Source: Evansella clarkii (GTDB lineage Bacteria; Bacillota; Bacilli; Bacillales; Salisediminibacteriaceae). From it: a DNA stretch of 63,235 nt. Position numbers and translations under genes: made by a program. The DNA lies in NCBI RefSeq assembly GCF_002019695.1, contig NZ_KV917376.1, positions 3,592,293 to 3,655,527 of the forward strand, read 5' to 3'. Under the pieces are notes generated by a model. The model was given only the letters and a program-made list of their open reading frames with translations. It did not search any database and was not told the DNA's origin. Numbering within the stretch: the stretch's first letter is position 1; every line of letters begins with the position of its first letter. This document shows, piece after piece, positions 1 to 63,235 of the stretch.

Positions 1-617
1 AGCTCATCTGGCAGAAGATCAAGCTTTAAAGTACGAAGTGCAGCCTTTCCTTCCCAGTCTTTAAATGCGGTAAAAAACTCAGGAAAATAACGGTCTAGCC
101 AATTGTGTACCTTGCCTTGCACAGACCGGAGGTCCGTTGATAGTAGTTCGCGTATTTTCATGGCCCCTCGGAGTTCCGCATAAACACCTTCAGGGATAAT
201 TGGTTCAGCGTAGCGACCATCTTTGACCAGTTGTGCTATGACTTTGGCATCTTTTACGTCATTCTTGGTTGGTGAATTATCGTCTAATTCTTTACTTTTC
301 TTCGTGTGTAACGGATTGACCACAACACACTTGATATTTAATTCTTTTAAGTAATGTGCAAGGTTAAGCCAGTAATGCCCTGTCGGCTCCATACCAACGA
401 TAACCTTGTTCATTTGATTAGCAGCTTGAAGTTGATTGATCCAACCTATTAAGCCATCAAACCCTGATTGCGTATTTTCAAAAGTAATAGATTTTCCTAG
501 ATCCATTCCTCTGAAGTCCTGTGCTCTTGCGACGTGGTTAAACTTCGCAATATCAACACCTACGATTAGAGTTTCAGCTGTGATTTGAGCTATTTTGTTA
601 TTTTGGTTATAATTCAT
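1..617 (-). CDS. IS110-family transposase, partial (runs off left edge)
   Basis: DEDD-type serine-assisted recombinase of the IS110 family, which moves its element without classical inverted repeats. The visible N-terminal ~205 residues begin at an ATG at 617 behind a GGAGGA site. They contain the RuvC-like start VGVDIAKFNH, the MEPTGHYW block and the DDNSPTKNDVKDAKVIA acidic block typical of the family. The C-terminal Tnp_20 domain with the catalytic serine lies outside the window. The gene reads out of the window to the left and has disrupted a phosphatase gene on its right. Family assignment is confident; IS110 versus IS1111 subgroup cannot be decided without the other end. Confidence 0.9.
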   Translation of the reverse strand, partial: MNYNQNNKIAQITAETLIVGVDIAKFNHVARAQDFRGMDLGKSITFENTQSGFDGLIGWINQLQAANQMNKVIVGMEPTGHYWLNLAHYLKELNIKCVVVNPLHTKKSKELDDNSPTKNDVKDAKVIAQLVKDGRYAEPIIPEGVYAELRGAMKIRELLSTDLRSVQGKVHNWLDRYFPEFFTAFKDWEGKAALRTLKLDLLPDE

Positions 618-735
618 TAGTGAGTCCTCCTTGGTTATCAATTAAGGGTCCTTTTGCGCGCAAAGCTTTGGACACCTCGTATCATACCAAGAGGGCTCTT
701 TTTCTATCAAACTCCAAATTCTTTAATTACAGGAA
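1..735 (-). mobile_element. IS110-family insertion element, right-hand boundary near 735
   Basis: The element includes the transposase and about 115 non-coding bases upstream of its start (618-~735). The boundary is inferred from where similarity of the neighbouring HAD protein stops (after its NGE residues, near 735). The non-coding end contains a short palindrome TTTGCGCGCAAA at 653-664. In IS110 relatives this upstream end encodes a bridge RNA that guides target choice; that this one does so is inference. No terminal inverted repeat or target duplication can be judged because only one end is present. Confidence 0.65.
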
Positions 736-962
736 TGCTCCCCGTTTAAAACAACATATTGCCCGTTAAAACTTACGTAGGTATCTATCCCAAGCTCTTT
801 CCTTAAATCAGCAAACATAAAAGGAGCGCGCCCTGTTGCAATAGCGACAATATGGCCCATTTCCTTCAGCTTAAAAACAGATTCCTTCGTTGATGCAGGA
901 AGCTCTTTTTCATGATTTAGAAGCGTCCCGTCAATATCAAAAAATATTACTTTTTGTTCCAT
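723..962 (-). pseudogene. Cof-type HAD phosphatase, truncated by IS110
   Basis: N-terminal fragment of a Cof/YkrA-type HAD hydrolase, normally about 250-270 residues. It keeps HAD motif I (FFDIDGTLL), the loop ATGRAP and the FNGQYVV segment, then loses homology and meets a stop after about 79 residues. The likely start is the ATG at 962; an upstream TTG at 989 is a weaker choice. Motifs II to IV and the cap domain are missing, so it should have no phosphatase activity. The rest of the gene would be expected beyond the far end of the IS element, outside the window. Confidence 0.85.
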
Positions 963-1195
963 CGTTTCAGTCACATCCCTGGAGTTCAATTATTATCAAG
1001 CTTGAATATTTTATGCACAAGCTTTGTTACTCTTACTTTAAGGTATGAAAGGGCTTCCATGTCAACCGTCAGACCTTTTGATTTATTTGCCAAAAAATAT
1101 TGCTATCTTTTTCAGTATTCCTTACAAGCATTATTACTATTTGCGTTTTCAGCCAAGTTTCGGCGGCCTGCTTACAAATTCTTTAAATTTGAAAG

Positions 1196-1229
1196 GGAAA
1201 AAAGCTGCCTGTATTCTTTCCCAGGCAGC
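1196..1229 (-). terminator. Rho-independent terminator of the esterase gene
   Basis: Stem GCTGCCTG/CAGGCAGC (1204-1211 with 1222-1229) followed on the minus strand by a T-rich run at 1198-1203. It lies directly after the stop of the minus-strand esterase gene. Confidence 0.85.
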
Positions 1230-1231
1230 CA

Positions 1232-2158
1232 TTAACTATTAATAATTTCAATTATTTTTTGCCTCGCAGCATTTGCTTCTGGTATGGGCATTATGACAAA
1301 TACATGATTCATCCGGGGAAAAACAAAGGTGTCGATAGGCAATCCTTGTTTTGTCAGCTTCTCATCAAATTTTACAGCATCGGGATATAATATATCATGT
1401 GTGCCAATAAAATGGGATATCTTACCGAAGCCTTCTGCATTTCCATATATAGGGCTCATTAAGGGATCGTGCAGTTCCTTGTCCCCTGCCCATGCGCTGG
1501 TTATGACATCCATTCCACCGGATGCGATCATTGGATCTTTTTCTTCATACAATGGTATCAGGTGATTATCAAAATGCATATCAACACATGCAGCCAGTAA
1601 TATAATATCTATTGGCTGGGGCAGATCATGTTCTTTAAATAGATGAGCCAGTCCAAGGCAGATATTTCCCCCTGCCGAATCCCCCATAAGCGTTAATTGC
1701 TCAGGGGTGTCAACCGTTTCAAGTATTTCTTTATATAAATTGAGAAGTTTAGGATAAGTATGTTTGTAGTTGAAGTTCGGTGTTTTAGGATATACAGGAG
1801 CAATTATTTTAGCATTAGTTTCCTGTACGAGTTTGTTCATAAATATCCAGTGGTAACGTTCCGGCTGGCTCGTCCATCCCCCGCCGTGCAGATAGATTAT
1901 CACTTTTTGTTTTGGTGACTTCCGGTCGTTTAATTTGAAAACTTGCATTCCCTCAACTTGGCGCTCGCTAATGTCAGAAGAAAAATTAACTTTATCTATT
2001 ATATAAGGTATCGTATTTTCAGTGCCCTGTTGTGTTAAAAATTGATGTGCGTTTTCCGGAGTTGAATACGCCTTTTTTGTCCCCCGTAAAGGAAGTAAGT
2101 ATTTCTCTATAATATAGCTATTGAGAGAACGTTTTCTTCTGTATATATGAACGCTCAT
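1232..2158 (-). CDS. Alpha/beta hydrolase, HSL-type esterase/lipase
   Basis: Predicted 308-residue cytoplasmic carboxylesterase of the hormone-sensitive-lipase type. The oxyanion-hole motif HGGGW is at residues 91-95 and the nucleophile motif GDSAGG at 159-164 (Ser161). A THDIL acidic region and RMNHVF near the C terminus supply the probable Asp and His. It starts at ATG 2158 behind GGAGGGGGG. No signal peptide is seen. The gene stands alone between two minus-strand terminators. Substrate is unknown; short-chain esters are the usual substrates of the family. Confidence 0.85.
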   Translation of the reverse strand: MSVHIYRRKRSLNSYIIEKYLLPLRGTKKAYSTPENAHQFLTQQGTENTIPYIIDKVNFSSDISERQVEGMQVFKLNDRKSPKQKVIIYLHGGGWTSQPERYHWIFMNKLVQETNAKIIAPVYPKTPNFNYKHTYPKLLNLYKEILETVDTPEQLTLMGDSAGGNICLGLAHLFKEHDLPQPIDIILLAACVDMHFDNHLIPLYEEKDPMIASGGMDVITSAWAGDKELHDPLMSPIYGNAEGFGKISHFIGTHDILYPDAVKFDEKLTKQGLPIDTFVFPRMNHVFVIMPIPEANAARQKIIEIINS

Positions 2159-2365
2159 ACTTATCCCCCCTCCTGGTGTTAAAACGGCACTTACTTATCT
2201 GATACTCATCATTATAAACCGTTAAACATTTACAAAAAAGAGAAAAGCTTACAATGACTCTTTCTATTTTCCCAACATAATGACACATCCAAATGCCAAA
2301 CCGGGTGACAGTTCAAAATATATAATGGGAGACCACAGACCAGGCGGCGGAGGTGGATAATACTT

Positions 2366-2405
2366 TTAAAAAAGACCCCTGGTTTCCCAAGACTAAACCA
2401 GAGGC
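2366..2405 (-). terminator. Terminator of the ABC-2 exporter operon
   Basis: Stem CCTCTGGTTT/AAACCAGGGG followed by a T-run on the minus strand, just beyond the permease stop at 2421. Confidence 0.85.
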
Positions 2406-2420
2406 CTTCCCGCAAAAATA

Positions 2421-4022
2421 TTAAGCAGAAATATCACGTTTCCTGAAACCAATTAAACCCAGGGCCATTAGTGCTGCAGCTACAACACATAACAGAAACA
2501 ATGGAAGGAATGCTGCTTCTTCTACCGGAACCTGTGCCACATGCCCGAATGGGGAGATTTTAGCGGTCCATTCCGGGAATTGCATTAAGTTACCCAGATA
2601 AACAACAAAGAATGAATAAAGCACATACGCCCAGACAAAAGGTGTAAGCTTTGGAAGGACTCCCGCCAGGAACACCGCCAGCCCTACCATTACAAGTGTT
2701 GCTGGTAAATAAGCCAAGGCTGCCCCGTAAATCATACTGAAGCTGAGACCTTCTTCCATTACCGCATCGGCAGCAGACCACAGGCCTATAGCTGTAAGAG
2801 AAATCATTATAAAGGCATTAAGAACTGCAAGAAGCAGATATCCTCCCATTAGCTGTGTGCGTGAAACGGCCCGCCCCAGCAAATGATCGAGCCTCTCCTT
2901 CTTCTCTTCACCGCGCAATTTATTCATAGCGATAACCGGCGGAACGGTTGCCATGATCGACATAACGATTAAAAGCATGGGAATAAACTGCTCCGTTAAT
3001 GTGAGTCCCTCTACTGGCTGAAGCATCTGCTGTAGCATTTCGTTCCCTTCAAAGAACGACTCCATATCCCCCATCACCGAGCCATAAGATGCCCCTAATA
3101 CGAACATTCCGATTGCCCAGAAGAACGCGCCCGTTCGCTGCAGCCTCCACGCTAAACCGAGAGGACCTTGTAAAAATGAGGAAGCAGTACTCCGACCTGG
3201 TTTTGAAGGTAAAAAGCCGCTTTCCAGATCGCGAATGGATTGCAGGTAATTTGCAAGGATAAACAAAATAGCCGCTGCAACAACCATTAAGAAAATCGGT
3301 CCCCAGTTATTGTTCGTATACGCCTCTGTTTTTGTCACCCAGCCTAAAGGAGACAGCCAGGACAGGGATTCATTGCTGATATCTGTAACCGCGCGGAACA
3401 AATAAGAAAAAAGGAGTACCCCAATGGACAAACCGATCGTGCCCCTGGAGCTTTCGGAAAGCTGAGCGAAAACTGCGGCTACTCCAGCGAAAACTAAAGC
3501 TGTTCCTCCCAAGCCTGCACCATACAGTAATGATCCTGCGAGATCCATCGTTTCAATTCCAAGAGCATAAAGCCCAAAACCATTAATCAAAGCTAAAACC
3601 ACACTTGTTCCGGTTATGACAACCAGAGCTGCATTTAAATAGGAAAGACGTCCTGCCGGCAGCGAGCGGATCAATTCGATACGTCCGTCTTCTTCATCCC
3701 CCCTCGTATGGCGGCTTACGAGCAGTATACTCATTAATCCGGCAACGAGAGCTGTCATTAACAGCATTTGATGAGTAGTCATCGCTCCTGTCGTGTAATT
3801 TTCCAAATTCCCAGGTCCAACCATAGCAGTCATCGCCGGGTTTGCCATCGTTTCTGCCATAGCGTCTCTTTCCTGCTGGTTTTCATACAACCCTTCAAAA
3901 GCGGCCGGAACAATTAGTGTGAAAAAAGTAATTCCGATGAGCCAGAGGCTAACTTTAACTCGGTCCAGACGAAGGATGAACCGGGAAAGCTGTCCTGTTT
4001 TAGTCAGATGCTTCAGAGCCAT
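2421..4022 (-). CDS. ABC-2 type exporter, large permease
   Basis: A 533-residue membrane protein with about twelve hydrophobic segments in two halves. A cytoplasmic RGDEEDGRIELIRSLPAGR-like segment near residues 105-125 recurs in the second half as RGEEKKERLDHLLGRAVSR, marking an internally duplicated ABC-2 permease as in the polyketide-antibiotic/TipC-like exporters. It overlaps the stop of the upstream ATPase gene by one base (TGATG), so the two are translationally coupled. With that ATPase it should form an efflux pump under control of the TetR protein encoded first in the operon. Substrate is not predictable. Confidence 0.85.
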   Translation of the reverse strand: MALKHLTKTGQLSRFILRLDRVKVSLWLIGITFFTLIVPAAFEGLYENQQERDAMAETMANPAMTAMVGPGNLENYTTGAMTTHQMLLMTALVAGLMSILLVSRHTRGDEEDGRIELIRSLPAGRLSYLNAALVVITGTSVVLALINGFGLYALGIETMDLAGSLLYGAGLGGTALVFAGVAAVFAQLSESSRGTIGLSIGVLLFSYLFRAVTDISNESLSWLSPLGWVTKTEAYTNNNWGPIFLMVVAAAILFILANYLQSIRDLESGFLPSKPGRSTASSFLQGPLGLAWRLQRTGAFFWAIGMFVLGASYGSVMGDMESFFEGNEMLQQMLQPVEGLTLTEQFIPMLLIVMSIMATVPPVIAMNKLRGEEKKERLDHLLGRAVSRTQLMGGYLLLAVLNAFIMISLTAIGLWSAADAVMEEGLSFSMIYGAALAYLPATLVMVGLAVFLAGVLPKLTPFVWAYVLYSFFVVYLGNLMQFPEWTAKISPFGHVAQVPVEEAAFLPLFLLCVVAAALMALGLIGFRKRDISA

Positions 4023-4939
4023 CAGTTTCCACCTCCAGCTCCTGGAGTTGCTTCGTTATCCCCGCTCTCGTAATGGCGCATAAATAAATCCTCTAAAGTT
4101 GGCGGAGCGCTCTCCAGCTTTAAAACGCCAAACTGGCTGACATGCCGGAGCACATTATCAAGCTCCTCGGTGTCCACCTGGAATGAGAGCCCTTGTTCCT
4201 TCACTTCCACATCATGGACACCCTTCAGTTCCGCAAGATTTTTCACCGGTTTCTTTGTTTCGATGAGAAGCTGTGTTCGGGTTAAGTGACGGAGTTCAGC
4301 AAGTGTTCCTGTTTCGATTATGGTACCTTTTCGGATAATCGCAACTTTATCGCATAACTTCTCTACCTCTGAAAGGATATGGCTTGATAAAAGCACACTT
4401 TTCCCCTGCTTTTTCAGGTCTTTAACACACTCCTGAAATATATTTTCCATGAGTGGATCCAGCCCGGAAGTGGGCTCGTCGAGAATATATAAATCTGCAT
4501 CTGATGAGAAAGCTGCGATCAGAGCAACCTTCTGCCGGTTACCTTTGGAATAAGTACGGCATTTCTTTTTAGGGTCGAGGCTGAATTTTTCAATAAGCTC
4601 ATCTCTTCTGCTTTTGTGGTTAGTCCCCCGGAGTTTTACGAACAGATCAATGACTTCTCCACCTGTTAAATTAGGCCAGAGGTTCACATCACCTGGGACG
4701 TAGGCAACCCGCTTATGGATTTCCACTGCATCGTCCCACGCGTCTTTGCCGAAAATTTGCACTTCCCCGTCTGTCGCCTTTAATATGCCGAGGAGCACTT
4801 TAATAGTTGTGGACTTACCAGCACCGTTAGGTCCGATAAAGCCCATAATTTCTCCTTCATTTACTTCCAGATTAACACCATCTAATGCTTTAAAATCCCC
4901 AAATTTCTTCGTTAAGTTAGTGACCTTTAACATACTCAC
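4022..4939 (-). CDS. ABC transporter ATP-binding protein (ABC-2 exporter)
   Basis: A 305-residue ATPase. The Walker A motif GPNGAGKST is at residues 36-44, Walker B is YILDEPTSGLD and the H-loop is SSHILSE. The signature motif is degenerate, YSKGNRQK in place of LSGGQ, which is common in this exporter subgroup. A C-terminal extension of about 90 residues follows the core. It is the second gene of a three-gene operon, 3 bp after the TetR gene and overlapping the permease gene by one base. It energises export of an unknown, probably toxic, compound. Confidence 0.9.
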   Translation of the reverse strand: MSMLKVTNLTKKFGDFKALDGVNLEVNEGEIMGFIGPNGAGKSTTIKVLLGILKATDGEVQIFGKDAWDDAVEIHKRVAYVPGDVNLWPNLTGGEVIDLFVKLRGTNHKSRRDELIEKFSLDPKKKCRTYSKGNRQKVALIAAFSSDADLYILDEPTSGLDPLMENIFQECVKDLKKQGKSVLLSSHILSEVEKLCDKVAIIRKGTIIETGTLAELRHLTRTQLLIETKKPVKNLAELKGVHDVEVKEQGLSFQVDTEELDNVLRHVSQFGVLKLESAPPTLEDLFMRHYESGDNEATPGAGGGN

Positions 4940-4942
4940 CGG

Positions 4943-5578
4943 TTATTCCCCCTCTATTTTGTAAAAGCAGCTCTTCAGGATTTCTGCGTATCTGTCCCAC
5001 TCCTCCAGTTGCCCAACGCCTGCCTCACTGTAAGATATAAGCTTCTCTTTTTCCTTTTCTGCATAACCTAACATTGTCCAGTTGATGATATTTACGGACT
5101 TTTCTATATCAATGCCTTCCCGGAATTTTGACCAGTCGATATTTTTATATATTTTTTCAAAACCTTGTGCCAGCACCTGCTTTTGTTTTTCTACAAACTC
5201 AGGCTTCACTTCAGGCGAGTCATCTGCAGCAGCCGACTTCAGGAAATCAAAGATCTGGGGATACGTAGTCATCACCTGAAGCTTCGTCCTCCCGATCTGC
5301 CCGATTCTGTTAAAAATATCTGTTTCTTTAAAATTTATATCCGTATAAATATTATTTTCAATAACCTTAAGCGTGTGATCCAGAAGGTATAAATACAGAT
5401 CCTTTTTATTATTAAAATAATGGAACAGGGACCCCTTCGAAATGCCTGCCTCTTTCACGATTTCATTAGTCGATGCCTTGTCATAACCGGATTTTACAAA
5501 CTCCTTGATCGCAGCGTTAATAATACGTTCCTGTTTCTCCTGTATCAGACTTTCAAATTTAAAGTAAATAGGTGTCAC
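4943..5578 (-). CDS. TetR/AcrR-family repressor of the exporter operon
   Basis: A 211-residue regulator. An N-terminal TetR helix-turn-helix (IINAAIKEFVKSGYDKAST, then EAGISKGSLFHYF) is followed by an all-helical ligand domain. The GTG start at 5578 leaves almost no space to the AAGGAG site, so the true start is slightly uncertain. Being first in the operon and directly downstream of two TTGACYA/TGGTCAA inverted repeats, it most likely represses its own operon and releases it when a pump substrate binds. Confidence 0.88.
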   Translation of the reverse strand: MTPIYFKFESLIQEKQERIINAAIKEFVKSGYDKASTNEIVKEAGISKGSLFHYFNNKKDLYLYLLDHTLKVIENNIYTDINFKETDIFNRIGQIGRTKLQVMTTYPQIFDFLKSAAADDSPEVKPEFVEKQKQVLAQGFEKIYKNIDWSKFREGIDIEKSVNIINWTMLGYAEKEKEKLISYSEAGVGQLEEWDRYAEILKSCFYKIEGE

Positions 5579-5607
5579 TCCTTCCCTGAAGTCAATCGAT
5601 TGGTTTA

Positions 5608-5658
5608 TTGACTATATTGGTCATTTTTAATATAGCAGTTATTGACTAGTCTGGTCAA
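5608..5658. promoter_or_regulatory. Tandem TetR operator in exporter promoter
   Basis: Two imperfect palindromes, TTGACTATATTGGTCA (5608-5623) and TTGACTAGTCTGGTCAA (5642-5658), lie about 34 bp centre to centre upstream of the TetR start. The shared half-site TTGAC(T/C)A is typical of TetR operators. Binding by the adjacent regulator is inferred. Confidence 0.7.
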
Positions 5659-5743
5659 TATATTATTTGAACATTTTGTGATGTTTAATGTTGAAGGTGA
5701 AAGTTGAATTAGTTTGGTTTTGGCAGTATAGGTTGGGGAGCGG

Positions 5744-5806
5744 TTATCCAGGTTGGTTCGTTATTTTCGCAGATTAAACGGGGGTTTTCGCTGATTGGAC
5801 TGTGAT
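5744..5806. repeat. 21-bp unit array, copy 1 of 4 in window
   Basis: Three degenerate units starting near 5744, 5765 and 5786, exactly 21 bp apart, with the core TTTCGC(A/T)GATT in the second and third. The same 21-bp spacing and TTTCG core recur in arrays at 16371, 39822 and 44921. It lies in the gap between the TetR operator and the next terminator, which otherwise holds no gene. Confidence 0.6.
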
Positions 5807-5845
5807 CGAGCAACTAACTTACCCCTCCTCCCCTCCCTGGAACAG

Positions 5846-5880
5846 AATAAAAACAGATCCGCCTTGTTGCTGATCTGTTC
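5846..5880 (-). terminator. Terminator of the CBO0543-like membrane protein gene
   Basis: Stem AACAGATC/GATCTGTT (5852-5859 with 5872-5879), with the T-rich tail at 5846-5851 on the minus strand, just after the stop at 5907. Confidence 0.8.
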
Positions 5881-5906
5881 CGGTTATTCAAGTTATCCGT
5901 TTATCT

Positions 5907-6512
5907 CTATCCCGCTTTGCTTTGATTACTCTTTTCGATATGTTTAACTTTAATGAAAATCCATTTAAGGAAAATGCCTATCAAAATATAGATCGGAAAA
6001 GAGTAAATATATTTCCATTGGTAAATCACATAGATCCCAAGCCAGACTGTGATTGGTTCAAGAATAAAAGCAAACACCGCTGCACTGATTATTAAAGCGG
6101 TTAAATATCCCTTCCACGTCTGGAAATATTGATAAACGATCATGTAAATAATCGGCATGTGAAATTTATGGATTTCAAGAATTGGTGAGATTATCGGAAA
6201 AACACTGTCTGGATATGACCATAACACCATGTTGCTCCCAATAGTATCCAGAATAAAGGCAATCGTTCCAATAAGCAGCCCAAACGCTGATATTTCCAAA
6301 ATTCTTTTTTTATCCAGGAGATAAACCCATATTGCAAAAAAGAGGATAGTGGTTACGAGAAGAAACCACCAGTTAAATGTAAATAACGATTCAGAAAGCC
6401 AGTATTCCAGTTCCTTATCCCTCGCATCTCTGCGTAAATCGATGATTTCATTCCATTCTGGAGCAACAGAGCTAATATTCAGTTTCATTATAACTGCGGC
6501 AAATAAACCCAT
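5907..6512 (-). CDS. CBO0543-like integral membrane protein
   Basis: A 201-residue protein with about five to six membrane segments. The pattern DKKRILEISAFGLLIGTIAFILDTIGSNM, WSYPDSVFP, HKFHMPIIYMIVYQYF and LGIYVIYQWKYIYSFPIY is that of the CBO0543 family, widespread in Bacillaceae and of unknown function. The ATG at 6512 follows AAGGAG. It has its own terminator and no clear operon partner. The 235 bp upstream (6513-6746) shows no recognisable feature. Confidence 0.7.
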   Translation of the reverse strand: MGLFAAVIMKLNISSVAPEWNEIIDLRRDARDKELEYWLSESLFTFNWWFLLVTTILFFAIWVYLLDKKRILEISAFGLLIGTIAFILDTIGSNMVLWSYPDSVFPIISPILEIHKFHMPIIYMIVYQYFQTWKGYLTALIISAAVFAFILEPITVWLGIYVIYQWKYIYSFPIYILIGIFLKWIFIKVKHIEKSNQSKAG

Positions 6513-6746
6513 TTAAATACTCCTTTTTGACCTTCGAGGTATAATAACCTCTTAAAATTATTAACAAATAAGCCAAAAAGTATAAGTCAACAGCCTTGTA
6601 TACTTAAATTTACAAAATCTCCTCTATTTTTAACACTAGTATTAAAGACAATGGTTGAAATTTTGTCTGATAATGGTACATGCCCTTTCATCCGCTTTGC
6701 AGCAGCATACAATACAAGCAAAGCGAGGAAAGGAAGGTGAAAAATA

Positions 6747-7112
6747 TTGTCGGATAAATTAAGAGAACGTTTAAGGGAATTACTGCATAAGGACTTACTC
6801 GAAAATATCACTGACCGCATCCGGGGAGGGCATCTTGTAACTATCGTAGGGCGGGATGGAAGAGTCCGGACTACGACGGACCATCAGGTTACTCTCGCTC
6901 CGGGTGAAATAGCAGTAGTATTCTGTCTGCCAATACTTGGTGCTCCCACAAGGAGATTAAGAGATGTGGATTTAAGAAGAAATCAGTTTGCAAGAATACG
7001 GTGCGGATTGTCTACGCTTGATATCTTTTGCAGCAGAGTTACAGGAGGAACACCTGCTCAGAGACGTACACTCCGGCCGGGAGAATTCGTCGTCATTACT
7101 TGTGACCGTTAA
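6747..7112 (+). CDS. Conserved hypothetical protein with internal PGE repeat
   Basis: I do not recognise this 121-residue protein. It starts at TTG 6747 after GGAAGGTG. An N-terminal amphipathic helix (residues 1-25, basic and Leu-rich) precedes a mainly beta region. Two similar stretches, TLAPGEIAVVFC (49-60) and TLRPGEFVVITC (108-119), suggest a small duplicated beta domain, and there are several Arg-rich turns. It has no signal peptide or membrane segment and is followed by its own terminator. It may be a small oligomeric or spore-associated protein, but nothing in the context supports a function. Confidence 0.6.
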   Translation: MSDKLRERLRELLHKDLLENITDRIRGGHLVTIVGRDGRVRTTTDHQVTLAPGEIAVVFCLPILGAPTRRLRDVDLRRNQFARIRCGLSTLDIFCSRVTGGTPAQRRTLRPGEFVVITCDR

Positions 7113-7150
7113 GCCGGGATAAGCGTTTTTCTGCTCCTGCCCGCGTTAAA

Positions 7151-7186
7151 AGGAACCAGAGACAAGTGCTCTTTGGTTCTTTTTTT
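7151..7186 (+). terminator. Terminator after the 121-residue protein gene
   Basis: Stem GAACCAGAG/CTCTTTGGTTC followed by seven or more T residues on the plus strand (7180-7186). Confidence 0.88.
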
Positions 7187-7270
7187 ATGCAGCATTAATG
7201 ACGAAACCATTTATGCATAAACATCGTATATTTATTATGAACAATACATTTCATGATTTGAGGTGAAAAT

Positions 7271-7600
7271 ATGGGAAACATAGTTATCGCCATTGTTAAT
7301 CTGTTTTGCGGACTTTTATATATTGGCCTGGCAATACCTTTATATAAAGAAAAAGTAGAAATGAATTATTTGTACGGTGTGCGATTCCCAAAATCTTATA
7401 AATCCGATGAAAACTGGTACAAAATTAATAAATACGGCGCAAAAAGGATGATTTTCTGGAGTATCCCCCTTATCGGGATTGGACTCGTTCTGCTTTTCCT
7501 TCCACCACTCAGTGAACAAGCGCTGGCCATACTCTCCTTCGCTCCTTTAATTGTTTTAATTCCGGCATTCCAAAGTTATTTATATTCAAGGAAACAATAA
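7271..7600 (+). CDS. SdpI-family membrane protein
   Basis: A 109-residue protein with three predicted membrane segments. The diagnostic segment YGVRFPKSYKSDENWYKINKYGAK (residues 35-58) matches the SdpI domain, whose founding member protects Bacillus subtilis from the SdpC killing factor and also sequesters its repressor. No sdpC-like toxin or SdpR-like repressor lies nearby, so this is an orphan homologue; toxin immunity is only a family-based guess. It is monocistronic with a terminator downstream. Confidence 0.8.
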   Translation: MGNIVIAIVNLFCGLLYIGLAIPLYKEKVEMNYLYGVRFPKSYKSDENWYKINKYGAKRMIFWSIPLIGIGLVLLFLPPLSEQALAILSFAPLIVLIPAFQSYLYSRKQ

Positions 7601-7656
7601 GTGAAAATGAGAGGATCTAATACTAGACAGTCCTGTTAACTAATCAACAAATTAGA

Positions 7657-7690
7657 AGAAGGGGCGGTTAATTCGCACCTTCTTTTATTT
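7657..7690 (+). terminator. Terminator after sdpI-like gene
   Basis: Stem AGAAGG(G)GCG/CGC(A)CCTTCT followed by TTTTATTT on the plus strand. Confidence 0.75.
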
Positions 7691-7836
7691 GGCTCATTAA
7701 TAGATAAGCCGATTTTACGAACACGTTCTATTACGTGCTAGTTCTGCCGCAATACATATGGCTGTGGGGTGTTTCTCCATCGACAGAAGTCATACCATTT
7801 TGTTCCTTCTGTTTTCCGATTCTTATCATTAAGAAA

Positions 7837-7865
7837 GGAAGCAAGAGAACTGTCCTCTTGCTTCC
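7837..7865. repeat. Perfect 11-bp stem hairpin in gene-free region
   Basis: GGAAGCAAGAG (7837-7847) pairs perfectly with CTCTTGCTTCC (7855-7865) around a 7-base loop. No good T-run adjoins either side. It sits in a 490-bp gene-free gap (7601-8093) between the sdpI-like gene and tenA, and could be a weak bidirectional terminator. Confidence 0.5.
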
Positions 7866-7904
7866 CTTTGCTTCTTGTTTAAAAAATTATAGATTTATGC
7901 CTTC

Positions 7905-8089
7905 GGGATAAGTGACACTTTCTAGCTCAGCGCCTGCGAGCTCGAGGTCACTTCAGGCCTTTTCTAAGCCAAAGAGCGGCTTCTGTCAAAGTCCTTCCAG
8001 TGCTTGGACCTGCGATTACTCGGGCCAGGTAAAGAGTGCTCCTGCGGTTACTCGTCAGTGTCGCTCGTGACCAAGGCGCTTTCGCTTTT
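7905..8089 (-). repeat. Bacillaceae-type intergenic repeat element
   Basis: A gene-free, GC-richer stretch bounded by GCGCCT-type inverted ends (AAAGCGAAAGCGCC on the minus strand near 8085 and AGGCGCTGAGCTAGAA near 7912). Internally it has CAAGCACTGGAAGGAC and CCTCGAGC segments. This resembles, from memory, a family of roughly 100-180 bp intergenic repeats scattered in Bacillaceae genomes. It begins five bases after the tenA stop. Copy number in this genome cannot be seen; only one copy occurs here. Confidence 0.45.
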
Positions 8090-8093
8090 GTTA

Positions 8094-8762
8094 CTATACC
8101 GGCCACTTTTCTAACGTATAAGCCATCTCCCAGAACATATACTCATAGCGGCTGCTTGTTATAAATATAGCTTCCATACGTTTCTTTTCTTCGTCTGATG
8201 CTTTTTCAGCATATTCATCAAGACGGTCAATCTGTTCTTTTACAAGAGTTTCAAACCACTCGTCTCCGTAGGTATCGATCCACTTCTGATAGATCGGATG
8301 GCCAGGGTTAGCCCCTTTATATCTTTCGCCAATCTCCCAGTACAGCCAGTAGCAAGGAAGGATTGCAGCAATGACATCCCCTAATGAACCCTTATATGAA
8401 ACAGAAAACAAATGATTTGTGTACGCAACAGCTGTTGGCGCAGGCTCGTCAGCCATGTGTCCTTCTGCGTTTTTCTCCAAGCCTAATTCCTTTGAAAAGC
8501 CCTCATGAAGCATATGCTCCGCGTCAAAAGTGGACTTGGCATGGTGGGCCATTTGAGAAGCTGTATGAAAATCCAACGCTTTCGCCGCTCCAATGGATTG
8601 TACTTGAGAGAACTTTGAAAGATAGTATGAATCCTGTTTTACATAATAAGAAAAACACTCGATTGGCAAAGTACCATCAGCTACTCCTCTTACAAAAGGA
8701 TGCTCAAAACTAGCATTCCAAATGGAATCCGCCTTTTCTCTCAATTGATCTGAAAATTTCAT
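8094..8762 (-). CDS. tenA: Aminopyrimidine aminohydrolase TenA (thiaminase II)
   Basis: A 222-residue all-helical enzyme that hydrolyses aminopyrimidines from degraded thiamine to hydroxymethylpyrimidine for thiamine salvage. The active-site cysteine is Cys137 in LPCYWLYWEIG, Asp44 (VKQDSYYL) is the expected substrate-binding acid, and a C-terminal SSRYEYMFWEMAY region carries the catalytic Glu. Length matches the family. It is the last gene of the TPP-riboswitch operon thiX-thiY-thiZ-tenA; the linked importer suits uptake of formylaminopyrimidine or a related precursor. It starts at ATG 8762 behind AGAAAGGATG. Confidence 0.95.
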   Translation of the reverse strand: MKFSDQLREKADSIWNASFEHPFVRGVADGTLPIECFSYYVKQDSYYLSKFSQVQSIGAAKALDFHTASQMAHHAKSTFDAEHMLHEGFSKELGLEKNAEGHMADEPAPTAVAYTNHLFSVSYKGSLGDVIAAILPCYWLYWEIGERYKGANPGHPIYQKWIDTYGDEWFETLVKEQIDRLDEYAEKASDEEKKRMEAIFITSSRYEYMFWEMAYTLEKWPV

Positions 8763-8822
8763 AACCGATCATCCTTTCTATATATTCTTACGAGGTGATG
8801 GATCTGGTCCACGTCTCGTTTA

Positions 8823-9563
8823 CTAATCTTGATATAAAGCCATCATTAGCTCCTCTTTTAACTTTAAATATTCAGGGGAAACAGCCATGTCCTTTTTTCT
8901 TGGACGGGGCAAGGTAACCTCCAATTCTAAAAGAACCGTTGCAGGGCGAGGCGAGAGCACATAAATACGATCAGATAAAAAAATCGCTTCATCAATGCTG
9001 TGTGTGATAAATAATACGGTTCTTTGCATCTGGCTCCACACCTGCAGCAGCCAGTCGTGCATCTTCTCCCTTGTTAAAGCATCAAGAGCTCCAAACGGTT
9101 CGTCTAACAGCATGAGTTCTTTATTGTGTAAAAAGGTTCGCAGTAACGCAGCCCGCTGCTTCATACCTCCGGATAACACAGTCGGATAATAATCCTCATA
9201 CCCATCTAAGCCAAACAACGGAAAAAGTGAAAGTGCTTCTTCCTTTATTTTGTCCGTGTGCTGCTTTGTAATGGAAGGGCCAAGGAGAACATTTTCAAGC
9301 ACCGTTCTCCAAGGAAATAATAAGTCCTTCTGCATCATGTAACTGCTATGGCCACGTTTCCCTGTTATATCTTTTCCAACATGGTAAATAGTTCCTGAGT
9401 CGGGGATCTCCAGTCCTGCAATAAAATTAAATAACGTGCTTTTGCCGCAGCCACTCGGTCCTATTAATGAAACAAACTCCCTTTTTTTCAGAAAGAGATT
9501 CATATCCTTCATGACAGGGTCCCCGCTGAAGGAATGATGTATATTTCGAATTTCTAATTCCAT
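8823..9563 (-). CDS. thiZ: Thiamine-precursor ABC transporter ATPase ThiZ
   Basis: A 246-residue ATPase of the nitrate/sulfonate/NMT1 importer class. It has Walker A GPSGCGKST (35-43), signature LSGGMKQR, Walker B LMLLDEPFGALDALT and an H-loop THSIDEA. The gene lies 47 bp after thiY in the thiamine salvage operon and 60 bp before tenA. It powers the ThiX permease for import of a pyrimidine precursor of thiamine. Confidence 0.9.
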   Translation of the reverse strand: MELEIRNIHHSFSGDPVMKDMNLFLKKREFVSLIGPSGCGKSTLFNFIAGLEIPDSGTIYHVGKDITGKRGHSSYMMQKDLLFPWRTVLENVLLGPSITKQHTDKIKEEALSLFPLFGLDGYEDYYPTVLSGGMKQRAALLRTFLHNKELMLLDEPFGALDALTREKMHDWLLQVWSQMQRTVLFITHSIDEAIFLSDRIYVLSPRPATVLLELEVTLPRPRKKDMAVSPEYLKLKEELMMALYQD

Positions 9564-9610
9564 ATTAGCTCCTGTTTCCTTTGAGACTTACTTAGTTCTG
9601 TTTTCAGTGC

Positions 9611-10660
9611 TCACTGCAAAAACTCATTTGTCATTGATTCATCCGTATTCACTTCTGCTTCAATGAGGCCGGCATCAAGCATCCATTCTGAAAAGTTATC
9701 CCAAACTTCCTCGTCCTGGATTCCCCAGTTTTCTCTGTCTCCCTTATATCGGGGACTCAGCCATTCCTGTGAAGCACGTACTAGTTCTTCATTTGTTTCG
9801 GGAGAGGCAGCAATTAATATTTCTGCAGCTTCCTCTGGGTGTTCTATAGCATATTCATACCCTTTAGAAACCGCCGCCATAAATTTTTCCGCAAGCTCAG
9901 GGTTTTCTTCAAGCAGGGTCTCGTTACTAATAATTACTGGACTATAATAGCTTAATACCGGATCGATATCCTTCAGGAAGATCATATTTATGTCTTCGTT
10001 ACGAACTTCTGCTTCGATCCCTGTCCAGCCGTAAAAAATCCACTGAAAATCAATATCTCGCTGTGTATTCGTGAAAAAGTCAGCAGACCCTACAATGATA
10101 TTATCTACGGTTTCAGGCTCTACATCGTGTTTATTTAAAACATAGTTAAGAATCGCTTCTTCTTCTGCGCCTCCCCAGCCGCCATATGTTTTACCTTCAA
10201 AATCCTCTGGTGATGTAATATCTTTTTCAGCCGGAGATGCAAAACCAGAAGTATGCTCCTGAATAACAGCGGCAAGAGAAACAACCGGAATCTCCTCTGA
10301 TCTGGCAATTGTTACAGCTGTCTGGGAGGCAATTCCAAAATCAGCGCTTCCTGCTGCAACTACTTGCAGCGCCCCTTCCATTGCAGGCTCAACGATTGTT
10401 AACTCAAGGCCTTCATCTGCAAAATATCCTTTCTCCTGTGCAATATAAAGGCCGGTATGATTTGTATTTGGCACCCAGTCCAATATAATCGATGCTTCCA
10501 TTAACTCTTCTGAAGACGCTGTTATTTCCTCTTCCTTCTCATTTGTTTCCGATTCAATCGAATTGGTTTCCTCTGCTTCACCAGGGTCTTCCTCCTGATT
10601 ACAAGCCGCCGTCATAAATAACGTACACGTTACCAGAAAAATACTTAGTTTTTTTACCAT
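9611..10660 (-). CDS. thiY: Thiamine-precursor binding lipoprotein ThiY (NMT1/THI5-like)
   Basis: A 349-residue extracellular substrate-binding lipoprotein. The signal peptide MVKKLSIFLVTCTLFMTAAC ends in a lipobox with Cys20, followed by a long acidic linker. The mature part opens with the NMT1/THI5 pattern LDWVPNTNHTGLYIAQEKGYF and continues with FGIASQ and GGWGGAEEEAIL. Homologues bind N-formyl-4-amino-5-aminomethyl-2-methylpyrimidine or related precursors. The start was set at ATG 10660 because GGGGAGA is correctly spaced from it; an upstream in-frame TTG is not. Riboswitch context supports the role. Confidence 0.92.
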   Translation of the reverse strand: MVKKLSIFLVTCTLFMTAACNQEEDPGEAEETNSIESETNEKEEEITASSEELMEASIILDWVPNTNHTGLYIAQEKGYFADEGLELTIVEPAMEGALQVVAAGSADFGIASQTAVTIARSEEIPVVSLAAVIQEHTSGFASPAEKDITSPEDFEGKTYGGWGGAEEEAILNYVLNKHDVEPETVDNIIVGSADFFTNTQRDIDFQWIFYGWTGIEAEVRNEDINMIFLKDIDPVLSYYSPVIISNETLLEENPELAEKFMAAVSKGYEYAIEHPEEAAEILIAASPETNEELVRASQEWLSPRYKGDRENWGIQDEEVWDNFSEWMLDAGLIEAEVNTDESMTNEFLQ

Positions 10661-10678
10661 TGTGTCTCTCCCCAATTA

Positions 10679-11449
10679 CTATTTTTTTGTCTTATGTTTC
10701 CAGGGCATCACAATTCTGCCGATTAAAATTACTACTAAAAACATTAAACAGCTAAGAAGTGAAATTAACATAATTACTACAAAAACCTGATCTGTAGCGA
10801 AGGAACTTTGTGCTTTAATTAAGTAAATACCTAAACCTTTACTCGCCCCAACCCATTCCGAAATGACTGCTGACAACACACTGTATGTAGCTGCGATCCT
10901 TAATCCTGTGAACAAATAAGGCAGAGAACTGGGGAACCTTACTTTCTTAAATACCTGCCAGCTGGTACCACCCATGGAGTGGACAAGCCGGATCATATCA
11001 CGGTCACTGGACTGCAGTCCCTCTGTCACACTTACAACAACCGGGAAGAAAGTAACCAATGCCACCACAAGCACCTTAGGCAGGATTCCGTAACCAAACC
11101 AAATGATTAACAATGGTGCGATCGCAATGATTGGAATGGTTTGTGAAAATAAAAGGATCGGATAAAAACTTTTCCTCAGGAGCGGGGAGAAATCTAATAT
11201 AAAGGCTATTATCAGTGCTGCTGCTATTCCAAGCAAAAACCCCAGCACAGCCTCTGTGGCAGTTATCCATATATGTGCAGGGAGGAGATGCAGCGAATCA
11301 CGAAAAGTCTGAACTATTAAACTCGGAGCCGGTAAAATCCATTTTTCTATATTCCACCATCTGACGGCTCCTTCCCAGACTAACAGGAATATCATAATAG
11401 CGGTTAAAGCAGGTACAGCTGAATATCTATACTTACGAAAACTGTTCAT
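10679..11449 (-). CDS. thiX: Thiamine-precursor ABC transporter permease ThiX
   Basis: A 256-residue inner-membrane permease with about six hydrophobic segments. The EAA loop, EGLQSSDRDMIRLVHSMGG, contacts the ATPase. The start is ATG 11449 behind AAAGGGGG. A longer in-frame reading back to 11512 would run through the terminator hairpin of the riboswitch and is rejected. It is the first structural gene after the TPP riboswitch, 18 bp before thiY. Confidence 0.92.
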   Translation of the reverse strand: MNSFRKYRYSAVPALTAIMIFLLVWEGAVRWWNIEKWILPAPSLIVQTFRDSLHLLPAHIWITATEAVLGFLLGIAAALIIAFILDFSPLLRKSFYPILLFSQTIPIIAIAPLLIIWFGYGILPKVLVVALVTFFPVVVSVTEGLQSSDRDMIRLVHSMGGTSWQVFKKVRFPSSLPYLFTGLRIAATYSVLSAVISEWVGASKGLGIYLIKAQSSFATDQVFVVIMLISLLSCLMFLVVILIGRIVMPWKHKTKK

Positions 11450-11466
11450 AATACCCCCTTTCACAT

Positions 11467-11499
11467 AAAAAAATCCGCATACCAAAAGGGCATGCAGAT
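11467..11499 (-). terminator. Riboswitch-controlled intrinsic terminator
   Basis: On the minus strand ATCTGCATGCC pairs with GGTATGCGGAT and is followed by seven T residues (11467-11473). It lies between the TPP aptamer and thiX and forms the off-state expression platform. Confidence 0.85.
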
Positions 11500-11525
11500 T
11501 TACATTACACATGTAATTCTAATAA

Positions 11526-11611
11526 CATCCCTCCGCTGGAATTACCCAGATCAGGTTCGAGGGTCGATATCTTCATCAGGATATCCTCTCAGCCAGCCTC
11601 ATAGCTCCCCT
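11526..11611 (-). promoter_or_regulatory. TPP riboswitch (THI element)
   Basis: On the minus strand the aptamer begins near AGGGGAGCT and carries the invariant CTGAGAG segment. It then has the ACCTGATCTGGGTAAT pyrimidine-sensing region and ends with CAGCGGAGGGATG. All conserved THI-box blocks are present in order. Thiamine pyrophosphate binding should favour the terminator at 11467-11499 and shut off thiXYZ-tenA. Confidence 0.97.
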
Positions 11612-11752
11612 ATATAGTATTCATAATATTCTTTTTTTACCTTATCACAGTTACTTCGATTCCACAAGCTGCTCTATGCAGATTCGAATGAAGCAGTACA
11701 TAACTGTCCGGCAGCCTAAACCTTTTGCTTCCCAATATGCTCTCGTTTTCTA

Positions 11753-12298
11753 TTAATCCTTCTCTTTTACTCCTCCGGAAAGGAAGCTGTACTTTATTTT
11801 ATCCTGAAAAATTAATTCTTTATCTACATATACTTTACAGTTTACACTTAGAATACCGCCCAGTTTTACTTTAACAACCCGGGACTGAGCTCCCTCTTCA
11901 AGCTTTCCTGTCAGTGTATGGGAAACTACAAACCAGGAATACCAAGTGGTTCTGCTTTTCTCGCAAATGAGCTTCCCATCAATGTACAGTTCCTCCTGAT
12001 TGTACTTATTAACGACGGTTATATCATGATTATTGTACTTCAGGTCCCACGTTTTTCCAAAGTCAGCCTGGAGCGCCTGCAATTCACCCTCAAAAGTACT
12101 TTTGGACCCATTTTCTCCTTGCTCGTTTGCATTTTTCTTTGACCGGAATAAACTGAAAATCCATTCAAAGAGAAAAATAAGGACAAACAGGCTTAGCAGC
12201 ATCATGAAGAAATTATCAAAGACAGTACCTCTCGTAATATGGCCATAATTATAACCAATTAGGAAAAAAACTAGAACATAAAAAATAAACTTAAACAT
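11753..12298 (-). CDS. Membrane-anchored hypothetical protein
   Basis: I do not recognise this 181-residue protein. Two hydrophobic helices (about 3-19 and 28-50) with a short RSKK turn anchor it. A polar linker precedes a beta-rich C-terminal domain containing YIDGKLICEKSRTTWYSWFV and a later KVYVDKELIFQDKIKYSFL, two similar strand-turn-strand units. The domain probably lies in the cytoplasm. The start is ATG 12298 with AAGGGGG seven bases upstream, preferred over the adjacent GTG. It is monocistronic. Confidence 0.6.
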   Translation of the reverse strand: MFKFIFYVLVFFLIGYNYGHITRGTVFDNFFMMLLSLFVLIFLFEWIFSLFRSKKNANEQGENGSKSTFEGELQALQADFGKTWDLKYNNHDITVVNKYNQEELYIDGKLICEKSRTTWYSWFVVSHTLTGKLEEGAQSRVVKVKLGGILSVNCKVYVDKELIFQDKIKYSFLSGGVKEKD

Positions 12299-12456
12299 CA
12301 CTTTGCCCCCTTATTACCTCACTAATCAATAACGTCTTTTTTTATATATGATAAATTATCCCTTAATAAACGACATCATTCTATTAATAATATCATGAAT
12401 TCACAAATTACTAAGATAAATTAACAGTATTCAACTAAAATGATTTTTTGTTATCA

Positions 12457-12621
12457 TTATTTTTGTCCTTTATCGGGTGTAATTTGTATAGCAATATACG
12501 TTAAAACAACTAAAATACCGCCCAGTAAACCTGCAATAATGCCATTAGGGTCTATGAGAGCTAATACATATCCACCTGCCATTCCCACCAGGATTAAACT
12601 TAATAAAAATGCCAGTAACAA
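12457..12621 (-). CDS. Small hydrophobic membrane peptide (54 aa)
   Basis: A short open frame starting at TTG 12621 with AGAGGTG seven bases upstream. It encodes a 54-residue peptide with two hydrophobic helices separated by ALIDPNG (sequence pattern LLAFLLSLILVGMAGGYV, then GIIAGLLGGILVVLTYIAI), ending TPDKGQK. The good ribosome site and composition suggest a real small membrane protein. Function is unknown. It is probably transcribed separately from its neighbours. Confidence 0.6.
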   Translation of the reverse strand: MLLAFLLSLILVGMAGGYVLALIDPNGIIAGLLGGILVVLTYIAIQITPDKGQK

Positions 12622-12783
12622 TATTCTTCACCTCTTGGCCACTTAATTAACTTCCAGACTCCCTCTATATGTACAGATTAAAATCTATTACTCATTTGTT
12701 AAACATTCAGGTCATTCCTTTTTCCTAGTTTAACATATATTGCCAAAACCACCATGGTTAATTTCTATACATTTAATAGCTTT

Positions 12784-12822
12784 TAAAAAAATACCTGCCA
12801 AGATCATTAATAATTTGGCAGG
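12784..12822 (-). terminator. Terminator after the YjcZ-like peptide gene
   Basis: Stem CCTGCCAA/TTGGCAGG (12794-12801 with 12815-12822) followed by a T-rich run on the minus strand. Confidence 0.8.
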
Positions 12823-12878
12823 CAGTTAAAATGAGATAACAGATTCTTTTGCGCAAGCTAATTTGCTCTTTTCAGGAA

Positions 12879-12977
12879 TTAATACCCGATTCTTGCTGCT
12901 CCGATAATTACGAGCAGGACAAACAGCACAAGGACGAGAGCAAATCCAGCTGCAAAGCCTCCGTGAGTTCCGCTCAT
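12879..12977 (-). CDS. YjcZ-family sporulation-type peptide (32 aa)
   Basis: A tiny gene encoding MSGTHGGFAAGFALVLVLFV followed by LLVIIGAARIGY. This is the YjcZ/tiny-TM pattern: a glycine-rich polar N terminus, one hydrophobic helix and a short tail. Homologues are made in sporulating bacilli. ATG 12977 follows a near-perfect AAGGAGGTG site and the gene has its own terminator. The family is recognised with good confidence; its molecular role is not established. Confidence 0.88.
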   Translation of the reverse strand: MSGTHGGFAAGFALVLVLFVLLVIIGAARIGY

Positions 12978-13138
12978 GTTAGCACCTCCTTTACCATAGG
13001 TAATATATCTTATTCAAAGCTTGGACAAAGGTATGGATGCTAACCTACCAAAGAGCAAATTAGTGAATATATTGATAGGTTTATCAATTAAGTAAGACTA
13101 ATCCAGGAATAGCCCTCGGAATTTTTACTGAAGCACAG

Positions 13139-13165
13139 AAAAAAAGACAGGTGTACAGGCACCTG
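13139..13165 (-). terminator. Terminator of the SDR reductase gene
   Basis: Stem CAGGTG/CACCTG (13148-13153 with 13160-13165) with seven T residues following on the minus strand. It contains the CAGGTG/CACCTG motif that recurs in other intergenic hairpins of the window. Confidence 0.75.
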
Positions 13166-13178
13166 CCGTTTATAACTA

Positions 13179-14237
13179 TCAGCTCGCTTTTGTTTCCATA
13201 TATGCATCAATGATCATTTTAACTGTAGCTTCATCTAAATTCAGATGTTCTACTGATGTTCCCTCAATGAGGCGTTTCGTGTTGTCGTCCTTAAATGAGA
13301 TAGAGTTAGAAATATAAACCTTAAAAACGCCAACCATTTCATTCATCTGCTTTTCGTCATCCCTTAGAAGATGACTTCCCTCAGGTTCAATCGCTGCCAG
13401 AGTTGGAAAAGCCAATGCTTCCCTGAACATATCGACTAATTGATGATTCGATGGAGGGTTGGGATTAGTAATATTATAGATTTTATTTTTCTCTGCTCTT
13501 TCAGGTGCCAGAGCTAGAATATCACAAACATAATCTACCGGAACAAAATTCGACGTAGCATCCTTCCTGGAAATAACCCGGTAAGGCTTGTTGTTCTCCT
13601 GCTTTCTTGTAACCCGCCGTTTAAATACATCAAGGGCTCTCATAAATCCGTACAGAGCAAACTGGGAATCAGCTTCCCCAGTTGCGGAATCTCCCACAAT
13701 GATTGCCGGGCGGAAAATTGAGACATCTAACCGGTCATTATAAGACATAGCAAGATGCTCTGATTTAATTTTGCTTTCTTCGTAAGGATTATTCGTCTCA
13801 CTGTCGTAAGGATAAAGCTCTTCAGTTCCCACCTTATTAGTGCCTGCTGTATAAGCAGTGCTCACATAAAAAAGCTTCTTTGCCTCCAGGTTTACTGCTA
13901 AATCGGCAACATGTTTCGTACCATTATAATTTGCAGCAAACAGATCGTCTCTTAAATTTAAATCGAATTTCACTAGCGCTGCCAAATGGTATACTGCATC
14001 AACATTTTTCCGAAGCTTTCCCAGCTCGTTATCTGAAATCCCGCAGTTTGGAAAAGCAATATCCCCTTTAATCAGCTGAATACGCTGCTGCTCCTCTTTT
14101 TTAAGAGATGCTGCGAGTTTACGGGCTTTATCTATATTACGTACAAGTAAAAACAGCTTGTTATCCTCATCTGCAAGAAGGTTTCTGATTAATTTTCCAC
14201 CAAGAAAACCAGTGGAACCAGTTAGAAATATATTCAT
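13179..14237 (-). CDS. Extended SDR / thioester-reductase-like NAD(P) enzyme
   Basis: A 352-residue extended short-chain dehydrogenase of the NAD_binding_4 (male-sterility/thioester reductase) type. It shows the Rossmann motif TGSTGFLGGKL (6-16), VYHLAALVKFD, YVSTAYTAG and the active-site YEESKIKSE (Tyr and Lys four apart). The family reduces acyl thioesters or oxidises alcohols; the substrate here is unknown. An alpha/beta hydrolase lies 121 bp upstream on the same strand, so the two may act on the same lipid-like compound. Confidence 0.82.
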   Translation of the reverse strand: MNIFLTGSTGFLGGKLIRNLLADEDNKLFLLVRNIDKARKLAASLKKEEQQRIQLIKGDIAFPNCGISDNELGKLRKNVDAVYHLAALVKFDLNLRDDLFAANYNGTKHVADLAVNLEAKKLFYVSTAYTAGTNKVGTEELYPYDSETNNPYEESKIKSEHLAMSYNDRLDVSIFRPAIIVGDSATGEADSQFALYGFMRALDVFKRRVTRKQENNKPYRVISRKDATSNFVPVDYVCDILALAPERAEKNKIYNITNPNPPSNHQLVDMFREALAFPTLAAIEPEGSHLLRDDEKQMNEMVGVFKVYISNSISFKDDNTKRLIEGTSVEHLNLDEATVKMIIDAYMETKAS

Positions 14238-14358
14238 ATATGTTCACTCCTGTTGTTATAACAAAGGGATTTGGCAAAAAACTGCCATGTACTTCTTTCT
14301 TTTATAAACAACTTATATCATTTTTCTCATACTAAACAACTCGTATAAGGCTTTTTAA

Positions 14359-15159
14359 CTAGCCGGCGATTTTTTTCTTCTCAGACTCGCTAATCTGCTT
14401 GTCTAAAAATTTCACCATCGCTTCATTTGTACCTTTACTGTTTTCTAGCACACATACATGCCCTGTGTTATCAAGGATTTCAATTTCCGTCATCTTATCA
14501 GCACGTGCATCCTGAATGGCAGCATCGAGAAACATATGGTCCTCTGCGCCGATAATGTACTGCTTAGGAATGGATTGTTTAATTTTTTTTGTTGTTAAAA
14601 ATGGTGTCTCCGGCCGTTTTATTAAGTGGACCCAGCTCATAAATTCTTTTCTGCCGAGTTTTGTGGCCTCTCGTATAAAATAGTACCTTGATTTTGCATG
14701 ATTCTTCTTAGGCATTAAAATGTTAGCGAATATTTTATAGAACACCATATACGGTGCGAGGTTTCTCAATTTATAGCTGACCTTTATGAGGAAACGGGAC
14801 CACCTCTTCCAGCCGAGAACCGGTCCTAACAAAACTACCGATTTTATCCGTTCCGGCGCAAGCCCGATCACTCCATTTGCTACAATCGTTCCCAGTGAGA
14901 AAGCAACAATGTGCACTTTTGGAAGATGTAGCTTGTCCAGCACCTCAATTACTTTCTCTGCAACTTCCATTGCATGGTATTTATTCATATCCAGACCTTC
15001 GGAGCTTCCATGCCCAGGTAAATCAATTAACACTATATTAAAACGGCTGGATAATTCAGCCATTTGCTTATGAAAAACATTACAATCGCCGCCAAACCCA
15101 TGTAACAGCACAGCCCAGTCAGCGCTTTCATTTAATAGAATTTTTTTAAAACCTAGCAT
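14359..15159 (-). CDS. Alpha/beta-fold hydrolase
   Basis: A 266-residue cytoplasmic hydrolase with oxyanion region LLHGFGGD (18-25), nucleophile elbow VAFSLGT (serine near residue 94), a lid region of basic helices around 120-170, and the catalytic His in DNTGHVCVLEN near the C terminus. It resembles carboxylesterase/MhpC-type enzymes. ATG 15159 follows CGGGGTGA. It may form an operon with the downstream reductase. Substrate unknown. Confidence 0.8.
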   Translation of the reverse strand: MLGFKKILLNESADWAVLLHGFGGDCNVFHKQMAELSSRFNIVLIDLPGHGSSEGLDMNKYHAMEVAEKVIEVLDKLHLPKVHIVAFSLGTIVANGVIGLAPERIKSVVLLGPVLGWKRWSRFLIKVSYKLRNLAPYMVFYKIFANILMPKKNHAKSRYYFIREATKLGRKEFMSWVHLIKRPETPFLTTKKIKQSIPKQYIIGAEDHMFLDAAIQDARADKMTEIEILDNTGHVCVLENSKGTNEAMVKFLDKQISESEKKKIAG

Positions 15160-15430
15160 TCTTCACCCCGAATAGATTATATTTTTCACATTCCGTGTTT
15201 TTAACATAAAACGACAAAATGAACACTAGGTCATTATATCATGTTCTACCGGAAAAATGAGTAATTATTAAGAAAAAATCTAGTTTTTCACTAGGTTTAT
15301 ACTGGATAGAAGGAAATTCAGGAGGAGCTAGAAAATTATGTAATTTATAATAGTGAAGAGCCGCTGGTTAACAGCAGCTCTCATGAGTTAGTGCTATATC
15401 TTATTTTCTATCAGGGTCAACTGCTTTCGG

Positions 15431-16276
15431 TCAGGAACTTACTACTAATAGCGCAACACCCGTCAAAGCAAAAACAAAACCAGCAATCTGAGTTTTGTTC
15501 AACCGCTCATTAATGATCACTCTCGCACAAATAACAGTAAACAGCGGAGAAAGTGCTCCAGCAAGCGCGACAATGGACATAAGGCCAATATTAACGCCAA
15601 GGACATAAGTAATTGTGGCGAATGTCTGCAAAAATCCATTAGCAAGAATATACCCCCACGCGTTTTTGCTGACGCGGTAAATATCAGCCCTCCGGTAAAA
15701 TAATATTGCTGCGACGGGTAAAAACGAACCAGTCATGGCAAAGGAAACTGTCCACATACTTTCCCTCGCGCCAGGTATGTGAAGGAAAACAAAGAATAGC
15801 CCAATCAAAATACCAGCCAAAGCGGCTTGCGCCAGTACTGCCGTATTGCTCTTTACAGGTGTTTGGCTGCCTGCTTCCTTTTTGGTTATGAACGTGATCG
15901 CAAATACAATTAATACAACCGCAAATAATGCGCCGGCCCCAGGGCGTTCACCAATGAGAAGTCCAGTAAAAACCGGAATAATCGCCGATAAAATACCAGT
16001 TAATGACGAAACAACTCCCATTTTCCCAAGTGAGAGGGATCTGAAATAAAGCATAAAACCTATACCGAGTGACACACCGGCAAGTAAGCCCCATATAACC
16101 GCAGAGAACGTTAATGAGTGGCCGCTTATTATAGCGGTCGGGACCATGATCAATGCCCCAAACACTTGCGCGTATAAAACGACGATCAATGTGGGAACCC
16201 GTTTTGTCACCTGTCCGGCAATGAAGTCCCCTACTCCAAGTGCCATTGCTGTAATTAATCCTAATAATAAAGCCAT
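15431..16276 (-). CDS. EamA/DMT-family transporter
   Basis: A 281-residue inner-membrane exporter with ten hydrophobic segments in two EamA repeats. The first ends with GLLIGERPGAG and the second with ARVIINERLNKTQIAGFVF, the usual position of the conserved Glu-Arg. Family members export metabolites or amino acids. The start is ATG 16276 with AGGTG eight bases upstream, preferred over a GTG nine bases earlier. It is monocistronic; a stem-loop at 15357-15381 lacks a T-run and is only a possible terminator. Confidence 0.85.
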   Translation of the reverse strand: MALLLGLITAMALGVGDFIAGQVTKRVPTLIVVLYAQVFGALIMVPTAIISGHSLTFSAVIWGLLAGVSLGIGFMLYFRSLSLGKMGVVSSLTGILSAIIPVFTGLLIGERPGAGALFAVVLIVFAITFITKKEAGSQTPVKSNTAVLAQAALAGILIGLFFVFLHIPGARESMWTVSFAMTGSFLPVAAILFYRRADIYRVSKNAWGYILANGFLQTFATITYVLGVNIGLMSIVALAGALSPLFTVICARVIINERLNKTQIAGFVFALTGVALLVVSS

Positions 16277-16370
16277 GTATATCACCTGCTGTCTTTCTGT
16301 TTATATATTGAATGATTTAGTGTTTTTTATATTTTTACCCATAATATAATTTTGGCAGCTGGTTGGACCC

Positions 16371-16536
16371 ATTCTCGAAATGGAGAGTTATATTCTCGAA
16401 AATGACGTTTTTATTCTCGAAATCGGCATTTTTATTCTCGAGCGTAGATTTCATTCTCGAAAACGGCGGTCTTATTCTCGAAATGGAAGGTCCTATTCTC
16501 GAAATCGGGACTTATATCCGCGAAATGGAGAAAATC
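16371..16536. repeat. 21-bp unit array, copy 2 of 4 (eight units)
   Basis: ATTCTCGAA or a near match begins at 16371, 16392, 16413, 16434, 16453, 16474, 16495 and 16516 (the last ATCCGCGAA). The spacing is 21 bp except one 19-bp step. On the minus strand the unit core reads TTTCGAGAAT, the same as in the array at 44921. This fills most of the gene-free stretch 16277-16755. Confidence 0.85.
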
Positions 16537-16560
16537 TTTTTCCCCAACTAGTTTAAAATA

Positions 16561-16602
16561 AAAAAGCCCGGGAGATACTTTTCAGTAATCTCCCGGGCTT
16601 TT
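16561..16602. terminator. Strong bidirectional terminator after mph-like gene
   Basis: AAAGCCCGGGAGAT pairs with ATCTCCCGGGCTTT with A/T runs on both sides. It serves the minus-strand phosphotransferase gene and could also stop plus-strand readthrough. Confidence 0.9.
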
Positions 16603-16755
16603 GTCCCTCCGTGGCATAGCATAGCTATGAGTTTTCTCTCGGACCAGACTAATTTTAAAAAATTACGGAACCCTAGAAAACATTTAACTATTAAACTTTT
16701 TCTATTAAATCACAACTGAATATATTCGTCAACTCATAGGGAATCCATCTGATAA

Positions 16756-17658
16756 CTATTCTTTCATACCAAGGCTTTCTTTCGCCATATCTTCATATTC
16801 TTTTAACCCGGAAGTCGCTGCGAGCTCAGCAATATCAATAGGGTATGTTGCTTTCCTCTCAATGATATGCTCTTTCATGAGGGGCCAGGTGACACCGCCT
16901 GCGTCTTTATAGGACGCAATGATGCGTTCTAACGCCTGCTCGCCGAAGATCATATATGGACCGACAAAATCCTTGGAAACATCAGTAACTGCCGCTTCTG
17001 TCCAATCGATTAGCCCTGTCACTTCCGCCCTGTCATTAATCAGCGTGTGGCCGGCATGGATATCCCCATGCATAAGCCCTGTATGGTTCGGCCACATTTT
17101 ATCATCCTGCAGCCAAGCCTGCCACCTCGCCTCTAATTCTTCGTTGACGCCATATTTCTCTTTGACCCAGCTTACTCGTTTTTTCATTTCTGCTCGTACA
17201 CCCTCTGCATCAAGCACCTTTAAGCCCTGGATGTCCGAAGCTTCAGGAGAGATCTGATGCAGTTCGGCCATTACTTTACCAAGGGAATCAAAGTGAGTAT
17301 CCGGGACGTTATTAATATCGAATTCCCATACATAGTTTTGGATTTCAGGGTCAATCGTTCCTGCCGGGGTGCCTGACAATTGCTTATAAGCAATTAAGTC
17401 ATCGGTGAATACTGTCCATACAGGCACCTCGAAAGAAACGGAGCGGCTAACGAAATCCAGTACTTTCTTTTCCACATCCGTTTTTACCATGGAATCTTTT
17501 CTTCTCGGCAATCTTAATATCCATCGCATACCGTCCCGATCAACTGCATGGACTACCTGAAAGTCCACGCCGGACTCATTAATTTTCATCGATTCAGTTT
17601 CCATATAGATACCATTTATTTCAGCTATCTCTTTAATTTCTTCCACTTTTTTATTCAT
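16756..17658 (-). CDS. Macrolide 2'-phosphotransferase-like kinase (Mph/YcbJ type)
   Basis: A 300-residue aminoglycoside-phosphotransferase-fold enzyme. Catalytic loop LMHGDIHAGHTLIND supplies the HxDxxxxN pattern, and GLIDWTEA supplies the metal-binding Asp. The N-lobe has VVHAVDRDGMRWILRLPRR. Length and motifs match Bacillus Mph(K)/YcbJ, which phosphorylates the desosamine 2'-OH of macrolides. The start is ATG 17658. An in-frame reading back to 17823 would cross two terminator hairpins and is rejected. The long leader with a short peptide ORF suggests antibiotic-controlled attenuation. Real antibiotic range is unknown. Confidence 0.8.
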   Translation of the reverse strand: MNKKVEEIKEIAEINGIYMETESMKINESGVDFQVVHAVDRDGMRWILRLPRRKDSMVKTDVEKKVLDFVSRSVSFEVPVWTVFTDDLIAYKQLSGTPAGTIDPEIQNYVWEFDINNVPDTHFDSLGKVMAELHQISPEASDIQGLKVLDAEGVRAEMKKRVSWVKEKYGVNEELEARWQAWLQDDKMWPNHTGLMHGDIHAGHTLINDRAEVTGLIDWTEAAVTDVSKDFVGPYMIFGEQALERIIASYKDAGGVTWPLMKEHIIERKATYPIDIAELAATSGLKEYEDMAKESLGMKE

Positions 17659-17689
17659 AATTAAACACCATGCTTTCTTTTTTGAAATT

Positions 17690-17718
17690 AAAAAAATCAC
17701 AGGACGCCTGCCTGTGAC
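17690..17718 (-). terminator. Attenuator terminator 2 in mph-like leader
   Basis: TCACAGG (17697-17703, read on the opposite strand as CCTGTGA) pairs with CCTGTGA (17710-17717). A run of seven T follows on the minus strand. It lies about 30 bp before the phosphotransferase start, inside its leader. Confidence 0.75.
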
Positions 17719-17787
17719 TGGGAGTAAACGATAGATAGTCTTGTAACTATGCATTTGCCTCACTGAATTTTTGTATGAAAAAATCCA

Positions 17788-17819
17788 CAAAAAAGAAAGG
17801 CAGAACGATCCGCCTTTCT
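17788..17819 (-). terminator. Attenuator terminator 1 in mph-like leader
   Basis: On the minus strand GAAAGGC (17812-17818) pairs with GCCTTTC (17795-17801), followed by six T residues. It lies between the leader peptide and the phosphotransferase gene. Confidence 0.78.
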
Positions 17820-17917
17820 TCATATCCGTAACTCAGTGTTAAATGAAGATTATTAAAAAAGGACAGACTGATCCCGTTTACTCTGCATGCACGAGCAGAG
17901 CCTTCGAACGTATGAAA

Positions 17918-17959
17918 TTAATTGTTCAAAGTACGGAACCGAATTCTGGATGGTAGCAT
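17918..17959 (-). CDS. Candidate leader peptide with RXR macrolide-stalling motif
   Basis: A 13-codon frame, MLPSRIRFRTLNN, starting at ATG 17959 with a strong AAGGAGG site ten bases upstream and ending in TAA. It contains Arg-Ile-Arg-Phe-Arg, two overlapping +X+ motifs. Known macrolide arrest peptides (for example the ErmD leader) stall at Arg/Lys-X-Arg/Lys when the drug is bound. It lies 260 bp before the phosphotransferase start and upstream of both terminators, the expected place for a ribosome-stalling switch. Function is inferred. Confidence 0.6.
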   Translation of the reverse strand: MLPSRIRFRTLNN

Positions 17960-18060
17960 TTTTAATAATCCTCCTTCTGAGTATCTCTAAATAAATCGTC
18001 TATATATTTTATCTTGAATTTGTCACCGGGTCAATGTCATCTATCCATCTTTTTTCCCGC

Positions 18061-18780
18061 TTAAAGATCATTAATAAGAATATAAGAAGCCTTTATCGGG
18101 CCGTGGACACCAACTACAAGATTAAGTTCAATATCGGCTGAATTACTAGGTCCTGTAATAAAATTAATACATGAAGGAACCCGCCCTGTTTCCTGCTGCA
18201 TTTCCCGCATCTTCTGGGCTGCCTGGGTAATCCTCGGGACAAGCGAGCTTTTTGGCACAAGGGCTATATAGGTTGCCGGCAAAAAGCTGACCATCCGCCC
18301 CTTGTCTTTATCGCTGAACAGTACCGTCGTGCCTGACTCAGCCAGAGTGATCTCACTTATTGTTATCGCCGCGTTTGCAGACTCAGCTTTGATGATGCTT
18401 TCCTCTCCATTTTCAAAATCCCACTCACGGACCTCAATATTATTTTTGGGCCACTCTTTTTTAAAAAGTGACTCCAGCCCCCACTGGGCATAGCGATCGT
18501 CTTTCCATGTAATTACCGGCCCGCCACCGTAAGAAGAAACAATCTGTTCCAAAACTTCTGGCAAATCTTTTTTCTCTGTTTCATAGAAATCAGTATGGAT
18601 ATTGGCGCATTGTTTTTTTAACACGTCAACAAGTTCATCCTGGGAAGCGTTTTTCAGCACTTCATCCTGAGGCCGGTATTTCCAGTCTGGTCTTTCAACC
18701 GGTGATGAAATACGCTCCCGGCCAAGACGGCTTGCAATTTTATTTAAGAACTTATCTTGATTCTGAATCGTCCCTGCCAT
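18061..18780 (-). CDS. lutC: Lactate utilisation protein LutC
   Basis: A 239-residue LUD-domain protein, third component of the LutABC complex that oxidises L-lactate to pyruvate. The typical C-terminal block [21 protein letters not shown] is followed by [16 protein letters not shown]. The start is ATG 18780, nine bases after AAGGAGG, and lies inside the end of lutB, giving a 29-bp overlap. No terminator was identified beyond the stop; 17960-18060 holds the upstream part of the next leader. Confidence 0.93.
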
Positions 18781-20206
18781 GAGCATTCTCCTCCTTTTTA
18801 CGGTTTTTAAACCAGTCTCTGAACCTTTCTTTATTAGGCGCTGGAAACTCACGTATATCCGTCCAGGCTTTCATTGGGCCCGGTCCCTTGGATATGCTTT
18901 CTCCATTTGTATATGGATTTAACGCAGTTGGTGCAAATTTCGTCCCGAACTTATAAAGCATTGGCGAAGCTGCTCCGATGCCAAATGATTTCATGAGAAG
19001 CTTCTCGGAAATCGGGGCTTTCCCCTCTTTTTCCACGATCACTTCCCGGTGTTTGTGCAGCAAATCATGCAGCGGAATTTTTACTGGGCAGACCTCTGTA
19101 CAGGCACCGCAAAGGGTGGAAGCATAGGGAAGTTCTTTGTACTCATCATAGCCTCCGAGCAGCGGAGATAACACAGCACCAATCGGTCCTGAATAAATCG
19201 ATCCGTAGGAATGGCCGCCAATATGACGGTATACCGGGCATACGTTTATACAGGCGGCACACCGAATGCACTGCAGAATCGACTGGAATTCTCCACCGAG
19301 TATGTCTGAGCGGCCATTATCAACAATAACGAGGTGAAACTCCTCAGGGCCATCAGCATCCTGAGCTTCCCTTGGTCCTGTCAGAACAGAAATATAGCTC
19401 GTTAATTTCTGGCCCACGGCACTGCGGGTTAACAGGCTTACGAGAACTTCCATTTCTTCAAATGTAGGGACGATCCGTTCCATTCCCATCACAGTTATTT
19501 GCGTTTTTGGCAGAGCGGTAACTAAATCAGCGTTTCCTTCATTTGTTACAAGACTAATAGAACCTGATTCTGCAACTGCAAAATTACAGCCTGTAATGCC
19601 GATATCCGCTGTCATATATTCCTCACGAAGCATTTCCCGGGCATGGAGTGCTAATTCTTCCGGTTTGGATGTTTTTTTATAACCTAATTTTTCTTTAAAA
19701 ACATCTCGAATCTGTTCTTTGTTTTTATGGAGTGCGGGGACAACAATATGTGACGGCGGGTCATGATCATCCACCTGGAGGATGTATTCTCCAAGGTCCG
19801 TTTCAATGACCTTGCACCCTTCCTCTTCCAGCACAGCATTTAAGCCGATTTCTTCTGTGACCATCGACTTAGCCTTAACTATTTTCTTAGCCTGTTTCTT
19901 TTGAGCGATACCTCGAATATACTCATTTGCCTCTTCTTTTGTCTCGGCAAAAAAAACATGGCCGCCCAGCTCCGCCACATTTTTACTCAACTGCTCTAAA
20001 TAATAATCAAGATGCTCCAGCACGTGCTGTCGGATTTCCTCTCCATGGGAACGCCAGTCCTCCCAGTTGCCAAGCTCTTCCGCAGCGTTGCTCCTTCTAA
20101 CGCCCATACTGTCCTGAGCACCTGAAACAGCACCGCGCATAAAAGCATCGTCGATTCCCTGACCGACACGTTCATTAAATTCATTGCTGCCGATTTTCAT
20201 TGCCAT
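18752..20206 (-). CDS. lutB: Lactate utilisation iron-sulfur protein LutB
   Basis: A 484-residue Fe-S oxidoreductase: an N-terminal LUD domain (about 70-300, with [23 protein letters not shown] split over two motifs) is followed by two [4Fe-4S] ferredoxin motifs, [14 protein letters not shown] and [13 protein letters not shown]. It passes electrons from lactate within LutABC. ATG 20206 follows GAGGAGG. It lies 43 bp after lutA and overlaps lutC, a clear single operon. Confidence 0.95.
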
Positions 20207-20249
20207 TTGTATTCCTCCTCTCGTAACACAACTTCTGCCCCGCTGGTTT

Positions 20250-20966
20250 TCAGCGGCTGTTTAACACTTCCGCAATATGCAGTACTTTGATCGGCTTTCC
20301 TTTTCGGTTGATTCTTCCGCCAATATTCATCAAACAGCCTGAATCTGCGCCGATTAAATACTCCGCTTCTGTTTCCTCCACATGCTGTACTTTTTCATCG
20401 ACCATCTGCTCCGAGATTGGCCCCATTTTTACGGAAAATGTTCCTCCAAAACCACAGCACTGTTCTTTTCCCGGCAATTCTGTATATTTTAAGCCTTCCA
20501 CATTGCTCAACAGCGTCATTGGCGCGCTTTTCACACCGAGTAATCTCGTCATATGGCATGAAGTGTGGTATGTAACATTTCCTTCGAATTTTGCTCCCAC
20601 GTCATCCACCTTAAGTACATCTACGATAAACTCCGTTAACTCATATGTTTTTTCTGCAAGTTTTTTAGCTTTAGGCTCCCAGACGGGATCACTTTTGAAA
20701 ATATGCTGGTATTCATGGAACATGTAAGCGCAGGAGCCGGAAGGACAAACAACATATTCAGAATGGTCAAAGGCTTTCATCATCCTTTTCATCGCTTCCT
20801 TTGATTCTTTGACATAGCCGCTGTTATAAGCGGGCTGGCCGCAGCAGACCTGCGACTCAGGAAAATCTATATCACATCCTAATCTTTCAAGCACCTCAAC
20901 GGTTGCCTTACCGACATCACTTTGAAACAAATCACCAAGGCAGGTTACAAACAAGCTTACTTTCAT
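20250..20966 (-). CDS. lutA: Lactate utilisation protein LutA (CCG domain)
   Basis: A 238-residue cysteine-rich protein with two CCG domains, ending in [10 protein letters not shown] (near 41-50) and [11 protein letters not shown] (near 170-180), which bind Fe-S clusters in GlpC/HdrB-type proteins. It is the first gene of lutABC for growth on L-lactate and biofilm formation. ATG 20966 follows GGGAGGAGG. A LutR-type GntR repressor is not encoded nearby. The promoter should lie in 20967-21108, where I can pick out no convincing operator. Confidence 0.95.
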
Positions 20967-21108
20967 AATCAGCCTCCTCCCCTATGGGTTCTGGTCTTTA
21001 AAATACAGTGGAACTTGCATCGCCATTTACAATTCTACTCTCTATTTAATTATACATCACTGAAAGGCAACCCTTCTTTCGTCACCATATCCATTTTTTT
21101 AGTATTGT

Positions 21109-21333
21109 CTATCCTGTGTCAGACTCCTCCTCACTTCTATATTCCAAAATGTCTCCAGGCTGGCAATCCAATGCCTTGCATATAGATTCCAAAGTGGAAA
21201 GCCTGATTGCTTTTGCTTTCCCATTTTTCAATATGGAAAGGTTCGCCATTGTTATTCCTACTTTTTCAGAGAGTTCCGTTACACTCATTTTTCTTTTCGC
21301 CAGCATCACATCAATGTTTATTATTATTGGCAT
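21109..21333 (-). CDS. YozG-like Cro/CI-type HTH regulator
   Basis: A 74-residue DNA-binding protein made almost entirely of one XRE helix-turn-helix (AKRKMSVTELSEKVGITMANLSILKNGKAKAIR split across two helices; then STLESICKALDCQPGDILEY). This is the YozG family, nearly always encoded beside a DUF2975 membrane protein, as here (9 bp gap). The pair may form a membrane-tethered regulatory unit; its signal is unknown. Confidence 0.88.
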   Translation of the reverse strand: MPIIINIDVMLAKRKMSVTELSEKVGITMANLSILKNGKAKAIRLSTLESICKALDCQPGDILEYRSEEESDTG

Positions 21334-21342
21334 ATTATCACC

Positions 21343-21819
21343 TCAGACCGTTAAATCATTTTCTTCTTTTATATAAATTGCTTCTTGTAAAAGTCTTTGC
21401 AGAACCGCAGCAAAGACAGCGATAACCAGTGAAGCAAAGAAAGGAACCATACCCATGATGATTAGGCCAGGTGCATCATCAAGCTCTGCAACGAAAAAAA
21501 CGAAAGGCATAATAATAACGTACAAAGAGCTAATGGTCACTGCACAAAGTTTAATAACTTTCAGTGCCTGAACAGATGCTCCAGAAAATGACTTATTGGA
21601 ATCAATATAATTCAGCAGTTTAAACGCCTGGTACAAGGCGATGAAAAACGGTATCGCTGATAAATAAATTCCTGTAATAGCAGGATAAAGCAGATGATCA
21701 TAATCCGGACTTGCTGGATTGTTTGGTAACCAGTATAAGCCAACTATGCACAAAGCAAGAATTGGAATTCCTATAAGAATAACGGCTATCTTTAAAAACA
21801 TTGTGGATCCTCGTTTCAT
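21343..21819 (-). CDS. DUF2975 membrane protein (YoaS-like)
   Basis: A 158-residue protein with four hydrophobic helices and the family features FFIALYQAFKLLNYIDSNKSFS and LKVIKLCAVTISSLYV. In DUF2975/YozG pairs the membrane protein is thought to sense a signal and influence the small regulator. ATG 21819 follows GGAGGTG. It is first in a two-gene operon. Function beyond that is unknown. Confidence 0.85.
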   Translation of the reverse strand: MKRGSTMFLKIAVILIGIPILALCIVGLYWLPNNPASPDYDHLLYPAITGIYLSAIPFFIALYQAFKLLNYIDSNKSFSGASVQALKVIKLCAVTISSLYVIIMPFVFFVAELDDAPGLIIMGMVPFFASLVIAVFAAVLQRLLQEAIYIKEENDLTV

Positions 21820-21955
21820 TTAAAGCACACCTCCTGTTTATCTGGTTTAACTATATATCTTTATTTATCGTTTTACAATAAATTTTTATCGCAAAAACAT
21901 CGGGTGACAGGCACCACCCGAAAAAATGTCGAACCGTCTGTTCCTCCAGCCATAC

Positions 21956-21985
21956 AAAAAAGCATTCCTCGTTAAAAGGAATGCT
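21956..21985 (-). terminator. Terminator of the diguanylate cyclase gene
   Basis: Stem AGCATTCCT/AGGAATGCT (21961-21969 with 21977-21985) followed on the minus strand by six T residues. A second hairpin, CGGGTG/CACCCG-like, lies at 21901-21920. Confidence 0.88.
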
Positions 21986-21993
21986 CTCACAAT

Positions 21994-23058
21994 TTAAATT
22001 ACGACCACACAGTTTTTCCCTTGGTTCTTCCCTTGCATTAAGGCTTTGTCGGCGATGTTCACACGCTCAAACACGTCCTGCTGAGCATCGTTATATTCTG
22101 CTAATCCGAAAGTGAGGGAAATTTTCAACGTTTTGTCCTCATGCTGGAATTCAATATCCTCTTCAAAGCTTCGCCGCAGCTCTTCTACCACATGATATGC
22201 TTCCTCTTTTTCAGTTTTACGAAGCAGAAACAGAAACTCTTCTCCACCCCAGCGGGCAACATGGTTATTGCCGAGGCTTTCTTTTAAAAATTCAGCGCTT
22301 TTTTTTAACACTAAGTCCCCGCAGTCATGTCCATGTGTATCGTTAATAGACTTAAATCTATCAATATCAGCAAGAATTAAAGTGAATGGCTCTTTATGTT
22401 CATTGAAACTTTGTACTTCTTCGATCAGCTTCTCCATCATGCATCTGCGGTTTAACAGCTTCGTTAACCCATCTGTGTTTGCGAGAGTTTCCAGTTTTTT
22501 ATTAAGGGTTCGTAAATTCTCTTCTGCGGCGTCTGTGACTTTCCGGAATAGATAAGTAGCAATCGCCAGAGATGCGCAAACAAAAATAATATTCAGAAAA
22601 TGCAAGGTGTCCACGACTACAGAGTCAATTGGAATAACTGGCGACCGGAAAACAAGGGTTAATATCACAAAAATGGCTGTGTCAGCTAACACAATAAATG
22701 ACTTCACCACTGTAGAAGGTTTTGCTGCTATGAAAGTGAGAATAATAACATCTAATATGTAATACTGGAATCCGGAACCAGAGCCAAGTAAATAAACCGC
22801 AATTGCCGCATGAATTACGATCTCAATATGCCCCATGTACAGAGCTGCCAGCGTATGGCCCCGTTTATTAATATAATATCCGACTAAATAAACGAAGGAA
22901 CTGACGATATTTACATAACCTAAAATTGTCAGGTCCATCCAGAAAAATATGAACGTCAGAAGTATATGAATTACAAGGGCTATTAGCATAAACTTATCGG
23001 TTATAAATTTCAGCTGATTATTTTTTTGTACAGCAGAGTGCCGATCTATTATGAACAC
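21994..23058 (-). CDS. Membrane-bound diguanylate cyclase (GGDEF)
   Basis: A 354-residue signalling enzyme with six hydrophobic helices in residues 20-175, a short coiled segment (EENLRTLNKKLETLANTDG) and a C-terminal GGDEF domain whose active site is GGEEF in ARWGGEEFLFLLRK. It should make cyclic di-GMP at the membrane. An RxxD inhibitory site is not obvious. The GTG at 23058 overlaps the GGGAGGTG ribosome site, so the precise start is uncertain. It is monocistronic. Confidence 0.9.
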   Translation of the reverse strand: MFIIDRHSAVQKNNQLKFITDKFMLIALVIHILLTFIFFWMDLTILGYVNIVSSFVYLVGYYINKRGHTLAALYMGHIEIVIHAAIAVYLLGSGSGFQYYILDVIILTFIAAKPSTVVKSFIVLADTAIFVILTLVFRSPVIPIDSVVVDTLHFLNIIFVCASLAIATYLFRKVTDAAEENLRTLNKKLETLANTDGLTKLLNRRCMMEKLIEEVQSFNEHKEPFTLILADIDRFKSINDTHGHDCGDLVLKKSAEFLKESLGNNHVARWGGEEFLFLLRKTEKEEAYHVVEELRRSFEEDIEFQHEDKTLKISLTFGLAEYNDAQQDVFERVNIADKALMQGKNQGKNCVVVI

Positions 23059-23336
23059 CTCCCTTTAATTCTTAATAAAAACAAAGTCAACTACGACTTT
23101 TGAAAACAAGACTATTTACTCAGTTATATTTTACCATACCAAATAGAACAGGGATAGGTATACTGTCCCATGATAATTGGACCTGTCTCTTTTTCACAAA
23201 ATTAGTAGTTTCCTCGTTACCACGGTTTGGTACAATAAAATCAGCGAGGTGCAGCAAATAGATAGATTTTTTTGTAAGGTTTGTATACTCTTGAGCATCT
23301 GTTTTAACAGGTTCATGTTTTAAGGAGTGAAAAAGT

Positions 23337-24068
23337 GTGACTCTTACCAATGAAGAAGCTGATTTAAAATGTATGGGTGAAGCAGAATTAATTGAGATAG
23401 CAAGGACTGGAAACAACGATGCCTTTGGTGAACTGGTGAGAAGGTACAGGAGTAAGGCAATGAACTGGGCTCAAATGCTTGCGAAAGATAATAATCTGGC
23501 TGAGGATATTGTTCAGGAGGCATTTATAAAAGCATTTATGCACATGGGCACCCTTATAGACGCCAGACGGTTTCAGGCATGGCTGCGCACGATTGTCCGC
23601 AATCAGGCCATGATGGATCTGAGGCGCGGCAGGCTGTATAAAGGAGAGCAATTATTTTCACATCTAGAAACGAATTATACTTCCAATGAGACGATTAACT
23701 TCCACGATATTGACCACATATTATACCATCTCACACAGCGGGTTAATTCAAACATACACCTTCAGTACGGAAATCCGGAAAGACTGATTATGCAGAAAGA
23801 GATGCTTGAAGGGCTCCACGATCTTCTCAACTGTTTAACGAAACAGGAAAGAAAAGTCTTCGAGGCATACTTCTTTCAGCAAATTTCCCCGAAAGAAATA
23901 GCCGGTTTATTCGGAATGTCCATGAATAATATTTACACGACGCTTTCCCGGTCACGTATCAAAGTAAAGCGTGAACGGGCACGTATTTATTTAAGGGGAT
24001 ATTTAAAGGAGCAGTTAGGCCAGGATAATTCAAAGCGCAAAGTGCTTGCCACGCCAATATCTATGTAA
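23337..24068 (+). CDS. Sigma-70 family (ECF-type) RNA polymerase sigma factor
   Basis: A 243-residue sigma factor. Region 2 (GNNDAFGELVRRYRSKAMNW, then DIVQEAFIKAFMHMGTL and a FQAWLRTIVRNQAMMDLRR segment) and region 4 (LTKQERKVFEAYFFQQISPKEIAGLFG) are both present. The linker between them is unusually long, about 70 residues. It starts at GTG 23337 after AAGGAG. No anti-sigma factor follows. Instead the next gene, 16 bp on, encodes a soluble BtrH/GyrI-like protein, which may sense a small molecule for it. Confidence 0.9.
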   Translation: MTLTNEEADLKCMGEAELIEIARTGNNDAFGELVRRYRSKAMNWAQMLAKDNNLAEDIVQEAFIKAFMHMGTLIDARRFQAWLRTIVRNQAMMDLRRGRLYKGEQLFSHLETNYTSNETINFHDIDHILYHLTQRVNSNIHLQYGNPERLIMQKEMLEGLHDLLNCLTKQERKVFEAYFFQQISPKEIAGLFGMSMNNIYTTLSRSRIKVKRERARIYLRGYLKEQLGQDNSKRKVLATPISM

Positions 24069-24084
24069 GGAGGGTCAGGCGGTT

Positions 24085-25533
24085 ATGATGCAACTAAATA
24101 CGGTGAAAACGATGACTTCTGCAGCACAGGCAATGTATGCAATGCTACAGTACACGGATAAAAAGGAATTTTCCCTTTCTGAAATAATGGGTTATTCCTC
24201 CCACGCATTCCGAATGAATATTCACCCAGAGTCGGTCAGCCCGGCAGGTCCAACTATGTTCGCGCCATATGAACTCGTTTCCCAGAACTTGAAAACACTT
24301 GGTGTTTACACCTTAACCAAAAGCGAATTTACTCCCCTCTCAAATAAAGATTTAGCAGACACAATCCGTATGGCAGAAGCCAGAATTGATACAGGAGTGC
24401 CTATTATTTCCTGGGATTTATTTTCCCCTGAATTCGGCCTGATCTATGGATATGACCATGAACAGCAGGTATTTTATGCGAAAGATATGAAAAAAGACGG
24501 AATAATTAACTATTCGGAGCTAAATGAGCGGGCATCCAGCCATTTGTTTTTGTGCGGTTTCTTTGAATCTGTGCCAAAAAGAACACCAATTATGTTCCGT
24601 GACGCCCTGAAAAAAATAATCGAACACGGGGACTGTAAATCACCATTCGCTCCCTATGAATACAAACATGGTTTGGCAGGTTATGATGCTTGGATCCAGG
24701 CTTTTCAGACTCGAAAGATCGATGCCTTTGGCAACGCCTATAATATGGCTGTTGTGGCAGATGCACGTAAGCACGCGACACATTTTTTAACCATCCTGTC
24801 AGAAAATTGGGGCACCTCAACAAAGCTGGATCAGCAAGTTATCGATGGCCTGACCGAAGCGAAAGAGTTTTATAGTAAAGTCGCCTCTTATTTTGATCAG
24901 CTCGGAAAAATGTTTCCATTCCCTCAGGGCGGCGAACCTAACGACCTCGCTATCAGCCAAAAAGCAATTGAATTATTACAGCATGCATACGAATGGGAAA
25001 GAAAAGGCATGGAAGTTTTCAGGAGGCTGGAAAGCTTGCTGGAACACTACGCGGACGATAATTATATGACACCTTATAGAATAAAGAGAACTTTCGAATT
25101 TGCGGGTGTAAAACATTTTGCACAGCCTGACCAGATTGAATCAGATGCTGAAAAACAAATGTACGAATTAATGAAACGAGATAATTCGATTGTTTCCCGC
25201 ATCAATAATATCAAGCTATTTGCTTATAAGTCCGGTCAAACGGGAGACGAAGAGAAAATATCCTATGTTGTGGCAAGACCTGTCAGCTTTAAGCCATACA
25301 ACCTTCCAAATGATATGCAGTATTTTAAAAAAGAACATAACTACGCTGCTATCCGTGTGAAGATGAAAGAGAAAAAACAAGGATATGAAACTCTGAAAAA
25401 TTGGATGCTCCAGCAAGGAATTGAAGAGAATTCAAACACATATACAATCAAATTCATTCGCCCTCCACAGCATCAGACTACGGAAGAAGATGTTGAAGTT
25501 TATGTTCCAATCAATGAAAATTCCGGACGATAA
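24085..25533 (+). CDS. BtrH-like N-terminal plus GyrI-like C-terminal protein, sigma partner
   Basis: A 482-residue soluble protein. The N-terminal ~170 residues (MGYSSHAFRMNIHPESVSPAG, GVPIISWDLF, FGLIYGYDHEQQVFYAKD) match the BtrH/C39-like papain fold found in butirosin biosynthesis and in stand-alone proteins. A helical middle follows, then a GyrI-like effector-binding domain (YVVARPVSFKPYNLP to EDVEVYVPI, about 400-480). ATG 24085 follows AAGGAGGG. It is co-transcribed with the sigma factor. I infer ligand sensing or product modification; no catalytic Cys-His pair can be fixed by eye. Confidence 0.7.
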   Translation: MMQLNTVKTMTSAAQAMYAMLQYTDKKEFSLSEIMGYSSHAFRMNIHPESVSPAGPTMFAPYELVSQNLKTLGVYTLTKSEFTPLSNKDLADTIRMAEARIDTGVPIISWDLFSPEFGLIYGYDHEQQVFYAKDMKKDGIINYSELNERASSHLFLCGFFESVPKRTPIMFRDALKKIIEHGDCKSPFAPYEYKHGLAGYDAWIQAFQTRKIDAFGNAYNMAVVADARKHATHFLTILSENWGTSTKLDQQVIDGLTEAKEFYSKVASYFDQLGKMFPFPQGGEPNDLAISQKAIELLQHAYEWERKGMEVFRRLESLLEHYADDNYMTPYRIKRTFEFAGVKHFAQPDQIESDAEKQMYELMKRDNSIVSRINNIKLFAYKSGQTGDEEKISYVVARPVSFKPYNLPNDMQYFKKEHNYAAIRVKMKEKKQGYETLKNWMLQQGIEENSNTYTIKFIRPPQHQTTEEDVEVYVPINENSGR

Positions 25534-25577
25534 AACCGTTATGTAAGTACTTCCTGAGCGAATATGCTGGGAAAATG

Positions 25578-25623
25578 AAAAAAAAGACGAGCTGCCAGAG
25601 CTAATCCAGAACTCGTCTTTTTC
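25578..25623. terminator. Bidirectional terminator between convergent operons
   Basis: AAGACGAG pairs with CTCGTCTT, flanked by A and T runs on both sides, so it can serve both the sigma operon (plus) and the GyrI/DinB/VOC operon (minus). Confidence 0.88.
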
Positions 25624-25626
25624 ATT

Positions 25627-26130
25627 TTAGTTTCTACCAGTAAGGGGAAACCATAGCTCAAAAACAGATTGAGGATCGTCATTACTTGTATATTCTTCTC
25701 CGTAAAATTCCATACAATGTGGAAGTCCAAAGCGAAAGCCTTCAATTTTTGGCGCCCATTCACTAAAGAAATATTCATTAGCATATCTAATCTCATCAAT
25801 GACTCCCTGATATGTTAACACTGCATAATCAAAACGTGGGATTTCCGCAGCCGTCATTTCATCCGGGAGTTCGGCAGGAACTTCCGTAACCTCAGTGCAA
25901 GCCATGTATTTAAAAGGGTCCCCTTCTCTCCAGCCAGCAGGAAACCGCATCAGTCCATAACATCGCATTGGCACAGCATAACTGATTTCTGAATACCTTT
26001 CATTGAACTTATCCCATAGCTTTGCAATGCTATTCTCTGAAGGTTTATCTTTGTCAGGTGACCAGTCAATCTCCATACCAACTACTTTAAAAGCTTCTTT
26101 TGTTATTATCCTTTTATTTAAAACACCCAT
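25627..26130 (-). CDS. GyrI-like / AraC effector-binding domain protein
   Basis: A 167-residue stand-alone effector-binding protein. It shows FKVVGMEIDW at the start, YGLMRFP, YMACTEVTEVPAELPDEM, the FDYAVLTYQG strand and the closing FELWFPL strand, the standard pattern of the SHV/GyrI fold. The start is ATG 26130 behind GGAGGGAG; an earlier in-frame codon lies before the ribosome site. It is the last gene of a five-gene operon containing a second GyrI-like protein, DinB and two VOC proteins, all typical small-molecule binders. Confidence 0.8.
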   Translation of the reverse strand: MGVLNKRIITKEAFKVVGMEIDWSPDKDKPSENSIAKLWDKFNERYSEISYAVPMRCYGLMRFPAGWREGDPFKYMACTEVTEVPAELPDEMTAAEIPRFDYAVLTYQGVIDEIRYANEYFFSEWAPKIEGFRFGLPHCMEFYGEEYTSNDDPQSVFELWFPLTGRN

Positions 26131-26168
26131 AAATAATTCTCCCTCCTGCACTCATACTTTCCGATTCC

Positions 26169-26675
26169 TTAACTAATTTCTTCCTGATTTATAAGCTGGC
26201 CTTTCCCTGCCTGCCGGATGCACTTTTTAATATCGTTGATTGCCTGTGTATGCATTCCTTCATGAAAAGCCGTTCGGACTAAAACCTGCTCAATAGTAGT
26301 GTAGTGCTCCATGCTTGTTGGCGGATATTTCTCTTCCAGCCGATGACCGTAGCGCTCTTTTATGTCTTTAATTTGGTTTTCAAGCATTACTTTCAGTTCC
26401 TGAAATGAAGGCGTTTCTTCTGTAAATTTATCAGGCGTTGTTCCAAAGCCGAACCACTGATTGAACTTCTTCATTGTTTCGTCTTTTTCACCAGTGACGT
26501 CTAAAATCCATAAGTATTGATCGAGATAAGTATGTCCCATGTTCCAGCGGATGTTATTTCTGAAGCCATCAGGGACTATTTCCGCCTCTTCTTCTGTTAC
26601 ATCCTCAAGATCATCTGATAAATACATCCGATATGTTTCTAACGACTTGAATAACGCTTCCTGCCTCTCATTCAT
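26169..26675 (-). CDS. DinB-family protein
   Basis: A 168-residue four-helix DinB/YfiT-type protein. The metal-ligand histidines are in MGHTYLDQYLW (near 47), FHEGMHTQAI (near 137 and 141), the usual three-His arrangement. Homologues are metal-dependent thiol transferases acting with bacillithiol on reactive compounds. It lies between two GyrI-like genes in the same operon, which fits a detoxification theme. Family is clear; substrate is not. Confidence 0.82.
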   Translation of the reverse strand: MNERQEALFKSLETYRMYLSDDLEDVTEEEAEIVPDGFRNNIRWNMGHTYLDQYLWILDVTGEKDETMKKFNQWFGFGTTPDKFTEETPSFQELKVMLENQIKDIKERYGHRLEEKYPPTSMEHYTTIEQVLVRTAFHEGMHTQAINDIKKCIRQAGKGQLINQEEIS

Positions 26676-26717
26676 ATTGCTTCCCTCCCTAAATGATACC
26701 CATGAACCTTTTTCAGA

Positions 26718-27209
26718 CTATTTCTTAACAATTGGTATCCAGATTTCAAAGTGTGGATCCTGCAGGTCCCTGTCATGGGGATACTTTTCGTGCTTAATTG
26801 GAAGTGTATCCTCAAAATACATAACATTTGGCTCGGTATAAGCTTTATATTCGCTTTCCATTAACAAGCGTGAAATTTTATAATATGTTTCACCTATATC
26901 TGCACCTTTTTCATGATTGGTTACAAAATAAGTAAGCTCCGGAATATATTTTTCAATCATCCCTTCCGGAACAGGCTGCTCTTCTGTAACTTCATACATG
27001 GAGTAATGGATAAAACCGTCCGGCCGTTCATGGTAAGATAACCCTAATTGCATATTCGGCTCAACTCTGCCCTCAAGTTCTCCGGCACGCTCACTCATCG
27101 TCTGTATCACTTGTTTTAACTGCTGGATGTCCGACCATGGACCATCCCACTTTAAACCAATTGCCCGGTATGATTTCTTTTTTACGATTTCAAATGTCGT
27201 ATTTGCCAT
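26718..27209 (-). CDS. GyrI-like effector-binding protein
   Basis: A 163-residue stand-alone GyrI-like protein (KSYRAIGLKWDG, LGLSYHERPDGFIHYSMYEVTE, LTYFVTNHEKG, HFEIWIPIVKK). It has the two pseudo-repeats expected of the fold and no DNA-binding domain. It is third in the operon. Stand-alone members bind or hydrolyse small cationic or electrophilic molecules. Confidence 0.8.
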   Translation of the reverse strand: MANTTFEIVKKKSYRAIGLKWDGPWSDIQQLKQVIQTMSERAGELEGRVEPNMQLGLSYHERPDGFIHYSMYEVTEEQPVPEGMIEKYIPELTYFVTNHEKGADIGETYYKISRLLMESEYKAYTEPNVMYFEDTLPIKHEKYPHDRDLQDPHFEIWIPIVKK

Positions 27210-27238
27210 TTTTTATCTCCCCTCTCCAGACGATTCCT

Positions 27239-27631
27239 CTATTCCTTTTCCTCACAAAACATAATTTTATTTCCTTCGCTGTCGAGTACTTCAAAAAATT
27301 TTACTCCTTCTCCCCCTTCAATATCTGATTGGATGTCAGCCTTTTTCTGTTTCAAAAATTCATAGGTTTTTTCTATATCATCTGTGTCTATCATAAAAAG
27401 ATGATTTGTACTCGGTCTTAATGTGTCACGGTGCATACTATCCAAAATGAGGTTCGTTCCCCCTAATGGAATGGAATAAATCGTCTTCATATCAGGTGTG
27501 GCTGTCTGCATGAATTCCTCGTCTTCCGGGAGTCCTAAGATATCTCTGTACCACTTAACTGCCCGGGGCATTTGATTGACTATTGCAAAAACTCCCCCTA
27601 TGTTGGGGCGGATTGCACTATGCCTTTCCAT
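27239..27631 (-). CDS. VOC-family (glyoxalase/bleomycin-resistance) protein
   Basis: A 130-residue vicinal-oxygen-chelate protein with two beta-alpha-beta-beta-beta modules: FAIVNQMPRAVKWYRDILGL and NHLFMIDTDDIEKTYEFLKQK, ending GNKIMFCEE. The final Glu position common in metal-binding members is retained. Members sequester or modify toxic compounds. It is second in the operon and paralogous to the VOC gene just upstream. Confidence 0.85.
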   Translation of the reverse strand: MERHSAIRPNIGGVFAIVNQMPRAVKWYRDILGLPEDEEFMQTATPDMKTIYSIPLGGTNLILDSMHRDTLRPSTNHLFMIDTDDIEKTYEFLKQKKADIQSDIEGGEGVKFFEVLDSEGNKIMFCEEKE

Positions 27632-27675
27632 ATTCCTTTTTCACCTTCCCACTTATCGTCGTGTTATTTCTTCCT

Positions 27676-28059
27676 TTACTGGCATATCATGATGTGATTT
27701 CCGTCTGGATCTTTAAAAACAAACCACTGGTAGTTTTCCACTTCTGTTACAAGTTCTGCACCCATTTCTTTCATAAAGTTATAGGAAGCATAAATATCCC
27801 CGGTCCTGAACATAAATGCTGGGGCGCTGTACGGTGAAACCCCTTCTTCATCATTCCCGCCCCACATTGGCATTTCGTCTAAAATCACATCAGGCCCTTC
27901 CATTGGTAATACATATAAATGACCGAATTCAACTTTGCCAGTTTCAGGAATGCCAAGCATTTTACAATACCAGGTCTTTGCTTTTTCCACATTCCTGACC
28001 GGGATAAAAATACTGCTGACCTTCCTTTGAATCGGGCTTGCTTTTACCTCTTTATTCAT
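27676..28059 (-). CDS. VOC-family protein, first gene of operon
   Basis: A 127-residue VOC protein (SIFIPVRNVEKAKTWYCKML, FMFRTGDIYASYNFMKEMG, FKDPDGNHIMICQ). It is the first gene of the minus-strand five-gene operon and a likely duplicate of its neighbour. The promoter should lie in 28060-28144; I cannot pick out a clear one. Confidence 0.85.
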   Translation of the reverse strand: MNKEVKASPIQRKVSSIFIPVRNVEKAKTWYCKMLGIPETGKVEFGHLYVLPMEGPDVILDEMPMWGGNDEEGVSPYSAPAFMFRTGDIYASYNFMKEMGAELVTEVENYQWFVFKDPDGNHIMICQ

Positions 28060-28144
28060 AATCCTCTCATCCTTTCTCTATTTTTTTGCACCATTATCTT
28101 AGATGCCGGCAAAGGGTTAAATCTTACAGTTTTCTTAAGGAAGA

Positions 28145-28177
28145 TTTTTCGACAAGTGCCTGGCACCTGTTGAAAAA
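28145..28177. repeat. GTGCC/GGCAC intergenic hairpin
   Basis: TTTTTCGACAAGTGCC pairs with GGCACCTGTTGAAAAA with few mismatches. Close relatives are at 47865-47899 and 49599-49622. With flanking T/A runs it can also act as a bidirectional terminator. Confidence 0.65.
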
Positions 28178-28200
28178 CAAATTCTTAAGCCCAGTGCATG

Positions 28201-28233
28201 AAAAAAAGCTGCTGAGAAAATATTCTCACCAGC
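28201..28233 (-). terminator. Terminator of the small secreted peptide gene
   Basis: On the minus strand GCTGGTGAGA pairs with TCTCAGCAGC, followed by seven T residues (28201-28207). It lies 35 bp after the peptide stop, supporting the peptide as a real transcription unit. Confidence 0.88.
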
Positions 28234-28268
28234 CCGTATGTTTATGTTAAATTGCTTTCTTTATTTTA

Positions 28269-28382
28269 TTATCCATGTGTGTATGGCGGCGGGGCATGTG
28301 GATGTTCGGTTCCAGCTAATGAAGATAGCGGTAACGTAAAAAGAAATGCACTAACCATTCCAACAATCAGAAGTTTTTTCAT
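28269..28382 (-). CDS. Small secreted peptide, candidate pheromone precursor (37 aa)
   Basis: A 37-codon gene encoding a basic MKKLLIVGMVSAFLFTLPLS signal sequence followed by a short mature part ending EHPHAPPPYTHG. ATG 28382 sits behind a strong AAGGAGG site, a TATAAT -10 lies at 28475-28480 and a terminator follows. It is divergent from an RRNPP-type regulator. The layout (signal peptide plus short variable C terminus) resembles PapR and NprX precursors, so I infer an exported signalling peptide processed to a C-terminal fragment. No homologue was recognised by sequence. Confidence 0.65.
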   Translation of the reverse strand: MKKLLIVGMVSAFLFTLPLSSLAGTEHPHAPPPYTHG

Positions 28383-28474
28383 GTATATTCCCTCCTTTTT
28401 TTCTAATTATTGCATATAGGTAAATTCCCTGCATTTTCGAAAAACAGTTAATACAGGCAATTATCTGAGCTATT

Positions 28475-28480
28475 ATTATA
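28475..28480 (-). promoter_or_regulatory. -10 box of peptide gene promoter
   Basis: A perfect TATAAT on the minus strand, about 95 bp before the peptide ATG. The -35 region is poor (AAATAG at 17-bp spacing), as expected of a promoter needing an activator. Confidence 0.6.
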
Positions 28481-28504
28481 CAATATCCCTTTTTCTTCTA
28501 TTTT

Positions 28505-28520
28505 GATTAACATATTAATC
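28505..28520. promoter_or_regulatory. Candidate operator of RRNPP regulator, peptide/regulator side
   Basis: GATTAACATATTAATC, whose reverse complement GATTAATATGTTAATC is found exactly in front of the protease gene at 29482-29497. Its near edge is 25 bp from the peptide -10 box, centred near -44, a typical activator position. It also covers the leader of the regulator gene just before its ribosome site, suiting autoregulation. Binding is inferred. Confidence 0.65.
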
Positions 28521-28535
28521 TTCAGGAGGTTTCGG

Positions 28536-29414
28536 ATGGATTATACGTTAGGAGACAGAATAAGAGATTTGAGAGAACACTTAAATATGTCACAAAGAGA
28601 ATTATGCAGGGATATTTGCACACAAGGACTTATAAGCAGAATTGAAACAAATACAGCTACTCCCACTGCCCCGGTTTTACACCAGATAGCAGTCCGTTTA
28701 GGGGTAGATTTAAATTACTTTTTTGATGATATATCCAGGGACGGCCTGAATTATGTGAAGGAAGTAATGAATACGATCGATAAGTATATCCGGGACCAGG
28801 AATATGAACAAGTAATGGAAATTGTGGAACTTGAAAAGGACAACCCCCTGTTTAACAAAAAGCATTTGCAGCAGTACCTGTTATGGAGAGAAGGAATATG
28901 TGTGTATTATCTGCATAACGATGCTGATCATGCGTTAGAACTTCTCGATAATGCTTTTAATATGGGGAAGTCAGAGAAGAAGTTTTCTGAAGTGGAAATA
29001 GATATTTTGGCTTCTAAAGCAATCATTTACAGCCTTATAAAAAAACTGGATGATGCAGCTAATATATACAGAAAAATTATAAGAGACGTCACCTCTCTCC
29101 GTGTAGTTCAGAATAAGCGTTTAGTTATTCGTGTTTTATACAATGCCAGCAGAAATGCCTATGACAGGCATGAATACGGAGAAGCATTAGACTATATTAA
29201 TAAAGCATTGAACACATGTATTAAAGAGCAGCAATTATATCTGCTGGGACACATTCTTTTTCAAAAAGGCAGCACACTCTTCCGCTACGATCCCGCGGAG
29301 AAAGAAACCTGTATTAAATTGCTTGAAGAAGCTCTCTGGGTCTATGAACTGGATCCAGTGCCAGCTTTTATCACAGCCCTTAAAGAAGAAATGACATTGA
29401 TAAGACAAAGTTAA
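28536..29414 (+). CDS. RRNPP-type regulator (PlcR/NprR-like HTH-TPR)
   Basis: A 292-residue regulator. An N-terminal XRE helix-turn-helix (GDRIRDLREHLNMSQRELCR, then TQGLISRIETNTATPTAPVL) is followed by about 220 residues of paired helices typical of TPR repeats (for example YEQVMEIVELEKDNPLF, ALELLDNAFNMG, ANIYRKIIRD, EALDYINKALNTCI). This is the PlcR-sized peptide-sensing layout. ATG 28536 is chosen because AGGAGG is 6 bp upstream; an earlier TTG overlaps the operator. It lies between a divergent peptide gene and a secreted protease gene that share its presumed operator. Confidence 0.85.
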   Translation: MDYTLGDRIRDLREHLNMSQRELCRDICTQGLISRIETNTATPTAPVLHQIAVRLGVDLNYFFDDISRDGLNYVKEVMNTIDKYIRDQEYEQVMEIVELEKDNPLFNKKHLQQYLLWREGICVYYLHNDADHALELLDNAFNMGKSEKKFSEVEIDILASKAIIYSLIKKLDDAANIYRKIIRDVTSLRVVQNKRLVIRVLYNASRNAYDRHEYGEALDYINKALNTCIKEQQLYLLGHILFQKGSTLFRYDPAEKETCIKLLEEALWVYELDPVPAFITALKEEMTLIRQS

Positions 29415-29422
29415 AAAATATG

Positions 29423-29457
29423 AAAGCCCCTCTTCCGACATGGAACGAGGGGTTTTC
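29423..29457 (+). terminator. Terminator of the regulator gene
   Basis: AAAGCCCCTC pairs with GAGGGGTTTT around an internal loop, followed by TTTTC on the plus strand. It separates the regulator and protease transcripts. Confidence 0.85.
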
Positions 29458-29481
29458 ATATAAATTCTATCTTTTTCCAGC

Positions 29482-29497
29482 GATTAATATGTTAATC
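29482..29497 (+). promoter_or_regulatory. Candidate operator upstream of the protease gene
   Basis: GATTAATATGTTAATC, identical and in the same orientation relative to the downstream gene as the copy in front of the peptide gene. An AGAATAAG sequence lies about 25 bp downstream, near the same distance as the peptide -10 box. The protease ATG is 144 bp further on. Confidence 0.6.
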
Positions 29498-29640
29498 CCT
29501 TTTTACAGAAAACTTCATCAGAATAAGCAAATAGTCTGCTAATGGGGAATACTTGCGTATTAAAAGGTTTTTTGGTGTTTTTAATATCGGAATATTTAAA
29601 ATAATATATAAACTAATCTATTAAAAGGAGGAAGACAGAA

Positions 29641-30735
29641 ATGAAGAATATGAGGTTCATAGGGTTTATTGTTGGGTTTTTACTAGCTTTCACATTCACT
29701 TTTTCAGCGGTGAGTGCAGATAGCAAAGGTGTCGAAAAGTTTGATTACTTAATTGGTTTTAAAGACAAAGTTAATGAGAACACAGTTACCCAGCTTGGCG
29801 GCGATGTCCAGCATGAATACGAGTATATGGAGGTTCTCCATGTAACCTTGCCGGAAAAAGCTGCGGCAGCACTGAAAAAGAATCCGAACATTGCCTTTGT
29901 GGAAAAAGACGAAGAAGTAACGGCCAGCCAGACCATTCCTTGGGGCATAAACCGTGTTCAGGCACCAACCGTCCATTCCTGGGGAGCCCGCGGTAACGGA
30001 GTAAGAGTTGCTGTTCTTGATACTGGTATTGCAAGCCACGAAGATTTAAGAATTTCTGGAGGAGCCAGTTTTATCAGCTCGGAACCTTCCTACAACGACC
30101 TTAATGGCCATGGAACGCATGTGGCTGGAACAATAGCTGCCCGGGATAACAGTTATGGAGTTCTTGGGGTGGCGCCAAACGTTGATCTTTACGCTGTTAA
30201 AGTTCTTGACAGAAACGGCAGCGGTTCACTTAGCGGTATTGCCCGTGGTATTGAGTGGGCTATTACAAATAATATGGATATAGTCAATATGAGTTTAGGT
30301 GGTTCGACTGGATCTACTGCATTAAGACAAGCTGCTGATAATGCTTATAACAGAGGCATTTTACTTGTGGCAGCTGCTGGTAATACAGGCTCTGCAGGGA
30401 TTTCCTTCCCAGCTCGGTATAATTCTGTTATGGCAGTAGGTGCTACAGACTCTAACAACAACCGCGCGTCTTTTTCAACATTTGGAAATGAACTGGAGAT
30501 AATGGCTCCAGGTGTATCTGTATTAAGTACTTACCCTACTAACAGATATGTTTCACTTAATGGAACGTCAATGGCAAGCCCTCACGTCGCTGGTGTCGCA
30601 GCATTAGTAAAATCACGCTATCCAAACGCCACCAATGTCCAAATAAGAAACAGACTGAACAGTACAGCCACTAATCTGGGAAGCTCTTACTATTTCGGTA
30701 ATGGTCTCGTTAACGCTGCAAGAGCTGCGAATTAA
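29641..30735 (+). CDS. Secreted subtilisin-type alkaline serine protease precursor
   Basis: A 364-residue preproprotease. The Sec signal peptide (1-27) ends FSAVSA. The I9 inhibitor propeptide covers about 33-93. The mature enzyme begins near Ser96 ([13 protein letters not shown]) and has 269 residues, the size of high-alkaline subtilisins. The catalytic triad is Asp127 (AVLDTG), His157 (NGHGTHVAG) and Ser310 ([10 protein letters not shown]), with oxyanion Asn248 in AAAGN. ATG 29641 follows AAAGGAGG. It lies directly downstream of an RRNPP regulator and shares its candidate operator, paralleling NprR control of the neutral protease. Confidence 0.97.
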
Positions 30736-30742
30736 TAGAAAA

Positions 30743-30778
30743 GGACACAGGGACAGTACATTGTCCCTGTGTTGTTTT
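30743..30778 (+). terminator. Terminator of the protease gene
   Basis: ACACAGGGACA pairs with TGTCCCTGTGT, followed by TGTTTTC, eight bases after the protease stop. Confidence 0.88.
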
Positions 30779-30843
30779 CATGGTCAACAGTAACCATGTT
30801 TCAAAAAGATTATAGTTCTTTGCTTGAATTTGTACACCTTAGT

Positions 30844-31626
30844 TTATCTTTTTTCTGCCACTACATATACATAGTCACCTAAATCACTACTAAACTTATT
30901 TATTACGCCTTCTATTTTCTTAGTTTGGATATCTTTCTTTAACTTGCTGCAACCTTCTTTAACTTCTTCTTTTGAAGCTAAGTTTGCAAAAGTAGAAATA
31001 CCTGAGCGTACATTTTCATCCAGATACATGCGCGGTTCATATTTACCACTGTATAGGAAAAAATCCTGCAAGTTTGGCTGAACTAAAAATGTTTCATGTC
31101 CAATAATTTGAAAGCCAGCTTCTCTTAATATTTTACTGACTATTTTTACATCGGGCATTTGTTTTGCAGATTTATCAATTGCTTCCGGAAAATATTCTTT
31201 AAGCCAATAGCAATTCATTTGTTCAGGGGATGAAGTGAAAATCACAAATCGTCCTTTATCAATTACTCTGTATATTTCTTTAAATGCAGAAAAGAGTTCA
31301 TCAAAGTGATGAATAGACAGGATACATGCAGCCCCGCTAAATGTGTTATTGTTAAAAGGTAATCGTTTCGCATCAGCTAATTCCCATTGAATTAAACTTG
31401 ACTTCTCTTTTGCTTTGGCAATCATCTCCTTGGAAATGTCAGTACCAGTCATTTGAAGCCCGGTTTCTTGCAATGCAACAGTATAATTTCCCGTGCCACA
31501 AGCAATATCAAGTACTTTACTTCCATCAGTTACTTGTAAATGATTTCGCAAACGTCCTGTTATTTCAGGGTCAGCCTTTCGCGTTGTATCGTATGCTAAA
31601 CCAATTTCATCGTATAAAGCCGTCAT
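30844..31626 (-). CDS. Class I SAM-dependent methyltransferase
   Basis: A 260-residue methyltransferase with motif I VLDIACGTGNYTVAL (39-53), motif II GTDISKEMI, and LPFNNNTFSGAACILSIHHF as motif IV. It is a Methyltransf_11/25-type enzyme on a small molecule. ATG 31626 follows GGGGGTTATG. It opens an AT-richer region. Substrate unknown. Confidence 0.85.
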   Translation of the reverse strand: MTALYDEIGLAYDTTRKADPEITGRLRNHLQVTDGSKVLDIACGTGNYTVALQETGLQMTGTDISKEMIAKAKEKSSLIQWELADAKRLPFNNNTFSGAACILSIHHFDELFSAFKEIYRVIDKGRFVIFTSSPEQMNCYWLKEYFPEAIDKSAKQMPDVKIVSKILREAGFQIIGHETFLVQPNLQDFFLYSGKYEPRMYLDENVRSGISTFANLASKEEVKEGCSKLKKDIQTKKIEGVINKFSSDLGDYVYVVAEKR

Positions 31627-31662
31627 CCCATAACCCCCTTTTTCAAATTCAATATGAAACTT

Positions 31663-31893
31663 TTAATTTCTGATATATGAACCTTTCTTGAAAGCGCCCA
31701 GTAAAAGAGATATTGATACTCTTATTAAATAGAAAAAAGCCAATATACATATTGCTACTAAAAACATTGATGTAACGATGTTATTTAAATCAATATGCAA
31801 ACCTAAAAGATCCCTTCCTATATATCTGCCAAATAGGAGAGTAATTGCTAACGCAAAGATATCATCATATTTCGTAACTTTACTTATCAACAT
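31663..31893 (-). CDS. Small two-helix membrane protein
   Basis: A 76-residue protein with two hydrophobic segments (about 12-32 and 40-66) and a basic tail KKGSYIRN. ATG 31893 follows GAGGTG. I do not recognise a family. It lies 36 bp before the methyltransferase gene on the same strand, so the two may be co-transcribed. Confidence 0.55.
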   Translation of the reverse strand: MLISKVTKYDDIFALAITLLFGRYIGRDLLGLHIDLNNIVTSMFLVAICILAFFYLIRVSISLLLGAFKKGSYIRN

Positions 31894-32041
31894 AAATAAT
31901 CACCTCAAATTATTCTGGACTACAGGCAGAAAAATTTCCGGCATATGTATCTTTTTAAAGGAAACTATCTTATAGTTTAACATCTTTTTCCAGCGATTAG
32001 TCATTAAAAAAGCTGTCTTTCCAGTTTCCAGGATCTAAACT

Positions 32042-32713
32042 TTAATTACGTAATTTATCTATGATTAAAGGTATTTCCTCCAAATCCTCCACAATAAAAT
32101 CTGCTTTAACGTTATCCCCTTGAGAGTTTCTTTTCCACACCCCTTTCATACCTGCTTTTATAGAAGCCGCTACATCATTTACTGGATGATCGCCAACATA
32201 TATGGTTTGTGATGGTAAAACATTTAGATACTTTAAACATTTTTCAAATATCTTTCGGTCAGGCTTCTTCATTCCTTCCCATTCAGATATAAGTATAGTT
32301 TCAAAATACCTTTCAATACCTAAAGCCTTAATAGTATCCATTTAGAACTTCCCTTTACCATTTGTTATCATTCCAAGCTTAAGATTATGACCCTTTAATT
32401 TTTCTAACGTACTAATAAGGTTAGGGAATGGAACACAGCTGCTATGAAAATGACTGATATAATCCAGGAGTAGCTCTTCCCAGGTCACAGCCGTGATATT
32501 AAATTCATCAACTAACCTTTGATAGACTTTATCCTTCCAAACATACCCCTTATCATCAAGTTCTATAAATCTTGTTTTGTATCTTTCTATTGGTACATGA
32601 TTTAACCATTTGTTTAATCTGTTATATTGACTTTCAATAAAAAGCTTTACTGACTCATCCCGGTTTAACAAAGTCCCGTCTAAGTCAAATACAATAGCTT
32701 TAATTATATTAAT
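32042..32713 (-). pseudogene. HAD-superfamily hydrolase broken by an in-frame stop
   Basis: A haloacid-dehalogenase-type phosphatase (YfnB/PhnX-like length, about 223 codons) in two adjoining pieces in the same frame. The first has motif I KAIVFDLDGTLLNR and motif II LGMITNG. A TAA at 32342-32344 follows GKGKF. The next codon resumes with MDTIKALGIERYFETI, then motif III (KKPDRKIF) and motif IV VGDHPVNDV. Relatives usually have Gln at the stop position (CAA to TAA). The start codon also seems lost: ATT or ATA stands where ATG is expected after AGGGAG. It is probably inactive unless the stop is read through. Confidence 0.82.
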
Positions 32714-32889
32714 GCACTCCCTAGATTTATTTCTAAGATAAGTACTTTCTGTAAATGACGCCCCCGCCTCTTTAATAAGACAGCGAAACTTTCTGACGCT
32801 ATCACTCATTCTTCAGTTTATTTTTGGCTTTTAATTAGGGAATTTACTACTGAAGTCTTTTGCAAAGCCGATACTTTAATTAAACTTAG

Positions 32890-33345
32890 TTAATTAATTA
32901 AGTTCTTTTCAAGAATGATCTTATGAAAACCTTTTTCATCAATATAAGTATCCATTATATCAAATCCACATTTAATATTTAAAACTAACATTCCTCGCCA
33001 TTTATTCATTGTTTTTGTCTGAACGACACTATATCCACTTTCTTTTAAAAATTTATGTTGTTTTTTCATCAACTCAGTAGCAATACCATTTTTTCTATAG
33101 TTAGTTTCTACACCGCCTAGCCAGCTATAAAATTTATTATTATCAAGTTCATATCCTATCTTATAACCAATTACTTTTTTACCATCCAATGCAATAATAA
33201 CTATTAATTTTTCTTTACTACTTATTTTGTTGATCAGGTTTTCTGAAGTGCTAAAAATATTCTTATGTAATTCAACAATTCCAACTGTAATTTCTTCATT
33301 TTTAGGTATTGATTTGAAAATTTGGTATTTAATACACAATTGCAT
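32890..33345 (-). CDS. GNAT-family N-acetyltransferase
   Basis: A 151-residue acetyltransferase. The acetyl-CoA pyrophosphate loop is in NYRKNGIATELMKKQHKFL (near 101-120), preceded by the strand SWLGGVETNY and followed by KWRGMLVLNIKCGFDI. ATG 33345 follows TGGAGATGG. The gene is AT-rich with Lys/Ile/Asn-heavy codons. The acceptor substrate is unknown. Regions on both sides hold no other gene. Confidence 0.82.
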   Translation of the reverse strand: MQLCIKYQIFKSIPKNEEITVGIVELHKNIFSTSENLINKISSKEKLIVIIALDGKKVIGYKIGYELDNNKFYSWLGGVETNYRKNGIATELMKKQHKFLKESGYSVVQTKTMNKWRGMLVLNIKCGFDIMDTYIDEKGFHKIILEKNLIN

Positions 33346-33503
33346 CCATCTCCAATATAGTAGCTGAAATAATCATTTTGTATCCTTACGATAACCCTTA
33401 ACTATTTTTCCACCATAAATAGCTTTTAATTTGTTCAATATGTCTTTAGTTTTAAAAATGAACTTAGCTGTTCTCCAATAGTCCTCAAATAGATATTTTA
33501 ATT

Positions 33504-34121
33504 CTAATCAAAATATGCAGGCTCTTGTGGATTATGTAAATATCTAAAAACTAATTTAATCTGAGATTCTGTATTTCTATCTATCGATAATTGGGGGAGT
33601 TCATTTTCAGCGAAAAATTCAACTGCACTCGTTTCTATTCCTTTTTGTGGCTGCCCGCCTATAATTTCACATTGAATAAACATTTTATAAACATGATAAG
33701 GCGAAGGAGGATGTGGATGGCATTTCTTATCAAGCACACCTATCAATTTAGTAGTTTTCACGTCAAACCCTGATTCTGCTTTTACTTCTTTGACAGCAAC
33801 TTCGCTCGGAGTTAACCCTATATCTCCCCATCCACCTGGTAACGCCCAGGCTCCATCTGTGTTTTCTTTAACCATTAATATTTTATTGTCTTTAAAGACA
33901 ACACATCGAATATCTACCTTGGGAGTTGCATAACCAGTTTCATTTGCAAAGAGGTCTTTTATTAATGTCTCACTAACATTTGTATGTAGTGACAGCATTT
34001 CAACGCTAATATTTCTGATCAATTCAAACCTTTCCAAGTCGTACACATCTTTCGAATAAGTCAATCCTGCCTGTGCAATGGATTGAAGTTGTTTCGCCCA
34101 TTCAAGCCATTTCGGTTCCAT
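33504..34121 (-). CDS. NUDIX hydrolase with N-terminal NUDIX_N2-type domain
   Basis: A 205-residue nucleoside-diphosphate-X hydrolase. A helical N-terminal domain (WLEWAKQLQSIAQAGLTYSKD) precedes the Nudix core with VDIRCVVFKDNKILMVKE, WALPGGWGDIGLTPSEVAVKEV and KAESGF. The box departs from GX5EX7REUXEEXGU: the first Glu is Leu and one of the paired catalytic Glu is Ala, the other kept. The first change is usual in this subgroup; the second could lower activity. Relatives act on ADP-ribose-like substrates. Confidence 0.85.
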   Translation of the reverse strand: MEPKWLEWAKQLQSIAQAGLTYSKDVYDLERFELIRNISVEMLSLHTNVSETLIKDLFANETGYATPKVDIRCVVFKDNKILMVKENTDGAWALPGGWGDIGLTPSEVAVKEVKAESGFDVKTTKLIGVLDKKCHPHPPSPYHVYKMFIQCEIIGGQPQKGIETSAVEFFAENELPQLSIDRNTESQIKLVFRYLHNPQEPAYFD

Positions 34122-34185
34122 TCGAAAATCACCACCTGTAATTTATACCTAATTTTACCATACTCATTTCATATACTTAAACAGC

Positions 34186-34602
34186 TTAGCTGTTCGCTGG
34201 TTTTAATTTCATCATAGCTCCAAAGTATTGTGAAGCGGTAGTGAAAGTAATAAATGCACAAAGTTCACTTATTTCTTCATCGGTCATGTATTCCTGCAGG
34301 ATCTTAAAAGAGGAGTCTGATATTTTACCCTTTTGTTTTAAAAACACCGCAGTAAAGCCAACCGCAACAGAAGTTTTTTCGTCAAGTTTATCATGCTGAG
34401 GTTTACCTTTCGCTTTACAATACTCACAACCATTACTTTGGGCTAACGACCTCCTTACTTGCTCTTTCAAATCAGAAGAGAGTAAACCATCTTTTTCCAG
34501 GATATTTCCTAAATAGCACCATCCTTTCATTACTTCTGCGTTATGGCCTAATAGTCGTTGAAAAGGTGTATCTCCTAAATTTGATTCCTTAATTCTTGCC
34601 AT
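34186..34602 (-). CDS. Carboxymuconolactone decarboxylase/AhpD-like protein
   Basis: A 138-residue helical protein of the CMD family. The redox-type CEYC motif lies in NGCEYCKAKGKP (residues 56-67), where a His normally follows a few residues on. Such proteins serve as AhpD-like peroxidase partners or decarboxylases. It is divergent from an Lrp/AsnC regulator across 122 bp, which suggests control by it. Function remains approximate. Confidence 0.8.
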   Translation of the reverse strand: MARIKESNLGDTPFQRLLGHNAEVMKGWCYLGNILEKDGLLSSDLKEQVRRSLAQSNGCEYCKAKGKPQHDKLDEKTSVAVGFTAVFLKQKGKISDSSFKILQEYMTDEEISELCAFITFTTASQYFGAMMKLKPANS

Positions 34603-34724
34603 TTCAAATCCCCCTTTGTATATTTAATTATAGAAATTAAAATGCGAAAATCACATTAAATAAACAATATATTTATTCCTTTAACATTAAATAATTAATA
34701 AATAAATGGGGGAATCCTTTAAAA

Positions 34725-35159
34725 ATGAAAATCGATGATATTGATAGGATGATACTTGAGGAATTGAATAATAATAGCCGCCTGTCTATGAGTGAGATTG
34801 GAAGGAGAATTAATTTATCTTCTCCTTCTGTAACAGAGCGTATTAGGCAAATGGAGTCATTCGGTATTATCAAGAAATATACATTAGAAGTTGATTATGA
34901 AAAACTAGGTTGTCCTATCCAATGTATAATAGAGGCAACAGTGAAAAATGGAGATTATGAGGCTTTTAAAAAATACATTCAAAAACTTACAAACGTACAG
35001 TTTTGTTATCGCATAGCTGGTAAGGCGTGTTATATGCTTAAAGTACACTTTGATACCTTTTCAAAAGCGGAACAATTCATAGAAGAGATAAATCCTTACG
35101 CGCAAACAGTCACACATTTTATTTTCTCTCAGGTATCAACAGAGCAAAAAATTAAATAA
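34725..35159 (+). CDS. Lrp/AsnC-family transcriptional regulator
   Basis: A 144-residue regulator. The N-terminal winged helix is KIDDIDRMILEELNNNSRLS and GRRINLSSPSVTERIRQM. The C-terminal RAM domain has VQFCYRIAGKACYMLKVHFD, keeping the Gly-rich ligand turn region. It is divergent from the CMD-family gene, so it probably controls it and itself from 34603-34724. ATG 34725 follows GGGGGAA at a rather long spacing. Confidence 0.9.
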   Translation: MKIDDIDRMILEELNNNSRLSMSEIGRRINLSSPSVTERIRQMESFGIIKKYTLEVDYEKLGCPIQCIIEATVKNGDYEAFKKYIQKLTNVQFCYRIAGKACYMLKVHFDTFSKAEQFIEEINPYAQTVTHFIFSQVSTEQKIK

Positions 35160-35196
35160 ACAATCTTCATATTGAATTGCAGGGAGTTTGTTGAGC

Positions 35197-35244
35197 AGGA
35201 CAGTGAGAGATTCCTAAACTATACCTCTCCACTGTTCTTTTTTA
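35197..35244 (+). terminator. Terminator of the Lrp/AsnC gene
   Basis: ACAGTG-AGAG pairs with CTCTC-CACTGT, followed by TTCTTTTTT on the plus strand. Confidence 0.78.
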
Positions 35245-35329
35245 CTTTATAATGGAGCCATAATCGAATCCTTTATTTCACATTCTTCTTTTATTCACAC
35301 TTTCATGTTCAAATTCAATTACATAATGT

Positions 35330-35363
35330 AAAAAAAAGTAGTGAGTTTTTTCTTCTAACTCAC
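35330..35363 (-). terminator. Terminator of the lipoprotein gene
   Basis: GTGAGTT (35341-35347) pairs with AACTCAC (35357-35363), followed on the minus strand by TAC and eight T residues. Confidence 0.8.
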
Positions 35364-35379
35364 CTTTAGCACTATGTAA

Positions 35380-35877
35380 TTACTCTATATTCCACCTTAC
35401 TTCGGATCCACTTCCCAGATCACCACCATGGTCAAAAACTAAGTACATTTGACCAAGTGAATTGTATATTTCCAAGCGGGTATCTACTGTCTCTCCTGCT
35501 TTTAAGTCACCTAAAAATACTCCATCAAATGGAAAAGCATTTGTATCCATTCGGCCTATACCTGTTTCACCCTCAACTGTAATTCCAAATGATTCGTAGT
35601 AAAAATCTCTGTCTAATACCAATGAAGAATCTGAGGTATTCTCTAAAGTGATATCTATAACTGCAATTTGAGCGTGCGGTTCAACTTCCCTTCCTGGTAA
35701 TTGATTGTCCGCAGTGCCTACCTCAATTTCTGTAGGGGTGATTTCCAACTTTTCCGTTTCTGCTGTTTCTCCCCAACTCAGAACATTATTATTGTCTTCA
35801 CTTTGACACCCTATAGTGAGTATTGAAAATAAAAATAGATTCACCCACCTTGACTTGGCTACAATTTTACTAATCAA
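35380..35877 (-). CDS. DUF4352-like extracellular lipoprotein
   Basis: A 165-residue secreted protein. The signal peptide ends in lipobox LTIGC (Cys near 24). The mature part is an immunoglobulin-like beta domain with VIDITLENTSDSSLVLDRDF, FGITVEG and DLKAGETVDTRLEIY, the pattern of DUF4352/telomeric-repeat-like lipoproteins. It starts at TTG 35877 behind GGGGAGG. Function unknown; monocistronic. Confidence 0.75.
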   Translation of the reverse strand: MISKIVAKSRWVNLFLFSILTIGCQSEDNNNVLSWGETAETEKLEITPTEIEVGTADNQLPGREVEPHAQIAVIDITLENTSDSSLVLDRDFYYESFGITVEGETGIGRMDTNAFPFDGVFLGDLKAGETVDTRLEIYNSLGQMYLVFDHGGDLGSGSEVRWNIE

Positions 35878-35964
35878 AGAAACCTCCCCTTAATTTTTCC
35901 CTTCATATACCAGAAAACATAGACCGGAAAAAGATGCAACACCTCAACTAGTGGTTCGCTATTT

Positions 35965-36363
35965 TTACTCTGGTGCAACTAGTTCCACTTTTATTCTATC
36001 TGGGTCTTCAAAAAAAACAGCATAATAGTTATTTCCTCCAGCGAAAGGATGCTTATCTGAGTAAAGGATATTAACTTTTCTCGCTTTTAATTTTTTTGTC
36101 ATTTCGTCTACATGTTGACGTGATGTGGCATGAAAAGCTAAATGATTAAGCCCTGCCCGGCATCTATGGTATGGAATATCTAAAAACCTGTCCTCGGTTT
36201 GTACAAATACTATGTATGTGTCATCTAATTTCCAACTTTGCCCTTTGCCCCATTCTTGATAAGATGTATATCCTAATTCCTCCAGAAACCAACCCCAAAA
36301 ATCTACTGTCCTTTTTATATCAGTTACATATAGTTCAATATGATGTAGCAGTCCTTTTGACAA
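35965..36363 (-). CDS. VOC-family protein (glyoxalase-like)
   Basis: A 132-residue VOC protein: HHIELYVTDIKRTVDFWGWF, then NHLAFHATSRQHVDEMTKKL and VFFEDPDRIKVELVAP. Metal-ligand His (HHIE) and Glu (KVEL) are in place, so it is probably metal-dependent. It starts at TTG 36363 behind GGGAGGAG. The substrate is unknown; it may confer fosfomycin- or bleomycin-type resistance or degrade a metabolite. Confidence 0.85.
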   Translation of the reverse strand: MSKGLLHHIELYVTDIKRTVDFWGWFLEELGYTSYQEWGKGQSWKLDDTYIVFVQTEDRFLDIPYHRCRAGLNHLAFHATSRQHVDEMTKKLKARKVNILYSDKHPFAGGNNYYAVFFEDPDRIKVELVAPE

Positions 36364-36445
36364 TGTAAACTCCTCCCGGCTTATTCAATACTTATACTCC
36401 AAACTCGAAGTAGTACATTAAATGTTTAAAGTATTTTAAAAATAG

Positions 36446-37036
36446 TCATTCCTGTATTTCTTGTGATAATTTTTTAATACAATCTTCTCTTATCTCCCAT
36501 AAATTATCAGTGTTAAATTTATGGCATAGCCCTTTGTCTCTTAACCAGACAGGTATATAAGAGCGATGGAAGTTAATTTTATAGTTTCCAATTTGAGCAG
36601 GGGTAATTTTCTCTTCAACCAAGAAGGTATTTATAGGCTCCCCTTTTACATCCAGCCTCGTAAAATCATATCTTTTCTCATTATATTTTAAATAACAATG
36701 TGCCTCAGGAAGAAATTCTAGTCCATATTTTTTTAGTATAGCCCCCACTCCAGGGGTATTATATTCAGTCATTTCATAAATCCCAGTATATAGTTTTATC
36801 TCTTCCACCTGTTGTTCAATACACAATCGAGATAGTAATGCGTGTTTAGTACTGCAAGTTCCTCTTTTTTCAGTTAATACAAGTTGATATAGACTTCTTT
36901 GGCTATTTCTTCCATAAGGTAAATTTCCAATAAAATTTATAGCTTGATAAAAATCTTTAATTCCAAGATTAACAAGCTCTTTGGAAATCTTTCCATTATT
37001 AATGATAGTAAAATTAGGCAATTCCTCTGTCCTCAT
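36446..37036 (-). CDS. Transglutaminase-like cysteine protein
   Basis: A 196-residue cytoplasmic protein with a transglutaminase-like triad: Cys in RGTCSTKHALLSRL, His in EAHCYLKY and Asp in RYDFTRL, in the usual order and spacing. Such domains include peptidases and amide-forming enzymes. The ATG at 37036 follows AAAGGAAAG and is preferred over an in-frame codon 54 bp earlier. It stands alone in the AT-rich block. Substrate unknown. Confidence 0.65.
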   Translation of the reverse strand: MRTEELPNFTIINNGKISKELVNLGIKDFYQAINFIGNLPYGRNSQRSLYQLVLTEKRGTCSTKHALLSRLCIEQQVEEIKLYTGIYEMTEYNTPGVGAILKKYGLEFLPEAHCYLKYNEKRYDFTRLDVKGEPINTFLVEEKITPAQIGNYKINFHRSYIPVWLRDKGLCHKFNTDNLWEIREDCIKKLSQEIQE

Positions 37037-37135
37037 AATTTCTTTCCTTTCTAAGGATGCTATCCTCCTTTTCTTAGACAAAGGCAGCATTTTGCTTGTT
37101 CAGCATAATGATTTCCGCCACCCCAGTAAAAAGAT

Positions 37136-37891
37136 TCATCCTTTAACAGCTTTAATAATCATGGTTGTTGGAAATTGCCTTGCCTTGTATAAAGAATAAT
37201 AACGATCAGATATATCTTCATTTACGTCATCAAATTCTGCTGGAACATCACTTTCAATGAGAGACTTAATAGTAAATCCAGCTTCTATTAACTCATTTAT
37301 ATAAGTTGCCATTTTTCTTTTCGGAATTATAACTGGAGTATCTTCCCCCTTAAAATTCGAATATTTAATTACCCCTTCATTTTGATATGTCCCCTCAAGA
37401 TGTAATTGACCATTCAGGCTTTTTAAATGAGCGTATAAAGGATGATCCCAACTAAATATAAAGGAACCACCGGGCTTCAAATATGAATGGATAAGTTTAA
37501 ATGCAGCTGAAAGATTTGTCGTCCAGCCAATAGCATAAATAGAGTAAACTGCATCAAAATATTTCTTAGGTATATCAATATCTTTTTCCATAGGTGTGCA
37601 GTATAAATTAGCTTCCAGACCTTCAAGCGTTTTATGGGCTGTTTTTATTTGAGCTTCTGACAAATCAATTCCCCACAGCTCACTGGCCCCCTGATCCGCC
37701 ATGTATCTCAATGAATGACCGCTTCCACAACCAATATCAAGAACTTTTTTATTTGTAATTTCATCAAATAGTCTTAACTCATCTTCAGTTTGAGCAAAAG
37801 GACCATAACTAGGTAATGCGTCCTTCCCATTAAAATGATGAGCTACTTTGTTCCAACTTTTTTTGTTTTGTTTAAGAATATCATTAGACAA
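37136..37891 (-). CDS. Class I SAM-dependent methyltransferase
   Basis: A 251-residue methyltransferase with motif I VLDIGCGSGHSLRYMA, GIDLSEAQI, YFDAVYSIYAIGW and a GGSFIFSWDHPLY post-motif region, close to small-molecule methylases of bacilli. A TTG start at 37891 is chosen because GGAGG lies 7 bp upstream; the in-frame ATG 27 bp earlier has no ribosome site. Monocistronic, substrate unknown. Confidence 0.85.
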   Translation of the reverse strand: MSNDILKQNKKSWNKVAHHFNGKDALPSYGPFAQTEDELRLFDEITNKKVLDIGCGSGHSLRYMADQGASELWGIDLSEAQIKTAHKTLEGLEANLYCTPMEKDIDIPKKYFDAVYSIYAIGWTTNLSAAFKLIHSYLKPGGSFIFSWDHPLYAHLKSLNGQLHLEGTYQNEGVIKYSNFKGEDTPVIIPKRKMATYINELIEAGFTIKSLIESDVPAEFDDVNEDISDRYYSLYKARQFPTTMIIKAVKG

Positions 37892-38069
37892 TCTAAATCC
37901 TCCATTTTTATGTTTCATAATTAAAATAAATAAAAGAGCTTAAACCCTTATTTTATATATGTTTTTAAAGGGTTAGTTTCATTCTAAATTTTCCGAATAC
38001 ACTTTCAGTAAATTAGCTTGTCCTTTTACCTCACTTCTAATTTAACATAAATATCCATATTTTTTTGAA

Positions 38070-38116
38070 AAAAATAAAAACACAAGTGATTTCTTCAGTT
38101 AAGTCACTTGTGTTTT
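38070..38116 (-). terminator. Terminator after mobA, end of formate dehydrogenase cluster
   Basis: AAAACACAAGTGA (38077-38089) pairs with TCACTTGTGTTTT (38104-38116), followed on the minus strand by T-rich sequence. Confidence 0.88.
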
Positions 38117-38152
38117 AAGCTCAGTGATTTTCAGTCCCTTTAGTACTTAAAA

Positions 38153-38758
38153 TTACCCCTCCGTATTTTTTACCCTAGCACCCAAAGCCTCGTATTCCTC
38201 CGGGTTGTTTATATTTAAAAAAGCCCGCTCAATTTCAGGGATGGTGCTGAGATCGTCTTCCTCCAGCCACAATGTATTCAGTTTTTTCCACAGGTTATTT
38301 ACCCGGAAGTCATTCCCTTCTAAGATGCCTTCAATCTCCCCGGCCACCGACTTATGGTATACAGCAAATAAAGGCTGTCGCATTCTGTTAAAACGAGGAA
38401 CCACAGCATCAAAACCCTGACTTTTTTTCACCAGTAATTCTGCTACATGCCTGGACACAAACGGCATATCACATGCGGCGACAACGTTGTACTCCGCTGC
38501 TGATGCCAATAACCCGGCATGAATGCCCGATAATGGCCCTGAGCCAGGATATACATCTGAAACTATTTTTACGTCATCAGGAAGTAAAGGAGCATATTCT
38601 TCCGGGCGATTAGTTACAAGAATGCGGTCAGAGAACTCTTCACCAAGACTGTCAAAAATACGTTGAATCATTGCTTTACCTTCTATCGGCAGCAGTGCTT
38701 TGTTTCTCCCCATCCTGCTCGACTTTCCACCTGACAATACAATTAAGCCTGCGTTCAT
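38153..38758 (-). CDS. mobA: Molybdenum cofactor guanylyltransferase MobA
   Basis: A 201-residue nucleotidyltransferase that joins GMP to molybdopterin to make the guanine dinucleotide cofactor. The GTP-binding signature is LSGGKSSRMGRNKALL, followed by PGSGPLSGIHAGL and AACDMPFVS. ATG 38758 is preferred because it is 6 bp from GGGGGG; an ATG two codons earlier abuts that site. It closes the formate dehydrogenase gene cluster, whose large subunit needs bis-MGD. Confidence 0.92.
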   Translation of the reverse strand: MNAGLIVLSGGKSSRMGRNKALLPIEGKAMIQRIFDSLGEEFSDRILVTNRPEEYAPLLPDDVKIVSDVYPGSGPLSGIHAGLLASAAEYNVVAACDMPFVSRHVAELLVKKSQGFDAVVPRFNRMRQPLFAVYHKSVAGEIEGILEGNDFRVNNLWKKLNTLWLEEDDLSTIPEIERAFLNINNPEEYEALGARVKNTEG

Positions 38759-38826
38759 TTTCATCCCCCCTTAACCATGACCAAGTCAACCCAATATTTT
38801 AGGGGGCAATCCCCCCTTCGACGATC

Positions 38827-39696
38827 TTACATTTTTGACAAATTCCCGGTCTTCACAGGCACTCTAAAGTACCCTTTTTCTCTTGCCAGCATATCTAAAT
38901 GGAATGTTGCAAAATCGTCTAATAACAAAAATATTGGACTTGATGGATCAAGTTTATTTATTCCTTTCACGTAGCCATTGCATTCATCGCAAACATCAAT
39001 CTGGAAGGAGCCTTTCTCTTCTTTAATGAAGATGGTGCTCAGTTTGTTATGGTCCCGGTTGTCACAGTGGGGGCAGGCAATTCGCCAGAACACCCAATCG
39101 CCGGCACATGATAAACATCGGAAGTGGCGGAATCTCTCGCTGCCCCGGTATTCCGCAAGACCGTGCTGATCGCCGCATACTGGACAATAATCTTTCATCC
39201 ATGCTTCTTCATTAAACACTTTAGTTTGATCGAACTCTTTTGCGTATTCATGTAAGGTGGGCAGCAAGCTGTAGCGAACGAGTACAAATAAAACATCCAG
39301 AGGCAGATGGAATTTATCCCCGAACTGGTCAATGGTTCGGCTTTCCCCAGTTAACCAAGCCTTTAGCAGATGATGAATTTCCATATCTTCAGCTTTCTTG
39401 CCCATCTTTTTAAAATTTGAGCGGGAGTCGCCTAACCCTGTCCAGCTTGAAAGTTCGCGAAACTGAATAACAGCTGAACTCAGCTCGATTTTATCTTCTT
39501 CCCCTTCTAAGTAAGGGATTCCTTCTTTTAGTTTTCCTTCCGCTTCCTCTCTGGATAAATTCAGCTCAGCAACTGAAGGTTCAGCTTTTTCCAGTCGCTC
39601 TATCAAATCAATATGAATCTTTGAAACATTTTTCAGCTCTTTATTTTTATCAATCATGCGGCTCCATACATTCTTTACAGATCTGACTTTGCTCAT
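38827..39696 (-). CDS. fdhE: Formate dehydrogenase accessory protein FdhE
   Basis: A 289-residue cytoplasmic maturation factor. The C-terminal half has four CXXC pairs (CPVCGDQH, CLSCAGDW, CPHCDNRD, CDECNGY), the rubredoxin-like iron-binding core of FdhE. The start is ATG 39696 behind AGAGGGGCGG; the frame stays open upstream to 39915 but crosses a 21-bp repeat array. FdhE is needed for activity of Tat-exported formate dehydrogenases, fitting the neighbours. Confidence 0.88.
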   Translation of the reverse strand: MSKVRSVKNVWSRMIDKNKELKNVSKIHIDLIERLEKAEPSVAELNLSREEAEGKLKEGIPYLEGEEDKIELSSAVIQFRELSSWTGLGDSRSNFKKMGKKAEDMEIHHLLKAWLTGESRTIDQFGDKFHLPLDVLFVLVRYSLLPTLHEYAKEFDQTKVFNEEAWMKDYCPVCGDQHGLAEYRGSERFRHFRCLSCAGDWVFWRIACPHCDNRDHNKLSTIFIKEEKGSFQIDVCDECNGYVKGINKLDPSSPIFLLLDDFATFHLDMLAREKGYFRVPVKTGNLSKM

Positions 39697-39821
39697 AACC
39701 GCCCCTCTTTCCGTTAATTGACTTCCAGATTTATTGAAAAAAAGAAAGGAGAAAGCTAAATAATACACGCTGTCTCCTTTCCTAAAGATGCTGTTTATAT
39801 TATTTTGTTGATGGCCCGCCA

Positions 39822-39884
39822 TATCGTTCATTGAATCAGTGGTTTCGTGCATTAAACCATTGATTTCGCGCATTAAACACCCGA
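39822..39884. repeat. 21-bp unit array, copy 3 of 4
   Basis: Units begin at 39822 (TATCGTTCATTGAATCAG), 39843 (TTTCGTGCATTAAACCAT) and 39864 (TTTCGCGCATTAAACACC), each exactly 21 bp apart. It lies between fdhE and the NrfD-like gene inside the cluster. Confidence 0.75.
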
Positions 39885-39933
39885 GTGTATCCGCAGGAAC
39901 CCATTCTTCCTTCATGACCCCACGATTACAATC

Positions 39934-40869
39934 TCACCAATACGACATCGGCCCCATCATCACCACGTATCGAAGGATAAATCCGCCGACCAGAACTAAT
40001 ACGCTTGAGAAAATTAACGTGAATTTTTGCCCAAGAAGTTTTGGCTTCATTTTTAATAGTAATGGCACTATCAAACCGGCGCCGACGACACCTCCCCATA
40101 ATAACGCACCGTACATTCCTCTTGTCACCGTTTCGCTCCACTGCCCCAATGCAAGCACGAAGACGATAATCATCGCGATGTTAGCGACTATCACACTTTT
40201 CACGATGTTATCAAGGCGGTGAATCGAATCATCCAGCTTGGAACCCCGGTTTGTAAAAACAAGCAGTAAAATTACGACAGATACACCTGTAACTACTGCA
40301 CTAAATGCCCATAATGTTGGAATGAAAGGCGTTGCTGTCCATGCGGGCAGGTGTGATGTTGTGACAAGGACTCCGAGGTACATAGCGAACCATCCTGCAA
40401 AAACAGCGCCAAGAGACAGGAACACTTTTGCCGCAGGGCCTTCATGGAGCCAGACCGCTGACTTATAAAGCTTTTCCGCCCATGCAAATTGAAGCATTCC
40501 GTCTTTCCTTAACGCGTATAGAAAACCGACTGCCGCAAAAACGATAAAGACATTTAACACCCACGCCCCTAACGACATTGGCGACTGGAAGTTGATCATT
40601 AGGCTGCCTTCCCTTGCCTGCCACATGACATTAACAAACCGTTCTTTTTGTTCCAGCTTTAAAATGAGGAGCAACCCGTAAACCGGCAGGAGTGCCATAG
40701 TTATATAATAAGCACGGTGCAATCCCGCCTTATTAATTTTCCCCCCAAAGGCCAGGAGGAGGACAGCGACTAAAAACGCCCCTGCCGCTATCCCGCCGAT
40801 GAAAAGGTCAAAGATGATGATAAAAGGAAAATCCGGACTTTTTAATTGTGTCAGTTCATAATTGTACAT
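39934..40869 (-). CDS. NrfD/PsrC-type membrane anchor of formate dehydrogenase
   Basis: A 311-residue integral membrane protein with eight to nine hydrophobic helices, beginning DLFIGGIAAGAFLVAVLLL, the NrfD/PsrC pattern. Such subunits pass electrons from the Fe-S subunit to the quinone pool. It directly follows the Fe-S gene (15 bp). It replaces the cytochrome b subunit FdnI/FdoI used by the enterobacterial enzymes. ATG 40869 follows AAAAGGAGG. Confidence 0.88.
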   Translation of the reverse strand: MYNYELTQLKSPDFPFIIIFDLFIGGIAAGAFLVAVLLLAFGGKINKAGLHRAYYITMALLPVYGLLLILKLEQKERFVNVMWQAREGSLMINFQSPMSLGAWVLNVFIVFAAVGFLYALRKDGMLQFAWAEKLYKSAVWLHEGPAAKVFLSLGAVFAGWFAMYLGVLVTTSHLPAWTATPFIPTLWAFSAVVTGVSVVILLLVFTNRGSKLDDSIHRLDNIVKSVIVANIAMIIVFVLALGQWSETVTRGMYGALLWGGVVGAGLIVPLLLKMKPKLLGQKFTLIFSSVLVLVGGFILRYVVMMGPMSYW

Positions 40870-40883
40870 CCTTTAGCCTCCTT

Positions 40884-41696
40884 TTACGCACCTGTGGTGG
40901 TTTCTTCTTCTTCTTTAAACTTCCGTTCACGGTACGACCGGAAGCTGAGAAGGGATACAAGGCCAACAGCGAATAAGCTGAAAACACTACTCCAGTAACC
41001 ACCAACCATGGTTTTTTGAGGCATTTGCGGATCGCTTGGAAGACCGTATTTTTCCGGTTTATCTTCAAGCATGTAAAATACATTCAGGCCGCCTAAAATA
41101 TTTTTGTCTCCATAAATCTGTGCTTTCCCGTAGCCAGCAGATTGTAAATACTGCTCTCTCTTCTTAGCCATTGTCACCAGGTCTTCCACTTCCCCGAACT
41201 CGATAGAATCGGTCGGACACGCCTGGGCACATGCCGGCTGCTGCCCGGCCTGCAGACGGTCATAACATAACGTACACTTTTCTGCAGTCCCGCTCAGATG
41301 ACCAATCTCGATAACACCGAATGGACAGCCGGTAATGCAGTATTTACAGCCGATACAGGTATCATGGTCAATATAAACAGTGTCAAACTCCGTGCGGATA
41401 ATCGCGTTTGTCGGGCAGACGGACATACATCCTGCCAGCTGACAGTGTTTACACGAATCTGACAGAAAAAGCCAGCGTGAATCTTTCCGGTCGTCAGAAA
41501 TGTCCTCGATAAATTTCACATGTCGCCAGTTTTCTCCGTCCAGCTTGCCTGTGTTATCGTAACTGTTCCCGGTTAACGACGGAGCAGAGTTAGCAGGAAG
41601 CTCATTCCATGACTTACATGCAACTTCACACGCCTTACATCCGTGGCAAAGGGTAGTATCAATAAACATACCTTTTTTGCTTTCAATCTGTGTCAT
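40884..41696 (-). CDS. Formate dehydrogenase Fe-S (beta) subunit
   Basis: A 270-residue four-cluster ferredoxin: CHGCKACEVACKSWN, CKHCQLAGCMSVCPT, CIGCKYCITGCPFGV, and CTLCYDRLQAG with CAQACPTDS. A C-terminal membrane helix (WSSVFSLFAVGLVSLLSF) anchors it. This matches FdnH/HybA-type beta subunits linking the molybdenum subunit to the membrane anchor. It starts 2 bp after the fdhA stop. Confidence 0.93.
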   Translation of the reverse strand: MTQIESKKGMFIDTTLCHGCKACEVACKSWNELPANSAPSLTGNSYDNTGKLDGENWRHVKFIEDISDDRKDSRWLFLSDSCKHCQLAGCMSVCPTNAIIRTEFDTVYIDHDTCIGCKYCITGCPFGVIEIGHLSGTAEKCTLCYDRLQAGQQPACAQACPTDSIEFGEVEDLVTMAKKREQYLQSAGYGKAQIYGDKNILGGLNVFYMLEDKPEKYGLPSDPQMPQKTMVGGYWSSVFSLFAVGLVSLLSFRSYRERKFKEEEETTTGA

Positions 41697-41697
41697 T

Positions 41698-44600
41698 TTA
41701 TACTACCCCTCCTGGTAATCTGCCTTTTTTCACGTTACAAGTAAATGCCTTGGAAGAGTGGATGTAAACGTTCGGATCGGCAACAATAGCACTTAAATCA
41801 TTTGGAACTGAACCTGTTGCAACTCCGGAATACCCCCAGTGAATCGGCATTCCAACCGTGTGGACCATTTTGCCTTCCACTTTTAATGGCCGCATACGTT
41901 TTGTTACTAGCGCTCTCGCTTCAATTTTTCCACGTCCTGTTTCGACAGTAACGAAATCCTTACTGTGAACACCTAATTCTGAAGCCAGCTCAGGGCTGAT
42001 TTCCAGGAACAGCTCAGGCATTAACTCCGCAAGCCATGGGAGCCAGCGAGTCATTGCCCCGCTTAAATGATGCTCCGTTACACGATACGTTGTAATAACA
42101 AATGGGTATTTACTGTTGTTCGCCCCATGCACCTTGTTGTTAGGAAGATGTTCGAAAATGACTGCTGTCGGGCTGAAAGTCTGCTCAGGATATAAAATGT
42201 TTTTTGAGACAGGTGTATCCGGCGGTTCGTAATGGGTTGGCAATGGTCCGTCCGCTAAACCGGCAGGCGCAAACAATTGAATAACCCCATCCGGATTCAT
42301 TAAGAACGGATCTTTACCGCTTTGTGCTGCTAATCCTACCCCGCCAGGCACTGCTGGTGTATCCGGCGCTTTCGTTGCTGCGAAATCAGGGACATCATAC
42401 CCGGTCCATTCCTCTTTCCCTGCATCCCACCAAATATATTTTTTACGCTCAGACCATGGCTTTCCATCAGGCCTTGCAGATGCGCGATTATACAGATTAC
42501 GGCGGTTAGCCGGCCATGCGAAGCCCCAGTTTAAATACTGGTAGTCGTCCCCTTCGCGATTTGCTGCCCGGTTAAGGGACTCTTCCGGTAAAACTCCGGA
42601 GTAAATCCAGCAGCCGCAAGCAGTGGAACCATCATCCTGTAAATCTCCGAAACCTGCCACAGGTGCTCCTGTCGCTACATCATAGCCATTGATTTCCTTC
42701 ACGATTTTATGTTCACTTGGTTCCTGAATTTTAAAGCGCGGATTCACATCCGGTTCATAATCCCAGGTCAGATGATTAAATCCCCAATCCCTTTTGGCGT
42801 TACTATCTTTATATAATTCTTTTAATCTCTTACCAAGTTCATAAGTGAACCACAGATCGGAACGGCAGTCCCCTGGTGGATCCGCTGCTTTTTCCTTCGT
42901 CTGAAGAAGCCGGCTTGTGTTTGTAAAACTGCCTTCTGTTTCCGCAAAAACGGTGGAAGGGAGATAAAATACTTCTGTGCCAATGTCTTCTGCTTTTACC
43001 GAACCATTTTTCACTTCAGGTGCTTCATACCAGAAAGTGGCCGTTTCAATAAGGAAGGGATCCTTTACGACAAGCCAGTCGAGTTTTCCTAATGCTTTCC
43101 GGTGGAAGCTCGCATTCTGGCCGCCTACGGCAGGGTTCTGCCCGATCACCATCATCCCCTTGATGATTCCGTTGTAAGCTTCTTCGAACATTTTGTAGTG
43201 GGAATGGTTTCCGAGAGTTTTCGGAAGGGCCTCATATGCGAAATCGTTCGCTGGCGTTGCTGCATCCCCATACCATGCTTTCAAAATGCTGACTAAATAC
43301 TTCGGATAGTTTTGCCAGAAGCTTGTCGGCCTCATTTTGTCACGAAGGAAATCTTCCAGCGTGTCATGCGCCGCTCCTTTTGCCGGCATATCCAGGTAAC
43401 CAGGGAGCGAGTTCCAGAGGGTAGATAAATCCGTTGCCCCTTGAACGTTCGCATGTCCCCTTAATGCCAGAATTCCGCCGCCAGGACGCCCCATGTTGCC
43501 GAGCAATCCCTGAAGAATCGCGCCTGATCGGATTGTTTGCACTCCGTACGTATGCTGGGTCCACCCCATGGCGTAACAGAATGTCGTTGTCCGTTCCGGA
43601 TTTGAGTTAGCAGTCACCGTTTCTGCAACCATGAGGAATTCTTCTTTTGATGTTCCGCAAATTTCCTCTACCATTTCCGGCGTGTAGCGGGAATAATGCT
43701 TTTTCATCAGCTGGAACACACTTCTCGGATGCTGAAGCGTTTCATCACGTTTTGGTCGTCCGGCCAGTTTTTCCCGGGCTAAACGTTCAGAAAGGTTTGC
43801 CGGCTCTCCTTCAGGCTCGACAGGGTCTTCCCGCTCATACGCCCAGCTTGCATTGTCATATGCTTTTTTGTCCGGGTCGAACCCTGAAAAAATACCTTCC
43901 AAATCTTCTGTATCCTGATACTCCTCTTTAACGATGAACGGAGCATTCGTGTAATTAACCACATACTCTTTAAAAAACTTGTCATTCTGAATTACATAGT
44001 TAATGAGCGCCCCTATAAAAGCAATATCCGTACCTGAACGCATTGGCACGTAGTCTGAAGACATCGCAGAAGTTCTAGTAAAGCGCGGATCCACGTGAAG
44101 AATTCTTGCTCCGTTATCCCTTGCTCTCAGGACAAAACGGAAAGCTACCGGATGGTTCTCCGCAAAGTTTGACCCCATAATGACAATACAATCAGAATCC
44201 TGTAAATCTCTCGCCGAGGAAGTCGCGCCGCCTCGGCCATACGAAGTACCCAGACCGGGTACTGTAGAACTGTGTCATATCCGGGCGTGGTTTTCGACGT
44301 TCACAACGCCTAAACCACGCATTAATTTCGCATGAATATAATTCCACTCATTTTCAAGGGTGGAACCGCCCAGAGATGCTAAAGCAGGGTTCACGTTAAC
44401 AAGCTTGCCATCCTGTTTTTCAATAAAACTGTTGTCACGGTCTTCTTTAACTTTTTCCGCAATCCGATCCATCGCCCAGTCAAGAGGCTTTGTTTCCCAG
44501 GATGTGGAGTGAGGTGCACGGTACAGTACCTCTTTCGGCCTGTTGTCGTTTTCAACGAGCTGAAATGCGGCCGCCCCTTTCGGACATAATGACCCTAAGT

Positions 44601-44844
44601 TAAGCGGGCTGTCCGGATTCCCTTCAATATTGATGATTTTCCCCTCAGATTCGGTGATGATCATACCGCATCCTACAGAACAATATGGACAAACACTTGG
44701 AACTTGTCTTCCTTCCTTCACCTGCAGCTTGATTTTTGAAACCTGAGCCTGTACCGGCTTGATATTAATCCCCGACACAGATGCAATGGTCGCTCCTGCT
44801 GTTACAGCACCAGCACGCTTCAAAAACTCGCGCCGTGTAAGCAT
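41698..44844 (-). CDS. fdhA: Selenocysteine-containing formate dehydrogenase alpha subunit
   Basis: A 1048-residue molybdopterin oxidoreductase read through an in-frame UGA at 44275-44277, decoded as selenocysteine (position 190). The Tat signal TRREFLKR starts the protein; the [4Fe-4S] motif is CPYCSVGCGM with CPKG (Cys52, 55, 59, 87). Across the UGA the sequence is VENHARI-U-HSSTVPGLGTSYGRGG, the exact place of catalytic Sec in FDH-N. No other stop interrupts the frame, and a SECIS-like hairpin follows. Without Sec it would be read as two genes. It oxidises formate at the outer membrane face. Confidence 0.93.
44246..44277 (-). promoter_or_regulatory. Bacterial SECIS element and UGA codon of fdhA
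   Basis: On the minus strand the UGA (44275-44277) is followed by 12 bases, then GTACCC (44257-44262), loop GGTCT, and GGGTAC (44246-44251). A stable stem with a GGUCU loop just after UGA is the form recognised by SelB in the Escherichia coli formate dehydrogenase genes. Confidence 0.85.
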
Positions 44845-44920
44845 CGCTTATCCCCCTTTTCGTAAAAATAGAGTGGAATTTATTTTTAATTATGGTTGTG
44901 GTTTTGGTATATGGTTTTGT

Positions 44921-45025
44921 ATTCGCTGGTTGACCTCGTGATTTCGCAGGTTAACTCCCCCTTTTCGAGAATGAAGTACACGATTTCGAGAATGGGCCAC
45001 CTGATTTCGAGAATAAACCACCCAA
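44921..45025. repeat. 21-bp unit array, copy 4 of 4
   Basis: Units start at 44921, 44942, 44963, 44984 and 45005, exactly 21 bp apart. Three carry TTTCGAGAAT and the first two ATTCGCTGGT and TTTCGCAGGT. The core is the reverse complement of that in the 16371 array, so the two arrays are oppositely oriented. It lies between fdhD and fdhA. Confidence 0.85.
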
Positions 45026-45062
45026 TCCAACGAACAAAAACCGCATTTAACCAACCACCCCA

Positions 45063-45803
45063 CTACCCATTCACCAGTTTCATCACCCGCTTCCCCTCTG
45101 TATATACATAAGCGGACTGGCCACGGACATAGCCGACTAAATCAACATTCAATTCTTTTGCCAATGCGACAGCGAGATTGGTAGAAGCAGTCCTTGATGC
45201 AGCTACTCCTGCTCCAAAGCGGGCCACTTTTGAACACATTTCCATAGAAATCCGGCCCGTTGTCATAATTACACAGTCTCGGCCACTCAACCCTTTCTTC
45301 AGAGCTGCACCAATTACTTTGTCAATTGCGTTATGTCTGCCAATGTCCTCTCTTACAATCATTTCGTCATTCCCATCAATAATGCATGCCGCGTGCATGC
45401 CGCCCGTTTGATGATATAGCGGGGTTAATTTATACATTTCTTTCATTTTCCGCCTTAATAATTCAGTAGAAACACTTCTTGCATCTTTCACTCTCTTAAA
45501 GTGGCTCATCTCTTTCATGGATCGGAACGTAGCCCCTTTTCCGCATCCGGCTGTAATAGTCTTCTTTTTTTTCAAAAACTCCTCCATGTCCACCTGATTA
45601 TCCAGACTGGCATGAATATTCCCCCGGTATGGGTCAATCGTAATGTCCTCAACCTCACTTGCTGACTCAATAAGCCCTTCTGCGAACATATAGCCAACAG
45701 CCCAATCTTCCAGATGAACTTCTGTTAACTGAATCGTTAATAAGTTCCTCCCATTCACATACAAATTAATCGGATATTCTTCCGGGCACGTCTTATTAAA
45801 CAT
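45063..45803 (-). CDS. fdhD: Formate dehydrogenase sulfurtransferase FdhD
   Basis: A 246-residue protein that passes sulfur from a cysteine desulfurase to bis-MGD in formate dehydrogenase. The active-site loop is AGCGKG with Cys87; only one Cys is present where Escherichia coli has CXXC, as in many bacilli. Other blocks are FAEGLI, HQTGGMHAACII, REDIGRHNAIDKVIG and TTGRISMEMCSKVARFGAG. ATG 45803 follows AGGGAGGGGG. It is first of the minus-strand cluster, divergent from tatA. Confidence 0.95.
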   Translation of the reverse strand: MFNKTCPEEYPINLYVNGRNLLTIQLTEVHLEDWAVGYMFAEGLIESASEVEDITIDPYRGNIHASLDNQVDMEEFLKKKKTITAGCGKGATFRSMKEMSHFKRVKDARSVSTELLRRKMKEMYKLTPLYHQTGGMHAACIIDGNDEMIVREDIGRHNAIDKVIGAALKKGLSGRDCVIMTTGRISMEMCSKVARFGAGVAASRTASTNLAVALAKELNVDLVGYVRGQSAYVYTEGKRVMKLVNG

Positions 45804-46003
45804 TTTGTCCCCCCCTCCCTTAACGTGCGTTATTACTAGATTTTTCCTATTAAGTAAGCGTTCTCATAAATTGACCCATGACAACTTAAGAAAAAGTAAA
45901 AATCATTCTAATTTCTGAAGATCACTATATAAATAGCTATATAAGAGTTTCCCATGGTATATAACCACCAATTTTTCAAGGATAAATCAGGAGGGTGATA
46001 AGT

Positions 46004-46213
46004 ATGTTGTCTAATATCGGTATACCAGGCCTTATTCTGATCTTTGTCATCGCGCTGCTTATTTTTGGACCAAAGAAATTACCGGAACTCGGAAAAGCCG
46101 TCGGGACTACGCTGAGAGAGTTCAAATCGTCTGTTAACGGCATGATGGATGAGAAAGAAGCTGTGAAAAAAGAAAGTCAGGAGACACCGAAGGAAGAAAA
46201 GAAAGATGCGTAA
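46004..46213 (+). CDS. tatA: Twin-arginine translocase subunit TatA
   Basis: A 69-residue TatA/E protein: a short N-terminal helix ([18 protein letters not shown]), hinge and amphipathic helix [18 protein letters not shown], and an acidic/basic tail. The start is ATG 46004, nine bases after AGGAGG. A tatC gene is not in the window. Its placement divergent from fdhD fits export of the folded, cofactor-loaded FdhA, whose signal peptide is twin-arginine. Confidence 0.93.
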
Positions 46214-46242
46214 CTGAATATGTAAAAAGGTTGTGATTTTCT

Positions 46243-46803
46243 ATGAATCCATATCATGAAAGAAATATCCGGCCCCATAAGTATATGAAACTGGTTCATT
46301 TTGCTGATTATTACGGCAACAGCATTGCTTTGTATACGCTGCTTTTGCTGATTGCTGCCGGCGTCTGGTTAGTGTCGCCCATTCCCAGTCCGGGCTGGAC
46401 GGTTAGCGGAAAAATCCTGGGCTGGGCCTCGCTGGTTTTAATAAGTATTACAACCCTTCACGGCATCTTATGGTTTGTTATCACAAGGCAGTCACTCCCT
46501 TTAAGCTCCAGCACAAAACAGTTTCTGGCCAATTCAATCAAAATAGTTCGGCCGCTCCATATCATGACAGGCACAGTTGGTTTCGGTTTAGCTTTTATCC
46601 ATGGCGCTGCCTACATGAACGTTACTGAGTTTCATTCCGGCTTAATCGCTTCTGGTATTGTTGCTCTTGTTACATTACTCATTTTGGCTATGGATGGCAT
46701 CGGGTTAATGGTCTCCCCGTTTTTAAGCAGGAAAGTCCACCGCTGGATTGCTGTTACTTTCCTGGTTTCATTAGTCATCCATCTGGCGATTATTTTCATT
46801 TAA
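46243..46803 (+). CDS. Putative haem-binding four-to-five helix membrane protein
   Basis: A 186-residue membrane protein with His residues inside or at the edges of helices: TTLHGILW, RPLHIMTG, FIHGAAYM, KVHRWIAV and VIHLAIIF. Paired His in adjacent helices is typical of b-type cytochromes and ferric-reductase-like proteins. It is between tatA and mrp in the formate dehydrogenase neighbourhood, so an electron-transfer role is plausible. I do not recognise a specific family; haem binding is inference. Confidence 0.6.
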   Translation: MNPYHERNIRPHKYMKLVHFADYYGNSIALYTLLLLIAAGVWLVSPIPSPGWTVSGKILGWASLVLISITTLHGILWFVITRQSLPLSSSTKQFLANSIKIVRPLHIMTGTVGFGLAFIHGAAYMNVTEFHSGLIASGIVALVTLLILAMDGIGLMVSPFLSRKVHRWIAVTFLVSLVIHLAIIFI

Positions 46804-46816
46804 AGGAGTGTTTTTC

Positions 46817-47866
46817 GTGATTACAGAAGAAAAAGTGGTTCATTCGCTCAGGAATATAAAAGATCCTCATTTGCAGAAAAATTTAGTGGATGTACAAGCC
46901 ATCAAAGAGCTGAAAATAAAGGAGAACATGGTCAGCCTTAAGCTGGCAATTGCACAGCCAGGAACTGCAGACCAAATGGCCCTTCAGCAGCAGGTAGTTA
47001 ACGCAGTAAAGGCTGCAGGAGCTCATTCTGTAGGGCTTCGTTTTGAAAAAATGGCTGAGGAAGTGTTGGCACAGCTTGGCGGACAAGCTGAAGAAAAGAA
47101 AAAATCTCTATTAGACAGAATGGAGGAGACCACTTTCATCGCTGTGACGAGCGGTAAAGGTGGTGTGGGAAAATCCACAGTATCCGTTAACATTGCCACC
47201 GCACTTGCCCGTAAAGGTAAGAAAGTGGGAATAATTGATGCAGATATATACGGATTCAGTGTTCCTGATATGATGGGAATTCAGGAACGGCTGAAGATTT
47301 CAGGGCAGCGGGTATTGCCTGTTAACCGGTTTGGTGTACAAGTCATATCCATGGGCTTCTTTGTACATGATAATTCTCCAATCGTCTGGCGCGGACCTAT
47401 GCTTGGAAAAATGCTGAATAATTTCTTCTCGGAGGTGGAGTGGGAGGACCCGGAATACGTAATCCTTGACCTGCCGCCAGGAACAGGAGATGTGGCACTT
47501 GATGTCCATTCGATGCTGCCGACCACAAAAGAAATCATCGTTACGACACCTCACCCATCCGCAGCATTCGTCGCTGCCCGTGCAGGACTTATGGCAATGA
47601 GGACCGGCCATGAAATACTCGGGGTCATTGAAAATATGGCATATTTCGAAAGTAAAGCTACCGGCGAAAAAGAGTACATCTTCGGCCAGGGAGGCGCCCA
47701 GAAACTGGCTAACGATTTAAACAGTGAAGTGTTAGCACAAATACCGCTAGGTCAGCCGGAAATGGACACAGTTGATTTCGCCCCTTCTATTTATGGTGAA
47801 AACCATCCAACCGGCAAAATCTATTTGGATCTAGCTCATAAAGTTATTAGTAAAACGGGGAAATAA
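46817..47866 (+). CDS. mrp: Mrp/NBP35-type P-loop ATPase, Fe-S carrier
   Basis: A 349-residue ApbC/Mrp protein. The N-terminal MIP18/DUF59 domain (1-80) is followed by the deviant Walker A GKGGVGKST, DADIYGFSVPDMMG and the switch region LDLPPGTGDVALD. Such proteins carry [4Fe-4S] clusters to target enzymes. The GTG start at 46817 lies 8 bp after AAAGGAG. Its place next to a Fe-S-rich dehydrogenase suggests a dedicated maturation role, though a housekeeping Mrp could exist elsewhere. The C-terminal CXXC of some members is not seen. Confidence 0.9.
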   Translation: MITEEKVVHSLRNIKDPHLQKNLVDVQAIKELKIKENMVSLKLAIAQPGTADQMALQQQVVNAVKAAGAHSVGLRFEKMAEEVLAQLGGQAEEKKKSLLDRMEETTFIAVTSGKGGVGKSTVSVNIATALARKGKKVGIIDADIYGFSVPDMMGIQERLKISGQRVLPVNRFGVQVISMGFFVHDNSPIVWRGPMLGKMLNNFFSEVEWEDPEYVILDLPPGTGDVALDVHSMLPTTKEIIVTTPHPSAAFVAARAGLMAMRTGHEILGVIENMAYFESKATGEKEYIFGQGGAQKLANDLNSEVLAQIPLGQPEMDTVDFAPSIYGENHPTGKIYLDLAHKVISKTGK

Positions 47867-47902
47867 TTCGACAGGTGCCACTGTGGCACCTGTCGAATTT
47901 TC
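47865..47902 (+). terminator. Terminator after mrp (GTGCC/GGCAC type)
   Basis: A perfect 16-bp stem AATTCGACAGGTGCCA/TGGCACCTGTCGAATT with loop CTG, then TTTCTTT. It begins inside the mrp stop codon. The symmetry allows bidirectional action. Confidence 0.85.
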
Positions 47903-48036
47903 TTTAGGTACATAGGGACACATGGGACAGGCACACTGGCCCCCGCTCCTTATGTATTTTTTCTTTTTCATTACAGAAAATAAAAATGCATTCCTGTTAA
48001 TTTTCTTTTATAATGATTTGAAAGGAGGTGAGATAA

Positions 48037-48276
48037 ATGGAAAAGCAGATTCTGGAGATATTAACTGAGATGCGTAAAGACATGACATCGGTGAAATCTG
48101 AGTTAGGAGATTTACGATCCGAAATGCACAGCCGCTTCGATGCTGTGGATGCAAAATTGGAAGGTGTTGGGAGCCAATTTGAACTTGCAGCAGAGACACG
48201 TATTAAGGAAACCGATTTTCTTACAGACAAAGTGAACAAACTGGAAAAAGAAGTTTACTACCTAAAGAACAAATAA
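48037..48276 (+). CDS. Small coiled-coil protein
   Basis: A 79-residue protein that is heptad-patterned throughout (ILEILTEMRKDMTSVKSELG, LRSEMHSRFDAVDAKLEGVG, then TDKVNKLEKEVYYLKNK). ATG 48037 follows GAAAGGAGG. Similar short coiled-coil proteins occur in bacilli, some phage-related, but no function can be assigned. Isolated from its neighbours. Confidence 0.65.
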   Translation: MEKQILEILTEMRKDMTSVKSELGDLRSEMHSRFDAVDAKLEGVGSQFELAAETRIKETDFLTDKVNKLEKEVYYLKNK

Positions 48277-48468
48277 TCCTTGAGTTTTTAGGGGACGGGC
48301 ATACTGATTCACTTCTTATACTTAAACTTTTAATTTTACACCTATCCTTTCTTTGTTATTATACTTCACCTTCATTTTAAGACTCTCCGTCCCACCACTT
48401 CACTTAATCCATAACGCCTCTGACTCCCATACTTCCTTACCAAGACAGCGCCTTATCCTAACCTCCAC

Positions 48469-48505
48469 TAAAAAACAGACTGCTGAGTTATCCCCCAACA
48501 GCCTG
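48469..48505 (-). terminator. Terminator of the aldo/keto reductase gene
   Basis: CAGGCTGTTG pairs with CAGCAGTCTG with one mismatch around a G-rich loop, followed by six T residues on the minus strand. Confidence 0.78.
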
Positions 48506-48548
48506 CTCTAAATTCAAACATCATCTGTTCAATTGAAACACCCCGCCA

Positions 48549-49532
48549 TTATTTCGGCAGCGGCGCCTCACTGGAAATGAAGTCCTTACTAATAAGTTCA
48601 TCCCAAAACGCCTGAGGGATTTTTTCATCCATCGCAGCTAAGTCCTCTTCAATTCGGTCTGGCTTTGTGGAACCAGGAATCACCGCTCTTACCACAGGAT
48701 GAGCAGTGGAGAACTGCAGTGCTGCTGCTTTTAATGAAACATTGTGTTCTTCTGCAATCCTTCTCAAATTATCCGCCTGCTCCTTTTTATCATCAGGAAT
48801 TTCCGCGTAATCAAAGTGATCGCACCCTAAAAGCGCTCCTGAATTATAAGGGCTTCCTACAATGATCTCTGTGTTATTTTTTTCAGCTAAAGGCATCATT
48901 TTATTAAGCGCTTCTTCATGCTGCATGATTGTATACTGTGTTGCAGACAAACAAATGTCCGGAGAAGTTTCTTCCAGCTGAAGAGCCAGCTCTATCGGAA
49001 CAGCCTTATTCAGCCCAAGCCCCCATCCTTTAATTACACCTTCCTCGCGGAGACGCGTCAAAGTTTTAAATGCTCCTTTTCGAGCCTCATCAAACTTTGA
49101 AACCCATTCATCCCCGTGAAAGTCAGGGGAAATATCATGTACAAATACAAAATCCAGACGGTCTGTCTGCAGGCGTTTAAGGCTGTCGTCAATCGATCTT
49201 AATGTGCCTTCCTCTGTGTAGTCATGAGTAATTTTATTTTTACGTCCATATTCAAAAAGGCCTTCTTTTTCCTCTTCTTCCTCAAGGACAATCCGTCCTA
49301 CCTTCGAACTTAACACGTATTCATCTCTGGAGTATTGTGATAATATTTCACCTACACGCAGTTCAGATAAACCAAAACCGTAAAAAGGCGCTGTGTCAAA
49401 ATAGCGGATCCCGTTATCCCACGCATTCTGAATTGTCTTCAGCGCTTCTTCCTCTGGCACATCCCGGAACATATTGCCAAGGGGAGCAGTGCCCAAACCT
49501 ATTTTCTTTTTAAGCGCATCTTGTAATTCCAT
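48549..49532 (-). CDS. Aldo/keto reductase
   Basis: A 327-residue TIM-barrel oxidoreductase. The family blocks are IRYFDTAPFYGFGLSELRVG (catalytic Asp and Tyr), YVLSSKVGR (Lys), DFVFVHDISPD and a C-terminal AVIPGSTKPDRIEED that binds the NADP phosphate. It resembles D-threo-aldose/L-fucose dehydrogenases. ATG 49532 follows GAGGAGG; an upstream in-frame codon is rejected. Natural substrate unknown. Confidence 0.9.
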   Translation of the reverse strand: MELQDALKKKIGLGTAPLGNMFRDVPEEEALKTIQNAWDNGIRYFDTAPFYGFGLSELRVGEILSQYSRDEYVLSSKVGRIVLEEEEEKEGLFEYGRKNKITHDYTEEGTLRSIDDSLKRLQTDRLDFVFVHDISPDFHGDEWVSKFDEARKGAFKTLTRLREEGVIKGWGLGLNKAVPIELALQLEETSPDICLSATQYTIMQHEEALNKMMPLAEKNNTEIIVGSPYNSGALLGCDHFDYAEIPDDKKEQADNLRRIAEEHNVSLKAAALQFSTAHPVVRAVIPGSTKPDRIEEDLAAMDEKIPQAFWDELISKDFISSEAPLPK

Positions 49533-49598
49533 TTTTACCCCTCCTCTAAACATCCTGTTACCCTCATATAAATCCATTAAAACAGCTTCCTTTACGTA

Positions 49599-49622
49599 TT
49601 CGACAAGTGCCTGGCACCCGTC
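49599..49622. repeat. GTGCC/GGCAC hairpin, third copy
   Basis: TTCGACAAGTGCC is followed by TGGCACCCGTCGG, a shorter version of the hairpins at 28145 and 47865, lying between the divergent reductase and SRPBCC genes. Confidence 0.55.
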
Positions 49623-49723
49623 GGTTTCCGTCAAATTTTGTTAGTTGATACCCTCTAAATTAAACAAAGCTATCCCCGCCAGTATGCTATAATTTAAGAA
49701 AAAGTTCTGCGGGAGGCTGTTAA

Positions 49724-50203
49724 ATGAGCATTCATTTTGAAGTAAAAAGAACTTTTCATGTTCCCCCTCAACAAGCATACGCTGGCTTAATTGATCTGGA
49801 TGCTGCAAGAAATTGGATGCAAGGGTTAGTAGAAATTAAACGGCTGGATGATGGTCCGGTCCGCCCTGGCAGTCAGTGGAAGGAAACGAGGAAGATGTTT
49901 GGAAAAGAAGCCACCGAACATTTTGAAGTTGTGAAACTACATGAACCTGAAAAAATAGTGCTCCGTTGTGACGGGACAAAAGGAACAACGGGCAAGGGAG
50001 AATTCCTGTTTACATATTTCCTCGAACCAACAGATGATGGTACTGTCGTTACTTTACATGGGGAGATAAATGGTCTGACGGGCATAACGAAATTATTCGG
50101 AAAAATGATGTCTAAAACTTTCAAAAATGCTTGCGCAAAAGACATGGATGCACTGAAAAACTATCTGGAAACGGAACAGCCTGTATTTCACCAAAATAGC
50201 TAA
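49724..50203 (+). CDS. SRPBCC/START-like domain protein
   Basis: A 159-residue helix-grip protein (HFEVKRTFHVPPQQAYAGLI, FEVVKLHEPEKIVLRCDG, and the long C-terminal helix TFKNACAKDMDALKNYL). The fold binds hydrophobic ligands; Bacillus relatives are polyketide-cyclase or AHSA1-like. It lies 18 bp before the YdeI-like gene, so the two are probably one operon. Confidence 0.82.
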   Translation: MSIHFEVKRTFHVPPQQAYAGLIDLDAARNWMQGLVEIKRLDDGPVRPGSQWKETRKMFGKEATEHFEVVKLHEPEKIVLRCDGTKGTTGKGEFLFTYFLEPTDDGTVVTLHGEINGLTGITKLFGKMMSKTFKNACAKDMDALKNYLETEQPVFHQNS

Positions 50204-50221
50204 TGTAAAAAAGGAGACGTT

Positions 50222-50875
50222 ATGACAATTATTGATAAGTTAAATCTTACTAAGTATAAAAACATGGCCGTCATTAACCAGCCAGACGACTATGATCTGT
50301 TTGATGGATATAAAACAGAGTTATCCGGAAACCATGATGCTGTTTTCATCTTTGTAAAATCAATTGACGATATGGTCCGTCACACGAACAACGTGATAAA
50401 AGGAGACCATTTACAGGAGAAGGGCTACTTATTTTTCGCCTATCCTAAAAAGGGCAATAAACGGTATAAGACATTTGTCCACCGAGACGAGATTTTTCCG
50501 GCCTTGAAGGTAGACGAGAATGACGGATACGTACCAGGCAGTGATGTGAAATTCTCACGAATGGTAAGTATGGACGAGGTATTTACTGTTGTTGGGTTAA
50601 AACGGGAAAAGAAAAAATCTGTGAAGTCATCCGCCTCAAGCCAGTGTGTGGCTGACTATGAGGAGCATGTGCAAGACATCGAAAAACTGTTAACAGATCA
50701 TCCGGAAGTGCTCCATTTTTATCAGGAACTTACCCCTGGCTATCAACGGGACTGGGCACGGTATATCTATTCAGCTAAGCAGCAGAAAACACGCGATAAA
50801 CGCCAGGAACAGATGGTCGATATCTTATCACAAGGATATAAGTCCGTAGATTTATACCGGCAAAAAAAGAAGTAA
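50222..50875 (+). CDS. YdeI/OmpD-associated-like protein
   Basis: A 217-residue protein. The N-terminal DUF3052-like part contains DLFDGYKTEL, HDAVFIFVKSID and MVSMDEVFTVVGLK. The C-terminal YdeI helix region contains YQELTPGYQRDWARYIYSAK and Arg-rich helix TRDKRQEQMVDIL. Homologues were linked to bacteriocin or stress protection, but the mechanism is unclear. Second in a two-gene operon; the repeat element starting at 50907 follows closely. Confidence 0.8.
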   Translation: MTIIDKLNLTKYKNMAVINQPDDYDLFDGYKTELSGNHDAVFIFVKSIDDMVRHTNNVIKGDHLQEKGYLFFAYPKKGNKRYKTFVHRDEIFPALKVDENDGYVPGSDVKFSRMVSMDEVFTVVGLKREKKKSVKSSASSQCVADYEEHVQDIEKLLTDHPEVLHFYQELTPGYQRDWARYIYSAKQQKTRDKRQEQMVDILSQGYKSVDLYRQKKK

Positions 50876-50906
50876 AATCATCTTTCTGAAAAATCTTCTC
50901 ATTTCA

Positions 50907-51052
50907 GCACAAAATCCTCCCTGCATTAGCAGTGGAGGATTTTGTGCTTTATCATCTACATAAGGAAGGTTATGGGCCAGAACGAGTATGTGGAATCGTT
51001 TCTGGCAACTCCATAATAGACCAGTAATATGAACTAAGTATGAACTGGACAG
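50907..51052 (+). repeat. 146-bp structured repeat, copy A
   Basis: Begins with a 14-bp perfect stem GCACAAAATCCTCC/GGAGGATTTTGTGC around the inner mini-stem CTGC-ATTA-GCAG, then CATAAGGAAGGTT, CTGGCAA and ends ATGAACTAAGTATGAACTGG. A second 146-bp copy lies at 59374-59519. It fills the gap between the convergent YdeI and LacI genes. Confidence 0.8.
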
Positions 51053-51133
51053 GTAAAATACTAAACCTTTTGCCAAATCACATAAGAAATTACCAATAAT
51101 AAGATCTGTCAAAAAACAGCACTATTTAAAAGG

Positions 51134-52192
51134 TCACACCGGAGATTCCGACCGGGGTAAAGCCTCTTTTATTGGCTCAGGCTCTAAAATCCTCCTGCAG
51201 GAAGCTCTTTCTACAAGAGTAACTGGAATTTTAACAGAAAAGAATTGCTTCTTGTTATTATTTATTTCTTCAAGCAGCAGGTTCGCTGAGGTTTTTCCTA
51301 TGAGAGTAGTGTCCTGCCTGATCGTCGTCAACGCGGGTGTTGTATACTGAGCCATCCTTATATCGTCAAAGCCAACTACTGAGATGTCTTCCGGCACCTT
51401 TAATCCCTGCTCTGTAATCTCCCTGATTGCTCCAAGTGCCATTAAATCTCCGGCAACATAAACTGCAGTCGGCGGTTCCTTCAGCTCGAGAAGCTGCTTC
51501 ATTGCTCCCTGGCCGCCTTCGTGCGTAAAATAACCGCCGTTTACTATATATTCATCAGGCAGCTCAAGGTTATTGTTCTTCATAGCTTCTACAAAACCAT
51601 TTTTCCGCTGAACACCTACAAACAAAGCTTCATCACCAGAGATATGGGCAATTTTACGATGTCCTAAAGAGTATAAATAATTGACAGCAAGCTCGCTTCC
51701 ATAAACATTATCGCTGTAAACCGCACAGCATCCTCTTATATCAAGATCTATGACCACAGTAGGCAGATCGGAATTGATTAACAGGTCTACCTCCGGATCA
51801 TTTAGCGCAGAGCAGACAACAACGACACCATCAACATCCCTGTATTTGAAGTGATCCAAATATGATTTTGATTCTGAACCGACTTTCCTTGCAGCAAATA
51901 GGAGATCATATCCGTGTTCCTCAACACTTTTTTTAAAACTTTCAATTACTGCATTGAAGAAAGGGTGTTCCATTCCAATACCCGAGTCTTCTACAAATAT
52001 TACTCCTATACTCCAGGATTTTTTTGTGGATAGCGTTCGGGCACTGGAACTGGGGAAATAACCTAATTCATTAACAGCTTCGTTTATAATTTTCTTAGCC
52101 TTTTCACTCACATCTGTGTAATTATTCAGTACCTTTGAAACTGTAGTGATGGAATAACCTGTTTTTTTGGCAATATCATAAATAGTTGTCAT
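51134..52192 (-). CDS. LacI-family transcriptional regulator
   Basis: A 352-residue regulator. The helix-turn-helix is MTTIYDIAKKTGYSITTVSK, with hinge SEKAKKIINEAVNELGYFPS, and a periplasmic-binding-like effector domain follows (VVGFDDIRMAQYTTPALTTI near the end). ATG 52192 follows AAGAGGGG. It is last on the strand of the beta-glucoside uptake genes and is their probable regulator, acting on GAAAGCGCTTTC-type sites upstream. Confidence 0.9.
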   Translation of the reverse strand: MTTIYDIAKKTGYSITTVSKVLNNYTDVSEKAKKIINEAVNELGYFPSSSARTLSTKKSWSIGVIFVEDSGIGMEHPFFNAVIESFKKSVEEHGYDLLFAARKVGSESKSYLDHFKYRDVDGVVVVCSALNDPEVDLLINSDLPTVVIDLDIRGCCAVYSDNVYGSELAVNYLYSLGHRKIAHISGDEALFVGVQRKNGFVEAMKNNNLELPDEYIVNGGYFTHEGGQGAMKQLLELKEPPTAVYVAGDLMALGAIREITEQGLKVPEDISVVGFDDIRMAQYTTPALTTIRQDTTLIGKTSANLLLEEINNNKKQFFSVKIPVTLVERASCRRILEPEPIKEALPRSESPV

Positions 52193-52254
52193 ACTATCCC
52201 CTCTTACACATCCTGTTATTTTTAGTCTCTCTTTTAAAAAATCGGCAGCCATTT

Positions 52255-52866
52255 TTAAGCAGTGCGGTATTTTTTAAAAGTAGTATAATTAATCGCCATG
52301 AGTATATAAGCAAAGACACTTACTCCGATTACCATAAAGGTTCTCGGAAAATTTACAGCTATAATCAGATAGGCAATTACCCATAGAAGCTGAAGCAGCG
52401 TTTTTCCCGGATGCAGGAAAACGAGACCAACGGAAGCTTTTATATATTGCCAGGTTTTATATTTGAAGTGAGCAAAAATAGAGAATAAATTCAAATACGT
52501 CATTAAAGCAACGGCAGCAAAAAAGAATATAACTATATAGATAAAAATTTGAATAGATTCTGCGTAAAAATAAGAAACGAAGGTGAAATTCACATAAAGG
52601 ATATAAAATATCACGAGGAAAAAAATCCCTAATACATTCGAGCGGATAAAGTCTCCTTTATAGAATTTATAATATGATGCAAAAAGCGGAATATCTTTAT
52701 CTCCTTTTATCCATTCCCTGATGATTGCAAAAAGCGCAACAGTCGATGGCATGACGCCAAAAACTCCAAGCCCTGCTATAGTAAAGAGCAGCCAGAGAAG
52801 ATTTAAAGCAACAAACTTATAAATGAGCTCAGCAAGCTGAAATATCATTTTCCCCATTGTTAGCAC
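52255..52866 (-). CDS. YesL-like DUF624 membrane protein
   Basis: A 203-residue membrane protein with five hydrophobic segments. The start FQLAELIYKFVALNLLWLLF and the GVMPSTVALFAIIREW motif are those of the YesL/DUF624 family, nearly always found next to carbohydrate ABC transporters in bacilli. It follows the permease genes. Molecular function unknown. Confidence 0.85.
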   Translation of the reverse strand: MLTMGKMIFQLAELIYKFVALNLLWLLFTIAGLGVFGVMPSTVALFAIIREWIKGDKDIPLFASYYKFYKGDFIRSNVLGIFFLVIFYILYVNFTFVSYFYAESIQIFIYIVIFFFAAVALMTYLNLFSIFAHFKYKTWQYIKASVGLVFLHPGKTLLQLLWVIAYLIIAVNFPRTFMVIGVSVFAYILMAINYTTFKKYRTA

Positions 52867-52946
52867 CCCTGTGTATTAATAGCTGTTTAAAGACCGGCTT
52901 CCAGTAGCTGTTCAAAAAACAATCGATTTAATCCTGCAAGGTCAGA

Positions 52947-53801
52947 TCAGCTCTTTACTGCTCCTTCAGATAAGCTTTCAATAAATAAGCGGTTAAACAG
53001 CAAGAATACGATAATTAGCGGGACTGTAGCCCAGAAAGTACCTGACATAATCATACCATAATCCATTTGCCGGGCATCGTTCAATGCCCGGAGAGCCACC
53101 TGCAGTGTATGGACAGACGGATCGCGGAGCACTACGAGAGGCCAGAGAAAATCATTCCATACATGCATGAATACAATAATTCCGAGAGTAGCAAAAGCAG
53201 GCAGTGTCATTGGAACTGCTATATTCCAGTAAATTCGGAAGTTGGAGCAGCCGTCAATCTTCGCAGCTTCAATAATTTCTCCAGGAAGACCTTCTTTCAT
53301 ATACTGCCTCATCCAGAAGATTCCGAAGGCGTTAATCAGGCCCGGTATAATTACCGCTTTAAGTTCATTCAGCCAGCCAAGAGTTGTAATTATATAATAC
53401 TGCGGAATCAAGCCAAGCTGTGGAGGTACCATCATTGTAACGAGGATCATGACAAACAGGACATTTTTTCCTTTGAACTCCAGCTTCGCGAACGTATATC
53501 CTGCAAGAGAACATAAGAACAGAGTCCCGATTGTTACGGAAAAAGAAACAACAAAGGAATTCCACATCGCTCCAAAAAAGTCTATGCTGTCTAACACTTT
53601 TAAAAAGTTGTTAACAAGGTCTGCTCCAGGTGTAAATGGCGGGGGAACCTGGTTTATTTCCCTGTTTAATCGTGTTGCCATTACAAACATATAATAGAAA
53701 GGAAATAAAGAAGCTAATGAACCAAACAGCAATAAAAGATAAACAAATAGTTTTTTTACGGAGAACTTTGATGACCCTGTCTCTTTTTTCACCTGTGCCA
53801 T
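52947..53801 (-). CDS. Carbohydrate ABC transporter permease (MalG/MsmG type)
   Basis: A 284-residue permease with six membrane helices. The EAA loop is EIIEAAKIDGCSNFRIYWNI, followed by MTLPAFATLGIIVFMHVWND, as in CUT1 sugar importers. It lies 12 bp after the partner permease gene. Substrate likely a beta-glucoside or cello-oligosaccharide from the linked GH1 enzyme. Confidence 0.92.
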   Translation of the reverse strand: MAQVKKETGSSKFSVKKLFVYLLLLFGSLASLFPFYYMFVMATRLNREINQVPPPFTPGADLVNNFLKVLDSIDFFGAMWNSFVVSFSVTIGTLFLCSLAGYTFAKLEFKGKNVLFVMILVTMMVPPQLGLIPQYYIITTLGWLNELKAVIIPGLINAFGIFWMRQYMKEGLPGEIIEAAKIDGCSNFRIYWNIAVPMTLPAFATLGIIVFMHVWNDFLWPLVVLRDPSVHTLQVALRALNDARQMDYGMIMSGTFWATVPLIIVFLLFNRLFIESLSEGAVKS

Positions 53802-53813
53802 GTCAGCTTCCTC

Positions 53814-54731
53814 CTAACCTAGATTTTTCGAACGGCCGATTCTGTTAGTGATGAGCAGGTTGACTGCCGTTAAGGTAATAATAATAAAGAACAGGACAAT
53901 CGCTGCTGCGGATGCGGTGCCGAATGAGTTATAAATAAATGCGTCTCTCCATAAATAAGCAACTATGGTAATTCCCTCTTCCCTTAGTCCCCGCCCTAAA
54001 AAGATTAATGGTTCGGTAAACAGCTGGAAGCTGCCGATCGTTGCGGTGAAAACAACGAACATGATGATCGGCTTCAGCATCGGAATCGTAATCAGACGTA
54101 TTTGCTGAAATACAGTAGCACCGTCAATTTTCGCTGCTTCATAAAGCTCTTTAGGAATACTCTGCATCCCTGCAAGAAAAATGATTGTGTTATAACCGAC
54201 CCATCTCCAGAAAACCATTGTGGCTATCGCTATTTTTACCGGCCAGTACTCAGCATTCCACCGAATTGGGCTGATATCAAAGAGACTCAAAAAGTAATTG
54301 GCAAAACCAAACGGCTGGTTGTTAAACACGACTCCAAAGATAATTGCTACCGCGACAATCGAAGTAATATACGGTAAAAAAACCATCGTTCTGAACGTAT
54401 TACGAAAGCGGATAAGCTGCGAATTCAGTGCAAATGCCAGAAAAAGTGCGGCGACAATCTGCGGGGCAGTTCCCATAATGCCGATAAGGAAGGTGTTCTT
54501 AATAGATGAGTAAAATACCGGATCGGAAAAGATAAACTGGAAGTTCCGCCAGCCTGTAAATTCCATCGGAGCCAGCCCATCCCACCGGAAAAAAGATAAA
54601 TAAAAGCTGAAGATCATAGGGAATAATCCAAAGACAGCAAACAAAATAAAGAAAGGAGATATAAATACATATGCGGATAAAGCAGTACTTTTTTTCTCTG
54701 ACATTCGCCTTGTTTTTTTAGGCTTCTCCAT
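53814..54731 (-). CDS. Carbohydrate ABC transporter permease (MalF/MsmF type)
   Basis: A 305-residue permease with six helices and EAA loop LYEAAKIDGATVFQQIRLITI. A basic N terminus (KPKKTRRMSEKK) precedes helix 1. With the MalG-type partner it forms the CUT1 importer channel. No ATPase is encoded here, so a shared MsmX-type ATPase elsewhere must power it, as usual in bacilli. Confidence 0.92.
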   Translation of the reverse strand: MEKPKKTRRMSEKKSTALSAYVFISPFFILFAVFGLFPMIFSFYLSFFRWDGLAPMEFTGWRNFQFIFSDPVFYSSIKNTFLIGIMGTAPQIVAALFLAFALNSQLIRFRNTFRTMVFLPYITSIVAVAIIFGVVFNNQPFGFANYFLSLFDISPIRWNAEYWPVKIAIATMVFWRWVGYNTIIFLAGMQSIPKELYEAAKIDGATVFQQIRLITIPMLKPIIMFVVFTATIGSFQLFTEPLIFLGRGLREEGITIVAYLWRDAFIYNSFGTASAAAIVLFFIIITLTAVNLLITNRIGRSKNLG

Positions 54732-54925
54732 TTTTCACTCCCCCAGTTTGATAGTACTTCTTAATAAGAGAAACGGCTGGTGTTTTCATAAACTTATTTG
54801 TCTTTTTCAAGAATGCCTGGCAGATTACTTATTTAAACTTATTAAAACTAACCTGCAAGCCAGTCTCGAAATCTTTAAATATGTAAAAAATGTACTATCA
54901 CCCTCTGAATCTTATCAGATAAAGT

Positions 54926-54963
54926 GAAAAGAAGTATGGCACTACCACTTCGGCCATACTTCC
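54926..54963 (-). terminator. Stem-loop between binding-protein and permease genes
   Basis: GAAGTATGGC pairs perfectly with GCCATACTTC (54931-54940 with 54953-54962) and is followed by TTTTCACTTT on the minus strand. It probably acts as a partial terminator or RNA stabiliser so the binding protein is made in excess of the permeases. Confidence 0.7.
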
Positions 54964-54979
54964 TTCCACAGCCTGTTAT

Positions 54980-56308
54980 TTATCTTTCAATGATTCGTTT
55001 AATTCTCTCAATTGCTTCTTCCCAGGCACCTTGTGGCTCTGCACCGCCTGCCACATCATCGATAGCCTGCTTCACTTCATCATCTACAGGGTAGTAAAGA
55101 CTGCCTTTGAATACAGGTTCCACTGCCTGTGCTGCTTCAGAGAATACTTGAGCTGTTGCTATTCCGCCAAAGTATTCGTCTTCATACTCCTTGAATTCAG
55201 GCATATCGTAAACAGCCGGAGCAGACGGGAATAATCCGTAACCCTGAAAAGCTTTGAGCTGCTGCTCAGGAGCAGTTAACCATTCAATAAACTTGTATGC
55301 TTCTTCCGGATTCTCAGACTCAGCTGGAACAGCAAGGTAAGATCCGCCCCAGTTTCCAGCACCTTCAGGCATTGTAGTAATAGACCATACTCCTTCTTCT
55401 GGTTCATTGTCTTTGATTACTCCCTGCATCCACGCTGGTGCTAGCATAGTTGCGTATGTTCCGTCACCCATTCCCGCGAACCATTCCGGAGTCCAGAGAG
55501 GAATATCGCCGACTAAGCCTTCATTTAACAGACTGGAAGTGTACTCATAAGCATCTTTAATTTGATTATGCTCTTCAATAATCAGTTCACCATCAGGACT
55601 GAAATACTGCTCCGTTGACTGGTCACGGCGCGCGTTGTATACAAGCTCACCGGCATCTGTCATTTGCTTCCCTGTAGCCTCATAGATCTCCTTCGCTACA
55701 CTTTCAAAATCATCCCAAGTTTTCACCAGTTCAGAAACAGCTTCCGGGGAAGAATCGAAGCCAGCTTCTTCAAAAACATCCGTACGATAGAACATGACAG
55801 TTGGCCCTATATCAGTTGGAAGGCCGAACAGGAAATTCCCTTCAGCATTTTCACCGTTTTTCCATACCCACTCAAGAAATTCCCCTTCTACATCTGATGC
55901 ACCATGGTCATACAAGTTTGTGAATGCATCTTCTGCATTCCGGTATCTTTCGATCTGAGCTTCCTCAATCATCGTGATGTCCGGAGCTCCGGTACCAGCA
56001 GAAATAGAAGTAAATAAGTTATCATGCATATCATTCATGTCACTATTTTGCAGATTAATAGAAACATGTGGATTATCTGCAACGTATTCTTCAATAAGCT
56101 TGTCATAGCCAGTGTTTCCAAACTCCCAGAATACGAGTTCAATATCTCCGTCTCCGATCGTTTCTTCTGTAGTGTCGCTATTACTGTTGTCTTCGTTATT
56201 GTTATTGCCCCCGTTAGTCGCCGCGTCACTGCTCTCATCACCGCCGCATGCTGCCATTAAAGATACTGATAAGACAGATACCCCCGCCAGTTTTAAAAAT
56301 TTGGACAT
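54980..56308 (-). CDS. Carbohydrate-binding lipoprotein of ABC importer
   Basis: A 442-residue solute-binding lipoprotein. The signal peptide ends SLMAACGG (lipobox Cys near 21), followed by a low-complexity Asn/Asp/Ser/Glu linker. The family 1 sugar-binding core has VFWEFGNTGYDKL, PDITMIEEAQIERY, and EAYKFIEWLTAPEQQL. Highly acidic composition suits a halophilic or alkaliphilic host. It is transcribed first for the transporter, from a promoter overlapped by a GAAAGCGCTTTC operator. Confidence 0.92.
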   Translation of the reverse strand: MSKFLKLAGVSVLSVSLMAACGGDESSDAATNGGNNNNEDNSNSDTTEETIGDGDIELVFWEFGNTGYDKLIEEYVADNPHVSINLQNSDMNDMHDNLFTSISAGTGAPDITMIEEAQIERYRNAEDAFTNLYDHGASDVEGEFLEWVWKNGENAEGNFLFGLPTDIGPTVMFYRTDVFEEAGFDSSPEAVSELVKTWDDFESVAKEIYEATGKQMTDAGELVYNARRDQSTEQYFSPDGELIIEEHNQIKDAYEYTSSLLNEGLVGDIPLWTPEWFAGMGDGTYATMLAPAWMQGVIKDNEPEEGVWSITTMPEGAGNWGGSYLAVPAESENPEEAYKFIEWLTAPEQQLKAFQGYGLFPSAPAVYDMPEFKEYEDEYFGGIATAQVFSEAAQAVEPVFKGSLYYPVDDEVKQAIDDVAGGAEPQGAWEEAIERIKRIIER

Positions 56309-56448
56309 TGTAGTTTTCCCCCTAATAATTATTTAATAGATTTCTTCCAAACCGGGAATTCTTTTTCCCTCTCACCCCCCTGAAAGTCTGAGTGCCATAC
56401 ATATTGGTAGTGAAAAAACCGAAAGGATCAATACTGAAACCTTATGTT

Positions 56449-56484
56449 CAATATATAATAAGCCTCGTTTAAGAAAGCGCTTTC
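56449..56484 (-). promoter_or_regulatory. Promoter with LacI-type operator before binding-protein gene
   Basis: A perfect palindrome GAAAGCGCTTTC at 56473-56484 lies where the -35 box should be, with TATATT near 56449-56454 as -10. Binding by the local LacI regulator or by CcpA is inferred. Confidence 0.65.
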
Positions 56485-56494
56485 GATTCTCCCC

Positions 56495-56523
56495 TAAACA
56501 ACCCTCCCGTTGAAAGGGAGGCG
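56495..56523 (-). terminator. Weak terminator after the GH1 gene
   Basis: CCTCCC/GGGAGG stem (56503-56508 with 56516-56521) followed by TTGTTTAG on the minus strand. The short T-run suggests partial readthrough into the transporter genes. Confidence 0.5.
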
Positions 56524-56566
56524 GCTTATTTACCATTTTTAATCAGTGTCCTAAAATGGATTTTTA

Positions 56567-57913
56567 TCATATTTCAAAGAAGTTATTTGCAATTGTCTGC
56601 TTATACCAGTAATAGCTGTCTTTTTTTGTACGCTCAAGCGTCCTGTAATCAACATGTACGATACCAAATCTCATTGTGTAGCCCTCAGCCCACTCAAAGT
56701 TATCAAGAAGTGACCAGGTAAGATAACCTTTTATATTAACCCCTGACTCCATACTTCGCTGAAGAGAAACAAGGTGCTTTTTCAGGTATTCAATTCTCCC
56801 GGTGTCCTGTACCCTGCCATTTTCAGGCTCATCGTTATAGCAGGATCCATTTTCAGTAATATAGATCGGGATGTCTCCGTATTTATCAGAAATTTTCTTA
56901 AGGATGTGGTAAAAGCCTTCAGGGTAAATATTCCATCCTATATCTGTCTTCAAATAGCCTGCATCCACTTTTTCCAGATCAAAAAGTCCCTCATCTTCAG
57001 CATAACGAGATATACTGCCTGTATAATAATTAATGCCGACAAAGTCTACAGGCTGATTGATAATCTCCATATCCCCATCTTCTATTTTTAAGGCTGCGCC
57101 GGTTTTCTCTTTAAACCAGTTAACGAGAAATTCCGGGTAGCTGCCTTTAAACACAGGGTCAAAAAACCAGTCAAGGAACCAGGCACTCGCACGTGTGCAT
57201 GCATCAATATCTTTTTGATTGTCACTGTATGGCTCATTCCATTCCACATTAGGGGCATACCCGATTTCCCCTTCTATCCCCAGCTTGCGAAATTTAATTA
57301 CCGCTTTCCCGTGAGCTACGAGCAGATGATGTGCCACATTCATTCCAAGCTGAAAGTCTTTAAGCCCTGGTGCATGTGCGCCAATAAAGTTAGACAGGAA
57401 GGATACACACCATGGTTCGTTAATTGTAATCCAATGTTTGATTTTCCCGTCAAACTCCCTGAATAAAAGTTCTGCATACTTTTCAAACGCCTCAATCGTT
57501 TCTCTGTTATCCCATCCGCCTTTATCCTGAAGAACCTGGGGCAAATCCCAGTGATAAAGGGTGCACATCGGCTGAATGCCTTTTTCCAGCAATTCATCAA
57601 CGAGCCTGTGGTAATACGCAAGCCCTTCCTTGTTCACTTCCCCTGTCCCGTCCGGGAAAATTCTCGGCCAGGCAACAGAGAATCTGTAAAAATCCACTCC
57701 CAGGTCTTCCATAATTTCCACATCTTCTTTATAACGATGATAACTGTCGCAAGCGACATCCCCATTATCTCCGTTCACTACTTTTCCGGGAGTTTTTGCA
57801 AAGGTGTCCCAGATGGAAGGTCCTCTGCCGTCTTTGTTTGCGGCACCTTCTATTTGATAGGATGCGGTCGCGACTCCCCACTTCATCCTCTTGGGAAACT
57901 GAATGATTGACAT
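56567..57913 (-). CDS. GH1-family beta-glucosidase / 6-phospho-beta-glucosidase type
   Basis: A 448-residue TIM-barrel glycosidase. The N-terminal GH1 signature is FPKRMKWGVATASYQIEGA, the acid/base Glu166 is in WITINEPW, and the nucleophile Glu is in IPIYITENGS near 355. The tail GYLTWSLLDNFEWAEGY forms the aglycone site. Lack of a PTS and presence of an ABC importer favour an unphosphorylated substrate, thus a true beta-glucosidase. ATG 57913 follows GAGGGGATAG. No signal peptide, so it acts in the cytoplasm. Confidence 0.93.
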   Translation of the reverse strand: MSIIQFPKRMKWGVATASYQIEGAANKDGRGPSIWDTFAKTPGKVVNGDNGDVACDSYHRYKEDVEIMEDLGVDFYRFSVAWPRIFPDGTGEVNKEGLAYYHRLVDELLEKGIQPMCTLYHWDLPQVLQDKGGWDNRETIEAFEKYAELLFREFDGKIKHWITINEPWCVSFLSNFIGAHAPGLKDFQLGMNVAHHLLVAHGKAVIKFRKLGIEGEIGYAPNVEWNEPYSDNQKDIDACTRASAWFLDWFFDPVFKGSYPEFLVNWFKEKTGAALKIEDGDMEIINQPVDFVGINYYTGSISRYAEDEGLFDLEKVDAGYLKTDIGWNIYPEGFYHILKKISDKYGDIPIYITENGSCYNDEPENGRVQDTGRIEYLKKHLVSLQRSMESGVNIKGYLTWSLLDNFEWAEGYTMRFGIVHVDYRTLERTKKDSYYWYKQTIANNFFEI

Positions 57914-57960
57914 ATTTCTATCCCCTCTCACTGCGATATGGAGTTTTATGAAACAATACT

Positions 57961-57972
57961 AAAGCGCTTTCG
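57961..57972. promoter_or_regulatory. LacI-type operator in GH1 leader
   Basis: AAAGCGCTTTCG, 48 bp before the GH1 start and well downstream of the likely transcription start, where a bound repressor could block elongation. Confidence 0.6.
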
Positions 57973-58105
57973 TAACTATTCGAAAAATAAAAACTCAGGT
58001 CACTATAATCAGAGTATTCTTTCAACTTATTTTAAAAATACTGTGAAAACATCACGTATTTAATCCAATAAACGAATACGTATGTACATTTTTAATATTT
58101 ATTGG

Positions 58106-58142
58106 ATTATATTTACTTGTAAGCGTTTTCGAAAGTGCTTTC
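58106..58142 (-). promoter_or_regulatory. GH1 promoter with two adjacent LacI-type operators
   Basis: TATAAT (58106-58111 on the minus strand) is preceded by GAAAACGCTTAC and GAAAGCACTTTC (58119-58130 and 58131-58142), which cover the spacer and -35. The remaining stretch 58143-58309 is AT-rich with no gene seen. Confidence 0.65.
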
Positions 58143-58309
58143 GTAATCATTATAATTAGACTGGTCAAATATAACAACAGTTTTTTGAATAATCTCAAAA
58201 AATATTTTCAGCTGTAACAAAGTTTTTATTAATACGGCAGTATTGATTATAAAAACAGCCATTCTTTAGAAAGACAAAGTACCATTCCAGTTGATTTAAA
58301 AGTAATTAA

Positions 58310-58342
58310 AAAAAGCCTCTCCTTTTTAGAAAAAGCGAGGCT
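58310..58342 (-). terminator. Terminator of the 157-residue membrane protein gene
   Basis: AGCCTC-GC pairs with G-GAGAGGCT with an A/T-rich upper stem, followed by seven T residues on the minus strand. Confidence 0.8.
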
Positions 58343-58409
58343 GGTAATATTTCATTTAGCTATTGGTTAAGCAATACAATTAAATGTTCCTGTTAACACT
58401 GGCACTTAT

Positions 58410-58883
58410 CTAATTATAGAAATCTGCCTCATGGTTAAATACCTGCCCGCTGAAGGGATCTACAGAAAAGTAGAAGTCTTCGCCCCCTGACTGCACTTTA
58501 TAATAGTAAAAAGAGTCTTTTACAAACAAGGCAGGTCCTATGCTGACAGGGACCGTCTTGTTTTCCAGGTTAACAATCTCGTAATCTGCTTGCTGGATAT
58601 GAGCTGATATTAGTTCTTCCCCCTCAAAATAAGAGTAGCCAGGTAAAGTGCTCACAAATAAAACAGGTAAAATTATCATTACATGAGCGTAAAGGGTAAG
58701 GATAAATGTCTTTCCCCTCTGTGCGTTCCTGACAGCGGCTAAAAAAATGAGCTGAACGACTATAAATGACAGGTAAAAATCTGTATTCATAATTAAATAC
58801 CGGGTGTTCATTGTATAAAATATAATTAATTCCAGAACGAGCAAAATAGCATTACATAAAAGGAAAAACTTATAATACTTCAT
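58410..58883 (-). CDS. Membrane protein with extracytoplasmic C-terminal domain
   Basis: A 157-residue protein with three hydrophobic helices (about 5-25, 34-52, 60-82). A soluble C-terminal part of about 70 residues follows, in which DSFYYYKVQSGGEDFYFSVD and PFSGQVFNHEADFYN resemble a PepSY-like or YpeB-like unit. I do not recognise the family with confidence. It has its own terminator; no operon partner. Confidence 0.6.
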   Translation of the reverse strand: MKYYKFFLLCNAILLVLELIIFYTMNTRYLIMNTDFYLSFIVVQLIFLAAVRNAQRGKTFILTLYAHVMIILPVLFVSTLPGYSYFEGEELISAHIQQADYEIVNLENKTVPVSIGPALFVKDSFYYYKVQSGGEDFYFSVDPFSGQVFNHEADFYN

Positions 58884-58953
58884 AAGCGCACCGCCCTGTT
58901 ATTTTTATTACCCTATTCTGAATTTCGCCAGCCATATATGAATTTTTCCTTGC

Positions 58954-59271
58954 TCAACCTGTTTTTTGTCCTGTTCCGTGAATGTCCCTCTGTTTGTTTT
59001 TCATCGGCTGCAGTTGACCGTATGTCGCCGATCTCCATATCCATTCCATGGGGCCGAAACGGTATTTTTTCAGCCACAGATAACTAAACAAAATTTGCAG
59101 AGGAAAAACTAACAAGCTGATCAGAATGCCTAAACTCAAATTGACCTCCCCAAACAAGCCAGTCCCAGTATAAATGCTGATACCAATAACATTCGTTCTG
59201 ACGACGTTATTAACGGCCCGTTCAACTGCTGCAGCTCTCCCCTCTTGAAGACACGCTCTGAAAAATCGAAA
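58954..59271 (-). pseudogene. DUF418 (YeiB-like) membrane protein remnant
   Basis: The frame open from 59271 to 58954 encodes about 100 residues matching only the end of DUF418 proteins, which are normally 350-400 residues. IGISIYTGTGLFGEV is followed by a hydrophobic helix, then the hallmark YLWLKKYRFGPMEWIWRSATYG. An in-frame stop at 59272-59274 and lack of the preceding membrane helices show the gene has lost its front. A TTG at 59157 could start a 67-residue piece but is unlikely to be functional. The 146-bp repeat lies about 100 bp upstream. Confidence 0.75.
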
Positions 59272-59373
59272 TTACTTAAACTATATTCAACTAATTTTGG
59301 CAATAATCCTGCTTAGAGTCTTTTGGGAATTAGGGAGATTTCCCTCGGGTAAGGCAGCTGAAACAAGGTTACA

Positions 59374-59519
59374 GCACAAAAGCCTCCCTGCATTAGCAGC
59401 GGAGGCTTTTGTGCTTTATCATATAACATAAGGAGGGTTGTGAGCCATTCACGAGAATGAATGACCTCTGGCAATTCTTATGTTAAACCACCATTATGAA
59501 CTAAGTATGAACTGGGCAT
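59374..59519 (+). repeat. 146-bp structured repeat, copy B
   Basis: Same layout and length as the copy at 50907: stem GCACAAAAGCCTCC/GGAGGCTTTTGTGC, inner CTGC-ATTA-GCAG, ACATAAGGAGGGTT, CTGGCAA, and ATGAACTAAGTATGAACTGG at the end. The one changed stem pair (T-A to G-C) keeps pairing. It lies upstream of the AraC-type regulator and downstream of the DUF418 remnant. Confidence 0.8.
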
Positions 59520-59644
59520 GATAAGTAACTTTTTTTGGACACACGTTATGCTCCATCGCGATCCAACCGACTGTATTAAGCATAAAATGACGGGTTAGAA
59601 TCTGTTTCACCTGATATGATATGACAAGTGAAGGAGGCATTTAC

Positions 59645-60490
59645 ATGGATATGCTGAAAGGAATGAACGACGCTCTAAATTATATTGAAGGTAATTTGAG
59701 TAACCCAATCGATTTACAAGAAGTGGCTAAAACCGCTATGTCATCGGAATATCATTTTAAGCGCCTTTTTTCTCTTTTGTCAGGCATTACAATATCAGAA
59801 TATATCCGAAGAAGGCGTTTAACATTGGCTGCTCTGGAGTTGAAAAATCCAGACGTGAAAGTAATCGATACAGCCCTTAAATACCAATATCAGTCACCGG
59901 ATGCTTTCTCAAGGGCATTTCAAAACTACCATGGTATTACCCCATCAGCTGCGAGGAACACGGAGAAAACCTTGAAAGCATATCCAAAAATGGCCTTTCA
60001 ATTAACTATTCAGGGAGGAATGGATATGAAGTATCGGATTGGTAAAAAAGAAGCGTTTCGAGTAACAGGTGTAAAATATCAAGTAGAAATGGAAAATGAA
60101 ATACTGTCCCCAACGTATGAAGAAATGATTTCGGCTATAAGTGATTCCCAAATGGAAGAATTCGAATCCCTCTCTAACCGGGAGCCTCATGGGATCATTC
60201 ATGTGTCTGTAAATTACTCAGAAGATGCGGAAGGAAAGGCAGCCTTCGACCAATATATCGGGGCTGCGACAACTAAAGAGCCGCCAGAAAAATATTCCAC
60301 TTTAGAAATACCTGCATTACAATGGGCGATTTTCGAAGTAGATGGAGACTGGGAGAAAGTCGAGGAACAATGGCAGCGCATCTATTCCGAATGGCTGCCT
60401 TCCTCCTCTTACGAATTAGCGGAAGGTCCAGAAATCCTTGCCAGCAAAGATGAAAAAAGCGAGATATGGATTTCTGTTAAGGAGAAATAG
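59645..60490 (+). CDS. AraC-family regulator with GyrI-like effector domain
   Basis: A 281-residue regulator. Two AraC helix-turn-helix motifs (AKTAMSSEYHFKRLFSLLSG and IDTALKYQYQSPDAFSRAFQ) occupy residues 1-105. A GyrI-like effector-binding domain follows (FRVTGVKYQVE, LQWAIFEVDGDW, SEIWISVKEK). This is the Rob/SoxS-with-ligand-domain layout used to sense cationic drugs. ATG 59645 follows AAGGAGG. It has the same effector fold as three proteins at 24-27 kb. Targets unknown; the ABC exporter at 61 kb is a candidate. Confidence 0.9.
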   Translation: MDMLKGMNDALNYIEGNLSNPIDLQEVAKTAMSSEYHFKRLFSLLSGITISEYIRRRRLTLAALELKNPDVKVIDTALKYQYQSPDAFSRAFQNYHGITPSAARNTEKTLKAYPKMAFQLTIQGGMDMKYRIGKKEAFRVTGVKYQVEMENEILSPTYEEMISAISDSQMEEFESLSNREPHGIIHVSVNYSEDAEGKAAFDQYIGAATTKEPPEKYSTLEIPALQWAIFEVDGDWEKVEEQWQRIYSEWLPSSSYELAEGPEILASKDEKSEIWISVKEK

Positions 60491-60673
60491 CAGAAAAAAG
60501 ACAGGCCCTGGAGCAAACAGCTTCAAGGGCTTGTTTGAATTCTCACTGTCTGTAAATGACGCACCTATAAAATATTATGGTGATTCTTTATAAAACGTTT
60601 GAAAATGACAGCCAGATGTACATGGTTATTGGTATTAATTAAATAAGATGTCTCATCTAAAATTGAGCAAAAG

Positions 60674-60868
60674 TAAAATAAACGGAGATATTCCGTTTAT
60701 CTGCAAACTGTAACTCTTTTAGGGGTAAAATAAGGGGAAGTTTTCCGGTTAAGCAAAGAAAAACCTCCCATTTTCCAACTTTTCAAGTAAATAGGCGGAA
60801 TCTCTCCGCCTATTTTTGCATTTTTTAATAAAAAGTACGAATTAACCGGAATTTTTCCGTCAATTTTT
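60674..60868. repeat. Cluster of CGGA/TCCG palindromic units
   Basis: Four short palindromes in an otherwise gene-free 573-bp gap: AAACGGAGATATTCCGTTT (near 60680), AAGGGGAAGTTTTCCGGTT (60732), ATAGGCGGAATCTCTCCGCC (60791) and TTAACCGGAATTTTTCCG (60842). Two of the three steps between cores are 51 bp. Confidence 0.65.
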
Positions 60869-61063
60869 TAAAAAAGTCTGCTTAACCTGCCCCTTCAACT
60901 GATATCCCTGCCCCGCCTCGGTTATCAGCTCAACCTAACAAATTGTTTAATACCGCCCGCTCACCCCATCAAAATATTTTCGTAATTATGTGAATTGAGA
61001 AACTTTTTCCACTCCTCAACGTATTAATCAATGTGAAGCCCACTGGAAAGGTGAGGAGTTATT

Positions 61064-61993
61064 ATGAGCGTGCTGGAAGTAAAACATTTAAAGAAATCGT
61101 TCGGGCCTGTGCGTGCTGTGGAAGATATCAGCTTTTCGGTCACAGCCGGCGAGATTTTCACCATCATTGGCCCGAATGGCGCTGGGAAGACGACCACCCT
61201 GGAAATGATCGAGGGGCTGGTCCCCCCGGATGAAGGAGAAATCACCTTTGGGGAAATGGACTGGAGGAAAAATGCGGCCGCGATAAAAAAGAAGATCGGT
61301 GTGCAGCCACAGTCCAGTGCCATGTTTGATTTGTTAACGCCAGAAGAGAACCTGAATTTGTTTGCCAGTTTTTATGACAGGTCCCGTTCTGCGGAAGACA
61401 TCTTACAATTAGTTAACCTGACAGACCACCGGAAAAAACATGTGAAAAAGCTGTCTGGCGGACAACGCCAGAGACTTGCGATCGGCCTTGCTATGATAAG
61501 CGATCCGGAAATCATCTTCCTTGATGAACCAACAACAGGGCTGGACCCTCAGGCCCGCCGCAACATTTGGGATATTGTTCTGCAGCTGAAGGAACTGGGG
61601 AAAACAACGATTTTAACGACACATTATATGGAAGAAGCAGAAAAGCTGAGCGATCGTGTCTGCATCGTCGATCAGGGAAAAGTGATTTCGATAGATACTC
61701 CTGCTGCGCTAATTGACCAGCTCACAGAGGAACGTGAAGTCCATTTAATTTTTCTCGACGGAGCTGATGCAGCGGAATCAGCCGCCTTGTTTTCAGATGA
61801 CCTTGGATCTGTCAGTCGAACAGAACGGGATGGCAGCTCGTTAACAATCTGGACTGCTCACCCTGAAGATACGCTGTATCAATTATTTAGTTATACGAAA
61901 GAACGAAATTTCCAGGTGGAACAGGTCTCCATTCGCGAAATGAGCCTGGAGGATGTATTTATCGCTTTTACAGGTAAGGAATGGAGGGATTAG
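61064..61993 (+). CDS. ABC-2 exporter ATP-binding protein
   Basis: A 309-residue ATPase with Walker A GPNGAGKTT, signature LSGGQRQRL, Walker B IIFLDEPTTGLDPQ and H-loop THYMEEAE. The DrrA-like C-terminal ~90 residues follow the core. ATG 61064 follows GAGGAG. It pairs with the permease starting 2 bp after its stop. Likely a drug, bacteriocin or lipid exporter. Confidence 0.92.
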   Translation: MSVLEVKHLKKSFGPVRAVEDISFSVTAGEIFTIIGPNGAGKTTTLEMIEGLVPPDEGEITFGEMDWRKNAAAIKKKIGVQPQSSAMFDLLTPEENLNLFASFYDRSRSAEDILQLVNLTDHRKKHVKKLSGGQRQRLAIGLAMISDPEIIFLDEPTTGLDPQARRNIWDIVLQLKELGKTTILTTHYMEEAEKLSDRVCIVDQGKVISIDTPAALIDQLTEEREVHLIFLDGADAAESAALFSDDLGSVSRTERDGSSLTIWTAHPEDTLYQLFSYTKERNFQVEQVSIREMSLEDVFIAFTGKEWRD

Positions 61994-61994
61994 C

Positions 61995-63116
61995 TTGAAC
62001 GGTTTCCGGCAATTTAAGCAAATGTTTCTGACTCAGCTTCGGATGACTTACCGGGAAAAACAGGCCTGGTTCTGGGGCATCTTCTTCCCTGTCATATTAA
62101 TGGTCATCTTTATGTCTATATTCAGTGACAACTCTGATAATGATTTCAACGCAAACGTCGCTCTCGTCAACGAGCATCCAAATGAAACGTCAGAGATGCT
62201 GCTTCAGCAAATCAGCCATATTCCGGTACTGGAAATCGAAACCGGCGAACCAGTCACCCGGGAAGAAGCAGAAGAGATGGTGGCAGATCAGGAAGTAAAC
62301 GCAGCAATTGTCCTCCCGGAAGCAGATGACGATACCTCCCTTCTTCTTATTGTTAATAAAGAAGATGAACAAGGAATAGTCACACAGGCGCTGACGGGAA
62401 TGCTCAACGAATTTGTTCATCAGGCGAATTTATTTGCCGCTGGCGCTGAACCAATTTATGAAATTGAATATGAAGCCATCACCTCAGGAGACACGGAATT
62501 CAGTTATACAGACTTCCTTCTAACCGGGATGATTGCTCTGTCTATTGCCCAGGGTGGTATTTTTGGGATGGTCGACCTTGTGGACATGCGGCGAAAAGGA
62601 TTAATTAAACGTTTACGGATGACTCCGGCGGATATGAACATGTTCGGTTTCAGCGATATGGTGATGCGGCTCATTTTCAGCGTCGTCCAGATTATTTTAT
62701 TATCACTAATCGGTGTATTTATATTTGGCGCTAACCTGTTCATTAATTTTGCCGGCCTGATTGTTGTTTTCCTGTTAGGAGCCCTTTCCTTTAACGCCAT
62801 CGGTTATTTTTTCTCCTCGTTCAGTAAAACAACCGAAGCATTTATGGGCATCGCAAACATCGTCAACTTTCTTATGATGTTTTTAAGCGGTGTATTCTTC
62901 CCGGTTGAAACGATGCCCGACTGGCTGCAGCCAGTTTCTAATGTTCTCCCCCTTACCTACTTTGTGGATGGGTTAAGAGAAACGATGATCTACGAAACAA
63001 GCATTTTCAATGCTGAACTCTGGACCGGTATCGGAATCATGATATTATGGGGAGCAGTAACGTTTATGCTTGGTTCATGGCTGTATAAAAGACAGTCGAT
63101 TGTGGCAACGAGATAA
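61995..63116 (+). CDS. ABC-2 exporter permease (YhgE/DrrB-like)
   Basis: A 373-residue membrane protein. One N-terminal helix (FWGIFFPVILMVIFMSIF) is followed by a large extracytoplasmic domain of about 140 residues and five C-terminal helices with the ABC-2 motif RRKGLIKRLRMTPADMNMF. The ending FLSGVFFPVETMPDWLQPVS is typical. A TTG start at 61995 is chosen, 7 bp after GGAGG; frames further upstream overlap the ATPase. After the stop, 63117-63235 holds no gene. Confidence 0.9.
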   Translation: MNGFRQFKQMFLTQLRMTYREKQAWFWGIFFPVILMVIFMSIFSDNSDNDFNANVALVNEHPNETSEMLLQQISHIPVLEIETGEPVTREEAEEMVADQEVNAAIVLPEADDDTSLLLIVNKEDEQGIVTQALTGMLNEFVHQANLFAAGAEPIYEIEYEAITSGDTEFSYTDFLLTGMIALSIAQGGIFGMVDLVDMRRKGLIKRLRMTPADMNMFGFSDMVMRLIFSVVQIILLSLIGVFIFGANLFINFAGLIVVFLLGALSFNAIGYFFSSFSKTTEAFMGIANIVNFLMMFLSGVFFPVETMPDWLQPVSNVLPLTYFVDGLRETMIYETSIFNAELWTGIGIMILWGAVTFMLGSWLYKRQSIVATR

Positions 63117-63235
63117 TTCGACAAAATCCGGGTGGTTTCGGGTGGTGACAGCGTACTATGTCAATTAGTTTTTTCTTGTTTTTGCGTAATCCAAATAACC
63201 TTACGTAAAAATATACAAAAAATACCATTAAGCAA

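Follow-up and report, generated by a model that had tools for sequence, protein, structure and literature searches.

A PlcR-type receptor, a divergent peptide gene, and a subtilisin gene form a conserved cassette with a paired palindrome in Evansella clarkii

Evansella clarkii carries a three-gene cassette, consisting of a small-peptide open reading frame (ORF), an HTH-TPR regulator, and a subtilisin, within the 63,235-nucleotide stretch of DNA that we analyzed (the window). The cassette is conserved among relatives, and one perfect 16-bp palindrome stands in each of its two intergenic regions (Table 1). We think it likely that the cassette is a peptide-gated activator of its own peptide gene and of the subtilisin gene, i.e., RRNPP quorum sensing of the PlcR-like kind. 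A preliminary description had placed the three genes in one compact locus; their coordinates were confirmed exactly, and the Pfam domains agreed.

Table 1. Features of the E. clarkii cassette, numbered from the first letter of the window
Feature	Position	Strand	Details
Terminator-like hairpin 3' of peptide gene	28201..28236	-	followed by TTTTTTT (7 T); -17.2 kcal/mol, z -4.83 (folded 28196-28236); by eye, absent from hairpin scan
Pro-pheromone gene (predicted), 37 aa	28269..28382	-	divergent from regulator; sequence MKKLLIVGMVSAFLFTLPLSSLAGTEHPHAPPPYTHG
Candidate -10 element TATAAT, peptide promoter	28475..28480	-	24 bp from operator 1
Operator 1 (predicted), perfect 16-bp palindrome	28505..28520	.	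GATTAACATATTAATC; peptide/regulator intergenic; ends 15 nt 5' of regulator ATG
HTH-TPR regulator with RNPP_C domain, 292 aa	28536..29414	+	ATG after AGGAGG
Terminator-like hairpin, regulator/subtilisin intergenic	29421..29463	+	-24.6 kcal/mol, z -6.36; by eye, absent from hairpin scan
Operator 2 (predicted), operator 1 sequence inverted	29482..29497	.	GATTAATATGTTAATC; 143 bp 5' of subtilisin ATG
Subtilisin (S8), 364 aa	29641..30735	+	signal-like start, pro-region, D, H, S motifs; signal and motifs by eye
Terminator-like hairpin 3' of subtilisin gene	30738..30785	+	listed by scan; -27.9 kcal/mol, z -6.40

The regulator matched Pfam RNPP_C (E 1.5e-21; 77.3 bits against a cut-off of 26.5) and HTH_3 (E 3.7e-10), and its size together with RNPP_C fits what is expected of RRNPP receptors (about 250 to 500 aa, TPR/RNPP_C). 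If translation began instead at an in-frame TTG (28503), the protein would have 303 aa. Among 25 PDB matches, PlcR (2qfc) was the only sequence aligned over the whole regulator profile (E 3.7e-32). The best fold match of the AlphaFold model (pLDDT 87.9) was the PlcR-PapR7-DNA complex 3u3w (E 5.3e-12, TM 0.64, rmsd 8.0), and the five best fold matches were all PlcR. The Rgg C-terminal domain TIGR01716 scored 17.4 bits, under its cut-off of 36.9, and an Rgg/ComR identity was rejected because such matches were under cut-off or covered the HTH end only. NprR-NprX, which pairs an RRNPP receptor with an extracellular protease as this locus does, had been offered as the comparison. PlcR fits instead: we dropped the NprR reading because the sole end-to-end profile match was PlcR, and no NprR appeared by name among the 25 PDB matches. 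NprR has an additional three-helix bundle (PMC9765709), and the regulator here has 292 aa. The earlier proposal of an RRNPP-type receptor holds, with PlcR the nearest solved protein by both sequence and fold; the protein is most likely PlcR-type without being PlcR proper.

The peptide ORF has GGAGGG 7 nt 5' of its ATG. By eye and with a simple script, its product shows KK, a hydrophobic core, and an A-x-A-like site, giving a signal-like N-terminus with a likely cleavage point after SSLA (by eye) and the tail APPPYTHG. The peptide is probably exported, judging from these features; it had no Pfam or NCBIfam match over cut-off. The tail Y[TIV]HG occurred in 11 loci of the regulator clade (nine loci of the family plus L073 and L077), and the twelfth, L159, encodes a peptide ending in YVHSD. 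A divergent small-peptide ORF was found at the same position in all 19 orthologous loci examined. Silent change exceeded replacement change per site in each of eight pairs compared, all within the clade (pS 0.50 and pN 0.08 against the closest relative). Because of this recurrence and coding constraint, conservation of the ORF exceeds chance. Relatives with the regulator and protease and no peptide gene were sought, and none was found; the peptide is present in 13 of 13 protease-bearing orthologous loci. In a wider scan, 46 of 64 RNPP entries were counted by eye as having a neighboring small ORF whose tail is PapR-like or of the clade type, and 34 of those 46 peptides had a PapR-like LP/IP core. 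The flank scan found no peptide ORF beside the regulator's paralogue in the same genome (L002, 30% identity).

The subtilisin matched Peptidase_S8 (E 6.7e-66), with all NCBIfam names under cut-off; its named relatives suggest that it may be alkaline. A single-protein query of the genome contigs with the regulator gave no match, and an alignment query gave 18 loci. L159 was taken as an orthologue on a 360-bit profile score and a 73% identical subtilase. L087, L125, and L090 were left out of the alignment and tree as partial or mis-extended ORFs, or unrelated, and L102 and L103, which have short flanks, were hand-marked as subtilase neighbors before changes were counted. A subtilase lies directly downstream of the regulator in 13 of the 19 orthologous loci; it is missing from L073, two Evansella-type loci, and three Alkalicoccus-type loci. 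The cassette itself is conserved, and the flanking genes are mostly different, some being shared within Salipaludibacillus. Subtilases occur in 31 of 35 genomes of the family, with up to four matches each, and by our own estimate they are too scarce for adjacency by chance to be likely.

The pairing extends to a second lineage, with DLPYE-x peptides (L116-L124, L126, L127, L131), that groups with PlcR in the tree (100/99). Among the loci listed, with L125 left out, 11 of 12 have a divergent peptide ORF and 8 of 12 an adjacent subtilase; the latter is not an unbiased rate, since these loci were partly selected for a nearby subtilase and further weak RNPP matches lie outside the sample. In Alkalihalobacterium chitinilyticum, a subtilase stands beside three of four RNPP genes. 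Grouping PlcR with the 18 HG/HR-tail receptors was rejected (AU p 0.0006), with PlcR a long branch and the 18-receptor group named after the tree was seen. In PlcR, Q237 and Y275 hold the PapR Glu (PMC6568020). Second-lineage receptors carry Gln (eight) or Asn (three) at position 237 and Tyr (ten) or His (one) at 275 (n=11), and the Lys89 contact of PlcR is not kept (Gln in nine, Arg in two); in contrast to PlcR, the E. clarkii regulator has H and F at the two equivalent positions. A strict rule linking a peptide Glu to Gln237 and Tyr275 failed, as L039, L068, and L069 have the peptide Glu and yet Glu at 237. Since the Glu-pocket pattern follows the tree, we treat it as descriptive.

The exact 16-mer occurs twice in the 5.48-Mb genome, both times in the cassette (mean in shuffled windows, 0.00). 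Its core 14-mer occurred 21 times in the 35 genomes of the family, compared to seven for the reversed control; 16 of these fell in the nine genomes with a clade regulator and five in the other 26. Fifteen of the 16 lie in the cassette, on the regulator side in 9/9 loci and on the protease side in 6/9, with one, two, and two mismatches in the three degraded protease-side copies. The Halalkalibacter and second Alkalihalobacterium loci have two mismatches each on the protease side and one each on the regulator side. Alkalicoccus orthologues carry a different palindrome, TATTCATATAnGAATA, 5' of the regulator (5/5), and both of those that have a subtilase repeat the arms TATTC-N6-GAATA where the regulator gene ends, ahead of the subtilase gene; this palindrome type was not found in the two Evansella-type loci. 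Given the operator in common and the conserved cassette, the subtilisin is very probably a target of the regulator, as had been proposed. A wider regulon was considered and set aside: at up to two mismatches, the E. clarkii genome has 21 sites against 11 for the reversed control, too weak a difference for naming targets. At three mismatches, the window has 2 sites against 2.06 expected. The palindrome pair, which was absent from the preliminary description, is the evidence that we rate best.

In the model that we favor, the 37-aa precursor would be exported and cleaved by signal peptidase, probably after SSLA, and trimmed outside the cell to a short C-terminal peptide ending in PPYTHG. This peptide would be reimported via an oligopeptide permease (the genome encodes 14 proteins of the peptide-import type SBP_bac_5) and would sit in the TPR pocket of the regulator, which, once loaded, would bind GATTAACATATTAATC. 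Binding at operator 1 would turn on the peptide gene, a positive feedback, and may also limit the regulator gene, because the site lies just 5' of the regulator ribosome site; binding at operator 2 would turn on the subtilisin gene.

The direction of control could be the reverse. Some Rgg/PrgX-type receptors exert a repression that is relieved by peptide, and here a peptide-free regulator would repress the peptide and subtilisin genes until peptide relieved it. With operator 1 ending 15 nt from the regulator ATG, a regulator bound there could block expression of the gene that encodes it, and the promoter scan (8 promoter-like sites in the region versus 7.6 in shuffles, no excess) attributed none to the subtilisin. 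Against this, TATAAT lies 24 bp past operator 1 on the peptide side with a poor -35 (by eye), an activator-like layout common to 4 of 11 loci (L001, L016, L017, L018; the other seven differ), and PlcR, the closest characterized relative, is a peptide-dependent activator. We consider repression unlikely.

We judge it very unlikely that quorum sensing is confined to the peptide and the regulator, the subtilisin being a frequent neighbor and not a target. The six orthologues lacking an adjacent subtilase and the three degraded copies of operator 2 would fit such an arrangement. However, the six genomes with an exact operator 2 hold just one other exact 14-mer, and subtilases also adjoin second-lineage receptors and three of the four A. 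chitinilyticum RNPP genes. Each cassette gene has a terminator-like hairpin at its 3' end, and because one separates regulator from subtilisin, the subtilisin gene is probably a separate transcription unit; operator 2 follows that hairpin. That the small ORF encodes an unrelated secreted peptide (e.g., a subtilisin inhibitor or chaperone) while the regulator senses another signal is hardly credible, as the ORF persists in all six orthologous loci without a subtilase and small ORFs with PapR-like or clade-type tails adjoin 46 of the 64 RNPP entries scanned.

The locus is closest to PlcR-PapR, which likewise combines an HTH and RNPP_C/TPR receptor of about 290 aa, a gene alongside for a small peptide (here probably exported), and a palindromic operator (here predicted). 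Here the peptide gene is divergent and upstream of the regulator, whereas papR lies about 70 bp downstream of plcR (PMC6753895); the tail is PPPYTHG rather than ADLPFEF; and the receptor falls outside the branch where PlcR joins the DLPYE-x lineage. The operator also differs from the PlcR box TATGNAN4TNCATA, whose best match had three mismatches in both intergenic regions (28383-28535, 29415-29640). A secreted protease gene, nprB, also lies near plcR; it is PlcR controlled and at least partly matures PapR (PMC2588459; PMC4701985 citing Pomerantsev 2009), but it encodes a metalloprotease and not an S8 subtilase. An upstream peptide gene is shared with the PlcR paralogue PlcRa of Bacillus cereus, whose partner PapRa is made as a precursor of 93 aa that contains the peptide CSIPYEY internally; the system controls abrB2, and its authors report finding no palindrome (PMC3519770). 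The DLPYE-x loci share receptor, divergent peptide ORF, and adjacent subtilase, but have peptide and subtilase on one strand, peptide first, and a receptor about 23 to 27% identical. As far as testable, the locus also agrees with the five published criteria of RRNPP_detector, which yielded 21 new candidate clusters; the main text of that paper mentions no protease, subtilisin, Salipaludibacillus, Evansella, or Alkalihalobacillus (PMC10075063). A system outside those known, as first suggested, is not what emerged, given the PlcR-type receptor, the PapR-like cores in the wider family, and the nprB and papRa precedents. The locus appears close to the PlcR-PapR switch but branches separately from it, and both its peptide ending and its likely DNA-binding site are distinct.

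It is possible, if rather doubtful, that the subtilisin is not only the output of the switch but also the enzyme that matures its pheromone, which would make the module a closed loop that senses proteolysis outside the cell rather than just cell number. In this reading, PlcR-like receptors would have joined up with subtilases on more than one occasion, and peptide tail, receptor pocket, and operator would have changed together between branches. Most work on PlcR-type peptide signaling has been done in the Bacillus cereus group, and the subtilisins of alkaliphilic Bacillaceae are of industrial interest. Our findings would extend such signaling to alkaliphilic Bacillaceae as compact modules for which peptide, receptor, and DNA site are predicted. 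Because the branches differ in peptide tail, pocket residues, and palindrome, they make up a natural series in which specificity is directly testable; the recurrent receptor-protease pairing makes the question of a pheromone-maturing enzyme testable in a three-gene unit.

The regulator of the cassette carries the Pfam domains RNPP_C (77.3 bits; cutoff, 26.5) and HTH_3, and its sequence on its own matched PlcR (2qfc) with an E value of 6.2e-16. When a profile of 16 orthologues was compared with the PDB, PlcR was matched end to end (E 3.7e-32), and for each of the other 24 PDB sequences the best stretch lay in the HTH end (up to residue 98 at most) or in one TPR stretch. A fold search with the AlphaFold model (pLDDT 87.9, pTM 0.70) returned PlcR for its top five matches, led by the PlcR-PapR7-DNA complex (E 5.3e-12, TM 0.64, rmsd 8.0), followed by ComR and Rgg. 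We conclude that the cassette is a real, conserved RRNPP module of the PlcR type on a branch of its own, linked to the subtilisin by the operator evidence. The claim of the preliminary description that it lies outside the known systems was dropped; its coordinates for the three genes agreed with ours.

Since a terminator-like hairpin follows each of the three genes, the subtilisin is probably a separate transcription unit. Across the whole 5.48-Mb genome, including the window, the operator pattern has no exact copies other than the two operators; shuffled windows gave a mean of 0.00. On the peptide side, a TATAAT is found 24 bp beyond operator 1 in the window and in L016, L017, and L018; the other 7 of 11 loci lack this arrangement.

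Features of the cassette and its surroundings (window positions)
Feature	Position	Strand	Remark
Small-gene run adjoining cassette	26169-28059	-	DinB-like, GyrI-like, two glyoxalase-fold proteins
Hairpin after peptide gene	28236-28196	-	Terminator-like; z -4.83; spotted by eye, absent from mechanical scan
Peptide gene	28382-28269	-	
Operator 1	28505-28520		GATTAACATATTAATC; ends 15 nt before regulator ATG
Regulator	28536-29414	+	
Hairpin after regulator	29421-29463	+	Terminator-like; z -6.36; spotted by eye, absent from mechanical scan
18-mer ATCTTTTTCCAGCGATTA, first copy	29469-29486		Runs into operator 2; exactly two copies in window
Operator 2	29482-29497		Reverse complement of GATTAACATATTAATC; 3' of hairpin, ends 143 bp before subtilisin ATG
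Subtilisin	29641-30735	+	
Hairpin after subtilisin	30738-30785	+	Terminator-like; z -6.40; only one of the three in mechanical scan
18-mer ATCTTTTTCCAGCGATTA, second copy	31982-31999		2.5 kb downstream
Two abutting ORFs	32042-32809	-	By eye, resemble the halves of one HAD-type hydrolase; gene appears interrupted

Orthologues of the regulator (E 1.6e-129 or better) were found in 16 of 35 family genomes, several of them assigned to Salipaludibacillus, Evansella, and Alkalicoccus. Outside this set, orthologues 68% and 58% identical came from Alkalihalobacterium chitinilyticum and Halalkalibacter akibai, respectively. A second A. chitinilyticum locus (L159), found through its subtilase, brought the number of loci examined to 19. 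A subtilase lies directly 3' in 13 of them: nine family loci of the window's clade, two Alkalicoccus loci, H. akibai, and L159, the last two with 76% and 73% identical subtilases, respectively. The six lacking one are the first A. chitinilyticum locus (L073), two Evansella-type loci, and three Alkalicoccus-type loci. Three Salipaludibacillus loci (L075, L076, and L078) have a second, different subtilase in tandem after the first, 47 to 51% identical to the window's.

The cassette stays together as its surroundings change. Among 35 flanking ORFs of at least 100 aa, none was found in common between the window and L074, L075, L078, L077, or L159. Only two pairs were alike, both within Salipaludibacillus: a gene of 460 aa (81%), which lies downstream in L074 and upstream in L078, and a short ORF in L075 and L078 (68%).

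In each of the 19 orthologous loci, a small ORF that begins with a signal-like sequence diverges from the regulator, and the form of its tail follows the branch: PPxYTHG in Evansella (the window's genus) and Salipaludibacillus; GPPYIHG, PPDYVHG, and PGYVHSD in Alkalihalobacterium and Halalkalibacter; DIPFKHG in Evansella-type loci; and GLPYKHG, GLPYRHG, and DLP[YF]RHR in Alkalicoccus-type loci. Compared with that of a 95%-identical relative, the window's peptide ORF has changes at 14 of 28 silent sites and at 7 of 83 replacement sites and a difference of one whole codon. Silent change per site exceeded replacement change in 8/8 pairs, all within the window's clade.

We counted 21 copies of the 14-mer ATTAACATATTAAT across the 35 family genomes, against 7 of the reversed control. 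The nine genomes with a regulator of the window's clade hold 16 copies, 15 of them inside the cassette: it is exact on the regulator side in 9/9 and on the subtilase side in 6/9, the remaining three protease-side sites having 1, 2, and 2 mismatches. The other 26 genomes hold five, three of which are in two genomes with an Alkalicoccus-type orthologue. In A. chitinilyticum (4.9 Mb), the single exact copy precedes the L073 regulator. In Alkalicoccus-type orthologues, the regulator is preceded by TATTCATATAnGAATA (5/5), and both such loci with a subtilase have TATTCCTGAATGAATA, with the same arms, at the regulator gene end before the subtilase. The recognition-helix region differs along with the palindrome, being mostly ICNQSYISKLE with the Alkalicoccus-type palindrome against ICTQGLISRIE with the window's (L036 is mixed). 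This pairing is compatible with direct binding of the operator by the regulator, short of proof.

In the window's own genome, the sole exact 14-mer outside the cassette (L010/L111, contig C2:98404-98419) lies 204 bp 5' of a 254-aa ORF that has a signal-like start but matches nothing in Pfam. This ORF, a possible second target, stands behind two genes that by eye resemble those for a sigma factor and its anti-sigma partner.

We collected 65 distinct RNPP-like ORFs and scanned 64 for small neighbors. In 46 cases (counted by eye), an adjoining small ORF combines a signal-like start and a ribosome site with a recognizable tail, and 34 of those peptides have LP, IP, or FP near the tail end, as in PapR ADLPFEF. 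This filter found none in 18 of the 64; separate scans gave candidates for L065, L068, L069, and L085. The precursors of L117, L122, and L037 have doubled tails (DLPYED twice; ELPPLF twice).

In a tree of 62 RNPP ORFs and PlcR, PlcR joins a lineage with DLPYE-x tails (100/99), with the window's clade on the other side. Grouping PlcR with 18 HG/HR-tail receptors was rejected (AU p 0.0006), PlcR being a long branch and the group having been named after the tree was seen. PlcR Q237 and Y275 are described as holding the PapR Glu (PMC6568020). These positions are Gln 8/Asn 3 and Tyr 10/His 1 in the DLPYE-x lineage, His 10/Gln 1 and Phe 7/Val 3/Leu 1 in the window's clade, and Glu 4/Asp 3 and Phe 7 in the Evansella-Alkalicoccus branch; PlcR Lys89 is unconserved in all three. 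A strict pairing of a peptide Glu with receptor Gln237 and Tyr275 has exceptions in L039, L068, and L069, where a peptide Glu accompanies a receptor Glu at the 237 position.

Pairing with subtilases recurs. In the DLPYE-x lineage, whose loci were partly chosen for a nearby subtilase, one adjoins at 8/12 loci (one interrupted by a contig end) and a peptide ORF is present in 11/12; where both were found (n = 7), they share one strand, divergent from the receptor. L028 and L033, receptors of another branch, have an S8 gene upstream. In A. chitinilyticum, an S8 gene adjoins three of four RNPP genes and a small peptide ORF all four (tails GPPYIHG, PGYVHSD, EDLPHRH, and TELPSEH, the last two at L166 and L167, further RNPP genes adjoining S8 genes). 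Parsimony gave six changes of the subtilase-neighbor state, gains and losses pooled and flank lengths differing. Subtilases are frequent, with a match at E 1e-60 in 31/35 family genomes.

Among the open-literature titles and abstract openings listed, none described receptors of this clade, or a cassette of peptide, receptor, and subtilase genes, in these genera (further RRNPP background: PMC10075063, PMC9765709, PMC3519770, and PMC6753895). Because PlcR is a peptide-dependent activator, and given the layout, we propose that the peptide-loaded regulator would activate the peptide and subtilisin genes; from its position, we guess that operator 1 might also limit the regulator gene. The genome encodes 14 import-type binding proteins (SBP_bac_5). 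In Bacillus cereus, nprB is reported to stand between yvfU and plcR (PMC2588459), and NprB is described as PlcR controlled and at least in part responsible for PapR maturation (PMC4701985). Subtilisin-type enzymes are proposed for Phr maturation (PMC11343458). By analogy with these precedents, maturation of its own inducer may be a further role of the subtilisin.
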